A stretch of 58,611 nucleotides of DNA from Nitrosomonadales bacterium (GTDB lineage Bacteria; Pseudomonadota; Gammaproteobacteria; Burkholderiales; Gallionellaceae), in assembly GCA_016223025.1 (NCBI GenBank), contig JACRPU010000053.1:1-58611 (forward strand), in the 5' to 3' direction. The notes beneath the pieces were generated by a model, which was not told the origin of the DNA, did no database searches, and saw only the letters and a program-made list of their open reading frames with translations. The translations under genes and the position numbers were made by a program. Below, one piece after another: positions 1-58,611 of the stretch (positions are counted from its first letter, which is position 1; the number at the start of each line of letters is the position of its first letter).

Positions 1-128
1 ATAGAGCCCCGACCAGCGGATTCCATCAGGGGCAGCGGCTAGATGCCGCAAACAAAGCCCGGATATATGGCTGCAATCTTTATCTATTTCTGTCAAAACC
101 GAGTGAAAGCTATTGCAGTTCCGGGGGC

Positions 129-596
129 GTCCATATATGGCCAAAGGGTGAAGTTGAGCCGACCCGTTATTTCCTGTCCACCTTGCCCGCAAACACCCCG
201 CTCAAGGAGTTGGTGGGCGCCGTCAAGATGCGCTGGCGCATCGGGCGGGACTACCGGGAACTCAAGCAGGAGGTCGGCCTCGGCCATTACGAAGGGCGCA
301 ATTGGCGGGGCTTCCATCATCACGCGAGCCTGTGTATCGCGGCTTATGGTTTCCTGATGCTGGAGCGGCTGTCCGGAGCTAAAAAAAACTCCGCCAGACC
401 CGAAGCGCCTCCCGTACCCGAAGGCTTCGGCCCGCGCGGGTCTCGCACCGATGCGGCGGCATATCCCGTGGTCGATATCGACCGTGCGTTTCCGCTTGGC
501 CCGATCCATAGCCAGAAGTCTTTCACAATGCCCGTGTTGCGGAAAACCGTTCGCATGGGGAATGAGAAATTAATAACACAGTACAAATTTGAGTGA
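129..596 (+). pseudogene. IS701-type transposase, 3' fragment
   Basis: The reading frame encodes the C-terminal part of an IS701-family DDE transposase: a W-P-x-G-E-x-E-P-T-R-Y segment, then KMRWRIGRDYRELKQEVGL and the GHYEGRNWRGFHHHASL region that carries the last catalytic Glu in this family. The homology begins abruptly near base 129 with no start codon or N-terminal domain, so the gene is 5'-truncated. No matching terminal inverted repeat follows the stop. The last 25 or so residues do not look like transposase and are probably read-through. The first 128 bases of the window hold nothing I can assign. Confidence 0.75.
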
Positions 597-611
597 TAAT
601 CGGGAAATGCC

Positions 612-1076
612 ATGCGCTACTGGCTAATGAAATCCGAACCCTCAGATTGCAGCATCGACGATCTCGCCGCGATGACTGAACAGACTGTGGCATGGTACGG
701 CGTGCGCAACTACCAGGCACGCAATTTCATGCGCGACCAGATGCGCGTGGGCGATGGCGCGCTGTTCTATCATTCCAACTGCGCGGTGCCGGGTGTCGCA
801 GGCATCGCGCGCGTTGCCAGCACCGCCTATCCCGACGCCACGCAGTTCGACAGAGAGAGCCGGTATTTCGATCCCAAAGCCACGCAGGAAACTCCGCGCT
901 GGTTCAACGTGGACGTGCAACTGGTGAAAAAGATCACGCTGGTTCCGCTGGCCGAATTGCGCAAACACCCCGAACTGGAACGCATGCGCACTTTGCGGCG
1001 CGGCAACCGCCTCTCCATCACGCCACTCGATCCCGCCGAGTGGAAATTCATCACCTCCAGGCTGGCGCGCGACTGA
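612..1076 (+). CDS. EVE domain-containing protein
   Basis: A 154-residue protein made up almost wholly of one EVE domain (PUA-like fold, thymocyte nuclear protein 1 family). It starts with the typical MRYWLMKSEPSD and continues with W-Y-G-V-R-N-Y-Q-A-R-N-F-M and a GDGALFYHSNC strand. In the family these N-terminal residues form the pocket that binds modified bases or nucleic acid, so a cytosolic role in recognising modified DNA or RNA is expected; the ligand here is unknown. Its stop overlaps the start of the permease gene by one base (TGATG), so the two are probably co-transcribed. Confidence 0.88.
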   Translation: MRYWLMKSEPSDCSIDDLAAMTEQTVAWYGVRNYQARNFMRDQMRVGDGALFYHSNCAVPGVAGIARVASTAYPDATQFDRESRYFDPKATQETPRWFNVDVQLVKKITLVPLAELRKHPELERMRTLRRGNRLSITPLDPAEWKFITSRLARD

Positions 1077-1876
1077 TGGAGTGGTATGCGGTTTATCTGG
1101 CGCTCGGCGCGGTGGCCGGGCTGGTTGCGGGAATGTTCGGCGTCGGCGGCGGGCTATTGCTGGTGCCGGTGCTGCTGTTCGTGTTCGACGCCCGGCATTT
1201 CTCCGCCGAACACACCATGCACCTCGCCCTCGGCACCTCGATGGCGACCATCCTGTTCACTTCGCTCTCCAGCGCGCGAAAGCACCACCAGCATGGCGCG
1301 GTGAACTGGCGCGTGGTGCGCGGCATCACCCCCGGCGTCCTGCTCGGCACGGCGCTGGGCACCTTGTCCGCCGCATCCGTTCCGGCGCGCGGGCTGGGCA
1401 TATTCTTCGCGCTGTTCGTCTGTTTTGCCGCCGCGCAAATCCTGCTCGACGTGCGCCCCAAGCCCTCGCGCCTGTTACCCGGTTTCGCGGGCATGAGCGC
1501 CGCAGGCGCTTTCACCGGCTGGATCAGCAGCCTGGTTTCTATCGGCGGCGGCACCGTCGTCGTTCCTTTTCTCATCTGGTGCAACGTGCCGCTGCGCAAC
1601 GCCATCGGCACCTCCGCCGCCATCGGCTTCCCGGTTGCGGTGGGCGGCACGGCGGGCTACATTGTCGCCGGGCTGGGTATGCCCGCGCTGCCTGCGCCCA
1701 GTCTCGGCTTCGTCTATCTGCCCGCCCTGCTGTGGGTCGCGCTCGCCACCGTTCTCACCGCGCCGCTCGGCGCAATGGCCGCGCATCGCATCAAAGCGGG
1801 GCTGCTGCGCAAACTGTTTGCCGTGCTGTTGATCGCGCTGGCGGCCAAACTGCTGTGGAAGGTGCTGGCTATGTGA
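1076..1876 (+). CDS. TauE/SafE family sulfite/anion permease
   Basis: A 266-residue inner-membrane protein. The ATG at 1076 overlaps the stop of the EVE gene, and the sequence then reads MEWYAVYLALGAVAGLVAG, a standard start for the family. It has two repeats of about four hydrophobic helices, each with the glycine-rich family motif: GMFGVGGGLLLVPVL near residue 20 and ISSLVSIGGGTVVVPFL near residue 145. Family members export or import sulfite, sulfonates and related anions. With sat-aprBA in the same window a sulfur-anion role is plausible, but the gene is far from that operon and the substrate is inferred. Confidence 0.85.
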   Translation: MEWYAVYLALGAVAGLVAGMFGVGGGLLLVPVLLFVFDARHFSAEHTMHLALGTSMATILFTSLSSARKHHQHGAVNWRVVRGITPGVLLGTALGTLSAASVPARGLGIFFALFVCFAAAQILLDVRPKPSRLLPGFAGMSAAGAFTGWISSLVSIGGGTVVVPFLIWCNVPLRNAIGTSAAIGFPVAVGGTAGYIVAGLGMPALPAPSLGFVYLPALLWVALATVLTAPLGAMAAHRIKAGLLRKLFAVLLIALAAKLLWKVLAM

Positions 1877-1970
1877 TATTCATCACATACAAATATCCTC
1901 GACTTGCCTATTCTGGCACCGCCACGAGCGGAAACACATTTGCCCATTCAACCACCAACAAGGAGTATTC

Positions 1971-2537
1971 ATGAAGATGCCATTGATCGCCGCCGCTGTT
2001 CTGGCCGCCACGCTCTTTTCCCCGCTCGCCGACGCCGCTGACGACGCCCTGCTGGGCGAAGCGCGCAAGGTGGCAACATCGCTGCCGCCCAAAATGCTTG
2101 CCGCCTTGCAGGCGGAAATAGACAAGTCCGGCCCCGAAGGCGCGATCCCCGCCTGCAAGGACATGGCTCCGAAGATGGCTGGCGAAATATCGCAGCAAAC
2201 CGGGTGGAAGATCAAGCGGGTCAGCCTCAAGACGCGCAACGAAGCCCGCGCGACTCCGGACGCATGGGAAAAGGCCGCTCTCGAAGATTTCGACAAGCGC
2301 GCCGCTGCGGGTGAGCCGCCCGCCCAACTGGAAAAGGGCGAGAAGGTTGACAACGAGTACCGCTATGTCAAGGCGTTGCCGGTGCAACCGCTCTGCCTGA
2401 ATTGCCACGGCCCGGCGGACCAGATCAGCGCCGCCGTCAAAGCCGTACTCGGCCAGCAATACCCCAATGACCGCGCCACCGGCTACTCGGCAGGTCAGAT
2501 TCGCGGCGCGATCAGCGTGCGCAAACCGCTCAACTGA
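1971..2537 (+). CDS. DUF3365 (Tll0287-like) periplasmic monoheme protein
   Basis: A 188-residue protein with a clear Sec signal peptide (MKMPLIAAAVLAATLFSPLADA, cleavage near residue 22) and an AAGGAG ribosome site just before the ATG. The body matches the DUF3365/Tll0287-like haem-binding fold: GAIPACKDMAPKMAG, W-K-I-K-R-V-S-L-K-T-R-N, and a single c-type haem motif C-L-N-C-H near residue 142. The C-terminal G-A-I-S-V segment is also typical. It is likely a periplasmic sensor or electron-transfer cytochrome; no partner is adjacent, and the role is inferred from the family. Confidence 0.8.
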   Translation: MKMPLIAAAVLAATLFSPLADAADDALLGEARKVATSLPPKMLAALQAEIDKSGPEGAIPACKDMAPKMAGEISQQTGWKIKRVSLKTRNEARATPDAWEKAALEDFDKRAAAGEPPAQLEKGEKVDNEYRYVKALPVQPLCLNCHGPADQISAAVKAVLGQQYPNDRATGYSAGQIRGAISVRKPLN

Positions 2538-2727
2538 GATTGCCCTCAAGAAAAATTTCCGTTCTCCCTATGCCGGTCAAACCGGAACTAAAATTGTGAA
2601 GCCGTCTTCTATGTACTGCATCCCCCTTGCAAGGGGGAGAGAACAGGCGCAGTTCTGATGAACCTGAAAACCTCAGTTGGAAATGGGCCATCCAGGAGCA
2701 ACCCCTCATCTCCAGCCCTTCCCCCGG

Positions 2728-2947
2728 TGTCCGACCACGCGGACTTGGCCACGAAATGGTGCAGCGATTGATGCTTGGCCGCCACGTGCAGCGGGTCGGA
2801 GCAGGCCGCCAGCGGCTCGATGCTCTTGCGCGCGATCGGCAACATCAACCCGCGGCAATAGTCCTTCAATCCGACGCTCCGATCCACATTCCCCAAAACT
2901 TCGCACAAGCGCTCAAGATAATGCTCGAATTCCGCCAGGTTTCCCAT
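2728..2947 (-). pseudogene. IS701-type transposase, 5' fragment
   Basis: From an ATG at 2947 the minus strand reads MGNLAEFEHYLERLCEVLG, then D-Y-C-R-G-L-M-L-P-I-A-R-K-S-I-E-P and SLHHFVAKSAWSD. This is the conserved N-terminus of IS701-family transposases. Homology stops after about 73 residues, and the frame runs on into unrelated sequence containing an intergenic hairpin. The rest of the transposase and the right end of the element are missing, so this is an internally deleted remnant. Its left end is intact (see 3001-3017). It is in the opposite orientation to the fragment at 129-596 and is probably a separate event. Confidence 0.78.
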
Positions 2948-3000
2948 TGCACACCCCTTTTGATATGGAAGTGCCCATTATCGCAGGGTTTGGTTAAATT

Positions 3001-3017
3001 TGACACAGTAAGACTAG
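3001..3017 (-). repeat. IS701-type element, left terminal inverted repeat
   Basis: The 17-mer TGACACAGTAAGACTAG, read on the minus strand as CTAG..., lies about 55 bases upstream of the transposase start at 2947, where an insertion sequence end is expected. An identical 17-mer in the opposite orientation occurs at 58525-58541, which supports its being an element end. The outermost CTAG is shared with the palindromic element at 3014-3149; IS701 elements are known to target YTAR tetranucleotides. Confidence 0.7.
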
Positions 3018-3149
3018 TAGAGCGTTCCGTTAAAACGGTTACAAATAAACCGTTCGGCCTGAGCTTGTCGAAGGCCAGTATTGGCGCGGGACTAGCGGTT
3101 CGACAAGCTCACCGCGAACGGTAACGGTTTTGCCGGAACGCTCTACTAG
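3014..3149. repeat. 136-bp palindromic MITE-like element
   Basis: Terminal inverted repeats at 3014-3042 and 3121-3149 match at 26 of 29 positions and begin with CTAG. Inside is a second inverted pair of the widespread type that reads GCTTGTCGAAGG on one side and GGTTCGACAAGCTCACCGCG on the other. There is no open reading frame. The element is short, palindromic and non-coding and abuts an insertion sequence end, as a MITE or REP-like unit would. Confidence 0.65.
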
Positions 3150-3162
3150 GCGGGGAAGGTGC

Positions 3163-3402
3163 TCAATCCAGGCTCAGGATTGGTTTTGGCGGTTCGATTT
3201 TCAGTGCTTTCAATCTGTTAGCGGCATCCTGCGAGGAATCGGTCACCTGCCAGACGCGACCGTTGGGGCTGGGCAATTGCGCCAACGGGATGCGCATCAG
3301 ATCATCCCGGATATTGCGCCAAGCATCCTGACAAGCGTGTTCGATGGTGCGCTCGATCAGCAGGGACAGAACCGTGATGGCGATGTGCGCGTGAATGCGA
3401 TG
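3163..3402 (-). pseudogene. IS1634/IS4-type transposase, C-terminal remnant
   Basis: The minus strand between about 3402 and the stop at 3163 reads HRIHAHIAITVLSLLIER, then W-R-N-I-R-D-D-L-M-R-I-P-L-A-Q-L and G-R-V-W-Q-V-T-D, ending K-A-L-K-I-E-P-P-K-P-I-L-S-L-D. This is the C-terminal end of IS1634/IS4-like DDE transposases, including the conserved R-I-x-A-H-I segment. About 80 codons remain and no start or upstream domain is present. It sits only 10 bases beyond the stop of the HD-GYP gene, so an insertion followed by deletion has trimmed this side. Confidence 0.65.
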
Positions 3403-3411
3403 AGGTACCCT

Positions 3412-4467
3412 TTATCCGTTTTCATCGCGGAAAGTCTGCATGATCCTTTCCACTTCCGACCGCATTTCGACGAACAGGGTCGCCAGCCTGGGATCCAGCG
3501 CCTCTCCTCCTTCCTTGAGGATGGTAGCCAGCGCCTCATCCAGGCTCCACGCCTTTTTGTAGGGCCGCTCCGAAGTCAGCGCATCGAAAACATCGGCGAT
3601 CGCGGTCAGCCTTCCGGCGAGCGGAATCGCTTCGCCCGCCAGCCCGTTGGGATAGCCCTTGCCGTTCCATTTTTCGTGATGGGTCAGCGCCGTCAGCCGC
3701 GACAGCCGCAACAGCTCCGAGCGGTGCTCGCCGATAATGTCCGCGCCGATCCGCGCATGCCGCTTGATGATCTCGAATTCTTCCGGGGTCAGCTTCGCGG
3801 GCTTGAGCAGGATGCTGTCTGGTATGCCGATCTTGCCGACATCGTGCATGATGGAAGCGGCCATCATGCGGTCGGCCTCGACATCCGTCAGGCCGGACTT
3901 ACAGGCCAGCAACCTCACGTAAAAACTCAGCCGGATCACGTGCGTGCCGGTTTCGTTGTCCCGGTACTCCGCCGCACGCCCCAGGCAGCGGGTAATCTCC
4001 AGCCGCGTTTCTTCCAGCTCCCGGCTTTTGGCCAGCAAGTCCGCCGTCCGCTCCTGCACCAACCCTTCCAGGTGGCGGCTGCGGTCGTACAGCGCCAGGT
4101 GGGTTTTCACGCGGGCCAGCACAACCGGGGCGCTCACCGGTTTGACGATGTAGTCCGCCGCGCCGATCGAAAACCCGTAGGCCTCATCTTTCGCGTCCGA
4201 TCTGGCGGTCACAAAAATGATGGGAATATGGTGGGTGCGATCATCCGCTTTCAGCAGGCGGCAAACCTCGTACCCATCCATTTCCGGCATCATCACATCC
4301 AGCAGGATCAGGTCCGGCAGGCTGCCGGAATATACCGCCTTGAGCGCCAGACGTCCGCTGGTCGCCACTTTCACGGTGTGGTGGGCGGACAGAATCCCTT
4401 TCAGGACATCAATGTTTGCCTGGTTGTCATCCACCACCAGAACGGATTTTTTTGATAGCTCACTCAT
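3412..4467 (-). CDS. Response regulator with HD-GYP c-di-GMP phosphodiesterase domain
   Basis: 351 residues. Residues 8-125 are a receiver domain with acidic pair D13-D14, phosphoacceptor D57 (LILLDVMMPEMDGYE) and K109. A short coiled coil (about 130-160) links it to an HD-GYP domain with H208-D209 (MHDVGKIGIPD), the IIKRHARIGADII segment, and HHEKWNGKGYPNGL. The metal-binding and GYP residues that I can see are intact, so hydrolysis of c-di-GMP is expected. The ATG at 4467 follows a GGAT-AGGAATTC region and lies 14 bases beyond the stop of the hybrid kinase gene. The two are almost certainly one operon, and the kinase's HPt domain is the likely phosphodonor. Confidence 0.93.
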   Translation of the reverse strand: MSELSKKSVLVVDDNQANIDVLKGILSAHHTVKVATSGRLALKAVYSGSLPDLILLDVMMPEMDGYEVCRLLKADDRTHHIPIIFVTARSDAKDEAYGFSIGAADYIVKPVSAPVVLARVKTHLALYDRSRHLEGLVQERTADLLAKSRELEETRLEITRCLGRAAEYRDNETGTHVIRLSFYVRLLACKSGLTDVEADRMMAASIMHDVGKIGIPDSILLKPAKLTPEEFEIIKRHARIGADIIGEHRSELLRLSRLTALTHHEKWNGKGYPNGLAGEAIPLAGRLTAIADVFDALTSERPYKKAWSLDEALATILKEGGEALDPRLATLFVEMRSEVERIMQTFRDENG

Positions 4468-4481
4468 GAATTCCTATCCTT

Positions 4482-7400
4482 TCACTCGCCCGTAACGCCC
4501 ATGGCCTTCCATTCCGACAGGTCGGCCAGAGCCTTCTCGTAATCATAGCAGTCCACGGAGCGCGCGACGGAATCCAGCGCCTTTATTGCGGTAACATCCC
4601 CGCCTGCAAGCTGGCGCATCCGGGCCACGGTATCCTCCACCGAGGAATCGAACTCTTTCAGTTGCAGCATGGCCTTGCATGCCAGCACACCCAGTTCGGC
4701 ACGTTCCGGCGATACGGCGGCCCCGGCTGCGCCGCTCTCCGCCAGCCTTTTCTGCGCGCGCGAGAGCAGGGCGCCATCAATCGCGGCAATGAGGCTGGCG
4801 AGCTCCCGCTCCGCCGCCGCAAGCTGCAATTCCATCCGCGCGTCCCCGCAGTTCGCGATGCCCCCCGCTTCCTTGCTGGCCAGAATGAGAAGCTCCAATT
4901 CTGCCGCTTCTCCCTGCAATCTGCCTGCGCCCAGTGTCCCTGCCAGGCCCTTCAGGGTATGCGCCAGCCGTTCTGCCGTTCCCGGGTCTCCGTCCGCCCA
5001 TGCCTGGCGGATTTCGGAGGTGACATTTTGCTGGCCGGCGCGGAACTTTTCCAGGATCGCGTAAAAGCCCGCCACGCTGCCTCCCGTCCGCCGCACCGCC
5101 TCGTCTGTCCGCATCCCCGGCAATAGCGGCAATTCTTCCTGCGGTACGCTTTCCGCTTCCTCGGCGGCAGGAAAGGCGCGCGGATGCTCGGGAACGATCC
5201 ATCTGGCGAGGACCGCCATCATCTGTCCGGGATCAAATGGCTTGGCGATGTGGTCGTTCATTCCGGCGGCAAGGCATTGCTCCCGATCGTCCGACAGCAC
5301 GTTGGCGGTCAAGGCGATGATTGGCAATTGCGCGAACTGCGGGTTGTTGCGGATTTTGCGGGTGGCGGTTATGCCGTCCATCACCGGCATCTGCATGTCC
5401 ATCAGCACGCCGTCGAATTTCTGCTCCCGCATCAGCGCGAGCGCCTCTTCCCCATTTTCGGCAATGGTCACCGTGACGCCCGCCTTCTCCAGCAGTTCCT
5501 GCGCCACCTGCTGGTTGATTTCGTTATCTTCCACCAGCAACAGGCGCGCGCCGCTGATCATGGCGGCAAAAGCGGGGCGGAACAACGACGGGTTGGCGAC
5601 ATCCTGTTTCCCGGCCTCGCCGTGCCCGTACACTTCCATGATTGCGTTGAGCAGGCCGCTTTGCTGGAAGGGTTTGGTCAGCACCCCATCCACCGCGATG
5701 CCCTCCGCATGGCGCAGTATTTCGCTCTGGCCGAAGGCGGAAACGAGCAATATCTTCGGTGTTTTGCCGGCCCCGGCCAGTTCGCGGATTTGCCGCGCTG
5801 CCGCGACGCCATCCAGTTGCGGCATCTTCCAGTCCATCACCACCAGATCGAAGGGCGCCCCCTCCTCAGCCGCCCGTGCGAAAGACTGCACCGCCTCCGC
5901 GCCGTTTGCCGCCACCGTCACCCGGAACGCGAAGGCTTTCAGGTAGGCTTCCAGAATATGGCGGCAATTCCCGTTATCGTCCGCCGCCAGCACGCGCAAT
6001 CCCTGCCAGTCCGGCGCCGGTCTGGGCGGCCTGTGGGCATGCCCCGCCGCTTTCCGGAAGCGGGCGGTGAAAATGAATTTCGAACCCTTGCCCGGCTCGC
6101 TTTCCACCCAGATATTTCCGCACATCATTTCCACCAGGCGCCTGCTGATGGACAGCCCCAGGCCGGTGCCGCCAAACTTGCGGGTGGTGGCGGAGTCCGC
6201 CTGGGTGAAGGACTGGAACAGTTTTTCGATCTGCTCCTGCGACAGGCCGATGCCGGTATCCTTGACGGTGAAACGCAGGACGGCATGTTCCGCCGTTTCT
6301 TCTTCCAGTTCGGCCAGCACCATCACCTCGCCCCGGTCGGTGAACTTGATCGCGTTGGCGGCCAGATTGACCAGTACCTGCCCCAGGCGCAACGGGTCGC
6401 CGATGAGGTGCGGCGGCACGTCCAGCGCGGTTTCCAGCAGGAATTCGATATCCTTCTCTTCTGCCTTGCCGGCGACGATGGTCGTCAGTCGGCCCATCAC
6501 CTCTTCCAGGTCGAAGGGCTCCTGCTCCATCTCCATTTTGCCGGCCTCGATCTTGGAGAAATCCAGCACGTCATTGATGATGCCCAGCAGCGTTTTCGAC
6601 GCGCCGTGGACTTTTTGCAGGTAATCCCGCTGCTTGGCCGTCAGCCCGGTTTGCAGGCACAGGTGGCTCAGGCCGATGATGGCGTTCATCGGCGTGCGGA
6701 TTTCGTGGCTCATGTTGGAAAGGAAGTCGCTCTTGGCGCGATTCGCGGCGTCGGCGGCAAGCAGGGCGCGGTGCAGCCCGTCTTCGGCGCGCTTGCGCTC
6801 GGTGATGTCTTCCTTGACGGCCACGAAATGCGTGATCGCCCCCTTGTCGTCGCGGACGGGGGAGATGGAAGCGTGCTCCAGAAAAATCTCGCCGCTCTTT
6901 TTCCGGTTGTGTATCTCTCCCTGCCATTCGTTGCCGGCAAGAATGGTTTTCCACATCGCGCTATAAAATTCTGCGGTCTGAATGCCGGAATGGAGGATGC
7001 GCGGATTCATGCCAATGGCTTCCTCCGCCGAATACCCCGTCACTTCGGCAAATTTTTGGTTGATGTATTCGATCGTGCCGTTCACGTCGGTAATAACGAC
7101 GCTGATCGGGCTTACTTCTACGGCGCGGGAAAGCGTGAGCAGCTTCTCCTGGATCAGTTTGCGCTCGGTGATGTCGCGCGCCGAGCTGTACACCAGTTGC
7201 CTGCCGTCTATCTCCACCCGGGATGCGTTGACCTCGACATCAATGATGCCGCCGTCGCGGCGGCGGTAGCCGGTCTCGAATGCCGGGTTGCCGCTTTCCA
7301 ATCCTGCGATTTTCGCCAGAATCTCCCCGGCCGACCACTGCGCGTTCCACTGCGCCACGTTCATGGCAAGCAATTCCTGCTCGGTGTAGCCGAGCATGTT

Positions 7401-8615
7401 GCAGAGCGCCGCGTTGGCCTGAACCACGCTGCCATCGAGATCGCAGACGAATATGCCGTCGCCGGCCGTGCGCAGCAGCGTCTCGTTCTTGTAGCTTTCG
7501 CGCCCCAGCGCCGCCGCCGCCCGCAGGGCGCGTTCCCGGCCATGCACCAGCAGCCAGGTGAGCAGGGCGAGCAATATGCTGGTGATGATGCCGCCGTTTC
7601 CGATGAGCCACGGCTTGTCCCTGTCCACCCGCTCTTCAAAGCCCGGCAGGGAGTAAAGCAACACCGACCAGGTGCGGCCTGCGACCTTGATCTGCCGGTT
7701 GGACTGAAAGAGCGATGCCACCTTGTATTCGTCGCGTCGGAAGGCGTCGGCGTCATACATCACGCTGTTGCCCGACAGCTCGTCCCCGTCAAAGATTTCG
7801 ATGTCCACATCGTGGCCGCGCTCGCCGAGGATGCCCCCCATCAGATCGCCCATGCGGAACACCAGGCTGATCCAGCCGATGAGGTTGGCGCGGCGCTCCT
7901 CGAGGGTGCCGTGCGGGGCGCCGTGCCGGTGCATGGGCAGATACATCAGGAAGCCGGCCTGCTCATCCTTGTCGGTCTCGAACAGCAGGCGCACCTTGCC
8001 GGTGATGACGGCATTGCCGGTGTCGCGCGCCAGATCCATCGCGGCGCGGCGCTCCCCGGCAGCGTGTTCGCCGGGCACGGGATGCTCCCGGTCGGAGTAG
8101 GTGTCGTAACCGAAGATCACCCGGTTGCGCGCGTCATGCGGTTCGGCATACATCACCGGCACGTAGAAATCGCGTGCTCCCTCCGGGTGAATGGTATATC
8201 CGGCCATGCCCTCCCTGCGCATGGCGGCGACATGGCGTTCTTTTTCGGCCAGCGGCACGACGGGGGAGAATCGTATTCCCTGGATGCCGGGGTAGCTTTC
8301 TTTCAGGCGCAAGCGGGCGATGTAGTCGCGGAACTCCTCGCGCGTCACCAGGCTGGCGTGGGCGAACAGGCCGTCCACCCCGCGCAGCACCTGCTCGTAG
8401 ATTTTCATGCGCTGCTCGACGCGGCTGTAGATATCGCTTGCGCGGAAATCGAAGTCCGCTTGCAGCGACTGCACGGCGCCCTGCTGTGCGCCCCTCCACA
8501 GTTGATGCGTGATGAGCAGCCCGATGGCGAACACCAGCCAGGGCAGCAGCCAATAATCCCGGCGCCGCATGCGGCGGTCGGTTGCGCGATTGTCCTGGGC
8601 AGGAGGGTCATTCAT
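4482..8615 (-). CDS. CHASE-PAS-PAS hybrid histidine kinase with two receivers and HPt
   Basis: 1377 residues. An N-terminal membrane helix (about 22-42) is followed by a periplasmic CHASE sensor domain (about 65-330) and a second helix (about 345-362). Two PAS/PAC units come next (about 375-620), then a HisKA domain with H637 in NMSHEIRTPMNAI. The HATPase has N box LAANAIKF, DTGIGL and GGTGLGL. Two receivers follow, with D928 (VMDWKMP) and D1073 (LMDMQMP), and a C-terminal HPt domain with H1219 (AHTLKGLAG). It is a multistep phosphorelay kinase sensing a small periplasmic ligand through CHASE. No strong ribosome site precedes the ATG. The HD-GYP regulator directly downstream is the probable output. 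Confidence 0.95.
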   Translation of the reverse strand: MNDPPAQDNRATDRRMRRRDYWLLPWLVFAIGLLITHQLWRGAQQGAVQSLQADFDFRASDIYSRVEQRMKIYEQVLRGVDGLFAHASLVTREEFRDYIARLRLKESYPGIQGIRFSPVVPLAEKERHVAAMRREGMAGYTIHPEGARDFYVPVMYAEPHDARNRVIFGYDTYSDREHPVPGEHAAGERRAAMDLARDTGNAVITGKVRLLFETDKDEQAGFLMYLPMHRHGAPHGTLEERRANLIGWISLVFRMGDLMGGILGERGHDVDIEIFDGDELSGNSVMYDADAFRRDEYKVASLFQSNRQIKVAGRTWSVLLYSLPGFEERVDRDKPWLIGNGGIITSILLALLTWLLVHGRERALRAAAALGRESYKNETLLRTAGDGIFVCDLDGSVVQANAALCNMLGYTEQELLAMNVAQWNAQWSAGEILAKIAGLESGNPAFETGYRRRDGGIIDVEVNASRVEIDGRQLVYSSARDITERKLIQEKLLTLSRAVEVSPISVVITDVNGTIEYINQKFAEVTGYSAEEAIGMNPRILHSGIQTAEFYSAMWKTILAGNEWQGEIHNRKKSGEIFLEHASISPVRDDKGAITHFVAVKEDITERKRAEDGLHRALLAADAANRAKSDFLSNMSHEIRTPMNAIIGLSHLCLQTGLTAKQRDYLQKVHGASKTLLGIINDVLDFSKIEAGKMEMEQEPFDLEEVMGRLTTIVAGKAEEKDIEFLLETALDVPPHLIGDPLRLGQVLVNLAANAIKFTDRGEVMVLAELEEETAEHAVLRFTVKDTGIGLSQEQIEKLFQSFTQADSATTRKFGGTGLGLSISRRLVEMMCGNIWVESEPGKGSKFIFTARFRKAAGHAHRPPRPAPDWQGLRVLAADDNGNCRHILEAYLKAFAFRVTVAANGAEAVQSFARAAEEGAPFDLVVMDWKMPQLDGVAAARQIRELAGAGKTPKILLVSAFGQSEILRHAEGIAVDGVLTKPFQQSGLLNAIMEVYGHGEAGKQDVANPSLFRPAFAAMISGARLLLVEDNEINQQVAQELLEKAGVTVTIAENGEEALALMREQKFDGVLMDMQMPVMDGITATRKIRNNPQFAQLPIIALTANVLSDDREQCLAAGMNDHIAKPFDPGQMMAVLARWIVPEHPRAFPAAEEAESVPQEELPLLPGMRTDEAVRRTGGSVAGFYAILEKFRAGQQNVTSEIRQAWADGDPGTAERLAHTLKGLAGTLGAGRLQGEAAELELLILASKEAGGIANCGDARMELQLAAAERELASLIAAIDGALLSRAQKRLAESGAAGAAVSPERAELGVLACKAMLQLKEFDSSVEDTVARMRQLAGGDVTAIKALDSVARSVDCYDYEKALADLSEWKAMGVTGE

Positions 8616-8722
8616 GGTGCGGGTTCAGCTTTCCGGAACAGCAGCAAACTTTTCCGGAATAACCCCATGCCGGGCGAGCCGGAACCGATAAGCAAGCTCT
8701 CGCGCAAAGGCGCGAAAAAAAC

Positions 8723-8785
8723 AACCTGACGGGCAAAAGGTGTCTGCACTACAGGGAGGAGGAGCACCGTCGCGCCCGTCAGGTT
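8723..8785 (-). terminator. Long-loop intrinsic terminator/attenuator between hemB and the kinase
   Basis: A perfect 12-bp stem (8774-8785 with 8723-8734) encloses a 39-base loop, and the minus strand continues TTGTTTTTTT, as in a rho-independent terminator. It lies about 165 bases past the hemB stop and about 105 bases before the kinase start, so it could end hemB transcription or attenuate read-through into the kinase. The loop shows a pyrimidine-rich GCTCCTCCTCCC tract complementary to ribosome binding sites. The rest of the 336-base gap 8616-8951 has no gene that I can support. Confidence 0.6.
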
Positions 8786-8951
8786 CGATCTGCAAGACCT
8801 TGGGAATCTGCGAGACATGGGAAAATATTACCTCAATGCGCGCCTGGAATGCACCGGAATTTGCCCGATTGCCGCGTAAGGAGAGGGGAAATTTGCTGTC
8901 AGTGTTTGCATGACATGATGAGGCGGCGGGCAGAACCCGCATGAGGCGCCA

Positions 8952-9962
<1,011 letters not shown>

Positions 9963-10014
9963 TCAAAAAATTGGGTTTGCCGGAACTATTTTAGAATTCC
10001 TTTATCCTATTGCT

Positions 10015-10124
10015 CAGATGACGTGAGTCATCTCCCGTTTCTCCTCCCTGAGCGGGTAGTCTTAACCCTACTGTTAAGACATCTTATGCCCCTGGCTTCC
10101 CCCTTTAGCCAGGGGCGTTTTTTT
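10015..10124 (+). ncRNA. Candidate small RNA convergent with engB (Spot 42/ErsA-like position)
   Basis: About 110 bases on the + strand, between two minus-strand genes, fold as four consecutive hairpins: 10017-10032 (6-bp stem, GTGA loop), 10034-10056 (stem CCCG/CGGG with loop CTCCTCCC at 10041-10048), 10059-10080 (perfect 8-bp stem) and a terminator at 10088-10124. A possible -10 TATCCT lies at 10003-10008; the nearest -35-like TTGCCG (9977-9982) is spaced too far at 20 bases. In enterobacteria spf (Spot 42, about 109 nt), and in Pseudomonas ErsA, lie beside yihA/engB; position, length and terminator shape agree here. Homology and function are inference; the exposed anti-Shine-Dalgarno loop suggests an mRNA-pairing RNA. 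Confidence 0.6.
10088..10124 (+). terminator. Intrinsic terminator of the candidate small RNA
   Basis: A 10-bp GC-rich stem (10088-10097 with 10107-10116), a 9-base loop and G plus seven T at 10117-10124. The T-run follows the stem on the + strand only, so it terminates a + strand transcript, not engB or hemB. Confidence 0.8.
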
Positions 10125-10128
10125 CCTG

Positions 10129-10725
10129 CTACCCGGCACTCAGCCAGCTCCCGATCACTGCTTCGGCCTCATCCACACCGGTTTTTTTCAGGCTGGAAAA
10201 CAACTGTGCCGAGCAATGCGGGAAATGCTCCGCGAGGTGGTATGTTACACGATTCAACGTCAGGGTTGCTTGCTGGCGGCTCAGCTTGTCCGACTTGGTA
10301 AGCAGAATATGCACCGGCCTGCCGGTAAGCGCAAACCACTCCAGCATCTGCTCGTCCAGATCGGTGAGCGGATGGCGCGCATCCATTATGACAACCAGCC
10401 CACACAAGGCTTCCCTGGTTTGCAAGTACTGACTCAACAGCCCTTCCCAGTGCGCTCGAACATCCGGCGGCACCTTGGCGTAACCGTAACCGGGCAAGTC
10501 CACCAGAAAATTGTGGTTTCCCAGTGAAAAATAGTTGATGTGCTGGGTGCGCCCCGGCGTCTTGCTGGTGTAGGCCAGCCTGGTGTGGTTGGCCAGCGTG
10601 TTGATGGCGCTGGACTTGCCCGCATTGGAGCGCCCGGCAAAAGCCACTTCCCTGCCGCCGTGCGCCGGCAGATCGCGCAGATGGTTGACTGTGGTAAAAA
10701 ACGCCGCCTTGGAAAACAACCCCAT
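10129..10725 (-). CDS. engB: Ribosome biogenesis GTP-binding protein EngB/YsxC/YihA
   Basis: 198 residues, starting [20 protein letters not shown]. It shows the G motifs of the EngB GTPases: G1 GRSNAGKSS, the [14 protein letters not shown] region (G2), G3 DLPGYGYA, G4 TKSDKL and G5 FSSLKKTG. The family is required for 50S subunit assembly. The ATG overlaps the hemL stop by one base (TAATG), so translation is coupled to hemL. An in-frame opening extends far upstream across hemL in another frame, but the GTPase homology begins at this ATG. Confidence 0.96.
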
Positions 10726-12005
10726 TACCAGGCCGAAAATATCTTGTCGGCTGCGGCAATCGTCGCGGCAATGTCGGCATCGGTGTGTGCCGCCGACACA
10801 AAGCCCGCCTCGAACGCGGACGGCGCAAGATATACCCCTTCGCCCAGCATGGCATGGAAGAATCGGTTGAATGCCGCCTTGTCGCCGGCCATGACTTCGG
10901 CATAGGAGGTTGGCGCGGTTTTGCTGAAATACAGGCCGAACATGCTGCCGATGGATTGGGCGCTGAACGGAATACCATGTTTTCCGGCGGCGGCGCTCAA
11001 CCCTTCGGTCATTTGTCTGGCTGTCTGTGTCAGGCGTTCGTAGAAGCCGGGCGCCTGCACCAGTTTCAGCGTGGACAGGCCTGCCGCCACCGCCACCGGG
11101 TTGCCGGACAGGGTGCCCGCCTGATAGACCGCGCCCAGCGGAGCCAGGCACTGCATGATGTCGCGGCGACCGCCGAATGCGGCGGCGGGCAGGCCGCCGC
11201 CCATCACCTTGCCCAGCGTCAGCAGGTCGGGCTTGATGCCGTAGTGGCCGTGTGCACCTTGCAAACCGACGCGAAAGCCGCTCATCACCTCGTCCAGGAT
11301 CAGCACCGCGCCGTGTTTGGTACACAGCGAACGCATCGCGTCGAGGAATTCGCGTTTGGGCAAAATTAAATTCATGTTGCCCGCCACCGGTTCGACGATC
11401 ACCGCCGCGATTTCCTTGCCTATTTCCGCGAAGGCGCGTTCCAGCCCGTCCGCATCGTTGTAATCCAGCACCGTGGTCAGCGCCGCGATTTCCGCAGGCA
11501 CGCCAGAGGAACTGGGCTGGCCGAAGGTCAGCGCGCCGGAACCCGCCTTGACCAGCAGGCCGTCGGAATGGCCGTGGTAGCAGCCCTCGAACTTGATGAT
11601 GCGGCTGCGCCCGGTAAACCCGCGCGCCAAACGGATCGCCGTCATGGTGGCCTCGGTGCCGGAGCTGACCAGGCGCACCATTTCCAGGCTGGGCAGCAGC
11701 TTGCACAGCAACTCGGCAATTTCCAGTTCTGATGCGGTCGGTGCGCCGAAACCCAGGCCTTGCGCTGCCGCGTCCTGCACCGCCTTGACCACATCGGGAT
11801 GGCAGTGGCCGACGATCATCGGCCCCCAGGAATTGACGTAATCAATGTAGCGCTTGCCGTCGGCATCCCACACATAGGCGCCCTGGCCGCGCTGGAAAAA
11901 CAGCGGCGTGCCGCCCACCGACTTGAAGGCGCGCACCGGCGAGTTCACTCCGCCCGGAATGATGCGCTGCGATTGCTCGAAAAGTTCCTGGTTGCGCGAT
12001 GTCAT
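10725..12005 (-). CDS. hemL: Glutamate-1-semialdehyde 2,1-aminomutase
   Basis: 426 residues, full length. This PLP-dependent class III aminotransferase-fold enzyme converts glutamate 1-semialdehyde to 5-aminolevulinate, the C5-pathway precursor used by HemB. Seen are the N-terminal [16 protein letters not shown], the MIVGHCHP and [18 protein letters not shown] segments that bind the cofactor, [12 protein letters not shown], and the PLP lysine in [19 protein letters not shown]. Its start overlaps the thiE stop by four bases and its stop overlaps the engB start, so thiE-hemL-engB is a tight operon. Confidence 0.97.
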
Positions 12006-12649
12006 GATGCTGGTTCCCGAATAAAGAGTCTTGAAAAATCCTGTGCGACCGACGGTATATCCGCCGCATCAAATAACGCGGAAATCACTGCCAGCGCATC
12101 CGCTCCCGCCCGCACCAGCGCTGCGCCGTTTTGCGCGGTAATCCCGCCGATCGCCACCAGCGGCACGGCCATTTCGGCGCGCGCCTGCCGCAGCAGCCCG
12201 GCATCCGCCCGCACCGCAGCGGGTTTGACGCCGGAAGGAAAGAACGTGCCGAATGCCACGTAATCCGCCCCCGCGTTGACGGCTTCCCGCGCCAGCGCGA
12301 TGCGATTATAGCAAGAGACGCCGATGATCACGCGTTTGCCCAGCGCGCCGCGCGCCGCAATCAAGTCCCCATCCGCTGCGCCCAGATGCACTCCGTCCGC
12401 GTCCACCTGCGCCGCGAGGTGCGCATCATCGTTCACCAGGAACGGCACGGCAAACTCGCGCGCCAGTTCGCGCAAGGCAGAGGCCTGCACCAGCCGCAAT
12501 GCGGCATCTGCGGATTTGTTGCGGTACTGCAACGCACGTACCCCACTCCCAAGCGCCAGCCGCGTGCGGCGCAGCAAATCCGTTGTGTCGGCGCTGTCCG
12601 GCGTGATGGCGTATAGCCCGCTTACCGTCTGTTGAAAACTATCTCTCAA
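12002..12649 (-). CDS. thiE: Thiamine-phosphate synthase
   Basis: 215 residues. ThiE joins hydroxymethylpyrimidine diphosphate and thiazole phosphate to make thiamine monophosphate. Visible family features are [18 protein letters not shown] (substrate-binding Q-x-R-x-K), [26 protein letters not shown]-type [21 protein letters not shown] and the phosphate-binding [10 protein letters not shown]. The last codons overlap the hemL start by four bases. thiD, which supplies the pyrimidine substrate, lies about 190 bases upstream on the same strand. Confidence 0.95.
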
Positions 12650-12839
12650 ACCCTCACCTCAATCCTCTCCCGCGCACCCGCAAGGGGTAGGCCGTGGTTG
12701 TACCGCAAGGGTAGGCAAATCTGTTACCAGCCAGAGGCTGGACAGAATTTGCACTAAGGGGCTGAAGCCCCAACAACACACGCACAGCGGGAGAGGAGGC
12801 TACCGTCGCCCCCTCGGGGCGGAGGCATTTGTCCTGCCG
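12650..12839. repeat. Hairpin-rich intergenic repeat between thiD and thiE
   Basis: No open frame of interest. The stretch carries several short palindromes (GGGGCTGAAGCCCC, CCAGCCAGAGGCTGG) and two copies of a CCGCAAGGG-TAGG motif. A similar ACCCGCAAGGGGTAGG unit recurs at about 58238. I see no thiamine (THI-box) riboswitch consensus here. Confidence 0.5.
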
Positions 12840-13694
12840 CTAATGCCGGGTGTTCTGTGGCTCGTCATCCTCTTCTTCATCCCGCGCCCAGAACAGCCGG
12901 TCGGGAATATGCTGCCCCATGCCGGGCCGGAAGCCGAACTGCAAAGCCTGCCAGGTATATTCCTGCGCTTCCTGCACCGCCTCTTCCACCGAAAGGCCGT
13001 TTGCCAGCAGCGCCGCGATGGCCGACGACAGCGTACACCCGGAGCCGTGGTAAATGCCGGGCAGGCGCGGCCAGCTATCGGCGCGCACCAGGCCGCGCTC
13101 GCCGTACAGGGTGTTGATCACTTTGGGTGTTTGCTCGTGCGTTCCGGTTATCAGCACATACTCGCAACCCAACAGCACAATGCGTTTTGCGCACTCGGCC
13201 AAACCGGGGCTATCCTCATCGCTGTCCTCGTCGTGGACCAGGCGCCGCGCCTCGATGCCGTTCGGCGTCAGGATGGTGGTTTGCGGCAGCAGCAGCTCGC
13301 GCATCGCGTCCAGCATATCCTCGTTGACCAGCTCGTCGCCGCGCCCGGATGACAGCACCGGATCGAACACCAGCGGAATGCCGGGATAGTCCGAAATGAT
13401 TTCGGCAATCGCCGCAATGTTCTCCACGCTGCCCAGCAGGCCGATCTTGAACGCGTCAACCGGCATGTCCTCCAGCACCGCGCGAGCCTGGTCGCTGACC
13501 CACTCGGCGTCAACCGGCATCACGCCGTCCACTCCCCCGGTGTCCTGCACCGTAACCGCCGTCACCACCGACAGCGGGTGGCAACCGATACTGGCAATGG
13601 TCAGGAGGTCGGCCTGCAAACCGGCTCCTCCGCTGGGGTCGGTGGCGGCAAAAGAGAGAACAATCGGCGGGGTATCTGGCAAGTTAGGAGGCAT
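12840..13694 (-). CDS. thiD: Hydroxymethylpyrimidine/phosphomethylpyrimidine kinase
   Basis: 284 residues, a ribokinase-fold enzyme that phosphorylates HMP and HMP-P for thiamine synthesis. Signatures: VLSFAATDPSGGAGLQADL at the N-terminus, VTAVTVQDTGGV, VFDPVLSSGRGDELVNEDM, TPNGIEARRL, LITGTHE, and the anion-hole GSGCTLSSAIAA. The C-terminus ends in an acidic E-E-E-D-D-E-P run. It is followed on the same strand by thiE after a repeat-bearing gap. Confidence 0.95.
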   Translation of the reverse strand: MPPNLPDTPPIVLSFAATDPSGGAGLQADLLTIASIGCHPLSVVTAVTVQDTGGVDGVMPVDAEWVSDQARAVLEDMPVDAFKIGLLGSVENIAAIAEIISDYPGIPLVFDPVLSSGRGDELVNEDMLDAMRELLLPQTTILTPNGIEARRLVHDEDSDEDSPGLAECAKRIVLLGCEYVLITGTHEQTPKVINTLYGERGLVRADSWPRLPGIYHGSGCTLSSAIAALLANGLSVEEAVQEAQEYTWQALQFGFRPGMGQHIPDRLFWARDEEEDDEPQNTRH

Positions 13695-13996
13695 GGCTGT
13701 GTTTGCGTGGGCGTGAAGGGTATTTATTCTAGCCGAAATCTCCTGTCATAACCCCGGAATGCGGTTAAAAATTTGAGGGGCGCGCTCATGGGGGGCTTGT
13801 TCGGTCTTTCCTTTATAATGACCCCGTTTTACCCTGATAATCTACCAGGGCGCGAGATATTGGATATGCCGGAAATCCGGCTTCTAACCCGTTAATCCAT
13901 CGGCACGTTCCATCTGCCCATGCTTGGGCTGCCCGGAACGATCGCTTTCAATTGCAATTACTTTTTCAATCTAGATACAGGGAAACCGGCTGCACG

Positions 13997-15652
13997 ATGA
14001 TTTCAAGAATTACTGCTATCGCTGACCGGGCGCGGATCGGGGCGGATGCCTTGCCGCAAGTCGCTTCCGGCCCGCTCAAGGCATGTCTGTGGTCGCTGGT
14101 ACTGATCGGTTTGGCCGCACGCCTGTTGCCGCTCGCCGATTTTGACAATCGCCTGTTCTGGCAATATATAACCGAGGACGGCTATCTGCTGCAGACAGTC
14201 GCGCGAAACATGGCTATCGGGCTGGGCATGTCAACGGCGGAAGGAACCATACCCACAAACGGGGTTCAGCCCCTAGCGGTTCTTTTGTATGCGGGCCTGC
14301 ATTTTGTTGCGGGCGGATCAAAGCTTTCGGGTATCGCATTGGTGACGCTGTTCTCCGCCCTTGTGTCCGCAGTGGCGGGATATTATGCGTACAAGGTTGC
14401 CGCGCTCGTTTTTTCCGGCCTTCGGCATGGGCGCGAACTCGCGATGATCTCTGCCGCTTTGTGGTTTGCTGCGCCGCACACGATTACGCACAGCATGAAT
14501 GGGCTCGAGACCGGCATATATTTCGCCTCGATTCTTTTCACGCTCAACTATTATCTGGCCGTTGTTTCGACCGGCTCGCCGCCCCTTGTCTGGCGGCAAA
14601 GATTGCCGCTCGGATTCTTGCTCGGCCTTACGTTTCTCGCCAGGAACGACGCGATCTTTTTCATCGGAGGATTGTTGCTGGCGCACTTCGCGCTGGGGGG
14701 CGAGAACGACGGGGGCGGTCGCCGTCACCGGCTGAACGACTGCCTGGTGGCCGGCGCAACCAGCCTGCTTGTCGCCGCACCCTGGCTTATAAACAATTAC
14801 GCCCTGTTTGGGTCAATCGTCCCGATCAGCGGCATTTCGGAATCCCGCGATGCCCATTTCGGGCAGAACCTGCCCGGTATTCCGGCCACCATTTTTGGGT
14901 CAACCTTCATCTTTGCCCCCATCCCCACCTCCATTCAACGCGCCGTGCCCGTCATTCTGCTGTCGCTCGCAAGCGTTGCGGTATCGCTTTGGGGGTTCTG
15001 GTTTTTTGCGGCAAGGCTTACGCTCGCATCGCGGCGTTTTTTTCTTGGTAGCCTCATTTTCGTATTGTGCATTTCTTCTTACTACGGCCTCTTTTTCGGG
15101 GCACCACACTTTCTGGCAAGATACATCCACCCGCTTTCACCGTTTCTGTGGTTTGCAACTGCCGCAACCGTATTTTTTCTCCTGGGCCTATTTTCGCGCA
15201 CTTTTTCCGGTTTCCGGCGCGCGGCACTTTCCGTCGTGCTGGCGCTGACGTTCGGTGCGGCGGCATTTGCCTATTCCGATTTCGCGCGTGGATATGCAAA
15301 AGGAACTTCGCAAATGCACCAGCATATCGTCAAGTGGGTTCAAGAGCATGTTTCCGAGTCGCAATGGGTCGGCGCGCCGCAAACCGGCACGCTCGGTTTC
15401 TTTCACGACCGCACCATCAACCTTGACGGGAAAGTCAACCCTGCCGCCCTTCGCGCCATCCTCGATAAAGGTGACGTCCTGGAATATGTCACGAATTCAA
15501 GGATTGATTACATTGTTGATTGGAGAACGAGGAAAGACTGGACGAAGATCAGAAGCGATTCGCAGTTTGCGAAGGAATTTGAAGTCGTCATCCGGGACGA
15601 GCAATCCAATCTGGGAGTCCTGAGGCGCATTCGCCCGGTTCAACCGCGATAG
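13997..15652 (+). CDS. GT-C fold membrane glycosyltransferase (GT39-like)
   Basis: 551 residues from the ATG at 13997. An upstream in-frame TTG at 13952 exists but adds only polar residues without a ribosome site. About ten hydrophobic helices span the first 450 residues. Between helices 1 and 2 lies YITEDGYLLQTVARNMA followed by TNGVQPL, the acidic E-D and T-N-G-x-x-P-L motif of ArnT/Pmt-like lipid-linked sugar transferases; a soluble domain of about 100 residues ends the protein. It runs opposite to the adjacent eps operon and could add sugars to that polymer or to a protein; the acceptor is unknown. TATAAT at 13814-13819 is a possible -10 element. Confidence 0.8.
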   Translation: MISRITAIADRARIGADALPQVASGPLKACLWSLVLIGLAARLLPLADFDNRLFWQYITEDGYLLQTVARNMAIGLGMSTAEGTIPTNGVQPLAVLLYAGLHFVAGGSKLSGIALVTLFSALVSAVAGYYAYKVAALVFSGLRHGRELAMISAALWFAAPHTITHSMNGLETGIYFASILFTLNYYLAVVSTGSPPLVWRQRLPLGFLLGLTFLARNDAIFFIGGLLLAHFALGGENDGGGRRHRLNDCLVAGATSLLVAAPWLINNYALFGSIVPISGISESRDAHFGQNLPGIPATIFGSTFIFAPIPTSIQRAVPVILLSLASVAVSLWGFWFFAARLTLASRRFFLGSLIFVLCISSYYGLFFGAPHFLARYIHPLSPFLWFATAATVFFLLGLFSRTFSGFRRAALSVVLALTFGAAAFAYSDFARGYAKGTSQMHQHIVKWVQEHVSESQWVGAPQTGTLGFFHDRTINLDGKVNPAALRAILDKGDVLEYVTNSRIDYIVDWRTRKDWTKIRSDSQFAKEFEVVIRDEQSNLGVLRRIRPVQPR

Positions 15653-15670
15653 TGGCTCACGAGGCGCGGA

Positions 15671-16483
15671 TCACGCCTTGTTGAATACGGTTCCCAGAAG
15701 GTTTGTTTTTGACAGGTGGCGAAGCGCGTCGTCAATTTCGCGCTTGGTGGACATGCCGTTCGCAATCACCATCAGAACGCAGTCAATCTGCGGCAATACG
15801 GAAATGGCATCGTCGCTGTGCAGCAGGGACGGCAAATCAAAGATGATAATGCGCGACTCGTAGTGTTCCCGCAGCCCCTTGATGAGGCCGGAGATATTGC
15901 CAGAGGAAAGGGTTTCGGACGGGTTCCTCACCGCGTCTCTGGTTGGCAGCACCACCAGTCGCGGTATGTCCGGGTTGACAAGAATGTCCGCCAGTTCAAC
16001 TTTTCCATCCAGCAGGTCGTTCAGCGACTTATCCAGGGGGATCCCGAGATAAACGCCTATTTTTGGCTGCCGCAGGTCAAAATCCACCAGCATGGCCGTC
16101 GTGTCGGTTTTCTGGGCAATGCTCATCGCCAGGTTGATGGCGATCACGGTTTTCCCGACCGCAGGAGTGGGCGAAGTAATGGCCAGGGTGCGCCAGCCGT
16201 TTTCCTCCATCTTTTGCAGTACCTGCGTGCGCAGAACGTCCATGATCACGCTCGTCGGATCGTTCTTGTTGAACGCGAATATGCGGTTTTTTTCCAGGGT
16301 TTCCAACTGCAGCCTGACCACGCGCGTCCGGCTGTAGGCGACCTCAGACAATTCAATGGGAGGGCGCGGCGCGGCAGGTGCCATTTCTTCCTGCGGGATA
16401 TCCGGCTGCAATGAAGCGGCGGGAGCGGCTGTATCAGGTTGCTGCTTTTTGGCTTTTTCAATAGCCTGTTTGATGCGTTCCAT
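15671..16483 (-). CDS. epsG: EpsG-like chain-length tyrosine-kinase family ATPase
   Basis: 270 residues. A BY-kinase/ParA-type P-loop protein that works with the Wzz-like EpsF. It has a Walker A PTPAVGKT (about residues 104-111), Walker A' LVDFDLRQP and Walker B IIIFDLPS. The amphipathic N-terminus (MERIKQAIEKAKKQQ) is typical of EpsG in XrtB loci. There is no C-terminal tyrosine cluster, so autophosphorylation on a Tyr tail is unlikely. The protein ends soon after TNLLGTVFNKA, as family members do. Nine bases separate it from epsF. Confidence 0.88.
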   Translation of the reverse strand: MERIKQAIEKAKKQQPDTAAPAASLQPDIPQEEMAPAAPRPPIELSEVAYSRTRVVRLQLETLEKNRIFAFNKNDPTSVIMDVLRTQVLQKMEENGWRTLAITSPTPAVGKTVIAINLAMSIAQKTDTTAMLVDFDLRQPKIGVYLGIPLDKSLNDLLDGKVELADILVNPDIPRLVVLPTRDAVRNPSETLSSGNISGLIKGLREHYESRIIIFDLPSLLHSDDAISVLPQIDCVLMVIANGMSTKREIDDALRHLSKTNLLGTVFNKA

Positions 16484-16492
16484 TCGTTATTC

Positions 16493-18049
16493 CTAGGATA
16501 GCCTGGCCTGTATCTTCGTCAGCACGATATCCAGCGGCATGAAAAAGAAGTGGATTGCTGCGGCAGCCGCGATCGCTGATCCAAAAAACGCGATAGCCGA
16601 CAGTTTGAGCAAGCGCTTCCTGCGCGCCTCTTCCTCGCACGTAACGAGATAGGGGATGACGGCCAGCGGCGGCTGGCCCAAAACATGGGACAGCGCGCCG
16701 ACCCCCCGTATCCGCTGATCCAAAGTGGTCATAAGCACGAGCATGCCGCCGGAAGATGCGATAGCCAGGAAAAAACCCATCAGAATGATTTTTATCCGGT
16801 CGGGTTTAACGGGTTTTTCCGGCTGTCGCGGAGGTTCGAGCAGCGAAAAATGCTCCGATTTGCTCTCGCTTTCCAGGTTTTCCGCAATTTTCGCGTTCAT
16901 TTTCTTGCCGTAGATTTCCTCATATTTTCTCTGCGCGCTGTCGCGGTCGCGGAGAAGAATGTCCAGCCCCTGCTTGACCCTGGGGGTCTGCTCCATCGCA
17001 TGTTCGTTCTGGGAGATTTTTCCTTGCAGCATTTTTCGCTGCTGTTCGAGCGATTCCAGCCTGGCAATGGCCGAGTCCACTTTGGACTGTGCCAGGTACA
17101 CTGCCAGGGTGGGGGTGGAAGCCGGCGCGCTTTGCGCCCCAGGCGTATCGGCAGATTGTTCCATCGCCCCGATTTTGAGCTTGAGCGCCTTGAGGTCCGG
17201 GTGCGACTCCGTATAGGCGGTCGAAAGCTTGGCGTATTCTGCCTTGAGTCTCGGCAGTTCCTGGGACGGCAGTTCGCCCGTGCCGCTTTTGGCGGCAGCT
17301 AGCTCGGCTTCAAGGGAGCGGAGCGCATCTTTGGTGCTCCGGATATCGCGTTCGACCTCGTGCAGGTCGTTTTCGGCGCGGGCCAGCATGTTCGCCCGCA
17401 GGGCTTCCTGCTCCGGCAGGCTGTTGCTGTTCTGCCTTTTGAATGCGGCGATCATGCTCTCCAGGCGATCAACCTCGGCTTTCAGCTTGTCCGATTCCTG
17501 GGTGAGGAAAAGCGTGGTTTCCGTGGCGCTCTCGGTGCGCAGTTTGACATTCCAGTCAAGGAAAAGGGCGATGAGATCCTTGGCGACACTGTTGGCGATA
17601 TCCGGGTGGCGGTCCTCGAAAGACAGCTTGAAGGCAACAGTCGTTTTGCCCACGCGGTAGTTTTGCATGGAGTCAACATTGACCAGCTCGATACCGATGC
17701 GGTCGCGCATTCTATCAATCAGTTCCGTGGTGGTTCGCGATCCGGCGCTTTCCTTGAAGAGGCCATGCTTGTTGGCGATGCGCAGCAGGCTGTCACGGGT
17801 CAGCACCAGTTGCTTGATGACATTGATCCGCTCGTCAAACTGGCTCTTGATCGTGGAAGACACGACATTGTCGGGAATCTGCTGCGACTCCACCATGATG
17901 GTTCCGGTGGAGCGGAAGGTTGGAGGCATAATGACGGCAACAACGATTGCGGCCAGAAAAACCACCGCAAATGCCCCGATCAGATAAGGGATACGGCGGC
18001 GCGCGATTGTCAGATAGTCATGCGGGGTGAGTTGATAATCGGCGGCCAT
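16493..18049 (-). CDS. epsF: Polysaccharide co-polymerase (Wzz/GumC-like) EpsF
   Basis: 518 residues. A PCP-2 type chain-length determinant with an N-terminal membrane helix at about 18-40 (YLIGAFAVVFLAAIVVAVIM), a large periplasmic part rich in coiled coil (about 170-280 and 320-400), then RQPEKPVKPDRIKIILMGFFLAI, the proline-rich second membrane segment of the family. It then has an extra C-terminal helix near residue 475-495. It lies between epsL and epsG, in the order known from methanolan-type and XrtB-associated loci. It presumably controls polymer length at the inner membrane together with EpsG. Confidence 0.9.
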   Translation of the reverse strand: MAADYQLTPHDYLTIARRRIPYLIGAFAVVFLAAIVVAVIMPPTFRSTGTIMVESQQIPDNVVSSTIKSQFDERINVIKQLVLTRDSLLRIANKHGLFKESAGSRTTTELIDRMRDRIGIELVNVDSMQNYRVGKTTVAFKLSFEDRHPDIANSVAKDLIALFLDWNVKLRTESATETTLFLTQESDKLKAEVDRLESMIAAFKRQNSNSLPEQEALRANMLARAENDLHEVERDIRSTKDALRSLEAELAAAKSGTGELPSQELPRLKAEYAKLSTAYTESHPDLKALKLKIGAMEQSADTPGAQSAPASTPTLAVYLAQSKVDSAIARLESLEQQRKMLQGKISQNEHAMEQTPRVKQGLDILLRDRDSAQRKYEEIYGKKMNAKIAENLESESKSEHFSLLEPPRQPEKPVKPDRIKIILMGFFLAIASSGGMLVLMTTLDQRIRGVGALSHVLGQPPLAVIPYLVTCEEEARRKRLLKLSAIAFFGSAIAAAAAIHFFFMPLDIVLTKIQARLS

Positions 18050-18075
18050 AACAGTTTAAAATATCGGGTGGCAAT

Positions 18076-19239
18076 TCAGAAACTTGAGCGGTTATAGTTT
18101 AAAGAAATCCCGATCAGGTTCGAAGAGGCGCCTATTCCGCTCCCCTCTCGTACCCTGCGCTGATAATGCGCTCTCGCCGCCCAGGATGCATCGAGGTCGC
18201 GCTGTACCCAGGCGCCCATGGTGCGGTTGGTCTCATCCGTTACCGAGCGGTTCTTCCGCCACCCGAGATTGATGCCGGCTCTGCTGCGCTCGCTCAGTTC
18301 GTGGCTCCAGTCCCCGTTCATCTGGTCTGAGGTGACAAAATTGCCCAGGCCGCTGGGAGAAGTCTGGCGGTTTGCGTTCAGTGCCAGACGGTTCCGTTGA
18401 CCCGCATACTGCGCGGTTACGCCATATTGCGAACTGCTGCTGGCGCCGCCCCCCATGGAGTTGCCCGCCTGGACGGTGCCGTCCAGCCGTTCCGAAATTT
18501 TCAGGTTCAAACCGAGCATGGATCCGGTCCGGTGGCCGGATAACCCGCCGCCGGAAGGGGTTTGATCGGAGTACGTCAGGTTCAGGAACGGAGCAACGCT
18601 TTCGCTCCAGTCGTAGGTGAGCTTCAGCCCGCCGGATCGCGTGGCGTAATCAACATACGTGCCGCCATCGTAGGAAATATCCGTGTATGCGCCGTCCGCC
18701 GCAAGCGTGCCGCGCTCGCTCAACGGTTTGCTCCAGGTGGCGGACAAGGTGCGGGAAGTGCGGGTGCCGTCTACCGCAACCGGACCTGACACACCGGCCT
18801 CGGTAGCGCGTGTCGCAGCCTCGTCGTATCTGGCGGAAATGCCGAACCCGCCCGCATCGCCCTGGCGATGCCAGCTGAAAAACACGCCGGGATCTTCGCG
18901 GTTCAGGCTCAGGGCGGTATTGGAAGAGCGCGCTACCTGGAGGGTCAGCCCGGCTCTCCATTCGTTCGCCCCATCTGTTCTGGCGAGCGTGTACCCCGGC
19001 GCAAACACGGCGCGCCTTATGCTGCCCTGGCTCGCTGGCGACATGGCGGGGTTGGTCTCGTATTCCGCCGAGATACTGGATGTCACAACGTGCTGCCAGG
19101 GGTCTGCCCACCCGCGCTCCGCCCAGAGCATATGGACGGCCAGAAAGAAGGTTAAACCGGCAAACCGGGGCGAGAGGAACCCCTTCCATTTTCGGTGCGG
19201 GCAAGCGATAAAAAAATACGCCTGGTCATGGCGCGGCAT
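18076..19239 (-). CDS. epsL: EpsL-like outer-membrane beta-barrel protein
   Basis: 387 residues from the ATG at 19239; this start follows GAAGTGATC and clears the epsE stop by seven bases, while an upstream start at 19275 would overlap epsE. After a hydrophobic signal region (FAGLTFFLAVHMLWAERGWA) the protein is a series of alternating beta strands (SAEYETNPAMSP, LKLTYDWSESVAPFLNLTYSDQTP) and ends in Y-N-R-S-S-F with a terminal Phe, as outer-membrane barrels do. This matches EpsL proteins of exosortase-B loci, probably the outer-membrane export channel or an accessory. The exact transport role is inferred. Confidence 0.8.
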   Translation of the reverse strand: MPRHDQAYFFIACPHRKWKGFLSPRFAGLTFFLAVHMLWAERGWADPWQHVVTSSISAEYETNPAMSPASQGSIRRAVFAPGYTLARTDGANEWRAGLTLQVARSSNTALSLNREDPGVFFSWHRQGDAGGFGISARYDEAATRATEAGVSGPVAVDGTRTSRTLSATWSKPLSERGTLAADGAYTDISYDGGTYVDYATRSGGLKLTYDWSESVAPFLNLTYSDQTPSGGGLSGHRTGSMLGLNLKISERLDGTVQAGNSMGGGASSSSQYGVTAQYAGQRNRLALNANRQTSPSGLGNFVTSDQMNGDWSHELSERSRAGINLGWRKNRSVTDETNRTMGAWVQRDLDASWAARAHYQRRVREGSGIGASSNLIGISLNYNRSSF

Positions 19240-19246
19240 GATCACT

Positions 19247-19804
19247 TCATGGTACCACGATGGTATCGCCCGCATGGAGCTGTATGTTGGTCGTCATATC
19301 CCTGCCAGAAATGATGTCCTTGTAACGCACGGGTAAAATATCCTGACCATCCGGTTTTGCGCGGATTACCTTGATGCCGCTTTCGTCGGCAAATCTGTCA
19401 AACCCCCCGGACAGGCTGATTGCCTGCAGCACGGTCAGAGGGCCGCCGATGGCCAACATTCCGGGGCGAACGACTTTTCCCAGAATGTAAGCGCTGTTGC
19501 CGCCGGTTCCTGTTATTACAACCGTAACGACCGGTTCAGGGATGTATGTTTTCAGTTTTGCGGTAATAGCTTGCTCGGCTTCTGGCGTGCTGAGACCGGC
19601 CACCTCAATCCGCCCGGCCAGCGGTATGGTGATGCTGCCGTCAGGCAGTACCACCACTTGACTCCGCAAGGTATCTTCGCGCCAAACCGAAACCTGTACC
19701 GCATCTCCCTGGCGCAGCCGGTAAATGTCCGGTTTGTCCGCAGCAATAGCCGATCCAGCCATTGCCCACAGCAGGGAAAGCGCAATCAATAACATTCTGC
19801 CCAT
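19247..19804 (-). CDS. epsE: Polysaccharide export protein EpsE (Wza/SLBB family)
   Basis: 185 residues with a Sec signal peptide (MGRMLLIALSLLWAMAGSAIA). A Poly_export domain follows (YRLRQGDAVQVSVWRED, VVVLPDGSITIPLAGRIEVAGLSTPEAE), then an SLBB domain with NSAYILGKVVRPGML and LTVLQAISLSGGF, ending AGDTIVVP. It forms the periplasmic ring of the export channel in Wza-like systems; there is no lipobox Cys, so it is not an evident lipoprotein. The 194-base gap to epsI (19805-19998) holds no gene that I can support. Confidence 0.9.
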   Translation of the reverse strand: MGRMLLIALSLLWAMAGSAIAADKPDIYRLRQGDAVQVSVWREDTLRSQVVVLPDGSITIPLAGRIEVAGLSTPEAEQAITAKLKTYIPEPVVTVVITGTGGNSAYILGKVVRPGMLAIGGPLTVLQAISLSGGFDRFADESGIKVIRAKPDGQDILPVRYKDIISGRDMTTNIQLHAGDTIVVP

Positions 19805-19998
19805 CTTGAGGTTCCTTTTGCATTAAACCACCCTGAAACCGGCACCTGGCACGAGCCTCTGCTCCCGGTTACCGCTGGCTGACCCATCATACCCAGAACC
19901 TGCCGCCCCGGCAATTTGACCGAGTCGTTCGCCCTCCGGCCAGCTCCTTATCCGGCAACCGCAGGCTTGCTTGCCTGCTGCCATTGCGCATATTCCCG

Positions 19999-20685
19999 TT
20001 ACGGGGTCATGTGTCCGACCAGCCAGTACCGTTCTTCGCTCCGCACCGCTCGCAGCATGCTCCCCAAAAATTCCTGCTGTACCCGGTACGAGTCCTGCTC
20101 TTCGTTGGATATGGTGGAAACGCGCACCAGAATGCCGTCCGGCACCTTTCCGGTCAAACCGTAGCCGATCGCCGCCATCTTTTGTTCGATCCATCCGCGG
20201 GTAAGGGCATCCCCCACGCGGATCCAGTAGGTTATCGGTTCGTTGCGCGCTCCCTGTTTTGCGACCAGGCGCATCACCGGTATTTGCCCGATGGCCGTAT
20301 CAATGACAGTCTTGGTCTTGTTGCTGATTTCAAAACCGCCGGACGCGTAGCAGATCTCTGGCCTGTGGGCGTGCAGGTCGGTCTTCTGCGCCCCGCCGTA
20401 AGCTATCGAGAGCATGACGCGCTCGCCATCGCCGTTGATATAGGTGCGGGAGAGCGTCTGGTTGTAAATCTTCCCGAGCATCCCTTTCACGTCGGGGGTG
20501 ACGATATGGGCAGCGGCGGACGGATCCGTTTTCCAGCCGTCAAACTCCTCGGGGATGATGGCTTCCAGATCAATCCGGGCGCGCTGGCTTGCCTCCGTGG
20601 CGGCGGGAGTCATGAACGCGGTCAGGGCGGCTGTCGCCACCATGAGCGCTCCGAGCACCAGGCTGGCAATTACCGGTTTTTTCAT
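19999..20685 (-). CDS. epsI: EpsI, exosortase-associated protein
   Basis: 228 residues. An N-terminal membrane anchor (ASLVLGALMVATAALTAFM) is followed by the DUF3485/EpsI domain with the conserved AYGGAQKTDLHAHRPEICYASGGF motif (H-R-P-E-x-C-Y) and an M-R-L-V segment. EpsI always travels with exosortases and is thought to act with them in the inner membrane or periplasm. Its start overlaps the xrtB stop by four bases. The reaction it performs is not established. Confidence 0.9.
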   Translation of the reverse strand: MKKPVIASLVLGALMVATAALTAFMTPAATEASQRARIDLEAIIPEEFDGWKTDPSAAAHIVTPDVKGMLGKIYNQTLSRTYINGDGERVMLSIAYGGAQKTDLHAHRPEICYASGGFEISNKTKTVIDTAIGQIPVMRLVAKQGARNEPITYWIRVGDALTRGWIEQKMAAIGYGLTGKVPDGILVRVSTISNEEQDSYRVQQEFLGSMLRAVRSEERYWLVGHMTP

Positions 20686-21596
20686 TGGTTGCCGCCAGCG
20701 GGTTGCGCGGCTTGCGCCTCCCGTTTTTTTATCAGGAGTTGCAGCAAGGTATCCGCGCCCATGATCAGCACCAGCCCGCTCAGGAACAGGATCATGCCGG
20801 CAAAGCCGTGCAGGAAGCCTTGCCCCGCCTCATCGCCAAAATAGTACGTGATCAGAGTGAGCGTGATGACGCGGATGACGTTGGCGGCAAACGAGATGGG
20901 CACGATTAAAATAGCCAGCGCCGCATTGCGGAACACCGAGGTGTGGCGGACAACATTCAGGTAAAACAAGCCCAGCGATTCCAGCGTCAACAGCGTTTGC
21001 AGCCCGGCGCAGGCATCCGCCACGAGAAGCTGGTATTGCCCGATTTGCAGGATGACGCCGTTGCGGGCGATGGGGTAGCCGGCCCAGAACAATACATTTT
21101 CCGTCACATAAGACACCGCCATTTTCATCGGCATGGTGAGCACGATCACCACGGTACCCGGCAAGGGGATCATGAACAGCAGAAAGAATAGCGGGAACCA
21201 CACCACCTTCAGCGCGCTGCTGCCGTGTTTGACCAGCAGGACTGCGGCAAGCATCCAGATAAAAGAACCCATCTCGAACGCCATGATCTCTTGCGAGCGA
21301 CCGACAGCATACAAGAACAGCGCGATGGCAAAGACCGGCCAGCCCGCAACAGAGGGAGTATTGCCTTCGCTTTTCGCCATCGCGTCCGGCCACAGCCGGT
21401 AAATGAGCCAAATCGCGAGCGCGAGGATAATCGGCCCGTGCGCCTGCTCTTCCGTAGACCACAAGCCGCGGAACAGGTCGTAGAGGGTAGGGACATACAA
21501 GACCAGCATGCCCAGCACTATGGGCCACCATTCCGGCATGGCCGCCTTCATGCCGGGCACTCTGGTCGCAAGAGGGATCATGGCTGGATTGCCCAT
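20682..21596 (-). CDS. xrtB: Exosortase B (EpsH-type transpeptidase)
   Basis: 304 residues with about eight membrane helices. The exosortase catalytic residues are present: C196 in VADACAGLQTLLTLESLG, R242 in NVIRVITL and H263 in GFLHGFAGMI. Exosortases process PEP-CTERM-type sorting signals and are linked to exopolysaccharide export. The gene context (epsD before, epsI overlapping after) is the exosortase-B subtype. No PEP-CTERM substrate was recognised in this window, so targets must be elsewhere or unnecessary. Confidence 0.92.
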   Translation of the reverse strand: MGNPAMIPLATRVPGMKAAMPEWWPIVLGMLVLYVPTLYDLFRGLWSTEEQAHGPIILALAIWLIYRLWPDAMAKSEGNTPSVAGWPVFAIALFLYAVGRSQEIMAFEMGSFIWMLAAVLLVKHGSSALKVVWFPLFFLLFMIPLPGTVVIVLTMPMKMAVSYVTENVLFWAGYPIARNGVILQIGQYQLLVADACAGLQTLLTLESLGLFYLNVVRHTSVFRNAALAILIVPISFAANVIRVITLTLITYYFGDEAGQGFLHGFAGMILFLSGLVLIMGADTLLQLLIKKREAQAAQPAGGNQ

Positions 21597-21644
21597 TGGG
21601 GTATGCGCATCATTTTTCCCGGCAGCAGAAAACCGGATATCCCG

Positions 21645-22631
21645 CTACTTTTGCCCGAATGCCCCGCCCCCGGTCTGGTTGGCTGCGGCGGCATCCGCCG
21701 GTTTTGTTTCCTGGCCGCCGGCGGGCGCCGAAGCGGCAGACATGGGTTGCGCCGCAACCGGTGCCGAGGCGCCCAGATATTCAATCTTGGCCGACGAGCG
21801 CAAATGCGCAACCTCGGCATCTGCCGCTTCCTTGAGCTTCTTGTTGAACAAGTATTTCTCGATTTGCGGTGCGGCGTCCTTGGCCGCGACCGGAGCATCC
21901 TTGATGTCAACGAGCGCGTTTATCAGGCTGTTTCCGCCCTCCCTGACGATGAACAACTGGCTTCTCGGCATGGCCAGCAGCCTGGACGACATCTCCGGCG
22001 GCATGTCCGTGCTGGTGCGCGTCAACTGGCCGCGCCCGTACCTGACGCCATTCTTGTCCAGCCACGCCGCAACATCATCCAGCGACCTGGCGGAATCCAG
22101 GGCGCGCTTGAAATTGTCGTTGAAGTCGTTGCCGGAGATAACCAGTTGCTTCATGTCGAATTGCTTGCGCTGCGCGAAGAATTCGGGATGCTTCTGGAAA
22201 TAGTCTTCCACCTCGGCCCTGGATGGTTTGGTAAGCTTGGCAGTTATGCTTTGCAAATAGGCTTGCGCGATGATCTGCGCCTTGGCGCGCTCGATTGCCT
22301 TCATGACATCCGGCGTGCGGTCCATCTTGTTGCGGGCCGCCTCGGCAAGAATCAACTGGCGGTCAATCAGCGATTCCAGCAATTGCTTGGACGCCGCCTC
22401 CTGCTGGCCGGGCTGGACATTGGCGCGGCTCAATTCATCGTTGAGCTGGAGTACGGTGATTTCTTCGCCGTTTACCTTGGCCAGCGCCTGTCCGGCTTTC
22501 TCTTTTTTCCCCTTGCTGTCGCAGGCCGCGAGGCCGGCAGCAACGGCAAGCACCAGCACCCCGCAAAGCATGCGGCTGCATGGCGCGGATTTTTTTCCCT
22601 TTACGGACGACAGCACATTAAAACGGGTCAA
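21645..22631 (-). CDS. epsD: EpsD family peptidyl-prolyl isomerase lipoprotein
   Basis: 328 residues. The start is a TTG at 22631, chosen because an AGGAGG site lies seven bases upstream. A lipoprotein signal ends in the lipobox GLAAC-D. The rest resembles SurA/parvulin-type foldases: an N-terminal helical domain (VNGEEITVLQLNDELSRANVQ, LLESLIDRQLILAEAARNKMD, AKAQIIAQAYLQSI) and a parvulin-like region. The C-terminal 40 residues are Ala/Gly/Pro rich and low complexity. As first gene of the eps operon it probably assists folding of outer-membrane export components. Confidence 0.88.
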   Translation of the reverse strand: MTRFNVLSSVKGKKSAPCSRMLCGVLVLAVAAGLAACDSKGKKEKAGQALAKVNGEEITVLQLNDELSRANVQPGQQEAASKQLLESLIDRQLILAEAARNKMDRTPDVMKAIERAKAQIIAQAYLQSITAKLTKPSRAEVEDYFQKHPEFFAQRKQFDMKQLVISGNDFNDNFKRALDSARSLDDVAAWLDKNGVRYGRGQLTRTSTDMPPEMSSRLLAMPRSQLFIVREGGNSLINALVDIKDAPVAAKDAAPQIEKYLFNKKLKEAADAEVAHLRSSAKIEYLGASAPVAAQPMSAASAPAGGQETKPADAAAANQTGGGAFGQK

Positions 22632-22788
22632 GACTTGCCTCCTTCACTGTTGCTGATTTATCAATAAATGCATGCTCGAACAGGCCGGGCAATTGCGGGA
22701 ACGAAAAGCGGGGGGAGATAATGGGCGCTCGCCATAGGCCCGGTTGGCGCAAGTGCGCAAACTATACGTTCATCACCCTTCTGTCAAT

Positions 22789-22820
22789 TGTACTTCAGGT
22801 CAGGTGTACTTCAGGTCAGG
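22789..22820. repeat. Tandem 16-bp duplication at the rfbD stop
   Basis: Two exact copies of TGTACTTCAGGTCAGG (22789-22804 and 22805-22820) follow each other. The rfbD stop codon lies in the second copy, so the duplication repeats the last codons and stop beyond the gene without altering the product. The gap between rfbD and epsD (22632-22815) shows nothing else. Confidence 0.8.
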
Positions 22821-23700
22821 GCTTTTCCGGCAGGCATAGCCGCAAGTTGTCGCTCCAGCTTCCCGCAGACAGACCAAACGCGAGCATGAGCTTGTCATTC
22901 AACAGCATGGAATTCATGGGCCGCACCGCTGGCGCAGGGTATTCGGGCGTGGTGATGGGCACCAGCTTCGGCATGGGTTGCACCCTGGCCAGGCGCAGGA
23001 TTTCTGCGGCAAAGCCGCACCAGGACACGCTGCCGGACGAAGTAAGATGATAGGTGCCGGAAACGCGCCCGATCGCATTCTTGCCTGCGCCGGGTGCGCA
23101 CAGTTGCGCCAGCACGAGCGCGCTGATTTCGCCCAGCGAGCGGCTCCAGGTGGGGGCGCCGATCTGGTCATCCACCACGCGCAGCTCGCTGCGCTCCTTA
23201 GCGAGGCGCAACATGGTCAGCATAAAGTTATTGCCGCGTGCGCCATACACCCAACTGGTGCGGAAAATCAGGTGATCCGCGCCGCTGGCGCGGATGGCTT
23301 CTTCCCCGGCGAGCTTGGTTTTACCGTACACGCTGAGCGGGTTGGGTTTGTCTGTCTCAACGTAGGCCGTATCCTTGCGGCCATCAAAAATATAATCGGT
23401 CGAGTAGTGAACCAGCAGCGCGCCCAACTTTCCGGTTTCCTCGGCAAATACGCCGGGGGCGGCGCCGTTGATCGCCATGGCAAGATCGGGTTCGGATTCG
23501 GCCTTATCTACGGCGGTGTAAGCGGCGGTGTTGACGATGATGTCCGGCTTGATCGAGCGGACAGTTTTCCGGATGGCATCCGGGTCGGCGAGGTTGAGAT
23601 CGTCCACATCCAGCGCGATTATCTGCCCCAGAGGGGCCAGCGTGCGCTGCAATTCCCAGCCGACTTGCCCGTTCTTGCCGGTAAGCAGGATTTTTTTCAT
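22816..23700 (-). CDS. rfbD: dTDP-4-dehydrorhamnose reductase
   Basis: 294 residues. It reduces dTDP-4-dehydro-L-rhamnose with NAD(P)H to dTDP-L-rhamnose. An extended-SDR fold is visible: LLTGKNGQVGWEL (nucleotide-binding G-x-x-G-x-x-G), VNTAAYTAVDKAE, YSTDYIFDG and the YxxxK catalytic pair in SVYGKTKLAGEE, then WVYGARGNNFMLTMLRLA. The ATG overlaps the rfbC stop by four bases. rfbB (dTDP-glucose 4,6-dehydratase) is not in the window. Confidence 0.95.
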   Translation of the reverse strand: MKKILLTGKNGQVGWELQRTLAPLGQIIALDVDDLNLADPDAIRKTVRSIKPDIIVNTAAYTAVDKAESEPDLAMAINGAAPGVFAEETGKLGALLVHYSTDYIFDGRKDTAYVETDKPNPLSVYGKTKLAGEEAIRASGADHLIFRTSWVYGARGNNFMLTMLRLAKERSELRVVDDQIGAPTWSRSLGEISALVLAQLCAPGAGKNAIGRVSGTYHLTSSGSVSWCGFAAEILRLARVQPMPKLVPITTPEYPAPAVRPMNSMLLNDKLMLAFGLSAGSWSDNLRLCLPEKP

Positions 23701-24245
23701 GCGAACACTTCGGCTTCCTTGAAGGGTTTCCCGGCCCGGTCCTTGCCGGACAGCAGCGGATCAGCCCCGGCCATCTGCCAGTCTATCGCAAGGTCGGGAT
23801 CATTCCAGAGGATCGAGCGCTCGTGCTCCGGCGCCCAGTAATCGGTGGTTTTGTACAGAAATTCGGCATACTCGCTGCGTACGACGAAGCCGTGGGCAAA
23901 ACCTTCCGGAACCCAGAGCATCCGCTTGTTTTCGGCGGAAAGCACAGTGCCCTCCCATTGCCCGAAAGTCGGAGATGACCGGCGGATGTCCACGGCGACA
24001 TCGAACACTTCGCCAGCCACTACGCGCACCAGCTTGCCCTGCGGCTGGCGTATCTGGTAGTGCAGGCCGCGCAGGACATTTTGCGCGGAGCGGGAATGGT
24101 TGTCCTGCACGAAATCGGCGTCGCGCCCGGCCAGTTGCCCGAACACCCGACGGTTGAAGCTTTCAAAAAAGAAGCCGCGCGCGTCACCGAACACCCTGGG
24201 TTCGATAATCAATAATCCCGGTATCGCGGTTCGGACGGCTTGCAT
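23697..24245 (-). CDS. rfbC: dTDP-4-dehydrorhamnose 3,5-epimerase
   Basis: 182 residues, the full RmlC length. The cupin fold shows IIEPRVFGDARGFFFESFN, FVQDNHSRSAQNVLRGLHYQ with the catalytic His, GEVFDVAVDIRRSSPTFGQW, and WVPEGFAHGF with the conserved G-F-A-H-G-F. It supplies the substrate for RfbD. Two bases separate it from rfbA, and it overlaps rfbD, so rfbA-rfbC-rfbD is one transcription unit. Confidence 0.96.
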   Translation of the reverse strand: MQAVRTAIPGLLIIEPRVFGDARGFFFESFNRRVFGQLAGRDADFVQDNHSRSAQNVLRGLHYQIRQPQGKLVRVVAGEVFDVAVDIRRSSPTFGQWEGTVLSAENKRMLWVPEGFAHGFVVRSEYAEFLYKTTDYWAPEHERSILWNDPDLAIDWQMAGADPLLSGKDRAGKPFKEAEVFA

Positions 24246-24247
24246 GA

Positions 24248-25168
24248 CTAGAAAGCCCCTTCTTTCAGGATGCCGAGCAGATACTGGCCGTAACCGTTTT
24301 TTGCCAGCGGGCGGGCCAGTTTTTCCACTTGTTCAGCCGTGATGAAATTTTGCCGGTAGGCGATTTCTTCGGGGCAGGCAATCTTCAGCCCCTGGCGTTT
24401 CTCCAGCGTCTGGATGAATAGCGAGGCTTCCAGCAGCGATTCGTGGGTGCCGGTATCCAGCCAGGCGTAACCCCGGCGCATGACTTGCACATCCAGCTTG
24501 CCCATCTCCAGGTAACGTTGGTTGACCGTGGTGATTTCCAGTTCGCCGCGCGCGGAAGGCTCGATGGATTTCGCGATTGCCACGACATCGTTGTCGTAAA
24601 AATACAGGCCCGTGACGGCATAGTTGGATTTGGGTAGTGCGGGTTTTTCTTCCAGGCTGATCGCGCGCCCCGCCGCATCGAATTCCACCACGCCGTAACG
24701 CTCCGGATCGTTGACATGGTAGGCGAATACCGTGCCGCCATCCGGCTTGCCCGCAGCGGCGCGCAGCATGCGATCGAAGCCGTGGCCATAAAATATGTTG
24801 TCTCCCAGCACCATGGAACACGAGCCGTTGCCGATGAAGCGCTCGCCGATGATGAATGCCTGCGCGAGGCCGTCCGGCGAGGGTTGCACGGCATAGGAGA
24901 GGTTTATTCCCCACTGCGAGCCATCCCCCAGAAGACGCTCGAAATGCGGCGTATCCTGCGGGGTGGAAATCACCAGAATATCGCGTATCCCGCCAAGCAT
25001 CAGCGTGGATAACGGGTAGTAAACCATCGGCTTGTCGTAAATCGGCAGCAGTTGCTTGGAAATGGTTTGTGTTACCGGATAGAGCCGGGTGCCGGAGCCG
25101 CCGGCAAGAATAATGCCTTTGCAGGTTGTATTCGGCGAACTGCGATGAGCGAGAGAGGATGGAGTCAT
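24248..25168 (-). CDS. rfbA: Glucose-1-phosphate thymidylyltransferase
   Basis: 306 residues. RmlA makes dTDP-glucose from glucose 1-phosphate and dTTP, the first step towards dTDP-rhamnose. Signature [16 protein letters not shown] begins at about residue 18, followed by [41 protein letters not shown] and [11 protein letters not shown]. The first 17 residues are a nonconserved extension, so a downstream start is possible, but no internal ATG precedes the motif. It is 31 bases beyond valS on the same strand. Confidence 0.95.
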
Positions 25169-25199
25169 GTTTTTTTGGTGCGAGAAAATTACATAAGTT

Positions 25200-28100
25200 T
25201 TACATCCCGGTTGATTGGGTGTAGCCCAGTTTCGCGCGCTGCGCCTGCAATTGTTTCAGCGTGGCGCCGAAATCGTTCTGGCGCTTGCGTTCCTGCGCCA
25301 CGACTGCGGCGGGGGCGCGTGCGACAAAGCTGGCATTGTCGAGCTTGTCTTGCGCCTTGCCGAGCTCGCCGGTCAGCCGCGCGATTTCCTTGTCCAGCCG
25401 CTCGCGTTCCGCAGCCACGTCCACCTCGACTTTCAGCATCAGCTTGAAAGAACCGACTATGGCGACGGGCGCATCGGCGTCCGGCAATGCGGCCATGACG
25501 CTGATTTCGCCGAGCTTGGCCAGGGATTGCAGGTAGGGCGCAAAGGCGGCCAGCGCCCCCGCATCGCCGGCAGCCAGCAACGGCACTTTTTGTGCCGGGG
25601 AAAGATTCATCTCGCTGCGCAGGCTGCGGCAGGCGGTGACCAGTTCCTGCAACAGGCCGATGTTCGCCAGAGCGTTTCCGTCTATGCGCGCTGCGTCAGC
25701 CTGCGGGTAGGGTTGCAGCATGACGGAAACCCCTCCCTCCGCCCCCCCCTTGTCATGTGGGGGAACCCTGCCGGCGACCGGCGCGACTTTCTGCCAGAGC
25801 TCCTCGGTAATGAACGGGATCAGCGGATGAGCGAGGCGCAGTGTGGTTTCCAGCACGCGCACCAGCGTGCGCCGGGTGGCGCGCTGCCGAGCCATGCAGG
25901 ATGCCTCTTCCGCCACCTGACCCCCGATCCCCGATCCCTGGAGCTGCACCTTCGCAAACTCTAAGTACCAGTCGCAGTATTCGTCCCAGACGAATTCGTA
26001 GATCGCCTTGGCCAGAAGATCGAAGCGGTAATCGGAATAATGCTTCGCCGCTTCGCTTTCAACATGCTGCAACCGGCTGACGATCCAGCGGTCGGCGGTC
26101 GAGAAATCGAGATAGCCGCTGTGGCAGGAATCCTTGCCGTGCTCATTCAGGCCGCAGTCTTTTCCTTCGCAATTCATCAACACGAAGCGCGCGGCGTTCC
26201 ACAGCTTGTTGCAGAAGTTGCGGTAGCCCTCGCAGCGGTGCAGGTCAAACTTGATGTCGCGCCCCGGCGAGGCCAGCGATGCGAAGGTGAAGCGCAGGGC
26301 ATCGGTGCCGAATGCGGAAATCCCGTCCGGGAACTCCCTGCGCGTGCGTTTTTCTATTTTTTCGGCATCTTTCGGGTTCATCAGGCCGGTGGTGCGTTTC
26401 TTTACCAGCTCCTCGACGCCGATTCCGTCTATCAGGTCAATCGGGTCGAGCACGTTGCCCTTGGACTTGGACATCTTGTGGCCTTCCGCGTCGCGGATCA
26501 GGCCATGCACATACACGTCCCGGAACGGTATCCTGCCGGTGATGTGTCCGGTCATCACCACCATGCGCGCCACCCAGAAGAAAATGATGTCGAAACCGGT
26601 CACCAGCACCGAAGAGGGCAGGTAGAGATCGAGCGCGGGGTTGGATCTGGCCGGGTATTCCGGCGTCCAGCCCAGCGTGGAGAACGGCCACAGCGCCGAG
26701 GAGAACCAGGTGTCGAGCACGTCCTCGTCGCGCGCGAGGCTGCCGGTGTATCCGTTATTCGCGGCAACCTGTCCGGCTTCGGCCTCATTGTGCGCGACAA
26801 ACACCTCGCCGTTCTCGCCGTACCACGCAGGAATTTGGTGCCCCCACCACAACTGGCGCGAGATGCACCAGTCCTGGATGTTGTTCAGCCACTGGTTGTA
26901 GGTGCTGACCCAGTTTTCGGGATGAAACCGGATTTCGCCGCTTGCCACATATCCCAGCGCCTGCTCCGTGATGGATTTTCCGCTCTTTCCTGGTTTGCTC
27001 ATCGCCACGAACCACTGGTCGGTAAGCATCGGCTCGATCACAACTCCTGTTCTGTCGCCGCGCGGCACCATCAACTTGTGCGGCTTGACCGCAGCAAGCA
27101 GGTTCTGCGCTTCGAGGTCGGCGAGGATGCGTTTGCGCGCATCAAAGCGATCCATGCCCTGATAGGCGGCAGGCGCGTGCTCGTTGATTTTTGCGTCCGG
27201 CGTGAAGATATTGAGCGGCGCAAGCCCGTGGCGCTGCCCCATCGCATAGTCGTTGAAATCGTGCGCCGGCGTGATCTTCACGCAGCCGGTGCCGAAGGCC
27301 GGGTCCACGTACTCGTCGCTGATGATGGGAACGCTGCGGTTGCACAGCGGCAACTTCAGCCTCTGGCCGATCAGATGCTTGTAGCGCGTATCCTCGGGGT
27401 GTACCGCCACGGCCACGTCACCGAGCAGCGTTTCCGGTCGCGTGGTGGCGACAATCAGCGAGCCCACGCCGAATTCGAGCGGATAGGCGATGTGCCACAG
27501 GAAACCATCTTCCTCTTCCTGCACCACTTCGAGATCGGATACGGCGGTGTGCAGTTTCGGATCCCAGTTCACCAGCCGCTTGCCGCGATAGATCAGGCCT
27601 TCGTTGTAGAGGCGCACGAAGGTTTCGGTGACGGCGCGCGACAAGCCTTCGTCCATGGTGAAGCGTTCGCGCGACCAGTCGCACGAGGCGCCGAGGCGGC
27701 GCATTTGCCCGGTAATCGTCGAGCCGGATTCTTCTTTCCATGCCCACACGCGTTCGACAAATTTTTCGCGGCCCAGGTCGTGGCGGCTGATTCCCTGCGC
27801 TTCGAGTTGGCGCTCCACCACTATCTGCGTGGCGATGCCGGCGTGGTCGGTGCCCGGCTGCCACAGCGTGTTACCGCCTTTCATGCGGTGATAGCGGGTC
27901 AGCGCGTCCATCAGCGTCTGGTTGAATCCGTGCCCCATGTGCAGCGTGCCGGTAACATTGGGCGGTGGCAGCAGGATGCAGAAATTCTCCTTCTTTTCCG
28001 GGTCGAGACCGGCCTTGAAATAACCGGCCTGCTCCCAATGCGGGTACCAGCGCGCCTCGATGGCCTGCGGCTCAAAACTTTTTGCGAGTTCCATTGTAAT

Positions 28101-28553
28101 CTTGTCAGGTTGCGGGATTTCCGCTCCGGTGCGAGGGGGCGGAATTATATCAAATGGGAATGCAACATTATCTGCCGTCGTGGGCGCACTGGCGGATTGC
28201 GGCCCGGCGGCAATCCAGGCGCGTACCAGGCCAGGCAGGCTGGCCTGCGCCTCGCGCCATGCCTCCTGCCATAACGCTTCAAACCGGGAAGCAAATCCTT
28301 CAGCCATGCTCGAGACAAGTTTATTGTGCAGCATCTTTTCCAGTTGCGGCGCAATCTGTGCTGAGAGGATTTCGCAACTCTCATCAGATACCTGCGCCGG
28401 TTCTGGCTCTGGAAGCTGCATCTGTGCTTGCCCGGCCAGGGCCGGAAGCTCTTCGACAACGATTTCGGTGAGCACCGGAATTTCTACGGCTTCACCCACC
28501 ACTTCGACCAGCACCGGAAGATCGGCAAATTCGGGCGGCTGGGGCATATTCAA
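25200..28553 (-). CDS. valS: Valyl-tRNA synthetase with an in-frame N-terminal extension
   Basis: 1117 residues without an internal stop. A normal ValRS of 964 residues starts at the internal ATG at 28094 ([20 protein letters not shown]). It has HIGH-type [14 protein letters not shown], the editing domain, [12 protein letters not shown], an anticodon-binding domain and a C-terminal coiled coil ([25 protein letters not shown]). The first 153 residues are extra: acidic and proline-rich, then a helical part ([26 protein letters not shown]). The outer start overlaps the holC stop by four bases, while no good ribosome site precedes 28094, so fusion looks genuine. In related bacteria a separate small gene often lies here (recollection). 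Confidence 0.92.
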
Positions 28554-28978
28554 CTGGTCTGCTTGCGCATATCGAAGTGGCGCATTTCGTAGCCCCGGTC
28601 GCGGTAAAAACTGAAGCGTTCGCGCCCCATCCGCACATCTTCCGCGTCTTCTCCGACGATTTCGATCAGGCGCTCGAACCGGCTGAAGAACGGCAGGCAG
28701 GAAGTGTGCAGGCTGACCAGCAGCTCGCTGTGCGGGAAACTCTCGAACCGGTTACCTACCACCACCGGCATATTGCTAGCCTGGGCCTCATGGCTACGGC
28801 AATGCGGGATGAAGGCGACCGCCGGATAGTGCCACAGCAGCCGGTCGAGCGCTTCAGCAACAGCCTCGTCAGGAGTATGCAGCAGCACGCGCACCCCGTT
28901 CTGCACGGCCTTGTGGCTCAACTGGCAGGCGGTGCGCAGCTTGTCTTCGCTGCCGGTGTAGAAATCAATTTTCGTCAC
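28550..28978 (-). CDS. holC: DNA polymerase III chi subunit
   Basis: 142 residues, the usual length. Chi links the clamp-loader complex to single-stranded DNA-binding protein. Visible are [47 protein letters not shown] and the [17 protein letters not shown] segment. It overlaps the extended valS frame by four bases. In many proteobacteria pepA, holC and valS are adjacent; here about 1.95 kb separates pepA from holC. The 236-base gap upstream (28979-29214) shows no supported gene. Confidence 0.93.
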
Positions 28979-29214
28979 GGTGGAAATGCGGTCAGTGAAA
29001 GATTGCGCGATTATAGCAAAGCTATTCGTCAGAATTCCCTGACCAATCAGCGCTACTCGGTGGCGGATGAGGGAAATAGTGAGGTGTGCAAAGAGCGCAT
29101 CAAGATCAGCGACCGCTATCGGGGAATGCGAACTTCCGCTGGCAAATAGCAGTCCTTCACAGCCAAAGTTTCTGGTTACCGGCCTGCCGAAGTCAGGTCC
29201 GGTTGGCCAGCGGG

Positions 29215-29790
29215 TTAGACTGCAGTTGCAGTGCTTAGCAACGCTGTAACGGTTTCTTCATTGCATTGATATTGTAAGATCTCCGGAGGAACTTTCTTCT
29301 GGCGGAGTTTTTCTAGATTGGTTGTCACTTGGATCATTCCACCCACTGTGCTGCCCTTGTCCATTAACCGCGAGACTGACTTATTCGGTATCAAGAAGTA
29401 TACGTAGGGGCTGGCATCTATTGAATCATGCGAGTAGCGTTCGTCCTTCTCGCCGATAAGAAGCAGATACTCGTATTCTTTTCCCCGATCCATTGAACCT
29501 AGGGGTTTGCTCCAGTTCCATCGTTTAGTGCTCACGTGTTTGACCGGTTGATTGAGTTTGCTGAACTTGACTTCTATTCTTCTGCCATCAGTCGTCAGTA
29601 CGTCGTAGCCTTCGGCATAAGATGTCACCGAACCATCGATAGCCTTCGCTATTAGCGTCTCACCCCGCATACCCTGTGCAATACTCGTATGCGTCTTGAG
29701 AAACGCAAGTTCGCATCGTAGACGCATATTTTCGCTTTCAAGTTTAGCGATGAGAGCAGCCATGGAGGAAAGTCGTTCAATGTCGGACAT
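29215..29790 (-). CDS. Hypothetical protein with PD-(D/E)XK-like motif and coiled coil
   Basis: 191 residues, not recognised as a named family. A helical, coiled-coil-like N-terminus (LSSMAALIAKLESENMRLRCE) is followed by GMRGETLIAKAI and then EGYDVLTTDGRRIEVKFSK. The spacing E-(about 23)-D-(9)-E-x-K is the core of PD-(D/E)XK nuclease folds. The rest is a mixed alpha/beta tail with a YEYLLLIGEKDE strand. The gene is more AT-rich than its neighbours and splits the normally compact pepA-holC pair, suggesting transfer. Nuclease or defence function is inference only; no methyltransferase or helicase partner is present. Confidence 0.55.
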   Translation of the reverse strand: MSDIERLSSMAALIAKLESENMRLRCELAFLKTHTSIAQGMRGETLIAKAIDGSVTSYAEGYDVLTTDGRRIEVKFSKLNQPVKHVSTKRWNWSKPLGSMDRGKEYEYLLLIGEKDERYSHDSIDASPYVYFLIPNKSVSRLMDKGSTVGGMIQVTTNLEKLRQKKVPPEILQYQCNEETVTALLSTATAV

Positions 29791-30178
29791 TGGCGCTCTA
29801 CGGTCTAACGGTTATTCATATGACAGTTTCGTCCGGGCATGTTTTGATAATACTAACAAGGGGGGGGTTCATATAACTTTTTGATGGAAAACAGGTTATG
29901 CAATTTATCTGATAATTGCAAGGCCAATCGTACGGACAGAAGTGAATGTCTCCTTTGGGGAAAACGAACGGCAGCACATAGCTGACCGTCATTACAGCCA
30001 TCCATTTGCGATGCTCTCTATGATCCGCCGAAACGCCTCGATGGTCATCGCGCCCAATCCACCACGTCCACTTTGTCGGCAAATCGGATTCTGCAAAGTC
30101 GCCGGATATCGCCATGCTTAACGACAAGTCCAGCGGGTTGGGCGCAGGACATCACACGGAAAGTTCGCTCTGCGAGTT
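29791..30178. other. Gap without a recognisable gene
   Basis: A 388-base AT-richer stretch. A 103-codon minus-strand frame (29816-30127) exists, but I recognise no family in it and no ribosome site supports it. A run of eight G lies at 29860-29867. It may be debris from the event that inserted the neighbouring genes. Confidence 0.4.
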
Positions 30179-30637
30179 TTACATTAGCTTGTCCGTGCAA
30201 TAGATTTCTGCCCGGTCATGGATGAGAAACAGGGTGGGGACGCAATTTGCCATTTCCGCGATGAGCGGCGCGAGTACGCGCTCGTTCTCTTCGTATTCGT
30301 GGTTGATCTGGTTGCGCACGTCACGCGCTTTTTTCCAGTCATCTTCGCTTGCGAGGATTTCCGCTTTTTCGGCGAACGCCAGCACATCGGAAAAGCCGGT
30401 GATCTCGATTTCTTCTTCCTGCGCGATGGCGCGCAACAGTTTGCCAAGATGCTCCTGAAATTCGGAGAACCTCATGCGGAATGCGGCGAGAATTTCGGAT
30501 TCTTGCAGCGTCAACGAGGCGACCGGTTTGCCGATGATACCGTTGTTGAGCAGATTGCCGTGGGAGTGCGCCAGGTATTCGCGCATCCGGCGCAGGTGCC
30601 GCATTTTGCCCGCTATCAGTTCGCGATGCGGGGTCAT
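30179..30637 (-). CDS. HEPN-type toxin of a HEPN/MNT pair
   Basis: 152 residues, all helical. Near residue 108 it has R-N-Q-I-N-H, the R-x4-H signature of HEPN ribonucleases, followed by E-Y. The N-terminal part (MRHLRRMREYLAHSHG, SLTLQESEILAAFRMRFSEFQEHL) agrees with HEPN partners of minimal nucleotidyltransferases. In the family the HEPN protein is an RNase toxin that is blocked when the MNT partner modifies it with AMP. Its start overlaps the MNT stop by four bases. Confidence 0.7.
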   Translation of the reverse strand: MTPHRELIAGKMRHLRRMREYLAHSHGNLLNNGIIGKPVASLTLQESEILAAFRMRFSEFQEHLGKLLRAIAQEEEIEITGFSDVLAFAEKAEILASEDDWKKARDVRNQINHEYEENERVLAPLIAEMANCVPTLFLIHDRAEIYCTDKLM

Positions 30638-30930
30638 GCCAGCCTTACACCGCTGGATTTGGCAATGCGGAAGATCGGTTTGTCGCCGGTGTGGTTGTTC
30701 ACCGCCAAATCCACTTTCATGCCCAGGCTGTCGGTCAATTCGCCGCGCGCCCGCGCCATCGGCAGGGCAATGTCCGGGAGCATGGTTTCAATATAAAAAT
30801 CAAAATCTCCGCCCTTGCGGGTGTCGTCCACGCGCGAACCGAACAGCCAGACTGCGGCATCCGCAAAATATTTGTGGATTACTCTGATGGATAACTCGAC
30901 TTGTTCGGAATTCATGCGCATGTTTTGCAT
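30634..30930 (-). CDS. MNT-type minimal nucleotidyltransferase antitoxin
   Basis: 98 residues. It has the nucleotidyltransferase signature WLFGSRVDDTRKGGDFDFYIE (G-S-x10-D-x-D) and a later strand MKVDLAV that supplies the third acidic residue, so catalysis looks possible. MNT antitoxins neutralise their HEPN partner by AMPylation. The gene starts six bases after pepA stops, on the same strand, so the pair is probably expressed from the pepA promoter. An alternative start lies five codons further in (30915). Confidence 0.78.
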   Translation of the reverse strand: MQNMRMNSEQVELSIRVIHKYFADAAVWLFGSRVDDTRKGGDFDFYIETMLPDIALPMARARGELTDSLGMKVDLAVNNHTGDKPIFRIAKSSGVRLA

Positions 30931-30936
30931 CGGGCC

Positions 30937-32421
30937 TTATTTGGCCACGCGGTTGATGAGAAATTGCGCCAGCAGCGGCACGGGGCGTCCGGTCGCGCCT
31001 TTTTCCTTGCCGGATTTCCACGCGGTGCCGGCGATATCCAGGTGCGCCCAGCGGTAATCCCTGGTGAAGCGCGACAGGAAGCAGGCGGCGGTGATGGTGC
31101 CGGCGGGGCGCCCGCCGATGTTCTGCATGTCGGCGAAATTGCTGTCCAGTTGCGGCTGGTATTCCTCGTACAGCGGCAACTGCCAGGCGCGGTCGTAAAT
31201 TTGTTCGCCCGCAGCCAGCAGCTCTTTCGCAAGGTCGTCCCGGTTGCTGAGCAGCCCGCTGGTCACATGGCCCAGCGCGATCACGCAGGCGCCGGTGAGG
31301 GTGGCGATATCCACCACGGTATCGGGCTCAAACCTGGCGGCATAAGTCAATGCGTCGCACAGGATGAGGCGGCCTTCCGCATCGGTATTGAGGATTTCAA
31401 TGGTCTGGCCGGACATGCTGGTGACGATGTCGCCCGGCTTGGTGGCGCGCCCGCTGGGCAGGTTTTCGCAGGCGGGGATGATGCCGGTCACGTTCAGCGG
31501 CAAACCCATTTCGGCGATGGCTTGCAGCGTGCCGAGCACGCTGGCCGCGCCGCTCATGTCGTACTTCATCTCGTCCATTTCGGCGCCGGGTTTGAGCGAG
31601 ATGCCGCCGGAGTCGAAGGTGATGCCCTTGCCGACCAGTACGACGGGTTTCTGCTTCCTGTCCGCGCCGCGATATTCCAGCGTGATGAGTTTGGCGGGCT
31701 GCTCGCTGCCCCGCGTCACGGAAAGCAGCGAACCCATGCCCAGCTTGCGCATGTCCTTTTCTTCCAGCACGGTGGTTTTGATCGCCTTGTGTTCTTTGGC
31801 CAGCGCCAGCGCCCGCTCGGCGAGATAGGCCGGGGTGCAGATGTTGCCCGGCAGGTTGCCGAGATCCTTGGTCAGCTTCACGCCGCGCGCGATGGCGGCA
31901 GCCTGGCCGACCGCCGCCTTCAATGCGGCAGAAGGTTTGCCCATCGTGGCCAGGGCCAGGCTTTTCAATGCCGCAGGCTTCTCCGGTTTGCTTTTGAGGC
32001 TGTCCGGGCGATAGGCGATTTCGGCGGCGACGAGCACCGCCTGCCGCGCAACCCAAGCCGCGTCGCGCCCCGTGTTTTCGTCGCCGCAATATAGCGCGGC
32101 ATCCTTTGCCGGTGTGCCTTGCAGCGCGCGAAAGGCGGCGCGCAGGATTTCCATCGAAACCTTGTCGGTCACTTCTTTCGGTTTGCCCAAACCGACCAGC
32201 AGCACGCGCTCGGCAGCGATGCCGGGAACCTTGTGCAGCAACAGGGTGGATGCGGCCTTGCCGCCCATGTCGCCTTTCGCAATGATGCCGCCGAGGTAGT
32301 TTCCGGACGCCTGGTCCAGCGCTTGCGCCGCCCCCGACAATTTGCCGCCATCGAACACGCCGACCGCCACGCAGCCGCAATGCAGTTTTTCCGGGCTACT
32401 CTGTTTTATGCTAAATTCCAC
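30937..32421 (-). CDS. pepA: Leucyl aminopeptidase (M17)
   Basis: 494 residues from a GTG at 32421, preceded by AAGGGGA at good spacing; the frame is open further upstream but without homology. The cytosolic dizinc aminopeptidase family is shown by LVGKGITFDSGGISLKPG, MKYDMSGAASVLGT, the signature NTDAEGRLILCDAL, and TLTGACVIALG. Metal ligands Lys, Asp, Asp and Glu are all in place. In E. coli PepA also binds DNA; that is not testable here. It is divergent from lptF with about 60-80 bases between. Confidence 0.96.
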   Translation of the reverse strand: MEFSIKQSSPEKLHCGCVAVGVFDGGKLSGAAQALDQASGNYLGGIIAKGDMGGKAASTLLLHKVPGIAAERVLLVGLGKPKEVTDKVSMEILRAAFRALQGTPAKDAALYCGDENTGRDAAWVARQAVLVAAEIAYRPDSLKSKPEKPAALKSLALATMGKPSAALKAAVGQAAAIARGVKLTKDLGNLPGNICTPAYLAERALALAKEHKAIKTTVLEEKDMRKLGMGSLLSVTRGSEQPAKLITLEYRGADRKQKPVVLVGKGITFDSGGISLKPGAEMDEMKYDMSGAASVLGTLQAIAEMGLPLNVTGIIPACENLPSGRATKPGDIVTSMSGQTIEILNTDAEGRLILCDALTYAARFEPDTVVDIATLTGACVIALGHVTSGLLSNRDDLAKELLAAGEQIYDRAWQLPLYEEYQPQLDSNFADMQNIGGRPAGTITAACFLSRFTRDYRWAHLDIAGTAWKSGKEKGATGRPVPLLAQFLINRVAK

Positions 32422-32499
32422 TTGATTCCCCTTGGTTTGATTTTCTTCCAGAGCGCAATTTAACGCGCGGACGCCAATTGCGTGTCTTGCGCCGCATAC

Positions 32500-33642
32500 A
32501 TGATGCCGGATTATCCACAAACTGACAGACAAAAGTCAAAACGGCAGGGATCGCTGCGCGCGGGCATCTTTCATCAGGCTCTGGTGCGCGAGTTCGCCGG
32601 CATGGGGCTGCTGGTGTTTTCCATACTACTCGGCATTGTCGTTCTTTCCCAGTTGATCCGCCTGCTCGGCGAATCGGTCAGCGGCGTGCTGGCGGTGGAA
32701 GGGGTGCTGGCGCTGCTCGGTTTCAGCGCGCTGAACTACCTGCCGGTTCTGCTTTCCCTCAGCCTGTTTCTGTCGGTGTTGCTGACGCTGACGCGCTGCT
32801 ACCGCGACAGCGAGATGGTGGTGTGGTTTTGTTCCGGGGTCGGCCTGACGCGCTGGGTGCGCCCGGTGCTGTGGTACGCGCTGCCGGTGGCGGGTTCGAT
32901 CGCGCTGCTGAGCCTGGTGCTTTCGCCGTGGGCGCTGACCAAGGCGGACGAGTTCAAGCACCGGCTGAACAGCCGCGACGAGGTGGCCGCCGCCACCCCC
33001 GGCGCATTCCGCGAATCCAAGCAGGATGACCGGGTGTATTTCATCGAAAACGTGGATGCCGGGAAAAACCAGGTGGGCAACATCTTCGTGCAATCGGTGC
33101 AGCACGGCAAGACCGGCATCATGGTGGCGAAACGGGGGTTGCAGGAAACCGCGCCGAACGGCGACCGCTTTCTGGTGCTGCTGGACGGCACGCGGTATGA
33201 AGGTGCGCCAGGCCGCCACGACTTCAAAATCGTCGAGTTCGAACGCTATGCCATGCGCATCGAGGAGGTGAGGGCGCGCAAGGAAAGCTCCTTGCCGAGA
33301 ACTTTTTCCACCTGGCAGTTGTTGCAGAACCCCGCTTCATGGAACCTGGCGGAGCTGGAGTGGCGGATCGGGTTGCCGGTCAGCGCGCTGATCCTGTCGT
33401 TGCTGGCCATCCCGCTGGGCTTTGTCAACCCGCGCGCGGGGCGCTCGCTCAACCTTATCATGGCGCTGGTGATCTACATGATCTACAACAACATGATCAG
33501 CGTGACCAACTCGTGGGTCGGGCAGGAAAAGATGGGCCCGCTGGCCGGTCTGGTTGGCATCCACGCGCTGATGTTCGCGCTGATGCTGCTGTTCTTCTAC
33601 CACAGATTGTCGGTGTATTCCTTGCGGAGGCTGTGGCGGTGA
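32500..33642 (+). CDS. lptF: Lipopolysaccharide export permease LptF
   Basis: 380 residues if started at the ATG at 32500; a GTG at 32482 adds six residues, and ATG 32503 removes one. The product is one of the two inner-membrane permease halves of the LptB2FG exporter. It has three N-terminal helices (GLLVFSILLGIVVLSQLIRLLG; LGFSALNYLPVLLSLSLFLSVLLTL), a periplasmic beta-jellyroll (about 150-280) and three C-terminal helices containing LILSLLAIPLGFVNPRAGRS. The GTGA overlap with lptG shows translational coupling. Confidence 0.95.
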   Translation: MMPDYPQTDRQKSKRQGSLRAGIFHQALVREFAGMGLLVFSILLGIVVLSQLIRLLGESVSGVLAVEGVLALLGFSALNYLPVLLSLSLFLSVLLTLTRCYRDSEMVVWFCSGVGLTRWVRPVLWYALPVAGSIALLSLVLSPWALTKADEFKHRLNSRDEVAAATPGAFRESKQDDRVYFIENVDAGKNQVGNIFVQSVQHGKTGIMVAKRGLQETAPNGDRFLVLLDGTRYEGAPGRHDFKIVEFERYAMRIEEVRARKESSLPRTFSTWQLLQNPASWNLAELEWRIGLPVSALILSLLAIPLGFVNPRAGRSLNLIMALVIYMIYNNMISVTNSWVGQEKMGPLAGLVGIHALMFALMLLFFYHRLSVYSLRRLWR

Positions 33643-34715
33643 AACTGCTGACACGGTACATGGCGCGCGAGATTTACGCCAGCATTGCGCTGGTATTTAC
33701 CGCCCTGCTCATGCTGTTCGCCTTTTTGGACCTGATCCACGAGTTGAGCCTGATGGGCCAGGGCAACTACAACCTGGGCTACGTGCTGCTGTTCGTGCTG
33801 CTGACATTGCCCAGCCATGTTTACGACCTGTTTCCGGTGGCCATCCTGATCGGCTGCATTTTTGCGCTGGTGCAGATGGCGGCAAATTCCGAACTGACGA
33901 TTTACCGTTCATCCGGCGCTTCGTTGCAGCAAATGGTGGGCGCCCTGTTCAGGATCGGTTTGCCGCTGATGCTGCTGAGCTACCTGTGCGGGGATGTGCT
34001 GGCGCCGCCCAGCGAGCGCATGGCGCAGAAGCTGCGGCTCAAGGCGCAGAACGCCGAAGTGACGCTGAAGGAATTCCGCTCCGGCGTGTGGGTAAAAGAC
34101 GAGCGCAGTTTTGTGAACGCCAGGAATGTGCTGCCGGATACCTCGCTGCTGAACGTCAGCATTTACGAGTTCGATGAAAGTTATCGCCTGCGTTCCATCG
34201 TGGCGGCAAAGCGCGCCATCTTCGTGGAAGAGAACCGCTGGCAACTGGAAGAAGTGACCCGGACCCTGTTTGACAAGGCTGGCGCGGCGGTGAGCAGCAT
34301 GGGCAGCCTGGAGTGGCGGTCGGCGCTCAACCCCGATCTTCTGGGCGTTCTGCTGGTGGTGCCGGAGCAGATGTCGGCGTGGAGCCTGTACCAGTATACC
34401 AAGCACCTGCGCGACAACAGCCAGAAGACCGCACGTTACGAGATTGCCATGTGGAACAAGCTGTTGTACCCGCTGGCGGTGCTGGTGATGATGTTGCTGG
34501 CGCTGCCGTTTGCCGCGCACCACCGGCGCGAGGGCGGAATCAGCGCCAAAGTATTCGCCGGCATCGTGCTGGGGCTGACTTTCCATTTTGTCGGGCGGCT
34601 GTTTGCCAGCCTGGGCGCGTTGAATGAATGGAATCCCTTGCTGAGCGCCATGGCGATGCCCATGCTGTTCCTGCTGCTGGCAGGGGCGATGCTGTGGTGG
34701 ACGGAAAGACGCTGA
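33639..34715 (+). CDS. lptG: Lipopolysaccharide export permease LptG
   Basis: 358 residues from a GTG at 33639 that overlaps the lptF stop. It starts VKLLTRYMAREIYASIALVFTALLMLFAFLDLI, has the conserved LPSHVYDLFPVAILIGCIFAL, the NSELTIYRSSG segment and C-terminal helices ending AGAMLWWTERR. It pairs with LptF. The last 24 bases, which encode the final residues and stop, are repeated at 35850-35873 beyond a higBA insert, so the gene's 3' end has been duplicated. Confidence 0.96.
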   Translation: MKLLTRYMAREIYASIALVFTALLMLFAFLDLIHELSLMGQGNYNLGYVLLFVLLTLPSHVYDLFPVAILIGCIFALVQMAANSELTIYRSSGASLQQMVGALFRIGLPLMLLSYLCGDVLAPPSERMAQKLRLKAQNAEVTLKEFRSGVWVKDERSFVNARNVLPDTSLLNVSIYEFDESYRLRSIVAAKRAIFVEENRWQLEEVTRTLFDKAGAAVSSMGSLEWRSALNPDLLGVLLVVPEQMSAWSLYQYTKHLRDNSQKTARYEIAMWNKLLYPLAVLVMMLLALPFAAHHRREGGISAKVFAGIVLGLTFHFVGRLFASLGALNEWNPLLSAMAMPMLFLLLAGAMLWWTERR

Positions 34716-34717
34716 CG
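34694..34717 (+). repeat. Direct repeat, copy 1, at the lptG 3' end
   Basis: This 24-base segment codes for the last residues of LptG (WWTERR) and the stop codon. An exact copy lies at 35850-35873, and similarity continues, less exactly, for about 20 bases (TAA, then CATTCCT). The two copies enclose about 1.13 kb holding a terminator and higBA. Confidence 0.85.
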
Positions 34718-34747
34718 GCATTATAAGCATTCCTAATTATTCCAGAT

Positions 34748-34781
34748 AACCCGCATTGCATATAGCTCTAGCGGGTTTTTT
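34748..34781 (+). terminator. Intrinsic terminator after lptG
   Basis: The stem AACCCGC (34748-34754) pairs with GCGGGTT (34771-34777), followed by a T-run to 34781, 32 bases after the lptG stop. The following 290 bases to higB contain no recognisable gene, only a second copy of TTCCTAATTATTC at about 34794. Confidence 0.8.
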
Positions 34782-35039
34782 GTTGCCCAAGCGTTCCTAA
34801 TTATTCGCTTCACGGACGATGTCAATTCGCCTGGCATTGGCTATCGTTTCCTTGAAGCGTGCGATGCGCACCACGAACCGTACTTCCGCTGCAGCACATA
34901 TGGCGCATCCAGGTCACGTTCGATGACAAGCCGCCTGCCGGGAACCTGAAAATCCCGCAGAAAAAATTCTTGCGGGGTGGGGCAATCACACACAAATTTT
35001 CAAATTTCCCCTCCCCCGCCCCCCGAACGACCTTAAGCG

Positions 35040-35068
35040 TTGCACCCAAAACGGGAGCATGGTAGAGT
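35040..35068 (+). promoter_or_regulatory. Possible sigma-70 promoter of higBA
   Basis: TTGCAC at 35040-35045 and TAGAGT at 35063-35068 are separated by 17 bases. The higB ATG at 35075 is only six bases beyond the -10, where transcription would begin, so the mRNA may be leaderless. No ribosome site is seen ahead of higB. Confidence 0.4.
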
Positions 35069-35074
35069 GTTGCC

Positions 35075-35368
35075 ATGCGAGTGATAGCCGTCAGCACGTT
35101 GCGCGATTTCTGGGCGAAGCACCCGCAGGCGGAAACGCCGCTGCGCGCATGGTATGCCGATGCCAGCCGGGCGGATTGGAAAAACCCGGCGGACATCAAG
35201 GCGGCGCACCGCAATGCCAGCTTCGTGGAAAGCAACCGCGTGGTGTTCAACATCAAGGGCAACGATTACCGCCTGATTGTGGCGGTGCATTACAACCGGG
35301 GCATGATGTACATCCGTTTTGTTGGAACTCATGCCGAATATGACGCGCTGGATGCAGGAAGGGTATAG
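35075..35368 (+). CDS. higB: HigB-family mRNA interferase toxin
   Basis: 97 residues. A RelE-superfamily toxin of the HigB_toxin type: STLRDFWAKHPQAETPLRAWYADASRADW, then FVESNRVVFNIKGNDYRLIVAVHYNRGMMYIRFVGTHAEYDAL. The conserved basic and aromatic residues of the ribosome-dependent RNase surface (K, R, H, Y) are there. Toxin precedes antitoxin, the typical higBA order; two bases separate them. The pair sits in an insert between two copies of the lptG tail. Confidence 0.92.
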   Translation: MRVIAVSTLRDFWAKHPQAETPLRAWYADASRADWKNPADIKAAHRNASFVESNRVVFNIKGNDYRLIVAVHYNRGMMYIRFVGTHAEYDALDAGRV

Positions 35369-35370
35369 CG

Positions 35371-35745
35371 ATGGAACTCAAGCCGATCAGAACCAAGGCC
35401 GAATACAAGGCCGCCTTGCGCGAAATCGAGGCGTTGTTTGACGTGCCTGACAAAACGCCAGAAGCCGACAGGCTGGAAGTGCTGGCCATGCTGGTGGAAA
35501 AATACGAAGCCCGGCACTACCCCATCCCTGCGCCTGACCCGATAGATTTCTTGAATTACGCAATGGAAACACGCGGGCTGACCCGCAAGGATTTAGAGCT
35601 GTATATCGGCAGCCGTGGCCGCGTGGCCGAAGTGCTGAACCGCGCCCGACCGCTTACCCTGGCGATGATCCGGCGACTGTCGGAAGGACTCAAGCTGCCC
35701 GCTGATGTGCTGATAGCGGATTACGAACTGCGCCACGCCGCATAG
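35371..35745 (+). CDS. higA: HigA-family antitoxin
   Basis: 124 residues. The N-terminal part (MELKPIRTKAEYKAALREIEALFD) and the C-terminal XRE-like helix-turn-helix (AMETRGLTRKDLELYIGSRGRVAEVLNRARPLTLAMIRRLSEGLKLPADVLI) define the HigA antitoxins that bind HigB and repress their own promoter. The gene follows higB after two bases. It is full length. Confidence 0.92.
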   Translation: MELKPIRTKAEYKAALREIEALFDVPDKTPEADRLEVLAMLVEKYEARHYPIPAPDPIDFLNYAMETRGLTRKDLELYIGSRGRVAEVLNRARPLTLAMIRRLSEGLKLPADVLIADYELRHAA

Positions 35746-35849
35746 AAACCTGCACCCCAGCCGCTAACATTTGTTGGTATTTATGTTGGTATGGCTAAAG
35801 GTATAAAAGCAGCAATCAAGCAATGGTGCGGTTTGTGGCTTGTTTTGGC

Positions 35850-35873
35850 GTGGTGGACGGAAAGACGCTGACG
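35850..35873 (+). repeat. Direct repeat, copy 2, of the lptG 3' end
   Basis: An exact copy of 34694-34717 lies downstream of higA. It is read in frame by a 26-codon frame that begins at the ATG at 35791 and ends on the duplicated WWTERR-stop. Just before it are two GTTGGTAT motifs (about 35773-35792) of a kind often seen near integration sites (impression, not proof). The remaining bases to 35961 hold nothing else. Confidence 0.8.
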
Positions 35874-35961
35874 CTGCTTTAATCATTCCTGAATTGCCCA
35901 TTGGTTTCAACTGGGTTTCTTGAAAAACTGCCCCCTGAGACTAGCTTGACAGGCTCAACTT

Positions 35962-36846
35962 TCAGAGTCCTTGTTCGCCCTCATCCCGGTACATTTCATC
36001 CTGTTCCGCCGCGCGTTTTTCCGCCGCTTCGCGCTCTGCTTGCTGCATTTTTTCGCGCAAGCGCAGCCGGCGCTTTTCGGCGGTCTCCTGCTTCAGCGGG
36101 ATGGTGTTTTCGCCGTACAGCACCTGCTTGAGAAAACGGAAGCCGAACAGCATCAGTTCGGTATCGTCGCAGAGAATTTTCTGCATTTCGTCTGCCGGCA
36201 CATCGTAGAGATCGCTGAAACCCTCGCTCGCCACGAACGCGGCGAAGCGGTCAAGATCGTAACAGGCCATGAAGAACAGTTCCAGGCTGCGCCTGGAGGG
36301 TTTGCCTATGCTGGGGCCGGAGGATTTTCTCTTGAGGATGAGCTGGCGCCAGCCGCGCGCGAGCTCGTCGTATTCCGCCAGACCCTGCTCCTTGCGGTAG
36401 TCATCCACGGTGATCCGGCGCGGCTCGCTGTGGCCGAGGCAATGTTCCTCTTTCACCAGAGCATAGGAATCGCGGTCGGTGGCTTCGCCCTGTTTGCGCA
36501 TGGATAGCAAAGCAACCGGATAGTAGCGGCAGGCGGTCGGCCTGTCCGCATAAACGCCGCACCCTTCCGGCTTCATGAACCGGCAGGCGGTGCCGTTTGC
36601 AACAGGGCGCAGCTTCACGCCGGCGATGCCACCCTGTTCCATTTCGTAGGGCACGGTGTACTGTTTTAGAAGCTCGCCCGAACCCATCCCGAAATGGCGC
36701 TTCAGGCGCAGGATGTCGCAAGGGGTGAGGGAAATGTCTATGTTGCTGCAACAGGCGTTCCAGCACGCAATGCCCTCGCGGCACCGAAACTGGATTTCCT
36801 TGCCGCCGTCGAAGGTCTGCGGTATGACCGGGGCGCTGGTTGTCAT
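35962..36846 (-). CDS. YkgJ family cysteine cluster protein
   Basis: 294 residues. The N-terminal half carries the YkgJ/CxxCxxCC-like cluster: FRCREGIACWNACCSNIDISLTPCDI, then ACRFMKPEGCGVYADRPTACRYYPV, with eight or more Cys placed to bind metal or an iron-sulfur centre. The C-terminal 60 residues are a charged helix (ETAEKRRLRLREKMQQAEREAAEKRAA). The biochemical role of this family is unsettled. It lies downstream of aprA on the same strand but beyond a terminator-like palindrome and repeats, so operon membership is doubtful. Confidence 0.82.
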   Translation of the reverse strand: MTTSAPVIPQTFDGGKEIQFRCREGIACWNACCSNIDISLTPCDILRLKRHFGMGSGELLKQYTVPYEMEQGGIAGVKLRPVANGTACRFMKPEGCGVYADRPTACRYYPVALLSMRKQGEATDRDSYALVKEEHCLGHSEPRRITVDDYRKEQGLAEYDELARGWRQLILKRKSSGPSIGKPSRRSLELFFMACYDLDRFAAFVASEGFSDLYDVPADEMQKILCDDTELMLFGFRFLKQVLYGENTIPLKQETAEKRRLRLREKMQQAEREAAEKRAAEQDEMYRDEGEQGL

Positions 36847-36949
36847 GCCATTCGGCTTGAAATTCCCCTCGCCCCGCCCTCTCCCCGCAAGCGGGGAGAG
36901 GGCGGCCGAAGGACGGGTGAAGGGCAGTTCCCGATCGTCCTCACCTTGC

Positions 36950-37020
36950 CGTTAACGTGAATCTCGCGCAGCGAGGGCATACCGTACCCCTCTCCTTCCG
37001 GGAGAGGGGGAACGGGGGTG
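36950..37020. repeat. Dispersed intergenic repeat C, copy 1
   Basis: This segment (GTTAACGTGAATCTCGCGCA, then GGGCATACCGTACCCCTCTCC and a GGGAGAGGGG hairpin) matches the reverse complement of about 54390-54455 closely. A partial third form, GGCTTAACGTGAAACTCGCG, occurs near 46648. The neighbouring 36878-36903 stretch is another hairpin, CCCTCTCCCCGC with its complement. Confidence 0.6.
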
Positions 37021-37025
37021 AGGGA

Positions 37026-37079
37026 AACGCACATGGCGCAGACGATTCATCATTCGGGGTGGCCTGCGCCATGTGCGTT
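37026..37079 (-). terminator. Palindrome at the aprA stop
   Basis: A perfect 16-bp inverted repeat (37026-37041 with 37064-37079) overlaps the aprA stop codon. On the minus strand the stem is followed by TTTCCC, a short T-tract. It is probably the end of the sat-aprB-aprA transcript or an mRNA-stabilising stem. Confidence 0.6.
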
Positions 37080-39135
37080 AGCCGTTATCCGTCGCCGGCT
37101 CGATGGGCGGGGGAATCTTGAACAGTTTCGACTTGTCCACCAGATCAACATGCTTGCGCTTGAAGCAGGTCCACTTTCTGGCCTTCTTGTCGTAGATGGA
37201 ATTCACGAAGCAATGCCAGTTCTTTTCATCCACGAAATTCTTGTCGGTACGGTAATAGAAGCCAGGATAGCGCGACTCTTCGCGGAACTGGATATGCTTC
37301 ATGTGCGCTTCGGCGGTCAGGATGCGGTGGTAGTTTTCCCACGCCCGCAGCAGTTCGTGCAGATCCTTGGCGCGCATCTTGTACGAATCTTCCTTGAGCA
37401 TTTCCAGCTTCTCTTCGGCCACGGCAAGCATCTTGTCGTTGGTGTTGTAGTAGGTGGCGACACCGGCGACGTATTCGTCCATGATCTTTTGCAGGCGGAA
37501 CTGCAACATCTTCGGCGTGATGTAGTTCGGGTTCACGTCAATGGCGGTGGTGTAGTCCTTGTGTTCGAGGTAGTTGCGCACCGGTTTGTAGATGGTCTCG
37601 GCGATCTGTTCCGCCGTCTCGTCGAACTCCGGTTTCCAGCCCTTGTTGTCGAGCGCAAACTTGACCATCGCCTTGGCGGCGAGGCGGCCTTCGGCGTGGG
37701 AGCCGGAAGAGAACTTGTGGCCGGAAGCGCCCACGCCGTCGCCGGCGGTGAACAGCCCCTTGACGGTGGTCATGGAGCGGTATCCCCAGTTCCACCCGCG
37801 CGGCAGGTGTGGCGGCACGCCGTCGTAATCGCCTTCTTCCGCAGTCGGCGCGCCCACGTCCGTCGGGCCGGACACCCAGATGCCGCAGCAGCCGGAGTGC
37901 GAGCCGAGCAGGTAGGGTTCGGTCGGCATCAGCTCGGAGTTCTTCTTCTCCGGTTCGATGTTTTCGCCAACCCAGACGCCGCACTGGCCGACGCACATAT
38001 CGAGAAAATCTTCCCACGCTTCCGCTTCGAGATGCTTGACCTCTTTCGGCGACAGCGTCTCGCGCAGCTTGGCCATGGCGGTGACGGTGTCCATATAAAT
38101 GGGGCCGCGGCCTTCCTTCATCTCCTTGAGCATCAGGTGGTTGCGCAGGCAGGAAGCGGGAACGGCGGCCTGGCCATACGGCGGGTAGTCGTTCAGCATT
38201 TCCTTGTTCTTGGCCATGTAGTCTTCGCCGTAGGCGTTGGTCGCCTTGGCCTTGAACAGCAGGAACCAGGCGCCGACCGGCCCGTAGCCGTCCTTGAAGC
38301 GGGCCGGCACAAAGCGGTTTTCCATCATGGTCATTTCGGCACCGGCCTCGGCAGCCATGGCGTAAGTCGAGCCGGCATTCCACACCGGATACCAGGCGCG
38401 GCCAGAACCCTCGCCCACCGAGCGCGGGCGAAACAGGTTTACGCAGCCGCCCGCAGCGAGCAGCACGGCCTTGGCCTTGTAGATGTGGATGGTGTTGGTG
38501 CGCACCGAGAAACCGGCGGCGCCGGCGATGCGCGACGGGTCGTTCTTGTCGTTGATCAGATGTACGATGAAGATGCGTTCCTGGATGCGGTCCATACCCA
38601 GCGCCTTCTTTGCTGCTTCGGCGACGATCCACTTGTAGGATTCGCCGTTAATCATGATCTGCCACTTGCCGGAACGCACCGGTTTGCCGCCATCTTTCAG
38701 CGCGGGCAGGCCTTCCCTGGCGGACTCCGCGCCGTCATGGCGCACGCCTTCGCTGTCGGTCTTCCAGATCGGCAACCCCCATTCCTCGAACAGGTGTACC
38801 GAATCGTCCACGTTGCGCCCCAGGTCGTAGGCCAGATCGTCGCGGGTGATGCCCATCAGGTCGTTGGAGACCATGCGGGCATAGTCGGCGGGATCCTGCT
38901 CCGGGCCGATGTAGGTGTTGATCGCGGACAGGCCCTGCGCCACGGCGCCGGAACGGTCCATGGCCGCCTTGTCCACCAGCTTGATCTTGAGTTCCGTGCC
39001 GGTTTCCGCCTTGGCGGCATCTGCCCAGCGCATCATCTCGTAAGCCGCGCCGCAACAAGCCATGCCGCCGCCGATCAGCAAGATATCCACTTCTTCCTGG
39101 ACGATCTCCGGGTTTCCGAAAGTTCCTGTAGCCAT
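37078..39135 (-). CDS. aprA: Adenylylsulfate (APS) reductase alpha subunit
   Basis: 685 residues from the ATG at 39135 with AAGGTG seven bases upstream; a GTG three codons earlier overlaps that ribosome site. AprA is the FAD subunit that, in sulfur oxidisers, joins sulfite and AMP to APS. Visible are the FAD-binding VDILLIGGGMACCGAAYEM, MDRSGAVAQGLSAINTYIG, LLAAGGCVNLFRPRS, the NRFVPARFKDGYGPVGAWFLLFKAK active-site stretch, and GLFTAGDGVGASGHKFSSGSHAEGR. Length and motifs match dissimilatory AprA, not assimilatory CysH. It follows aprB by 46 bases. Confidence 0.97.
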   Translation of the reverse strand: MATGTFGNPEIVQEEVDILLIGGGMACCGAAYEMMRWADAAKAETGTELKIKLVDKAAMDRSGAVAQGLSAINTYIGPEQDPADYARMVSNDLMGITRDDLAYDLGRNVDDSVHLFEEWGLPIWKTDSEGVRHDGAESAREGLPALKDGGKPVRSGKWQIMINGESYKWIVAEAAKKALGMDRIQERIFIVHLINDKNDPSRIAGAAGFSVRTNTIHIYKAKAVLLAAGGCVNLFRPRSVGEGSGRAWYPVWNAGSTYAMAAEAGAEMTMMENRFVPARFKDGYGPVGAWFLLFKAKATNAYGEDYMAKNKEMLNDYPPYGQAAVPASCLRNHLMLKEMKEGRGPIYMDTVTAMAKLRETLSPKEVKHLEAEAWEDFLDMCVGQCGVWVGENIEPEKKNSELMPTEPYLLGSHSGCCGIWVSGPTDVGAPTAEEGDYDGVPPHLPRGWNWGYRSMTTVKGLFTAGDGVGASGHKFSSGSHAEGRLAAKAMVKFALDNKGWKPEFDETAEQIAETIYKPVRNYLEHKDYTTAIDVNPNYITPKMLQFRLQKIMDEYVAGVATYYNTNDKMLAVAEEKLEMLKEDSYKMRAKDLHELLRAWENYHRILTAEAHMKHIQFREESRYPGFYYRTDKNFVDEKNWHCFVNSIYDKKARKWTCFKRKHVDLVDKSKLFKIPPPIEPATDNG

Positions 39136-39181
39136 TTTGTTCACCTTGTAATGTTCGTTTAATAATGTAACGACGGTTTAT

Positions 39182-39658
39182 TTATTTTCTGCGGATAAGT
39201 TCGCCGGGTTTTCCCGCGCGGAACCCGCCCATCACGTCACTGGTAAAGAACCCGGTCTTGCCTATGTCGGCCATCTTCGGAGCTGGCTTGTTTCCGTAAG
39301 GGTCAACCGAGCCTTCCGAAGTGGTGCGGGTCGGAAACTTGAACCGTTTCAGCGTCCCGTTCCTGAACTTGATGGTCCACATGATCGAATCCGAGCCGCG
39401 CAACGGCTGCACCGAGCCGCCCAGCGGCACAACATCGGCGTAATGCCGCACTTCAATGGCATTCTGCGGGCAGATTTTCACGCAGGAATAACATTCCCAG
39501 CACTGCTCCGGCTCCTGGTTGAACGCCCTCATGGCATGTCCGGTCTCGGAGCCGTCCTTGTCCAGCTTCATCAGGTCGTGCGGGCAGATGTACATGCAGG
39601 CGGTCTTGTCCTGGCCCTTGCAGCCATCACATTTATCGGTACGTACAAAGGTTGGCAT
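39182..39658 (-). CDS. aprB: Adenylylsulfate (APS) reductase beta subunit
   Basis: 158 residues. The ferredoxin-like partner of AprA carries two [4Fe-4S] clusters: C-D-G-C-K-G-Q-D-K-T-A-C-M-Y-I-C-P and C-W-E-C-Y-S-C-V-K-I-C-P. After the clusters is the AprB-specific tail with YADVVPLGGSVQPLRGSDSIMWTIKFRNG, which wraps around AprA. A GGGAG ribosome site precedes the ATG by eight bases. It connects AprA to the membrane electron acceptor; no aprM or qmo genes are in the window. Confidence 0.97.
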   Translation of the reverse strand: MPTFVRTDKCDGCKGQDKTACMYICPHDLMKLDKDGSETGHAMRAFNQEPEQCWECYSCVKICPQNAIEVRHYADVVPLGGSVQPLRGSDSIMWTIKFRNGTLKRFKFPTRTTSEGSVDPYGNKPAPKMADIGKTGFFTSDVMGGFRAGKPGELIRRK

Positions 39659-39703
39659 TTCGTTTACTCCCGGTAATTAAAAAAGCAAGAACTTTACTAT
39701 GAT

Positions 39704-39795
39704 GCTGGGGTTCGCAAGCTCACCCCAGCCTACACCACTACACCACTAGTGTTCCGCCAGCCCGTAGTAGGCTGGGGTGGAGCATGAACCCCAGC
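39704..39795. repeat. Palindromic repeat between sat and aprB
   Basis: Arms of about 30 bases (39704-39733 and 39767-39795) are near-complementary (GCTGGGGTT...CACCCCAGCCTAC). Between them, GTGTTCCGCCAGCCCG at 39749-39764 is an exact 16-base copy of sat coding sequence at 39846-39861, and TAGTAGGC follows in both places. It separates sat from aprB and may form a strong mRNA stem. Confidence 0.65.
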
Positions 39796-39803
39796 GTTCC
39801 AGG

Positions 39804-41015
39804 CTACTTCGCCGAGTGCCCGGAAAGCTTCACTTCGACTTTTTCGTGTTCCGCCAGCCCGCCATAGTAGGCGCGCAGTATCTCCAGCACTTCCGGGCGG
39901 CTGAATTCCGCCGGTACGGGCGACCCTTCCGAAAGCATCTTGCGCAGCTTGGTGCCCGAAAGCAGCAGGCGATCTTCATCCCGGTGCGGGCAGGTGCGCC
40001 CGGAAGCCATGCCGCCGCAACGGTAGCACCAGAAAGTCCAGTCTATCTTGAGCGGCTGCGTTTCGAGCGAGCCCTTCGGAATCTTGTCGAAAATATGGTG
40101 CGCATCGAACGGGCCGTAGTAGCTGCCGACTCCCGCGTGATCCCGACCGACGATCAGGTGCGAACAGCCGTAATTCTGGCGGAACAGCGCGTGCAGCAGC
40201 GCCTCGCGCGGCCCGGCATATCGCATATCGAGCGGATAGCCGGCCTGCACCACCGTTTTCCTGACGAAATAGTTTTCGGTCAGCGCGGCAATTGCGCGGG
40301 TGCGCACATCCGCCGGGATGTCGCCGGGCTTGAGGTTGCCGAGCAGGGAATGGATCAGCACGCCATCGCAGACTTCGATCGCCACCTTGGCGAGATATTC
40401 GTGCGAGCGGTGCATCGGGTTGCGCGTCTGAAATGCCGCAACCTTGCTCCATCCCATGGCCTGGAATATCTTCCTCGTCTCGTGCGGCGTCATGAAGAGC
40501 GCGCCGTACTTTTCCGGGAAGCCTCCCTGCGAGAGAACCTTGACCGGCCCGGCGATATTGATTTCGCCCTGCTCCATCACCATTTTGACGCCGGGGTGAT
40601 CGGGGTCGGCGGTGTGGAACACCGTCGCGCACTCGTGCGCCTTGTCTATGGCGTATTTCTCGGTGACCACCAGGGTCGCAATGACGCTGTTGTCGTCCGG
40701 GTCAACCAGCGCGATGTCGCTTCCGGTCTTGAAGGAATCCGCGGTGTCGCGATTGACGGAAAGCGTGATGGGGATCGGCCAGAACAGCCCGTTGGACATG
40801 GTCATCCCGGCGCACACCCCGCGCCAGTCGGCGTAATTCATGAAGCCGTTCAGCGGCGTAAAACCGCCGATGCCCATCATCACGAGATCGCCCTTTTCGC
40901 GCGAACTGACCCGGACTTTCGGAAGCGCCCGCGCCCGCGCGCGCTCCGCCACGAGTTGATCTCCCTCCAGCAACAGGGGGCGGAGTTTGCCTCCGCCATG
41001 CGGGTTGACTAGCAT
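39804..41015 (-). CDS. sat: Sulfate adenylyltransferase (ATP sulfurylase), dissimilatory type
   Basis: 403 residues from the ATG at 41015, preceded by GCGAGGA; the open frame reaches 41270 but without homology. Sat makes ATP and sulfate from APS and pyrophosphate in sulfur oxidisers. Seen are [17 protein letters not shown] (the Q-x-R-N-P-x-H-R active-site motif), [44 protein letters not shown] and the metal-binding C-Y-R-C-G...C-P-H, then [13 protein letters not shown]. It is transcribed ahead of aprB and aprA, the classic order for this pathway. Confidence 0.97.
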
Positions 41016-41408
41016 TGTTCCTCGCCTTCGCTGGTCGGTTGTATGGGCGTCCCGGACACGGTGCCGCCATTTCCAGCGTTGGGTTGATGCTAGTCTATTA
41101 AACCGGGGGCAGCGATACCCCAGATGGGGTAAAGACAGCCCCCCAGATGGGCTATATTGCCGCCCATCGCTCCGGTAAAGCCGTGAACCATCGCGGGAAC
41201 CGCGGATTCCGGAGTGCGGGAGCTTGCTCCCGCTTTCGAAGCGGCGGCTCGCCGGCGCGCACCGCGCCATGGCCGCGCGCGCCGATACATCGCCCGAATG
41301 AAGCCGGCGTTTACCTGGCTACCGCTTTGGAGTGCTGGAGCAAGCTCCAGCCATTAAAGCGGCGGCAAGCCGCCGCACTCCATAATAATCGCGCCCCCGG
41401 TTCCGGAA
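41016..41408. repeat. Intergenic stretch with double-hairpin repeat A (two copies)
   Basis: No gene. At 41211-41240 and 41328-41382 are members of a dispersed family: GGAGTGC, a hairpin such as GCGGGAGCTTGCTCCCGC, an AAAGCGG spacer, and a second hairpin GCGGCGGCAAGCCGCCGC ending GCACTCC. Related copies occur at 52171-52206 (half) and 56105-56166 (complete). The sat promoter is presumably in 41016-41210; I cannot place it confidently. CCCAGATGGG appears twice, near 41128 and 41142. Confidence 0.6.
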
Positions 41409-42749
41409 TCACTTCCTGGCATGGACATAAACCGTCAGCGCGCCCCCGCCGATGCGTTCGAACCCCCTGATCTGCTCGATGACCTGTTCGGTCAGCACAT
41501 GCTCCTTCGACAGCAGCATCTCTCCCGACCTGGTCGTCAGATCGCGGGAAAGCACCAAGCCGGGCGTGAGCTGGCCGGAGCGCAGCGCCCGTTCCGCATC
41601 CGTGCCGGGCGCTGCGGGGCGGGCGCTGCCCAGTTCGTTCAGGAAGGCTTCCACCACCAGCGGGTCATAGCGCTTGCCTTTGCCATCCTGGATGAGCAGC
41701 ACCGCATCTTCCGGCTTCAGGGGCGCGGCGGACATCGCCCCGATCAAGGCCGCGTCATAATCCTTGACCAGCGCCAGAATGCGCGCGCCCAGCGGAATGG
41801 CAAGCCCGGCCAGCCGGTCGGGGTAGCCCATGCCGTCAAACCGTTCGCGGTGGCTGCGGATGAGTTTTGCCGCGCCCTGGAGTTGCTCCAGCGCCATCAA
41901 CGCCATCTGTCCCTTGACCGGATATTTGACCACCTCGGAGCGCTCTTCGGGGGTCAGGTTTGCGTAGGGCTTGTTCAGCAGATGGTCGGGCAGGCCGATC
42001 TTGCCGACATCGAGCAGCAGGCCGGCAACGAACACGTCCTGCGCTTCCGCGCCGCTCATGCCCAGGCGCTGGGCGATGGAGCGGGCCATCTCGGCAACCC
42101 GGCGCGAATGCCCCATCATCGCCGCATCGCGCATTTCGATGAGGTTGGAAAAAACCCGGATCGAGGTAATAAAGCCCTTCTTCAGCTTCTCGTGCGCGTC
42201 CTCGAGAAATGTCATGGTCTGGCGCACCTCCTCGGTGCGCGCCCTGACTTTTTCTTCCAGGTTGGCGTTCAGATCCTTCAGCTCCGCGTTTTGCCTGTGC
42301 GTCAGCTCTTCCAGGCGCAGTTTTTCCCGCTCCAGATGCTTCTGCTGCAAGGCGTGTTTGACGATCAGGGTGATATCGTTGTCGTCCCACGGCTTGGATA
42401 CGTACCGGTAGATCCTGCCCTTGTTGATGGCTTCGATGGTCGCGCCGACTTCCGCGTAGCCGGTCAGCAGGATGCGCACCGAATCCGGCCATTTTTCCCT
42501 GACCTTTTCGAGGAATTGCGCGCCGTTCATCTCCGGCATGCGCATGTCGGAAACCACCAGATCAACGGCCTCGCGTTCCAGGATTTCCAGCCCCTGCGCA
42601 CCGCCCTCCGCCGTGAAGATGCGGTAGCCAAACGGGCGGAACAGCCGCTTCAGCGCCGACAGGATGTTGGCCTCATCGTCAACGAACAGCAGGGTGAAAC
42701 CCGGCTCTGGCGCGGTCTCGTCTGGCGCTTCGCTCATGTGTCTATCCAT
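41409..42749 (-). CDS. Response regulator with degenerate HD-GYP domain
   Basis: 446 residues. A receiver (about 18-135: LLFVDDEANI, VVSDMRMPEMNG, SKPWDD) is followed by a coiled coil (about 135-185) and an HD-GYP-like domain. The catalytic motifs are altered: LLLDVGKIGLPD has L246 in place of the HD histidine, the following H-P-x-x-G motif reads YPVKGQ, and HHE...GYP reads S-H-R-E-R-F-D-G-M-G-Y-P. Hydrolysis is therefore unlikely; a binding or adaptor role is possible. The C-terminal 100 residues have no recognised domain. The start could also be four codons further in. Confidence 0.88.
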   Translation of the reverse strand: MDRHMSEAPDETAPEPGFTLLFVDDEANILSALKRLFRPFGYRIFTAEGGAQGLEILEREAVDLVVSDMRMPEMNGAQFLEKVREKWPDSVRILLTGYAEVGATIEAINKGRIYRYVSKPWDDNDITLIVKHALQQKHLEREKLRLEELTHRQNAELKDLNANLEEKVRARTEEVRQTMTFLEDAHEKLKKGFITSIRVFSNLIEMRDAAMMGHSRRVAEMARSIAQRLGMSGAEAQDVFVAGLLLDVGKIGLPDHLLNKPYANLTPEERSEVVKYPVKGQMALMALEQLQGAAKLIRSHRERFDGMGYPDRLAGLAIPLGARILALVKDYDAALIGAMSAAPLKPEDAVLLIQDGKGKRYDPLVVEAFLNELGSARPAAPGTDAERALRSGQLTPGLVLSRDLTTRSGEMLLSKEHVLTEQVIEQIRGFERIGGGALTVYVHARK

Positions 42750-42777
42750 CCATCAAACAGTATCCTGCGCCGCATAG

Positions 42778-43056
42778 TCAGGTTCCGGGCGCGCGCGTCT
42801 GGTTTTCCAGCAACGTTTGCAGCCGGCCCTCGCGGTGCAGGCGCTCGACCGTGCTGATGACAATCTGCGTCTGCGAGCCGGAAAGCGTGGGGAAATGATC
42901 GCTCAGCATGTGCGTCATGGCGAACTTCGACACGCCGGGAGCTTCTTTATTATCCTTGAAAAAAGGCGCCAGCAACGTACACGCCCGCACAAAAATCTCC
43001 CTGACCTCATGATGCACGCGCCGCTCGTTCTGGATGGTTCTGATGCTGTCTATCAT
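42778..43056 (-). CDS. Small hypothetical protein
   Basis: 92 residues from the ATG at 43056, which has an AAAGGAG site seven bases upstream; the longer frame to 43167 runs through repeat sequence and is rejected. The sequence (MIDSIRTIQNERRVHHEVREIF, FFKDNKEAPGVSKFAMTHMLSDHFPTLSGSQTQIVISTVERLHREGRL) looks like a compact helical protein. I recognise no family. It lies between the degenerate HD-GYP regulator (28 bases upstream of its start site) and the MHYT protein, so a signalling connection is possible. Confidence 0.7.
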   Translation of the reverse strand: MIDSIRTIQNERRVHHEVREIFVRACTLLAPFFKDNKEAPGVSKFAMTHMLSDHFPTLSGSQTQIVISTVERLHREGRLQTLLENQTRAPGT

Positions 43057-43090
43057 AATCAATCTCCTTTCGTGTAAAAAATGGCTGGTT

Positions 43091-43210
43091 TGTAGGTGCG
43101 AATTCATTCGCACGAACAGTCGGTTATGTGCGAATACCTTCGCACCTACAAAGGCGGCATAACCCATTGAAATTTCGGAACACCCTTCGCCAACTCTAGT
43201 TTTTTAGGCT
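43091..43210. repeat. Repeat B and left arm of inverted repeat around the MHYT gene
   Basis: TGTAGGTGCGAA with its complement TTCGCACCTACA forms a palindrome at 43091-43150. From 43141 to 43210 the sequence matches, with about 80% identity, the reverse complement of 46522-46591. The arm ends exactly at the stop codon of the MHYT-GGDEF-EAL gene. Confidence 0.75.
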
Positions 43211-46200
43211 CAAGTTAACCGCCAAACCTTCCGCCATTCACCCGCCAGCAGCCTCTCGAATTCTTCCGGCGGCACCGGCCTGGAAAACAGATACCCCTGG
43301 CCGTAGTCACATCCGGCATCGGCCAACAGTTTGCGCTGCTCCGCAGTTTCCACGCCTTCGGCGATCACCTTCAGCCCCAGCTTGTGCGCCATGACGATAA
43401 TGGCCTCGCACAATGCCATGTTGCTGGCGTCGTTTTCCAGGTGCTCCACGAACGACCGGTCAATCTTCAGGTAATCAATGTCGAATTTCTTGAGATAGGA
43501 AAGCGAAGAATAGCCCGTCCCGAAATCGTCGAGCGAAACCTGTATCCCGGCATCGCGGAACTTGAACAGCGAGTCGGCGACGCCGGGGCTGTTATCCAGC
43601 AGCAGCCCTTCGGTGATCTCGAAAACCATGCTTTGCCCGGAGAGCTGCAACTCGTCCAGATAGGCGAGGCAGGGGAGATGATTCTGCACGAGGTGCTCCC
43701 GGAACTGCACCGGCGACCGGTTCACGCTGATCTGGAATGCTTCGCCGAACCGCGCCTGCCAGCGGCTAACCTGATGCGCCGCTTCCCTGAACACCCAGTA
43801 TCCGATTTCCACAATCAGCCCGGTTTTTTCCGCCAGAGGGATGAATTCCGCCGGGCTGACCATGCCGCGCTCCGGGTGCCGCCAGCGGATGAGTGCTTCG
43901 GCCTTGCGGATATCGCCCGTCGCCAGTTCCACGATGGGCTGGTAATAGACATGAAACTGGCCGGAGGCAAGCGCGCCGCGCAAATCGTTGGTGAGCCGCA
44001 GCCGCTTCTGCGCGGCTTCCTGCAGCGCCGGGGTGAAATAGCTGAAGCGGTTGCGGCCCTGGTTTTTGGCCACGTACATCGCCTGATCCGCCTCCTTCAT
44101 CAGGGATTCGATGTCGGCGGCATCGCTCGGATACAGGGAGATACCGATGCTGGCCGATACGTAAACGATCTCGCTGCCCAGGCGGAACGGCTCCGCCAGC
44201 CCGGCGAGTATTTTCTGCGCGCTGTCTTCGGCGTGGCTGGCATCGGCGAGCTGCGACAACACCACGGCGAACTCGTCGCCGCCCAGCCGCGCCACGGTGT
44301 CGGTTGCGCGCACGCAGCCCGTGATGCGGAGCGCGGCCTGCTTCAACAGGATGTCGCCCATGTCATGCCCCAGCGTGTCGTTCACTTCCTTGAACTCGTC
44401 GAGGTCTATCAGCAGCAGCGCCAGCGGGAGATCGGCGCGGTCCGATTTCACGGTTTCCTGCTCCAGGCGGTCGCGGAACATGCGGCGGTTGGGCAGCCCG
44501 GTCAGCGCGTCAAAATTTGCCTGCCGCCAGATCAGTTCCTCGGACTGTTTTTTCTCGGTGATGTCGGAAAACAGCGCCACGCGGCAGAACACCCCGCCCG
44601 CTCCATTGCGTATGGTGTTGATAATGAGCCTTTTGGCATGCACTTCGCCGTTCTTGCGTTTGTCCCAGATCTCGCCCTGCCACTGGCCCGCGCTGTTCAG
44701 CTCCTGCCACATCGCCTGGTAAAAAGATTTGTCGTGATGGCCGGAACGTAAAATCTTCGGGTCTTTCCCCTGCACCTCCTCGAAGCTGTAGCCGGTAATT
44801 CTCGTGAAAGCGGGGTTGACGGCGACGATCAGGTTGTTCTCGTCCGTGACCACCATGCCTTCGCTGCTGTTTTGCAGCACCAGCGAGGAGAGGCGCAACG
44901 AGTCTTCGAACGCCTTGCGTTCGAGTTCGGCCGCCACGCGCGCCGACACCAGTTGCAACTGGGAACGCACCCGCTCGACATTCTCCAGGGGTGCGGAATG
45001 CATGACCGCCAGCAGGCCGAGCGCGTCGCCCTTTGAATCCCGGAGCGGGATGCCGCCATAGCTCTCTATTCCCATGTCTGCCAGCAATTGGTCGCCCGGG
45101 AACAGCGATTGGATGTTCTGCGGGTAAATGCAGGTGGTCTGTCCGACGACGTTTTCGCAGGGCGTCCCGCGCAGGGAATAGATGAAATTACCGCTGATCT
45201 CGCCTTTGCCATACAGGGCCATCACCGTGACAGTATCTTCGCCCGACAACCTGCCCACGAAGACAAAGTCCACCTCCAGCAACCCGGCCAGATAACGTGC
45301 CAGTGTGGGAATGAACTCCGCCTCCGCCCCCGCCTCCGCCCATCCATGTTGCGAGACAAAACGCAGGGTCTGCTCGACCAGCATGCGTTCGGTGATGTCG
45401 GTGCAGGTCCCCACCCACTCTCGGACGCTGCCATCCGTGTTGCGCACCGGCGCGCCGCGCACGCCGAAATAGCCATATACCCCGTCGTGGCGGCGCAGGC
45501 GGTACTCCGTTTTATAGATCGAGCGGGTCTCCACCGCCTGTTTCCAGATGGCCACCGTCCGTTCCACGTCATCCGGGTGCAGGGCGGCGGCCCATCCCCA
45601 CCCCTTGATCTCCTCGAAGCTTTGCCCGGTATATGCGCGCCAGGCCGGAACGTCCCCTGTCGCTTCTCCCCTCGCATCGGTCATCCATACGATCTGGCTG
45701 GTGGCGGTGGCCAGCGTGCGGAAGCGCTCCTCGCTCTCGCCCAGGGAATAGGCCATTTCCCGGTTGCGGTACGCGGTGGCGGCGGCGATGGTCGCCGCTG
45801 CCAGCAAGCTCGTAACCGCCGCCACCGCAACGGCGAGGTCGTTCGCGCCAAAAGCGGGGGCGGGGATATCTGCGGCATCGCCGCGCACGAAATAGGCGGC
45901 GGACATGGCCGTGTAATGCATCACGGATACCGCCCCGCCCATGATGGCCGCGCTGAACAGATCGCGCCCCCGGCTCAGGAAATGCGTGCTTCCCTTGATG
46001 GTTAACGCCACATAAGCGAGCGGCACGGCAACGAAAACGGACAGGCCAAACCATGCGGGATCGTAGTACACCTGCCCGTTCAGCCGCATCGCGGCCATGC
46101 CGGTATAGTGCATCGCGCCGATTCCCGCAGCCAGCAGCACGCTGCCGGCAAGCAGCGGCCCTTTCCCCGTGTTTTGCTTGCCGATAATGCCCAGCGCGAC

Positions 46201-46515
46201 CCCGCTCGCCAGCAACCCCGGCAGCATGGATACCAGCGTAATGACCGGGTCATAACGCACCGGGCAGGACAGGTTCAGGGCGAGCATGCCGATGAAGTGC
46301 ATCGCCCAGACCCCGACACCCATCGCCAGCGACCCGATGGTGGCCCAAACCGCTCTCTGCAAACCGCTTCCGGCCTGCGCGATTCTCGGCGACACGCTCA
46401 GCGCGGCATATGCGGCAAGAATGGCGATCAGAACGGAGGCGATGACCAGCGCAGGGCTGTACGAGCCCGCGTAAAGCAGGCTGGCCTCAGGCGCTGTCGG
46501 CAGGAATCGAATCAT
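43210..46515 (-). CDS. MHYT-PAS-GAF-PAS-GGDEF-EAL membrane c-di-GMP protein
   Basis: 1101 residues. Seven membrane helices (about 15-245) carry the MHYT motifs MHFIGM, MHYTGM and MHYTAM, proposed to bind a metal and sense O2, CO or NO. Then come a PAS/PAC unit (about 255-380), a GAF domain (about 385-555), a second PAS (about 555-680), GGDEF (RLGGDEF at 745-749) and EAL (E873-A-L). Both catalytic motifs are intact, as are DDFGTG and IAEGVET, so cyclase and phosphodiesterase activity are both possible. The coding region is enclosed almost exactly by 70-base inverted repeats. Confidence 0.95.
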   Translation of the reverse strand: MIRFLPTAPEASLLYAGSYSPALVIASVLIAILAAYAALSVSPRIAQAGSGLQRAVWATIGSLAMGVGVWAMHFIGMLALNLSCPVRYDPVITLVSMLPGLLASGVALGIIGKQNTGKGPLLAGSVLLAAGIGAMHYTGMAAMRLNGQVYYDPAWFGLSVFVAVPLAYVALTIKGSTHFLSRGRDLFSAAIMGGAVSVMHYTAMSAAYFVRGDAADIPAPAFGANDLAVAVAAVTSLLAAATIAAATAYRNREMAYSLGESEERFRTLATATSQIVWMTDARGEATGDVPAWRAYTGQSFEEIKGWGWAAALHPDDVERTVAIWKQAVETRSIYKTEYRLRRHDGVYGYFGVRGAPVRNTDGSVREWVGTCTDITERMLVEQTLRFVSQHGWAEAGAEAEFIPTLARYLAGLLEVDFVFVGRLSGEDTVTVMALYGKGEISGNFIYSLRGTPCENVVGQTTCIYPQNIQSLFPGDQLLADMGIESYGGIPLRDSKGDALGLLAVMHSAPLENVERVRSQLQLVSARVAAELERKAFEDSLRLSSLVLQNSSEGMVVTDENNLIVAVNPAFTRITGYSFEEVQGKDPKILRSGHHDKSFYQAMWQELNSAGQWQGEIWDKRKNGEVHAKRLIINTIRNGAGGVFCRVALFSDITEKKQSEELIWRQANFDALTGLPNRRMFRDRLEQETVKSDRADLPLALLLIDLDEFKEVNDTLGHDMGDILLKQAALRITGCVRATDTVARLGGDEFAVVLSQLADASHAEDSAQKILAGLAEPFRLGSEIVYVSASIGISLYPSDAADIESLMKEADQAMYVAKNQGRNRFSYFTPALQEAAQKRLRLTNDLRGALASGQFHVYYQPIVELATGDIRKAEALIRWRHPERGMVSPAEFIPLAEKTGLIVEIGYWVFREAAHQVSRWQARFGEAFQISVNRSPVQFREHLVQNHLPCLAYLDELQLSGQSMVFEITEGLLLDNSPGVADSLFKFRDAGIQVSLDDFGTGYSSLSYLKKFDIDYLKIDRSFVEHLENDASNMALCEAIIVMAHKLGLKVIAEGVETAEQRKLLADAGCDYGQGYLFSRPVPPEEFERLLAGEWRKVWRLT

Positions 46516-46878
46516 TGCATAACCCTAAAAACCTCAGTTGGCGAAGAACATCCTGGTATTTCAATGGATTATGCCGCTTTTGTAGGTGCGAATTTACCTC
46601 GCAGAGGTAAATTCGCACCTACGTTCGTTTGGTTCCGGCTTCGTCCGGCTTAACGTGAAACTCGCGCAGTACGACAAGAAGACGGCTTCCCATTTTTGGT
46701 TCCGGCTCGTCCGGCTTAGCGTGAAATAACTTTCGCAAAATGACGCTTATTCGTTACACATCAGATATCTATCCTGTTGATAACCGTGGAACACAATCGT
46801 GAAACATTTCATCATCAGGGGTGTCGTCTTTCGTCATGAAAGTTAGGTTAACTCATATGTTCTTCCTTGAACCTGACG
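46516..46878. repeat. Right inverted-repeat arm and further repeats, no gene
   Basis: 46522-46591 is the right arm matching 43141-43210. A TGTAGGTGCGAATTTACC palindrome follows to 46622. Then TTGGTTCCGGCT(T)CGTCCGGCTTA(A/G)CGTGAA is directly repeated at about 46628 and 46697. The remaining bases to 46878 hold nothing that I can name. No gene is supported. Confidence 0.7.
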
Positions 46879-48282
46879 TTAAGCCTCGCCCTGCGGCTGT
46901 CTCACCGGCAGCCACACCCGGAACGTCGTGCCTTTGCCCACATCGCTTTGCACCTCGATGCGCCCGTGGTGTTTCTGGACGATGCCGTAGGAGAGCGACA
47001 GCCCAAGCCCGGTCCCCTTGCCGATGGGTTTGGTGGTGAAGAAAGGATCGAAGATCTTGTTCAGGTTTTCCGGGGGGATGCCCTTGCCGGTGTCCGCGAC
47101 CTCCACCCACACTTCTTCGTTTTGCCGGCCGGTGCGGAGGGCCCCAGTACGGATAGTAATGGTGCCGCGCTCTTCGATGGCGTGCGCGGCGTTCACCAGC
47201 AGGTTCATGAACACCTGGTTGAGCTGCGAGGACAGGCATTCCACTTCCGGCAGGCCGCCGTACTCCTTGACCACGTCGGCCTTGTACTTGATTTCGTTGT
47301 GGACGATGTTCAGCGTGCTGTCCAGCCCCTTGTGCAGGTCGCTGTAGTGCCATTCGTCCGAGGCGTCCACGTGGGAGAAGTCCTTCAGGTTCTGCACGAT
47401 GTTCTTGACGCGGGTGATGCCGTCCCTGGATTCGCTCATCAGCGCGCGCAGGTCTTCTTTCAGGAAAGCGATGTCCAGCCTTTCCCGCGCCGCGCGGAGT
47501 TGCGCGCGCTCCGTCTCGTCGCCGATGGCGCCCTCCGCCCGCTCGTATTGCTCGATCATGCCGATGACATCCTGCACATATTTTTCCAGCGTGCCGAGGT
47601 TGGAATACACGTAGCCGATCGGGTTGTTGATCTCGTGCGCCACGCCCGCCGCCAGTTGCCCGATCGAGGCCATCTTCTCCGACTGCACCAACTGGTTATG
47701 CACTTCTTCCAGTTTCCGGTTCACCTGTTGCAGCTCCTCGACACGTTGCTTCTGGTCAACGTGCAACTGCATGTTGACCAGGGCCAGGCTGGCCATGTTC
47801 AGCATGGCCGTGCCCTGCGACACGTCATCTTCGGTAAACGGCGTCATGCCGCCGGGGCGGTTCACGCTGATTGCGCCGATGACCCGGCCTTCCATTTCCA
47901 GCGGCCAGCAAATGGCGGAGTTGGACGCTTTCGAGTTGCCGCCCTCCCTGCGACGCAACTGGAAGCGCGGGTCGCTGGAAACATCGCCGTTCAGCAGTAA
48001 CGCCCTGGCTTCCTTCGCCACCCAGCCCAGCACGCCTTCGCCAATTTCCACCTTGCTGCCGACAACGCCTGCGGGCAAATCTATGCCGGCAATGATGGTG
48101 AGGCGGTTGCTGCCATCGTTGTCGCGCAGTACCAGCGAACCGCTTTTCGCGCTGAACCCTCCCACGATGTGAACCAGAATCTGCTGGTAGACGACAGAAG
48201 TGTTTTTCCCCAGCGCCGCATCCTGGCCGAGGCGGTACAGGTCGTAAATCCAGGAAAGCCGGTTGGTTTTGTCCAGTGCCAT
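46879..48282 (-). CDS. GAF-domain sensor histidine kinase (soluble)
   Basis: 467 residues, no membrane segment. A GAF domain (about 25-175) is followed by a coiled coil ([24 protein letters not shown]), then HisKA with the phospho-His in [20 protein letters not shown], and HATPase motifs [45 protein letters not shown]. The H-E-I-N-N-P group is NtrB-like. It is transcribed after the HDOD and receiver genes and is likely to phosphorylate one or more of these receivers. Confidence 0.93.
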
Positions 48283-48300
48283 AATAATTCCTTGGTATCG

Positions 48301-49131
48301 TTACCCCTCCAGCATCAGATCGGACACGGCATCGAGCTGATCCTGGCCGGGCAGGCAGGCCCGGATACGCTCCCAGCTTAACTTCAAGCGGCCGCTCAGG
48401 TTTTCCGGCAAATGCGCCATCAAATCCTCTCCGCCGCGCCCGCTTTCGAGCAGTGCCGCCACATGCACCACTCCGGTAACCGGATCGAACGGTTCGTGTT
48501 CCGGCGTGCGCCAGTAGCGGATAGCCTGTTCGATTTCCGGCGGAAAATTCCAGCGTCTGGCCACTTCGGCGCCGATCAGGGCATGGTCAAAACCAAACCG
48601 GGATTGCTCCGCTTCAATCAGGTCCAGCCCGGAAGCCTTATGCTCCTGCAGCACGGCGGCAAACTGCTCCGGAATGCACACATCCAGCACCAGTTGCCCG
48701 ATGTCGTGAAACATGCCGGCAGTGAAAGCCATTGGCTGGCCCTGCCGCAAACAATCCGCCAATGCCTGGGCGTAACCGGCCACGCGGAAGCTGCGCCGCC
48801 AGAATGCGCCCCGGTCAAACGGGCTGCCCGCCGTCTGCGGGAATGCGCCCATCATCCCCGCGGCCAATGCCAGCGAGCGGGTGTTGGCGAACCCCATCAC
48901 CACGATCGCGTCCTGCACCGAGCCTATCCTGCGCGGCAGGCCGTAAAACGGCGAGTTCGCCACCCGCAGCATCTTTGCGCTCAGCCCCTGATCCTGCGCA
49001 ATCTTGTGCGCCAGAGTCGAGGTGTCCAGATTGTCGTCCCCAAAGCTCGCCACCACTTCCTGGATCACCAGCGGCATGGCGGGAAGTTTGTGCAGCCTGG
49101 ATAGAACTTCGTCCTGGGTTACGGCTGGCAT
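48301..49131 (-). CDS. HDOD domain protein
   Basis: 276 residues from the ATG at 49131, with AAAGGAAAA just upstream; the frame is open to 49179. HDOD domain: LHKLPAMPLVIQEVVASF, LAHKIAQDQGLSAKMLRVANSPFYGLPRRIGSVQDAIVVMGF, and GMFHDIGQLVLD. HDOD proteins lack most HD metal ligands and act as scaffolds or signal adaptors in c-di-GMP and chemotaxis-linked systems. Eighteen bases separate it from the kinase gene. Confidence 0.93.
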   Translation of the reverse strand: MPAVTQDEVLSRLHKLPAMPLVIQEVVASFGDDNLDTSTLAHKIAQDQGLSAKMLRVANSPFYGLPRRIGSVQDAIVVMGFANTRSLALAAGMMGAFPQTAGSPFDRGAFWRRSFRVAGYAQALADCLRQGQPMAFTAGMFHDIGQLVLDVCIPEQFAAVLQEHKASGLDLIEAEQSRFGFDHALIGAEVARRWNFPPEIEQAIRYWRTPEHEPFDPVTGVVHVAALLESGRGGEDLMAHLPENLSGRLKLSWERIRACLPGQDQLDAVSDLMLEG

Positions 49132-49256
49132 GGTTTTCCTTTCGTTCGAAAAGCTAGGTAAGCTGGGTTTCTTGCACAACTCTGCTCCCCTTCCTCGACG
49201 GGGAGGGGGCTTTAGTTTTCCCCTCCCTTGACGGGAGGGGATTTTCTACCCCTGCC

Positions 49257-50066
49257 CTATTGGTCCGGCATGCAGGTCAGCACCACCCCTCTGGATCGGG
49301 AAACCCCCTCCATCCGGCTGCACCGGCACACAACAAGCTCCTTTCCGTCCGCGAGGCGCAGCTTGCCGGGTTCCTGCTCCCCATCACCCGCGCTTGCGAT
49401 ACAACTCAATAATTCCTCCGGTAGCACCTCGTTCGCCACCTCGCCCAGCAACCCGCCTGCCCCGAACAGTTGTTGCGCCGCCTGATTGGCGACGGCGATG
49501 ACGCCATCTTCCCCGATGCCGACCACCGCTACCGGCAGGCGCTCCAGAATATCCTGTGATACCTGCAACACGTTCAAATTGCGCAGGGCTTCGCGGGTTT
49601 TCTCTTCCACGCGCTGTTCGAGTTCCTGGTTGATGAGAAGCAGTTTTTCGTTCGCTTCCTGGAGCTCCCGGTTCAGCCGCGCGTTTTCCCGTTTCAGTTC
49701 GTGGTGGAGGAAAGCCTCTTCCACGTTGGCGCGCAACAGGTCATCTTCCCAAGGCTTGGTGAGGAATTTATAGATGGCCCCCCGGTTGATGGCGTCCGTC
49801 ACCGAATTCAGTTCGGTATAGCCGCTCAGCACGATGCGCACGGTATCCGGATACAGCTCTTTCATCCGGCTCAGGAATTCCACGCCGGTCATCTCCGGCA
49901 TGCGCTGGTCGGAAACGATCACGCCGACCTCGTTCCGCGCCAGCAACTCCAGCCCTTCCTTGCCGCTATTGGCTCGCAGGATCCGGTAGCCATCCCGGCG
50001 CAGCAGCCGCGTCAGGGCGGAGGCGATATTTTCCTCGTCGTCAACCAGCAGCAGCGTGCGTTCCAT
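49257..50066 (-). CDS. Receiver-PAS response regulator
   Basis: 269 residues. An N-terminal receiver (MERTLLLVDDEENIASAL, VGVIVSDQRMPEMTGVEFL, FLTKPWEDD) is followed by a coiled coil (about 120-170, ENARLNRELQEANEKLLLINQELEQR) and a short PAS-like domain (ERLPVAVVGIGEDGVIAVANQAAQQLFGAGG). There is no DNA-binding or enzymatic output, so it probably passes a signal by protein contact. Its ATG overlaps the stop of the upstream REC-GGDEF-EAL gene, and its receiver is strikingly like that paralogue. Confidence 0.88.
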   Translation of the reverse strand: MERTLLLVDDEENIASALTRLLRRDGYRILRANSGKEGLELLARNEVGVIVSDQRMPEMTGVEFLSRMKELYPDTVRIVLSGYTELNSVTDAINRGAIYKFLTKPWEDDLLRANVEEAFLHHELKRENARLNRELQEANEKLLLINQELEQRVEEKTREALRNLNVLQVSQDILERLPVAVVGIGEDGVIAVANQAAQQLFGAGGLLGEVANEVLPEELLSCIASAGDGEQEPGKLRLADGKELVVCRCSRMEGVSRSRGVVLTCMPDQ

Positions 50067-51871
50067 CAGGCCTCCCCGAGCGCATCCAGGCTCTTCCCAT
50101 CCTGCAGCAGGCGCGCGATTTCCTCGGCGGGAACCGGGCGGCTGAACAGGTACCCCTGCATTTCATCGCAGCGCGCCTTGCGCAGGTAGTCAAGCTGCTC
50201 CACGGTTTCCACCCCTTCCGCCGTGACCTGCAACCCGAGGCTGTGCCCGAGGGCGATAATGGCGCCCACAATCGCCCTGTCGTTGCTGCCGCCCGAAATA
50301 TCGCGCACGAAAGACTGGTCAATTTTGAGGCTGTTTATCGGGAAGCGTTTCAGGTAGCTCAGACTCGAATAGCCGGTGCCGAAATCGTCAATGGAGATAT
50401 GCACGCCCATTTCCCGCAGTCTGCCCAGAGTGGTGATCGCCCTGTCCACGTTTCTCATGAGCATGCTTTCGGTCAATTCCAGTTCGAGCGATCCCGTGCA
50501 GAAATCCAGATCGCTCCTCCTCAGGATTTCCAGTATCGCGCCGGCAAGATCCGGCTGCCTGAACTGCATCGCCGACAGATTGACCGCAATGCGGGTGGCG
50601 GGGAAACCGGCCTGTTTCCATGCGCGCGCCTGCTCGCACACCGTGCGGAGAACCCATTCCCCCACCGGCAGGATGAGCCCGGTTTCTTCCAGCAGCGTGA
50701 TGAACTCGCCCGGCGGCACCAACCCGTGCTCCGCGCTTTGCCAGCGCAGCAAGGCTTCCACGCCGCTTATTTTCCCGCTGGCAAGATTGACCTTGGGCTG
50801 GTAGTGGAGCACGAATTCCTCGCGCTCCAGCGCCCGGCGCAACTCGGTTTCCAGCGTCAGGCGCTGCCGCGCCGAGGCGTTCATCTGCGCGGCGTAATAC
50901 TGGTAGTTGTTGCGCCCCTCATTCTTGGCGTAATACAGCGCCGCATCCGCATTCTTGATCAGCGCGATCGAATCCTGCCCATCGGAGGGATACAGGCTGA
51001 TGCCGATGCTGGCGGCGACAAAAATCTCGTTATCGCCCACCGTCACGGGATCGCGCGCCAGCGAATCCAGAATTTTCCGCGCGATCTCGCCGGCGTCCTT
51101 TGCGTCCTTGATGTCCGCCAGCACGAAGGCGAATTCGTCTCCTCCCATGCGCGCCACGGTGTCGCTTGCGCGCACGCAGCTTTTCAATCTTTCCGCCACC
51201 GCATGGAGCAGCCGGTCGGCAGCGGGGTGGCCGAACGAATCGTTGATCTGCTGGAAGCGGTCCAGGTCAACGAACATGACAGCCACCATCCGGTTATCCC
51301 GCAGCGCATGGGCCAGTTCCTGATCCAGCCGGTCCAGGAACGACAGCCGGTTGGGCAGTCCGGTGAGCGGGTCATACCGGGAAATACGCTCGATCTGGGT
51401 GTTCTGCTGCGCCACCAGCCGGGAAAGATCCAGGCTGATATCCGCCATCGCCGCGTTTGCGGACTGGATTTCCAGCGCCAACTGCTCTTTTTTCTGCATC
51501 AGGTCATGGTGCTCGAACGCCTCGCGTACCACGGCGCGCAGCGTCTCTTCGTCCCACGGCTTGGTGATGAACTTGTATATGGCGCCCCGGTTGATCGCCT
51601 CTTTCACCGATTCGAGGTCGGCATATCCGCTCAACACCATGCGCACGGTTTTCGGATACAACCCTTTTACCTTGCCGAGAAACTCCACGCCCGTCATTTC
51701 CGGCATGCGCTGGTCCGAAATAATGACGCCGACCTTGTGGTCGGCCAGCAACTCCAGGCCTTGCCTGCCGCTGCCGGCACGGAGGATGGTGTAGCCGTCT
51801 TCGCGCAGTTGCCTGGCCAGGGCGGAAATTATGTTTTCCTCGTCATCAACCAGCAACAGTGTGCGTTCCAT
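50066..51871 (-). CDS. Response regulator with GGDEF and EAL domains
   Basis: 601 residues from the ATG at 51871, chosen because GGAGGAGTG precedes it; the frame is open to 52030. A receiver (about 1-125) is followed by a GGDEF domain (DPLTGLPNR, RMGGDEFAFVL) and an EAL domain (YQPKVNLASGKISGVEALLRW, ELELTESMLM, SIDDFGTGYSS, TAEGVETVEQ). Both catalytic signatures look intact, so direction of c-di-GMP turnover cannot be told from sequence. Confidence 0.94.
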   Translation of the reverse strand: MERTLLLVDDEENIISALARQLREDGYTILRAGSGRQGLELLADHKVGVIISDQRMPEMTGVEFLGKVKGLYPKTVRMVLSGYADLESVKEAINRGAIYKFITKPWDEETLRAVVREAFEHHDLMQKKEQLALEIQSANAAMADISLDLSRLVAQQNTQIERISRYDPLTGLPNRLSFLDRLDQELAHALRDNRMVAVMFVDLDRFQQINDSFGHPAADRLLHAVAERLKSCVRASDTVARMGGDEFAFVLADIKDAKDAGEIARKILDSLARDPVTVGDNEIFVAASIGISLYPSDGQDSIALIKNADAALYYAKNEGRNNYQYYAAQMNASARQRLTLETELRRALEREEFVLHYQPKVNLASGKISGVEALLRWQSAEHGLVPPGEFITLLEETGLILPVGEWVLRTVCEQARAWKQAGFPATRIAVNLSAMQFRQPDLAGAILEILRRSDLDFCTGSLELELTESMLMRNVDRAITTLGRLREMGVHISIDDFGTGYSSLSYLKRFPINSLKIDQSFVRDISGGSNDRAIVGAIIALGHSLGLQVTAEGVETVEQLDYLRKARCDEMQGYLFSRPVPAEEIARLLQDGKSLDALGEA

Positions 51872-51889
51872 CACTCCTCCGGCCATAGA

Positions 51890-51953
51890 GCTTGTGAAAA
51901 ACTCTACTGCGCTCGTCATCCTGGCTTTGCTCGTGACGAATTTTTTCACAAGC
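51890..51953. repeat. Inverted repeat in the leader of the REC-GGDEF-EAL gene
   Basis: GCTTGTGAAAAA (51890-51901) pairs with TTTTTTCACAAGC (51941-51953), with an inner pair TCGTCA/TGACGA. It lies 19 bases before the ATG and ahead of its ribosome site. The rest of 51872-52211 has no gene; it holds half of repeat A at 52171-52206. Confidence 0.6.
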
Positions 51954-52211
51954 CACAGGTTGTCCGCACCATAAAAACCGCGCCCGCCTCTGCCCCATGC
52001 AGGTACAGGGGGAAAGAAATATTCGCTCAATGGATTATTGCAGCACGGGTTTGGCTTTTATCGGCCAGAAATGGCAAAACCTTAGCCCTGAATCAACGGA
52101 ACCGCAGGATGGGCACAGAAAGAGTAGCGGGGGAAAGCGTGCCCACCCTTCAAAATGCCATTTTGATTGCAGCTTGGAATAAAGCGGGAGCAAGCTCCCG
52201 CACCCCGGAAA

Positions 52212-52826
52212 TTACCGGTGAACTTGCGCGCCATCCCCGTCTTGCTGCGCGTTCCTATACCCGCACTGCGCCCCGCCGACCGGCAGGCAGACATGCACGC
52301 AGGAACCGTTGCCGTCATAGCGCATGATGCCGCTCATGCTTCTGACCAGAGCCATGCCGCGTCCGTGCCGCGCCTGGCCCGCCCCACTATCGGCACCGGA
52401 TAACGCTTCGGCGTGATTGAACCCCTCCCCGCTGTCGCGCACGTCAATTATCAGGCACTGCCGCGCCGGGTCCGCGAGCTTGCACAGCCTGATCCGGATT
52501 TCGCCCTGCTCCAGCCTGCCCAGCCGCGCCGCGCGCTCCTCGAAATAATGCTCGATGCCCTGCCGGGAATGTTTCAGCTCGGATTCCATTTTGAGCAAAC
52601 CGTGGTCCAGCGCGTTGTTGACCAGTTCCGACATGACCAGAAACAGCCGGGCGGCCAGTTTTTTATCATCCGGTTCGAGCTGTCCCACAACATGCATCAC
52701 GAAGGAGGGGACATCAATGCGCTGTAATTGCCGGGCCGCCAGGGTCAACCGGAGCTCCCATTCCACCGGCTCCGGCGCGCATCCGGCCTGCGGCGGGGCG
52801 CAGGATATTGAACCTTGTGAAACCAA
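52212..52826 (-). CDS. RsbW/SpoIIAB-like ATP-binding regulator
   Basis: 204 residues; the apparent start is a TTG at 52826, one base after the STAS gene stops. It has the HATPase_c_2 (GHKL) signature: LVMSELVNNALDHGLLKM (N box), CLIIDVRDSGEGFN (G1) and HGRGMALVRSMSGIMRYDGNGSCVHV. Such proteins are serine kinases of STAS anti-anti-sigma factors or anti-sigma switches. Its partner is presumably the STAS protein next door; no sigma factor gene is in the window. Confidence 0.88.
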   Translation of the reverse strand: MVSQGSISCAPPQAGCAPEPVEWELRLTLAARQLQRIDVPSFVMHVVGQLEPDDKKLAARLFLVMSELVNNALDHGLLKMESELKHSRQGIEHYFEERAARLGRLEQGEIRIRLCKLADPARQCLIIDVRDSGEGFNHAEALSGADSGAGQARHGRGMALVRSMSGIMRYDGNGSCVHVCLPVGGAQCGYRNAQQDGDGAQVHR

Positions 52827-52827
52827 T

Positions 52828-53139
52828 TCAGGAATTCACAATCGTGAACAGCTTGTTGAAATTGGCGATGTCGAGTATCTGGGCAACGATCTCGTTCGGG
52901 TTGCGCAACACGACTTTCTTGTTCAAGGTCTCGCCGCGCTCGCGCAGCATCAGCAGCATGCCCAGCGCCGAGCTGTCCAGGTAGGCCACGTGGGCGAGAT
53001 TGACTTCCAGCGTGTTCACCCCGGCATCCGCCAGACAAGCCGAGTAGGCTTCCTTGAATGTCCGGTGGGAGCTGAAATCGAATCTCCCGCTCAGGAACAG
53101 CGTCGCCACGTCATCCGCTCTGGTTTGTTTTATTTCCAT
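52828..53139 (-). CDS. STAS domain anti-anti-sigma factor
   Basis: 103 residues from the ATG at 53139. A single STAS domain: LFLSGRFDFSSHRTFKEAY, LEVNLAHVAYLDSSALGMLLMLRERG. S56 in the D-S-S motif is the position phosphorylated in SpoIIAA-type proteins. It directly precedes the RsbW-like gene, forming a classical partner-switching pair, and follows cheB. The likely output is control of c-di-GMP or surface behaviour, not sporulation (inference). Confidence 0.92.
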   Translation of the reverse strand: MEIKQTRADDVATLFLSGRFDFSSHRTFKEAYSACLADAGVNTLEVNLAHVAYLDSSALGMLLMLRERGETLNKKVVLRNPNEIVAQILDIANFNKLFTIVNS

Positions 53140-53232
53140 TTCGCTTCTCTCCCGGTCTGACGGGCATGGCAAATATGCCGCCCGCAATGATGAAACTTGC
53201 CATGCCCGTTTCCCTCGCTATGCGAGTTTTCG

Positions 53233-54321
53233 TTAAATCCTGTTACCCGCGCCCCCGTTGCCAACCAGCCGCTGCATCACCCTTTTCGCCATTTCCTGTA
53301 TCGGGGCCACCTCGTCCACCGCGCCCACCGCGATCGCCTCGCGCGGCATGCCGAACACCACGCAAGTCGCCTCGTCCTGCGCCAGGTTATAAGCTCCCGC
53401 CCGGCGCATCTCCAGCATCCCGGTTGCGCCATCCTTGCCCATGCCGGTCAGCATCACGCCGATGGCGTTGCCGCCCGCACTCTGCGCTGCCGAGCGGAAC
53501 AGCACTTCCACCGAAGGGCGGTGGTGGTTGACCGGGTCGGCCTGGCTCAGCTCGGTCAGGTAATTCGCCCCGCTGCGCTTGAGCAGCAGGTGCGAATGCC
53601 CCGGCGCGATATAGGCGTGGCCGGGCAGCACGCGCTCGTTGCCCGCAGCTTCCGCGACCTTGATCTTGCACAAGCCATCCAGACGGTCGGCAAAGGATCG
53701 GGTGAACGCCTCCGGCATGTGCTGCGCGATCAGGATGCCGGGCGCGTCTGGCGGCATGCGCACGAGGAATTCCTTGACCGCCTCGGTTCCGCCGGTGGAA
53801 GAGCCTATCACAATAACCTTCCCGGTCGCCAGGATAGGGTTGCCCAGCGCGGGCAGAGCATCGCGCGGCGGTTGCGCCGCCGCATTGCGGGGCGCCGCCA
53901 CATGCGCCTTGAACGCCGCCCGGATTTTTTCCGCGATCTCGCCGTCATAGCCCTGCAAGCCATCGGCGATGCCCATCCTGGGTTTGGCCACGAAATCAAT
54001 CGCCCCCAGCTCCAGCGCGCGCAACGCCGCATCCGACCCCTGCCGGGTCAGGCTGGAAACCATCAGCACCGGCATGGGGCGCAGGCGCATCAGTTTATCC
54101 AGGAAGGTCAGCCCGTCCATCTCCGGCATTTCCACGTCCAGCGTCAGCACGTCCGGGTTGAGCGCCTTGATCATCTCGCGCGCCTGCAACGGGTTCGTTG
54201 CCGCGCCTACCGCCTCCATGTCCGGGAAACTGTTGATGACTTCCCGGAGAATGCTGCGGATCAGCGCAGAATCATCAACGATCAGCACCCTGATCTTGCG
54301 TGCGGGGACAGCAGGGTTCAT
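53233..54321 (-). CDS. cheB: Chemotaxis response regulator protein-glutamate methylesterase
   Basis: 362 residues. The receiver has D16-D17 and phosphoacceptor D62 ([12 protein letters not shown]). A linker leads to the methylesterase domain with the catalytic triad Ser in [10 protein letters not shown], His in IAQHMPEAF and Asp in [10 protein letters not shown]. It demethylates and deamidates chemoreceptors. It lies after cheD, with a repeat C copy in the 130-base gap, and is followed by the STAS gene. Confidence 0.97.
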
Positions 54322-54389
54322 TTATCGGCACCTCGGCTAAAACAGTCTTCTCTACATATAATTTTTTCGATCCGGCCTGCTTCTCTCAC

Positions 54390-54455
54390 CCTCGTTCCAC
54401 CTATCCCAAAAGGAGAGGGGTACGGTATGCACTCGCTGCGCGAGATTCGCATTAA
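54390..54455. repeat. Dispersed intergenic repeat C, copy 2
   Basis: Between cheB and cheD, overlapping the last codon of cheD. The stretch AGGAGAGGGGTACGGTATGC followed by CTCGCTGCGCGAGATTCGC is the reverse complement of the copy at 36950-37020 with few changes. Confidence 0.6.
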
Positions 54456-55060
54456 AACAACTCCACCTCGCCCTGCATGTCGGCCACCTTGATGCGCGCC
54501 TTGTATTCCTGCTCGCGCTCGATGATGGTGTCGTTATGCATGCTGCGCAACTGCTTCACCCGCACCTTGCCGCTTTCCGGGAAGAAATAGACCTTGCGCG
54601 GAAAAATATCGAGCAAGTCCTGTGCCACGATCGCGATTCTTTCGGTGCGCAGGTAGTGGATGGCAAATTCGGCGTTGCGTTCCCCCACGTTGGCCGCCGT
54701 GAAACCGCGCAGCACGTTGCCGCCGCCGAACAGTTTTGCCTCCAGGTTGCCGCGCCTGGCGCCCATCTTGAGCAGTTCGTTGATCAGCTTTTCCATGGCG
54801 TAGGCACCATACCGCGCCGAGCTGCTCAACAGGTCTCCGCCCTCGCCCGGCAGCATGAAGTGGTTCATGCCGCCGATGCCGCAGGAGCGGTCGCGGATGC
54901 ATGCGGCGACGCACGAGCCCAGCACCGTCACCAGCACCATATTGCGCGCGGTCACATAATATTCGCCGGGAAGCAGCTTGGCCGCCTCGATGCCGAAATA
55001 TTTGTCGTAATACAGGTTGGGCGACAGAACCTCTTCAAAATCCGCACGGTTTCTGTTCAT
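54452..55060 (-). CDS. cheD: Chemoreceptor glutamine deamidase
   Basis: 202 residues from the ATG at 55060, which overlaps the cheR stop by four bases. CheD family features: LLPGEYYVTARNMVLVTVLGSCVAACIRD with the nucleophilic Cys, GIGGMNHFMLPGEGGD with the catalytic His, and EAKLFGGGNVLRGFTAANVGERNAEFA. It deamidates specific glutamines on chemoreceptors. The N-terminal 25 residues are longer than the minimal family. Confidence 0.95.
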   Translation of the reverse strand: MNRNRADFEEVLSPNLYYDKYFGIEAAKLLPGEYYVTARNMVLVTVLGSCVAACIRDRSCGIGGMNHFMLPGEGGDLLSSSARYGAYAMEKLINELLKMGARRGNLEAKLFGGGNVLRGFTAANVGERNAEFAIHYLRTERIAIVAQDLLDIFPRKVYFFPESGKVRVKQLRSMHNDTIIEREQEYKARIKVADMQGEVELF

Positions 55061-55935
55061 GTCGTTCCCGCGCCGCTTTTCTGTTTGGCCTGAGGCGTCA
55101 ACTGGTACACCGTCTTGCCGCGCAGCCTGAAATATTCTTCCGCATGGTAAAAACTTTCCGAGTGGCCGGCAAACAGCAGGCCGTTGTCCTGCAACAGCGG
55201 CACGAATTTCTTCAGTATCGCCAGTTGCGTGACCTTGTCGAAATAGATCATCACATTGCGGCAGAAAATGGCATTGAACGGCGGGCGCAACGGCCAGCCC
55301 CTGTCCAGCAGGTTCAACTGGCGGAAAACGATCATGTCGCGCAATTCTTGGCGTACTCTGACAAATCCGGCCTGGCTGCCGGTGCCGCGCAGGAAAAAGC
55401 GCTTGACCAGATCCGGCTCCAGCTTGGCCACCCGGTCTTCCGGATAGATACCCGCCCTGGCCGTCTCCAGCACGCCGGTATCGAGATCGGTGGCGATAAT
55501 GGTCACCGGAGGAGTGAAACTGCCAAAGGCATCCACCGCTGTCATGGCCATCGAATAGGGCTCTTCGCCGGTGGAAGAAGCCGAGCACCACAATGCGACC
55601 GGCTCCTTGCCCCGGTGCTGGCGCAGATGTTCGGCGAGAATGGGAAAGTGGTGCGGCTCGCGGAAGAACGAGGTCAGGTTGGTCGTCAGCGAATTGGTGA
55701 ACGCTTCCCACTCTGCCGCATCTCCCCGCTCCAGCAGATCGAGATACTCCTCGAACACCCGGATGCCGGTGGCGCGCAAACGCCGCGACAGGCGGCTATA
55801 TACCAGCTCCTGCTTGCTGTTGCTCAGAGAGATTCCGGCATGGTCGTAAATCAGCTTGCGCACGCGCTCGAAATCCCTGGCGGTGAAGTGGAATTCGCGC
55901 CCGCTCTTATCCCGGAATGTTTCTTCGTTTGCCAT
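55057..55935 (-). CDS. cheR: Chemotaxis protein methyltransferase
   Basis: 292 residues from the ATG at 55935; the frame extends upstream to 56010 without homology. The N-terminal helical domain (FTARDFERVRKLIYDHAGISLSNSKQELVYSRLSRRLR) precedes a SAM-dependent methyltransferase domain with CSASSTGEEPYSMAM, IIATDLDTGVLETA, and NAIFCRNVMIYFD. It methylates chemoreceptor glutamates. The usual C-S-x-G-E-E motif has an extra serine/threonine (S-S-T-G-E-E), common in this subgroup. Confidence 0.95.
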   Translation of the reverse strand: MANEETFRDKSGREFHFTARDFERVRKLIYDHAGISLSNSKQELVYSRLSRRLRATGIRVFEEYLDLLERGDAAEWEAFTNSLTTNLTSFFREPHHFPILAEHLRQHRGKEPVALWCSASSTGEEPYSMAMTAVDAFGSFTPPVTIIATDLDTGVLETARAGIYPEDRVAKLEPDLVKRFFLRGTGSQAGFVRVRQELRDMIVFRQLNLLDRGWPLRPPFNAIFCRNVMIYFDKVTQLAILKKFVPLLQDNGLLFAGHSESFYHAEEYFRLRGKTVYQLTPQAKQKSGAGTT

Positions 55936-56104
55936 GATCTCTATTCCCAGCCTATCCGGTTGATTGCCAAAACTCACCCCCTGCAGGCGGAACACATTCG
56001 GCGGTGTCAATTTCTCAAGCTCGGAGAGCTTAGAGAATTGCCTACCTTTGGTGCAATGCCCGTTGGTTATTGCGCCCTACAAGAGCTTTGCCCAACCTGC
56101 GTAC

Positions 56105-56166
56105 TTTTGGAGTGCGGCGGCTTGCCGCCGCTTTGTAAAGCGGGAGCAAGCTCCCGCACTCCAAAT
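56105..56166. repeat. Double-hairpin repeat A, complete copy
   Basis: TTTTGGAGTGC, hairpin GGCGGCTTGCCGCC, spacer GCTTTGTAAAGC, hairpin GGGAGCAAGCTCCC and GCACTCCAAA. The whole is nearly symmetrical. Copies near 41211, 41328 and 52171 belong to the same family. It sits between the chemoreceptor pseudogene and cheR. Confidence 0.7.
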
Positions 56167-56183
56167 TTAGAGTTAAGGATCAA

Positions 56184-58186
56184 TCAAAACTCCTTCCACT
56201 CCTCTTTCTCGTCGCCTGCGGGCAGCGCCTGGGGTCTGGCCGCTTTTCTATCCGGCGGCGCCAGCGCTTGCCTGGCCGCCTGCCTGCCTGCGGGGCGCCG
56301 GGGAATGGAGGCGGCGCGCGCGGGCGGAGGCGCCCCGCGCGCCGGAGCATCCAGCTTGAACACGCCCGCCGCCGCAGACAAGTGCTGCGCTTCCTCTTCC
56401 AGCGATTCCGCCGCCGCTGCCGCCTGCTCGACCAGCGCCGCATTCTGCTGGGTCGTTTCGTCCATCTGCGTGACGGCCCGGCTGATCTGCTCGATGCCCG
56501 CGCTCTGCTCGCTGGAGGCGGCGGAGATTTCCGCCATGATGTCGGTCACGCGCGTCACCGCGTCCACGATTTCTTCCATGGTCCTGCCGGCGTCGGCCAC
56601 CAGCCGGGCGCCGTTTTCCACCTTGGCCGCCGAATCGCCGATCAGCGCCTTGATTTCCTTCGCCGCCGTGGCGCTCCGCTGCGCCAGGTTGCGCACCTCG
56701 GAGGCCACCACCGCGAAGCCGCGCCCCTGCTCGCCCGCGCGCGCCGCCTCCACCGCCGCGTTGAGCGCCAGGATGTTGGTCTGGAAGGCGATGCCGTCTA
56801 TCACCGAGATGCGGCGATCCCGCTGGCGTCCCGCGCCAGTTGGCTGGCGTGCAGGGCGTTCCCGGCGTTCTGTTTCACGGTGGCGGTCAACTGCTCCATG
56901 CTGGCCGCGGTTTCTTCCAGCGAGGCGGCCTGTTTTTCGGTGCGCTGGGACAGGTCGTTGTTGCCCGCCGCGATTTCGCTGGCGCCGGTGCTGATGGAAT
57001 CGGTCGCGCCCTTGATGTCGCCCACCAAGGTCTTCAAGCTGTCCTGCATGGCGCTCAACGAATACAGCAGGCTGCTGTTGTCGCCCTCCTTGAGCGCCAG
57101 GCGCATCGTGAGATTGCCTGCGGAAATCTTGCCGATCGCATCTGCCGCATAATCCAGCTCGCCGCCCAGTTGTTTCATCAGGCTGCGCACGATCAGGTAG
57201 CCGATGATTGCCGCCGCCAGCAGCGCCGCCACCGAAATCAACATATAGAAGAACATCATGATCCGGGCCTGCCCCCTGAGGTGCATGGTGGTTTTCAGCA
57301 GATCGTCCGACAGTTTGTCCTCCACCTCCTTCAGCAGGTTGATTTTCTCGGTTATCAACCTGAACCAGTGGCCGCTGTCGGTGCCCAGCCTTTTTTCGTT
57401 CGCCCTCTCCAGGGCGGTTTTCTTGATGGCGGCCACTTCCTCCACCGCCTGCCCCCTGACCTTGTTTTTGTAGAAGTCTTTCTGCTCGTCGAGGGCGTAA
57501 TTATCGAAAACTTTTATAAACACCTCCTGGGCGGAAGCATTGGAAAGAAAACGCGCAAAGAGTTCGGGCGTGAACCGGTCGGCCACGAATGCGCCGGTGA
57601 GTATGGCGCGCTCCTGCCCGGTGCGCTCCTTGGCCAGCAGCAGTGCCGAATAGGCTGATGCCAGCCGCGCTACCCGGCTGTCGCTGCTGAGCGTGGAGGC
57701 CTGGGCGGGAATATCGAGCAGCCTGCCGATGGTCCGGGTGTAATAGCCGAACGCATCCTGGGCGGGAATGGTCTGGGCGGAAGCCGCATTGCGCACGGCG
57801 GCAATTTCGCCCAGATCGCGCAGAATTTCGTTCAGCGAATTCCTCAGGGACGGGACAAACTGGTCGCCATCGAAAGCGGCCAGCGCCTGTTTCAGATCAC
57901 CGGCTTTCTTGTCCGTGACAGCCCGTTGCGACGCCAGCTCGACGGCGAACCTGGCGCCCCGGCTGTTCAGGAAACCGGAGGTCATGCCCCGCTCCTTTTG
58001 CATCTCGTGGGCGAGCGCGCCGACCTTGACGGATATTTCAATCAGGGATTCCAGCTTGCTCATTTCGCGGCTGACGGCAGATTTCTCGAAGGTGTTGCCG
58101 GTCGCAAAATACAGGAGGCCGAGCAACGGAACGAGAACGATCAAGATCAGCTTCGTTCTCATCTTGAATTTGCTGAATGTGGGCAT
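56184..58186 (-). pseudogene. Methyl-accepting chemotaxis protein, broken by deletion/frameshift
   Basis: The N-terminal part (start at 58186, ribosome site AAGGAAAAC) has a membrane helix, a NIT-like nitrate/nitrite-sensing domain (LAHEMQKERGMTSGFLNSRG), a second helix at about 318-340, HAMP, and the signalling domain as far as [12 protein letters not shown], where it stops near 56801. The rest continues in another frame: [47 protein letters not shown] to an end at 56184 (EEWKEF, a CheR-tether-like tail). About 26-29 residues that normally join the two parts are missing. Either a real deletion or an assembly error explains this. Confidence 0.85.
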
Positions 58187-58360
58187 GTTGTTTTCCTTAA
58201 AACACCAATCGTGTGTCAACTCGCGCAGAGCACAATACCCGCAAGGGGTAGGTATGTAGGTTGGGCAAAGCGGAGCGTACACAACGAGCGAAGGCATCAT
58301 CCGGGTACACGGCCATAACCAGCCACTTGGCTGGTGTCTTTTGACAGCCTAGTGGAATGG

Positions 58361-58528
58361 CTAGCAGCCTGTCTGACTTAAAGGAAATCGGCTGCAAATC
58401 CGCCAGGCCGGTGCATATTTCGCCGCTTTTTTGGTCAATAGAACGACTATTGACCTGCAAAATCGTCAAAATCTGCCCTCGCCCAGCCGAATTTTCGCTT
58501 CGATTCTTCAAGTCAGACAGGCTGCTAG
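58361..58528. repeat. 168-bp palindromic MITE-like element
   Basis: Perfect 19-bp terminal inverted repeats, CTAGCAGCCTGTCTGACTT at 58361-58379 and its complement at 58510-58528, enclose 130 bases with an internal hairpin, GGTCAATAG/CTATTGACC near 58434-58456. There is no open frame. The right-hand CTAG is shared with an IS701-type end. The region 58187-58360 upstream of the chemoreceptor carries only a TAGGTTGGGCAAAGC-type intergenic motif. Confidence 0.75.
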
Positions 58529-58611
58529 TCTTACTGTGTCATATACTTAACTTTGCGCTTACCCAATTGCAATGCGGGCAATGTCCCAGCCTGCTCGTGA
58601 GTGCGACGCCC
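58525..58611 (+). mobile_element. Left end of an IS701-type insertion sequence, cut by the window edge
   Basis: CTAGTCTTACTGTGTCA at 58525-58541 is the exact inverted copy of the IS end at 3001-3017, here pointing out of the window. The transposase start would lie beyond the edge. The CTAG overlaps the terminal CTAG of the MITE-like element, in line with a YTAR target. Confidence 0.65.

Follow-up and report, generated by a model that had tools for sequence, protein, structure and literature searches.

An anti-hemB small RNA with conserved sigma-E-type promoter boxes beside engB in a Gallionellaceae bacterium, and its probable relatives at the polA/engB locus

The plus strand of positions 10015–10124 in the 58,611-nucleotide stretch of DNA analysed here (the window) is a genuine small regulatory RNA gene with four hairpins and its own terminator. 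It belongs to anti-hemB, a known but little-studied family, and is preceded by a conserved sigma-E-type promoter that is new here and that, judged from its boxes, would be read by RpoE. Family membership, structure, the conservation of the promoter boxes and synteny come directly from computation. We give a probability of roughly 0.7 to the reading that the anti-hemB sRNA of this organism would be driven by RpoE, end at its own terminator and, presumably assisted by Hfq, repress target mRNAs via its apical loop. The value of the locus lies in this promoter, in an extra 5′ hairpin and in a lineage of polA/engB-linked RNAs that extends across the class.

The gene lies between two minus-strand genes identified with NCBIfam profiles, in the arrangement ← → ←. 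Its divergent neighbour is hemB (porphobilinogen synthase, 8952–9953, NF006762, 499.5 bits) and its convergent neighbour is engB, also called yihA or ysxC (ribosome biogenesis GTPase, 10129–10725, TIGR03598, 233.9 bits; the engB start codon is our own reading). The predicted transcript is of about 110 nt, with a 5′ end placed from the −10 box and a 3′ end in the T run. A preliminary description of this DNA had put at the 3′ end of engB, and convergent with it, an sRNA gene of four successive hairpins closed by a plus-strand terminator, and both its position and its fold hold: the minimum free energy of 10015–10124 is −49.6 kcal/mol versus −24.4 ± 2.9 kcal/mol in 200 dinucleotide shuffles, all of them less stable (z = −8.56), and the terminator is found by a terminator scan as well as by the fold. 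From 5′ to 3′, the RNA consists of a 5′ hairpin (AGATGAC/GTCATCT, 10016–10033), a core hairpin (CCCGTTTCTCCTCCCTGAGCGGG, 10034–10056) that carries the apical loop CUCCUCCC (10041–10048), a third hairpin (GTCTTAAC/GTTAAGAC, 10059–10080), and a Rho-independent terminator (10088–10124) made of the stem GCCCCTGGC/GCCAGGGGC, a C-rich loop, and a G followed by seven T at 10118–10124.

The hairpins are also conserved in relatives, as the same description had expected. In a structure alignment of 36 orthologs from the family and the order, 93.9% of cells are paired; both partners have changed in 20 of the 28 pairs (none of 500 shuffles is as high, and slid controls give 4–8), and the covariation score of 0.355 is reached by none of 500 shuffles (slid controls 0.046–0.121). 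Because the orthologs pair and covary far above the shuffles, the hairpins are not a product of chance. Both-side changes affect all seven pairs of the 5′ hairpin, a count favoured by the omission of two sequences (L084 and L088) for a poorly aligned 5′ arm, six of the seven pairs of the third hairpin, where four TAG-type rows (L001, L009, L019, and L023) were kept although misaligned by one base, and five of seven in the terminator. The other two sequences left out of the initial 40 were L097, whose truncated contig gave a wrong offset, and L074, a near copy of L073. The core hairpin is the most conserved part, with 100% of its cells paired and five of its seven pairs devoid of any variation. 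Among 55 family loci, the columns of its CUCCUCCC loop, a candidate anti-Shine-Dalgarno seed, are 95–100% identical, and UUUCUCCUCCCUGAGCG is nearly invariant (91–100% per column).

The Rfam model RF02837 (anti-hemB) matches 10031–10124 over its full length, including the core hairpin, at 60.4 bits, and is the sole match above a gathering score in a cmscan of the whole window. Since this score exceeds the gathering cut-off (49.5 bits), the RNA is a member of anti-hemB. The preliminary description had taken a conserved sRNA at this locus to be new, a view that gives way to the existing Rfam family and to its member ncS04, already detected in Burkholderia cenocepacia. ncS04 is a plus-strand RNA of 105 nt, with a 5′ end from dRNA-seq, a 3′ end from RACE and a Northern blot; it copurifies with Hfq and is flanked by BCAL0264 and BCAL0265 in the orientation ← → ← (PMC5688073, PMC4603805). 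The parts of these two papers accessible to us mention neither a sigma-E promoter nor a tested function for it, nor relatives farther afield, and PMC3521395 mentions anti-hemB once, in a table. What the window adds to the anti-hemB structure is the 5′ hairpin with its compensatory changes, which falls outside the Rfam model, whose match starts at 10031. Two other candidates were rejected: the Toxic small RNA/double-hairpin family RF02278 (ncS27, S17) is absent from the 19 Rfam matches of the window RNA up to an E value of 10, and a Neisseria sigma-E sRNA is not the same gene, its neighbours being the counterparts of NMB1826 and of dnaE (accessible part of PMC3240639).

Upstream of the RNA, a −35 box (GGAACTATTT, 9982–9991) and a −10 box (TCCTA, 10005–10009, 17 nt after GAACT) have the GAACY...TC form that we take to be that of sigma-E/AlgU promoters. 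GAAC (9983–9986) is identical in all 55 family loci and the T at 9987 in 98% of them; in the −10 box, TC is 98% and the A at 10009 100% identical, and the commonest family version is TCTGA (37 of 55 loci), from which the TCCTA of the window departs. Positions 9988–9991 are 75–98% identical, and 12 of the 13 spacer columns (9992–10004) only 35–67%, the remaining one reaching 82%. We counted the pattern GAAC[TC]-N16–18-TC within the 88 nt that precede the core hairpin. It occurs in 55/55 family loci (antisense 0, shuffle mean 1.4, maximum 5) and in 57/69 order loci (antisense 2, shuffle mean 1.7), the latter being 70 loci (30 best-scoring and 40 hand-picked across GTDB families) from 192 matched genomes, one without anchor. 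It is likewise present in 54/68 class loci, the best-scoring 68 of 122 genomes matched outside the order of the window (antisense 0, shuffle mean 1.6), and in 7/13 family paralogs (antisense 0, shuffle mean 0.13; 15 loci, two without anchor). When loci were picked by the core hairpin alone (80 of 102 stretches, minus two with short upstream regions and three near-duplicates), 60 of 75 carry the pattern (antisense 1, shuffle mean 2.2), and 7 of the 15 pattern-less ones read GAAACTT instead by eye.

The genome encodes one RpoE above the TIGR02939 cut-off (313.7 bits), and its own gene is preceded by GAACT-N17-TCCAT, with the same spacing as the GAACT-N17-TCCTA of the sRNA. RpoE is above this cut-off in 39 of 40 family genomes, and a similar box lies upstream of rpoE in all 19 family genes that could be parsed (30 rpoE loci, 11 unparsed). 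A matrix trained on these 19 promoters passes, at the 99% shuffle threshold, 32/55 family, 11/69 order, and 33/68 class sRNA loci (antisense 0). Since it passes only part of the sRNA loci, the sRNA and rpoE promoter groups are not identical beyond their core boxes; as a promoter detector the matrix was rejected as too specific. Genome-wide, GAACT with a 17-nt gap to the −10 box has 10 sites, one of them the sRNA promoter and five belonging to a single repeat found at the starts of contigs, a count that carries no weight because the reversed-pattern control gave 47 matches.

RF02837 has matches in 58 of 60 family genomes (55 above cut-off), in 192 of 250 order genomes (164 above) and in 124 of 274 class genomes, class being taken here as GTDB Gammaproteobacteria, betaproteobacteria included, since the ErsA and sX13 matches considered below fall in it. 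To an RNA so widespread in the order, the conserved sigma-E-type promoter gives a specific, testable role. Among the best 68 matches outside the order, engB is convergent downstream in 39 and polA lies upstream on the same strand in 37; both hold for 24 and at least one for 52, whereas 12 have neither in the stretch examined. At four more (L182, L188, L200, and L209), with polA and engB on either side, the RNA is inverted relative to the other loci. Of 70 places fetched in the family, 55 are beside hemB and 15 are paralogs elsewhere (L030, L036, L039, L047, L052, L055, L057, L059, L062, L064–L066, and L068–L070). The paralogs have varied upstream regions, with an AT-rich block common to L036, L047, and L059 and TTGACA...TAATAT-like sequences in L052 and L069, as though a single core RNA had come under different inputs. 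In some class genomes the sRNA is repeated in tandem, with two to four copies, at L142/L195 (G472 contig 33, between polA and engB), at L154 (G562) and on G563 contig 3. This betaproteobacterial core hairpin is present in metagenome-assembled records titled Klebsiella pneumoniae (L316) and Bordetella parapertussis (L368), of which at least the first title looks mislabelled.

Related RNAs, mostly scoring below the Rfam cut-off, are thus located at polA/engB in many class lineages, which raises the question of their kinship with two sRNAs of the same neighbourhood. ErsA sits in the polA-engB gap of Pseudomonas (PMC8575079) and is strictly sigma22-dependent and responsive to envelope stress, according to the accessible part of PMC7565897. 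The likeness to ErsA seen in the preliminary description gains support as resemblance and fails as Rfam membership: the ErsA model RF01719 scores 23.0 bits on the window RNA versus a cut-off of 50, which excludes it from ErsA in the strict Rfam sense, and the sigma-E (AlgU)-type promoter of ErsA is present at the window RNA as boxes. Run on the 274 class genomes, the same model gives one match above cut-off and nine below. All nine have engB convergent downstream within 1 kb, six coincide with an RF02837 match, and three (L144, L148, and L150) read CCCGCTYTTCCTCCCTGAGCGGG behind a GAACYTT...TC box. The match above cut-off (L141) has polA upstream; the CUCCUCCC core hairpin is missing from it, and the 9 kb examined contain no engB. 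The sX13 model RF02232 reaches 21.6 bits on the window RNA versus a cut-off of 50, so that membership fails here too. In the class it has two matches above cut-off (L413 and L414), both with polA upstream and with no sigma-E-type box by eye, and ten below, five of which are at polA/engB and three of which coincide with RF02837 matches among those listed. The array on G472 contig 33 is matched by all three models.

In an Rfam scan of 20 hand-picked class loci, RF02837 attains its cut-off at three (L153, L154, and L161), and at the remaining ones the RNA is labelled by no other Rfam family. A model built from our 36-sequence alignment (R1) and run on 38 hand-picked loci matches 37 of them at E ≤ 1, most intermediates scoring 30–70 bits; L143, L146, L147, L149, and L212 obtain 18–22 bits, no better than a probable chance match (L208, 22.1 bits). 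At the ErsA-type locus R1 gives 15.8 bits (E 0.1) and RF02837 no match at E ≤ 5. The link between anti-hemB and the intermediates is strong, and those between the intermediates and ErsA and between the intermediates and sX13 are moderate and rest much on position. As far as these links reach, the window RNA, probably a relative of Pseudomonas ErsA, belongs most likely to a single old sRNA lineage linked to engB/polA, together with ErsA and probably sX13. We incline, with some reserve, to the further reading that a single sigma-E-driven sRNA beside engB/polA was ancestral to the class and that anti-hemB, ErsA, sX13 and, beyond what sequence evidence covers, Spot 42 descend from it, the locus keeping an anti-ribosome-binding-site RNA while its promoter and loops drift. 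If so, this would be an old non-coding arm of the envelope-stress response that stays under the Rfam cut-off in most class genomes (14 of the 124 with matches are above it). We found no literature linking sX13, ErsA/Pseudomon-1, and anti-hemB as a polA-engB superfamily and nothing on point about a betaproteobacterial RpoE envelope-stress sRNA at hemB/polA; most subscription papers lay outside the coverage of both searches, and the superfamily link may be in print.

The same RNAs might instead have arisen separately, C-rich hairpins followed by a terminator being widespread among sRNAs and the gap between polA and engB a favourable site. Such convergence would agree with the weak direct scores of RF01719 and RF02232 on the window RNA, with the behaviour of the ErsA-type locus, which escapes RF02837 and scores under the chance-like L208 with R1, and with the remark in the accessible part of PMC3771888 that sRNAs with C-rich loops resemble one another in structure between distantly related bacteria. 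Chance placement, however, would scatter matches over the genome, whereas all nine sub-cut-off ErsA matches are near engB, six of them exactly at an RF02837 match, and half of the sub-cut-off sX13 matches are at polA/engB; moreover, anti-hemB, the intermediates and the ErsA locus have their promoter type in common. We consider convergence a serious but unlikely explanation.

As to what the RNA does, the complementarity of its loop to ribosome-binding sites, suggested in the preliminary description, stands with CUCCUCCC at 10041–10048, and its pairing role is a prediction. AGGGAGGAG occurs 10 times in the genome, once as the antisense of the sRNA gene itself and, by our own reading, once as a clear Shine-Dalgarno site, that of soxY (SoxY identified by PF13501, 111 bits). 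In the soxY ribosome-binding site CAGGGAGGAGAAATG, 13 bases are perfectly complementary to the sRNA loop (contig 2 of the same genome; L253 position 1500, minus strand); this is the best exact site in the genome and, as far as the sites were read, concerns one gene in a single genome. In the family, CAGGGAGGAG-N1–8-ATG is found in 34 of 80 genomes, and no family-wide target recurs among the 30 sites read of 46, at least one of which (L307) is the antisense of an sRNA paralog. Named by our own reading of their translations, propionyl-CoA-synthetase-like (L305, L306, and L310) and murE-like (L281 and L287) genes recur among these 30, and an LpxR-like outer-membrane protein appears once (L284). 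Within one genus, the propionyl-CoA-synthetase-like gene repeatedly has the seed complement CAGGGAGGAG at its ribosome-binding site, and similar sites exist in G582 and G591. As regards envelope-protein mRNAs, the exact-seed sites point to soxY in the genome itself and to scattered genes elsewhere. PMC5688073 predicted targets for its sRNAs with CopraRNA, and its main-text section on them names none for ncS04.

We propose that RpoE transcribes the sRNA from position 10015 or close by and that its own terminator ends the transcript, which would accumulate under envelope stress. The sRNA would bind Hfq, with which ncS04 copurifies, and its exposed UUUCUCCUCCCUG loop may reduce the translation of several mRNAs by pairing with their G-rich Shine-Dalgarno regions. 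In this way the sRNA would provide the sigma-E response with a repressing arm that is non-coding, as ErsA does in Pseudomonas, and, if this is true, anti-hemB would supply such an arm to the envelope-stress response of betaproteobacteria. Our confidence in this RpoE-driven explanation is lowered because ncS04 showed no significant change in any of the seven conditions of the qPCR table (PMC5688073, section 7) and because 20-min stresses, including SDS membrane stress and H2O2, largely failed to induce the sRNAs of that study, as far as its accessible part reports.

These observations would suit a constitutive riboregulator, that is, the same RNA with the same pairing to ribosome-binding sites, transcribed with the housekeeping sigma factor or with another ECF factor that uses the boxes in place of RpoE. 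Some lineages do have upstream regions without the box that look sigma70-like by eye (e.g., L124, L133, L160, and L166), as do the family paralogs L052 and L069; the lineages without a box, several of them sigma70-like, suggest that the regulatory input was exchanged more than once. Against constitutive expression stand the GAAC invariant across the family next to a largely variable spacer, the box spacing, equal to that upstream of rpoE, and a sigma70-type promoter scan of 9500–10600 that found no site. We regard it as rather unlikely and retain transcription by RpoE as the preferred reading.

Less probable again is a role in cis, the one behind the name anti-hemB, in which the transcript would act as an antisense or interfering RNA on hemB, opposing read-through from engB into hemB and tuning haem synthesis. 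The promoter and the hemB start are within about 60 bp of each other, and in the core-hairpin set (n = 75) hemB is the divergent neighbour at 68 loci, as in the window, with engB convergent at 65, both genes at 60, and neither at 2. Yet elsewhere in the class the RNA keeps company with polA and/or engB (the 52 of 68 loci given above), hemB being near just one other locus, 2 kb away, and the near-invariant part of the molecule is its loop, which an antisense role does not demand. We therefore hold this cis role to be improbable. Least credible of all is a true Spot 42 ortholog that regulates carbon use under cAMP-CRP: Escherichia coli spf likewise lies next to engB/yihA, convergent with it and about 110 nt long (see also the accessible part of PMC3295665), but the Spot 42 model RF00021 gives the window RNA 19.9 bits versus a cut-off of 80, RF02837 (E ≤ 5) and R1 (E ≤ 1) have no match at spf, the one weak RF02837 match in the E. 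coli control genome being elsewhere, and sigma-E-type boxes precede the window RNA. Spot 42 expression is said to be repressed by CRP.

Among known systems, the window RNA thus compares with Spot 42 of Enterobacterales and Vibrionaceae in genomic position, orientation and length and differs from it in sequence, so that of the Spot 42 likeness first proposed only the position stands, membership is rejected, and the link is one of position only. The alphaproteobacterial ar14 (RF02344) has CCUCCUCCC loops in a similar hairpin, but its model scores 28.9 bits over 10026–10123, below the cut-off of 58.8. The sX13 of Xanthomonas has three stems with C-rich loops that act on G-rich motifs near translation starts, and the accessible part of PMC3771888 names Spot 42 and the alpha-r7 sRNAs at the polA locus, none of them similar to sX13 in sequence, and asks whether further bacteria carry sRNAs at this locus. 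The window RNA resembles sX13 in its C-rich loops, and through polA linkage and intermediates matched by both the sX13 and RF02837 models; it differs in its low model score, in the sigma-E-type box, of which none is seen by eye at the two sX13 loci above cut-off, and in that Hfq is dispensable for sX13 in Xanthomonas (PMC3771888). With Pseudomonas ErsA it has in common the engB side, a sigma-E-type promoter, C-rich loops, a similar length, and intermediates matched by both models, although it has hemB in place of polA upstream and hence lies outside a polA-engB gap. The closest counterparts are RF02837 and ncS04, in which the core hairpin, its loop, the third hairpin, the terminator, and the orientation relative to the neighbouring genes are all as in the window RNA, the difference being that the Rfam model is without the 5′ hairpin that the window RNA has.
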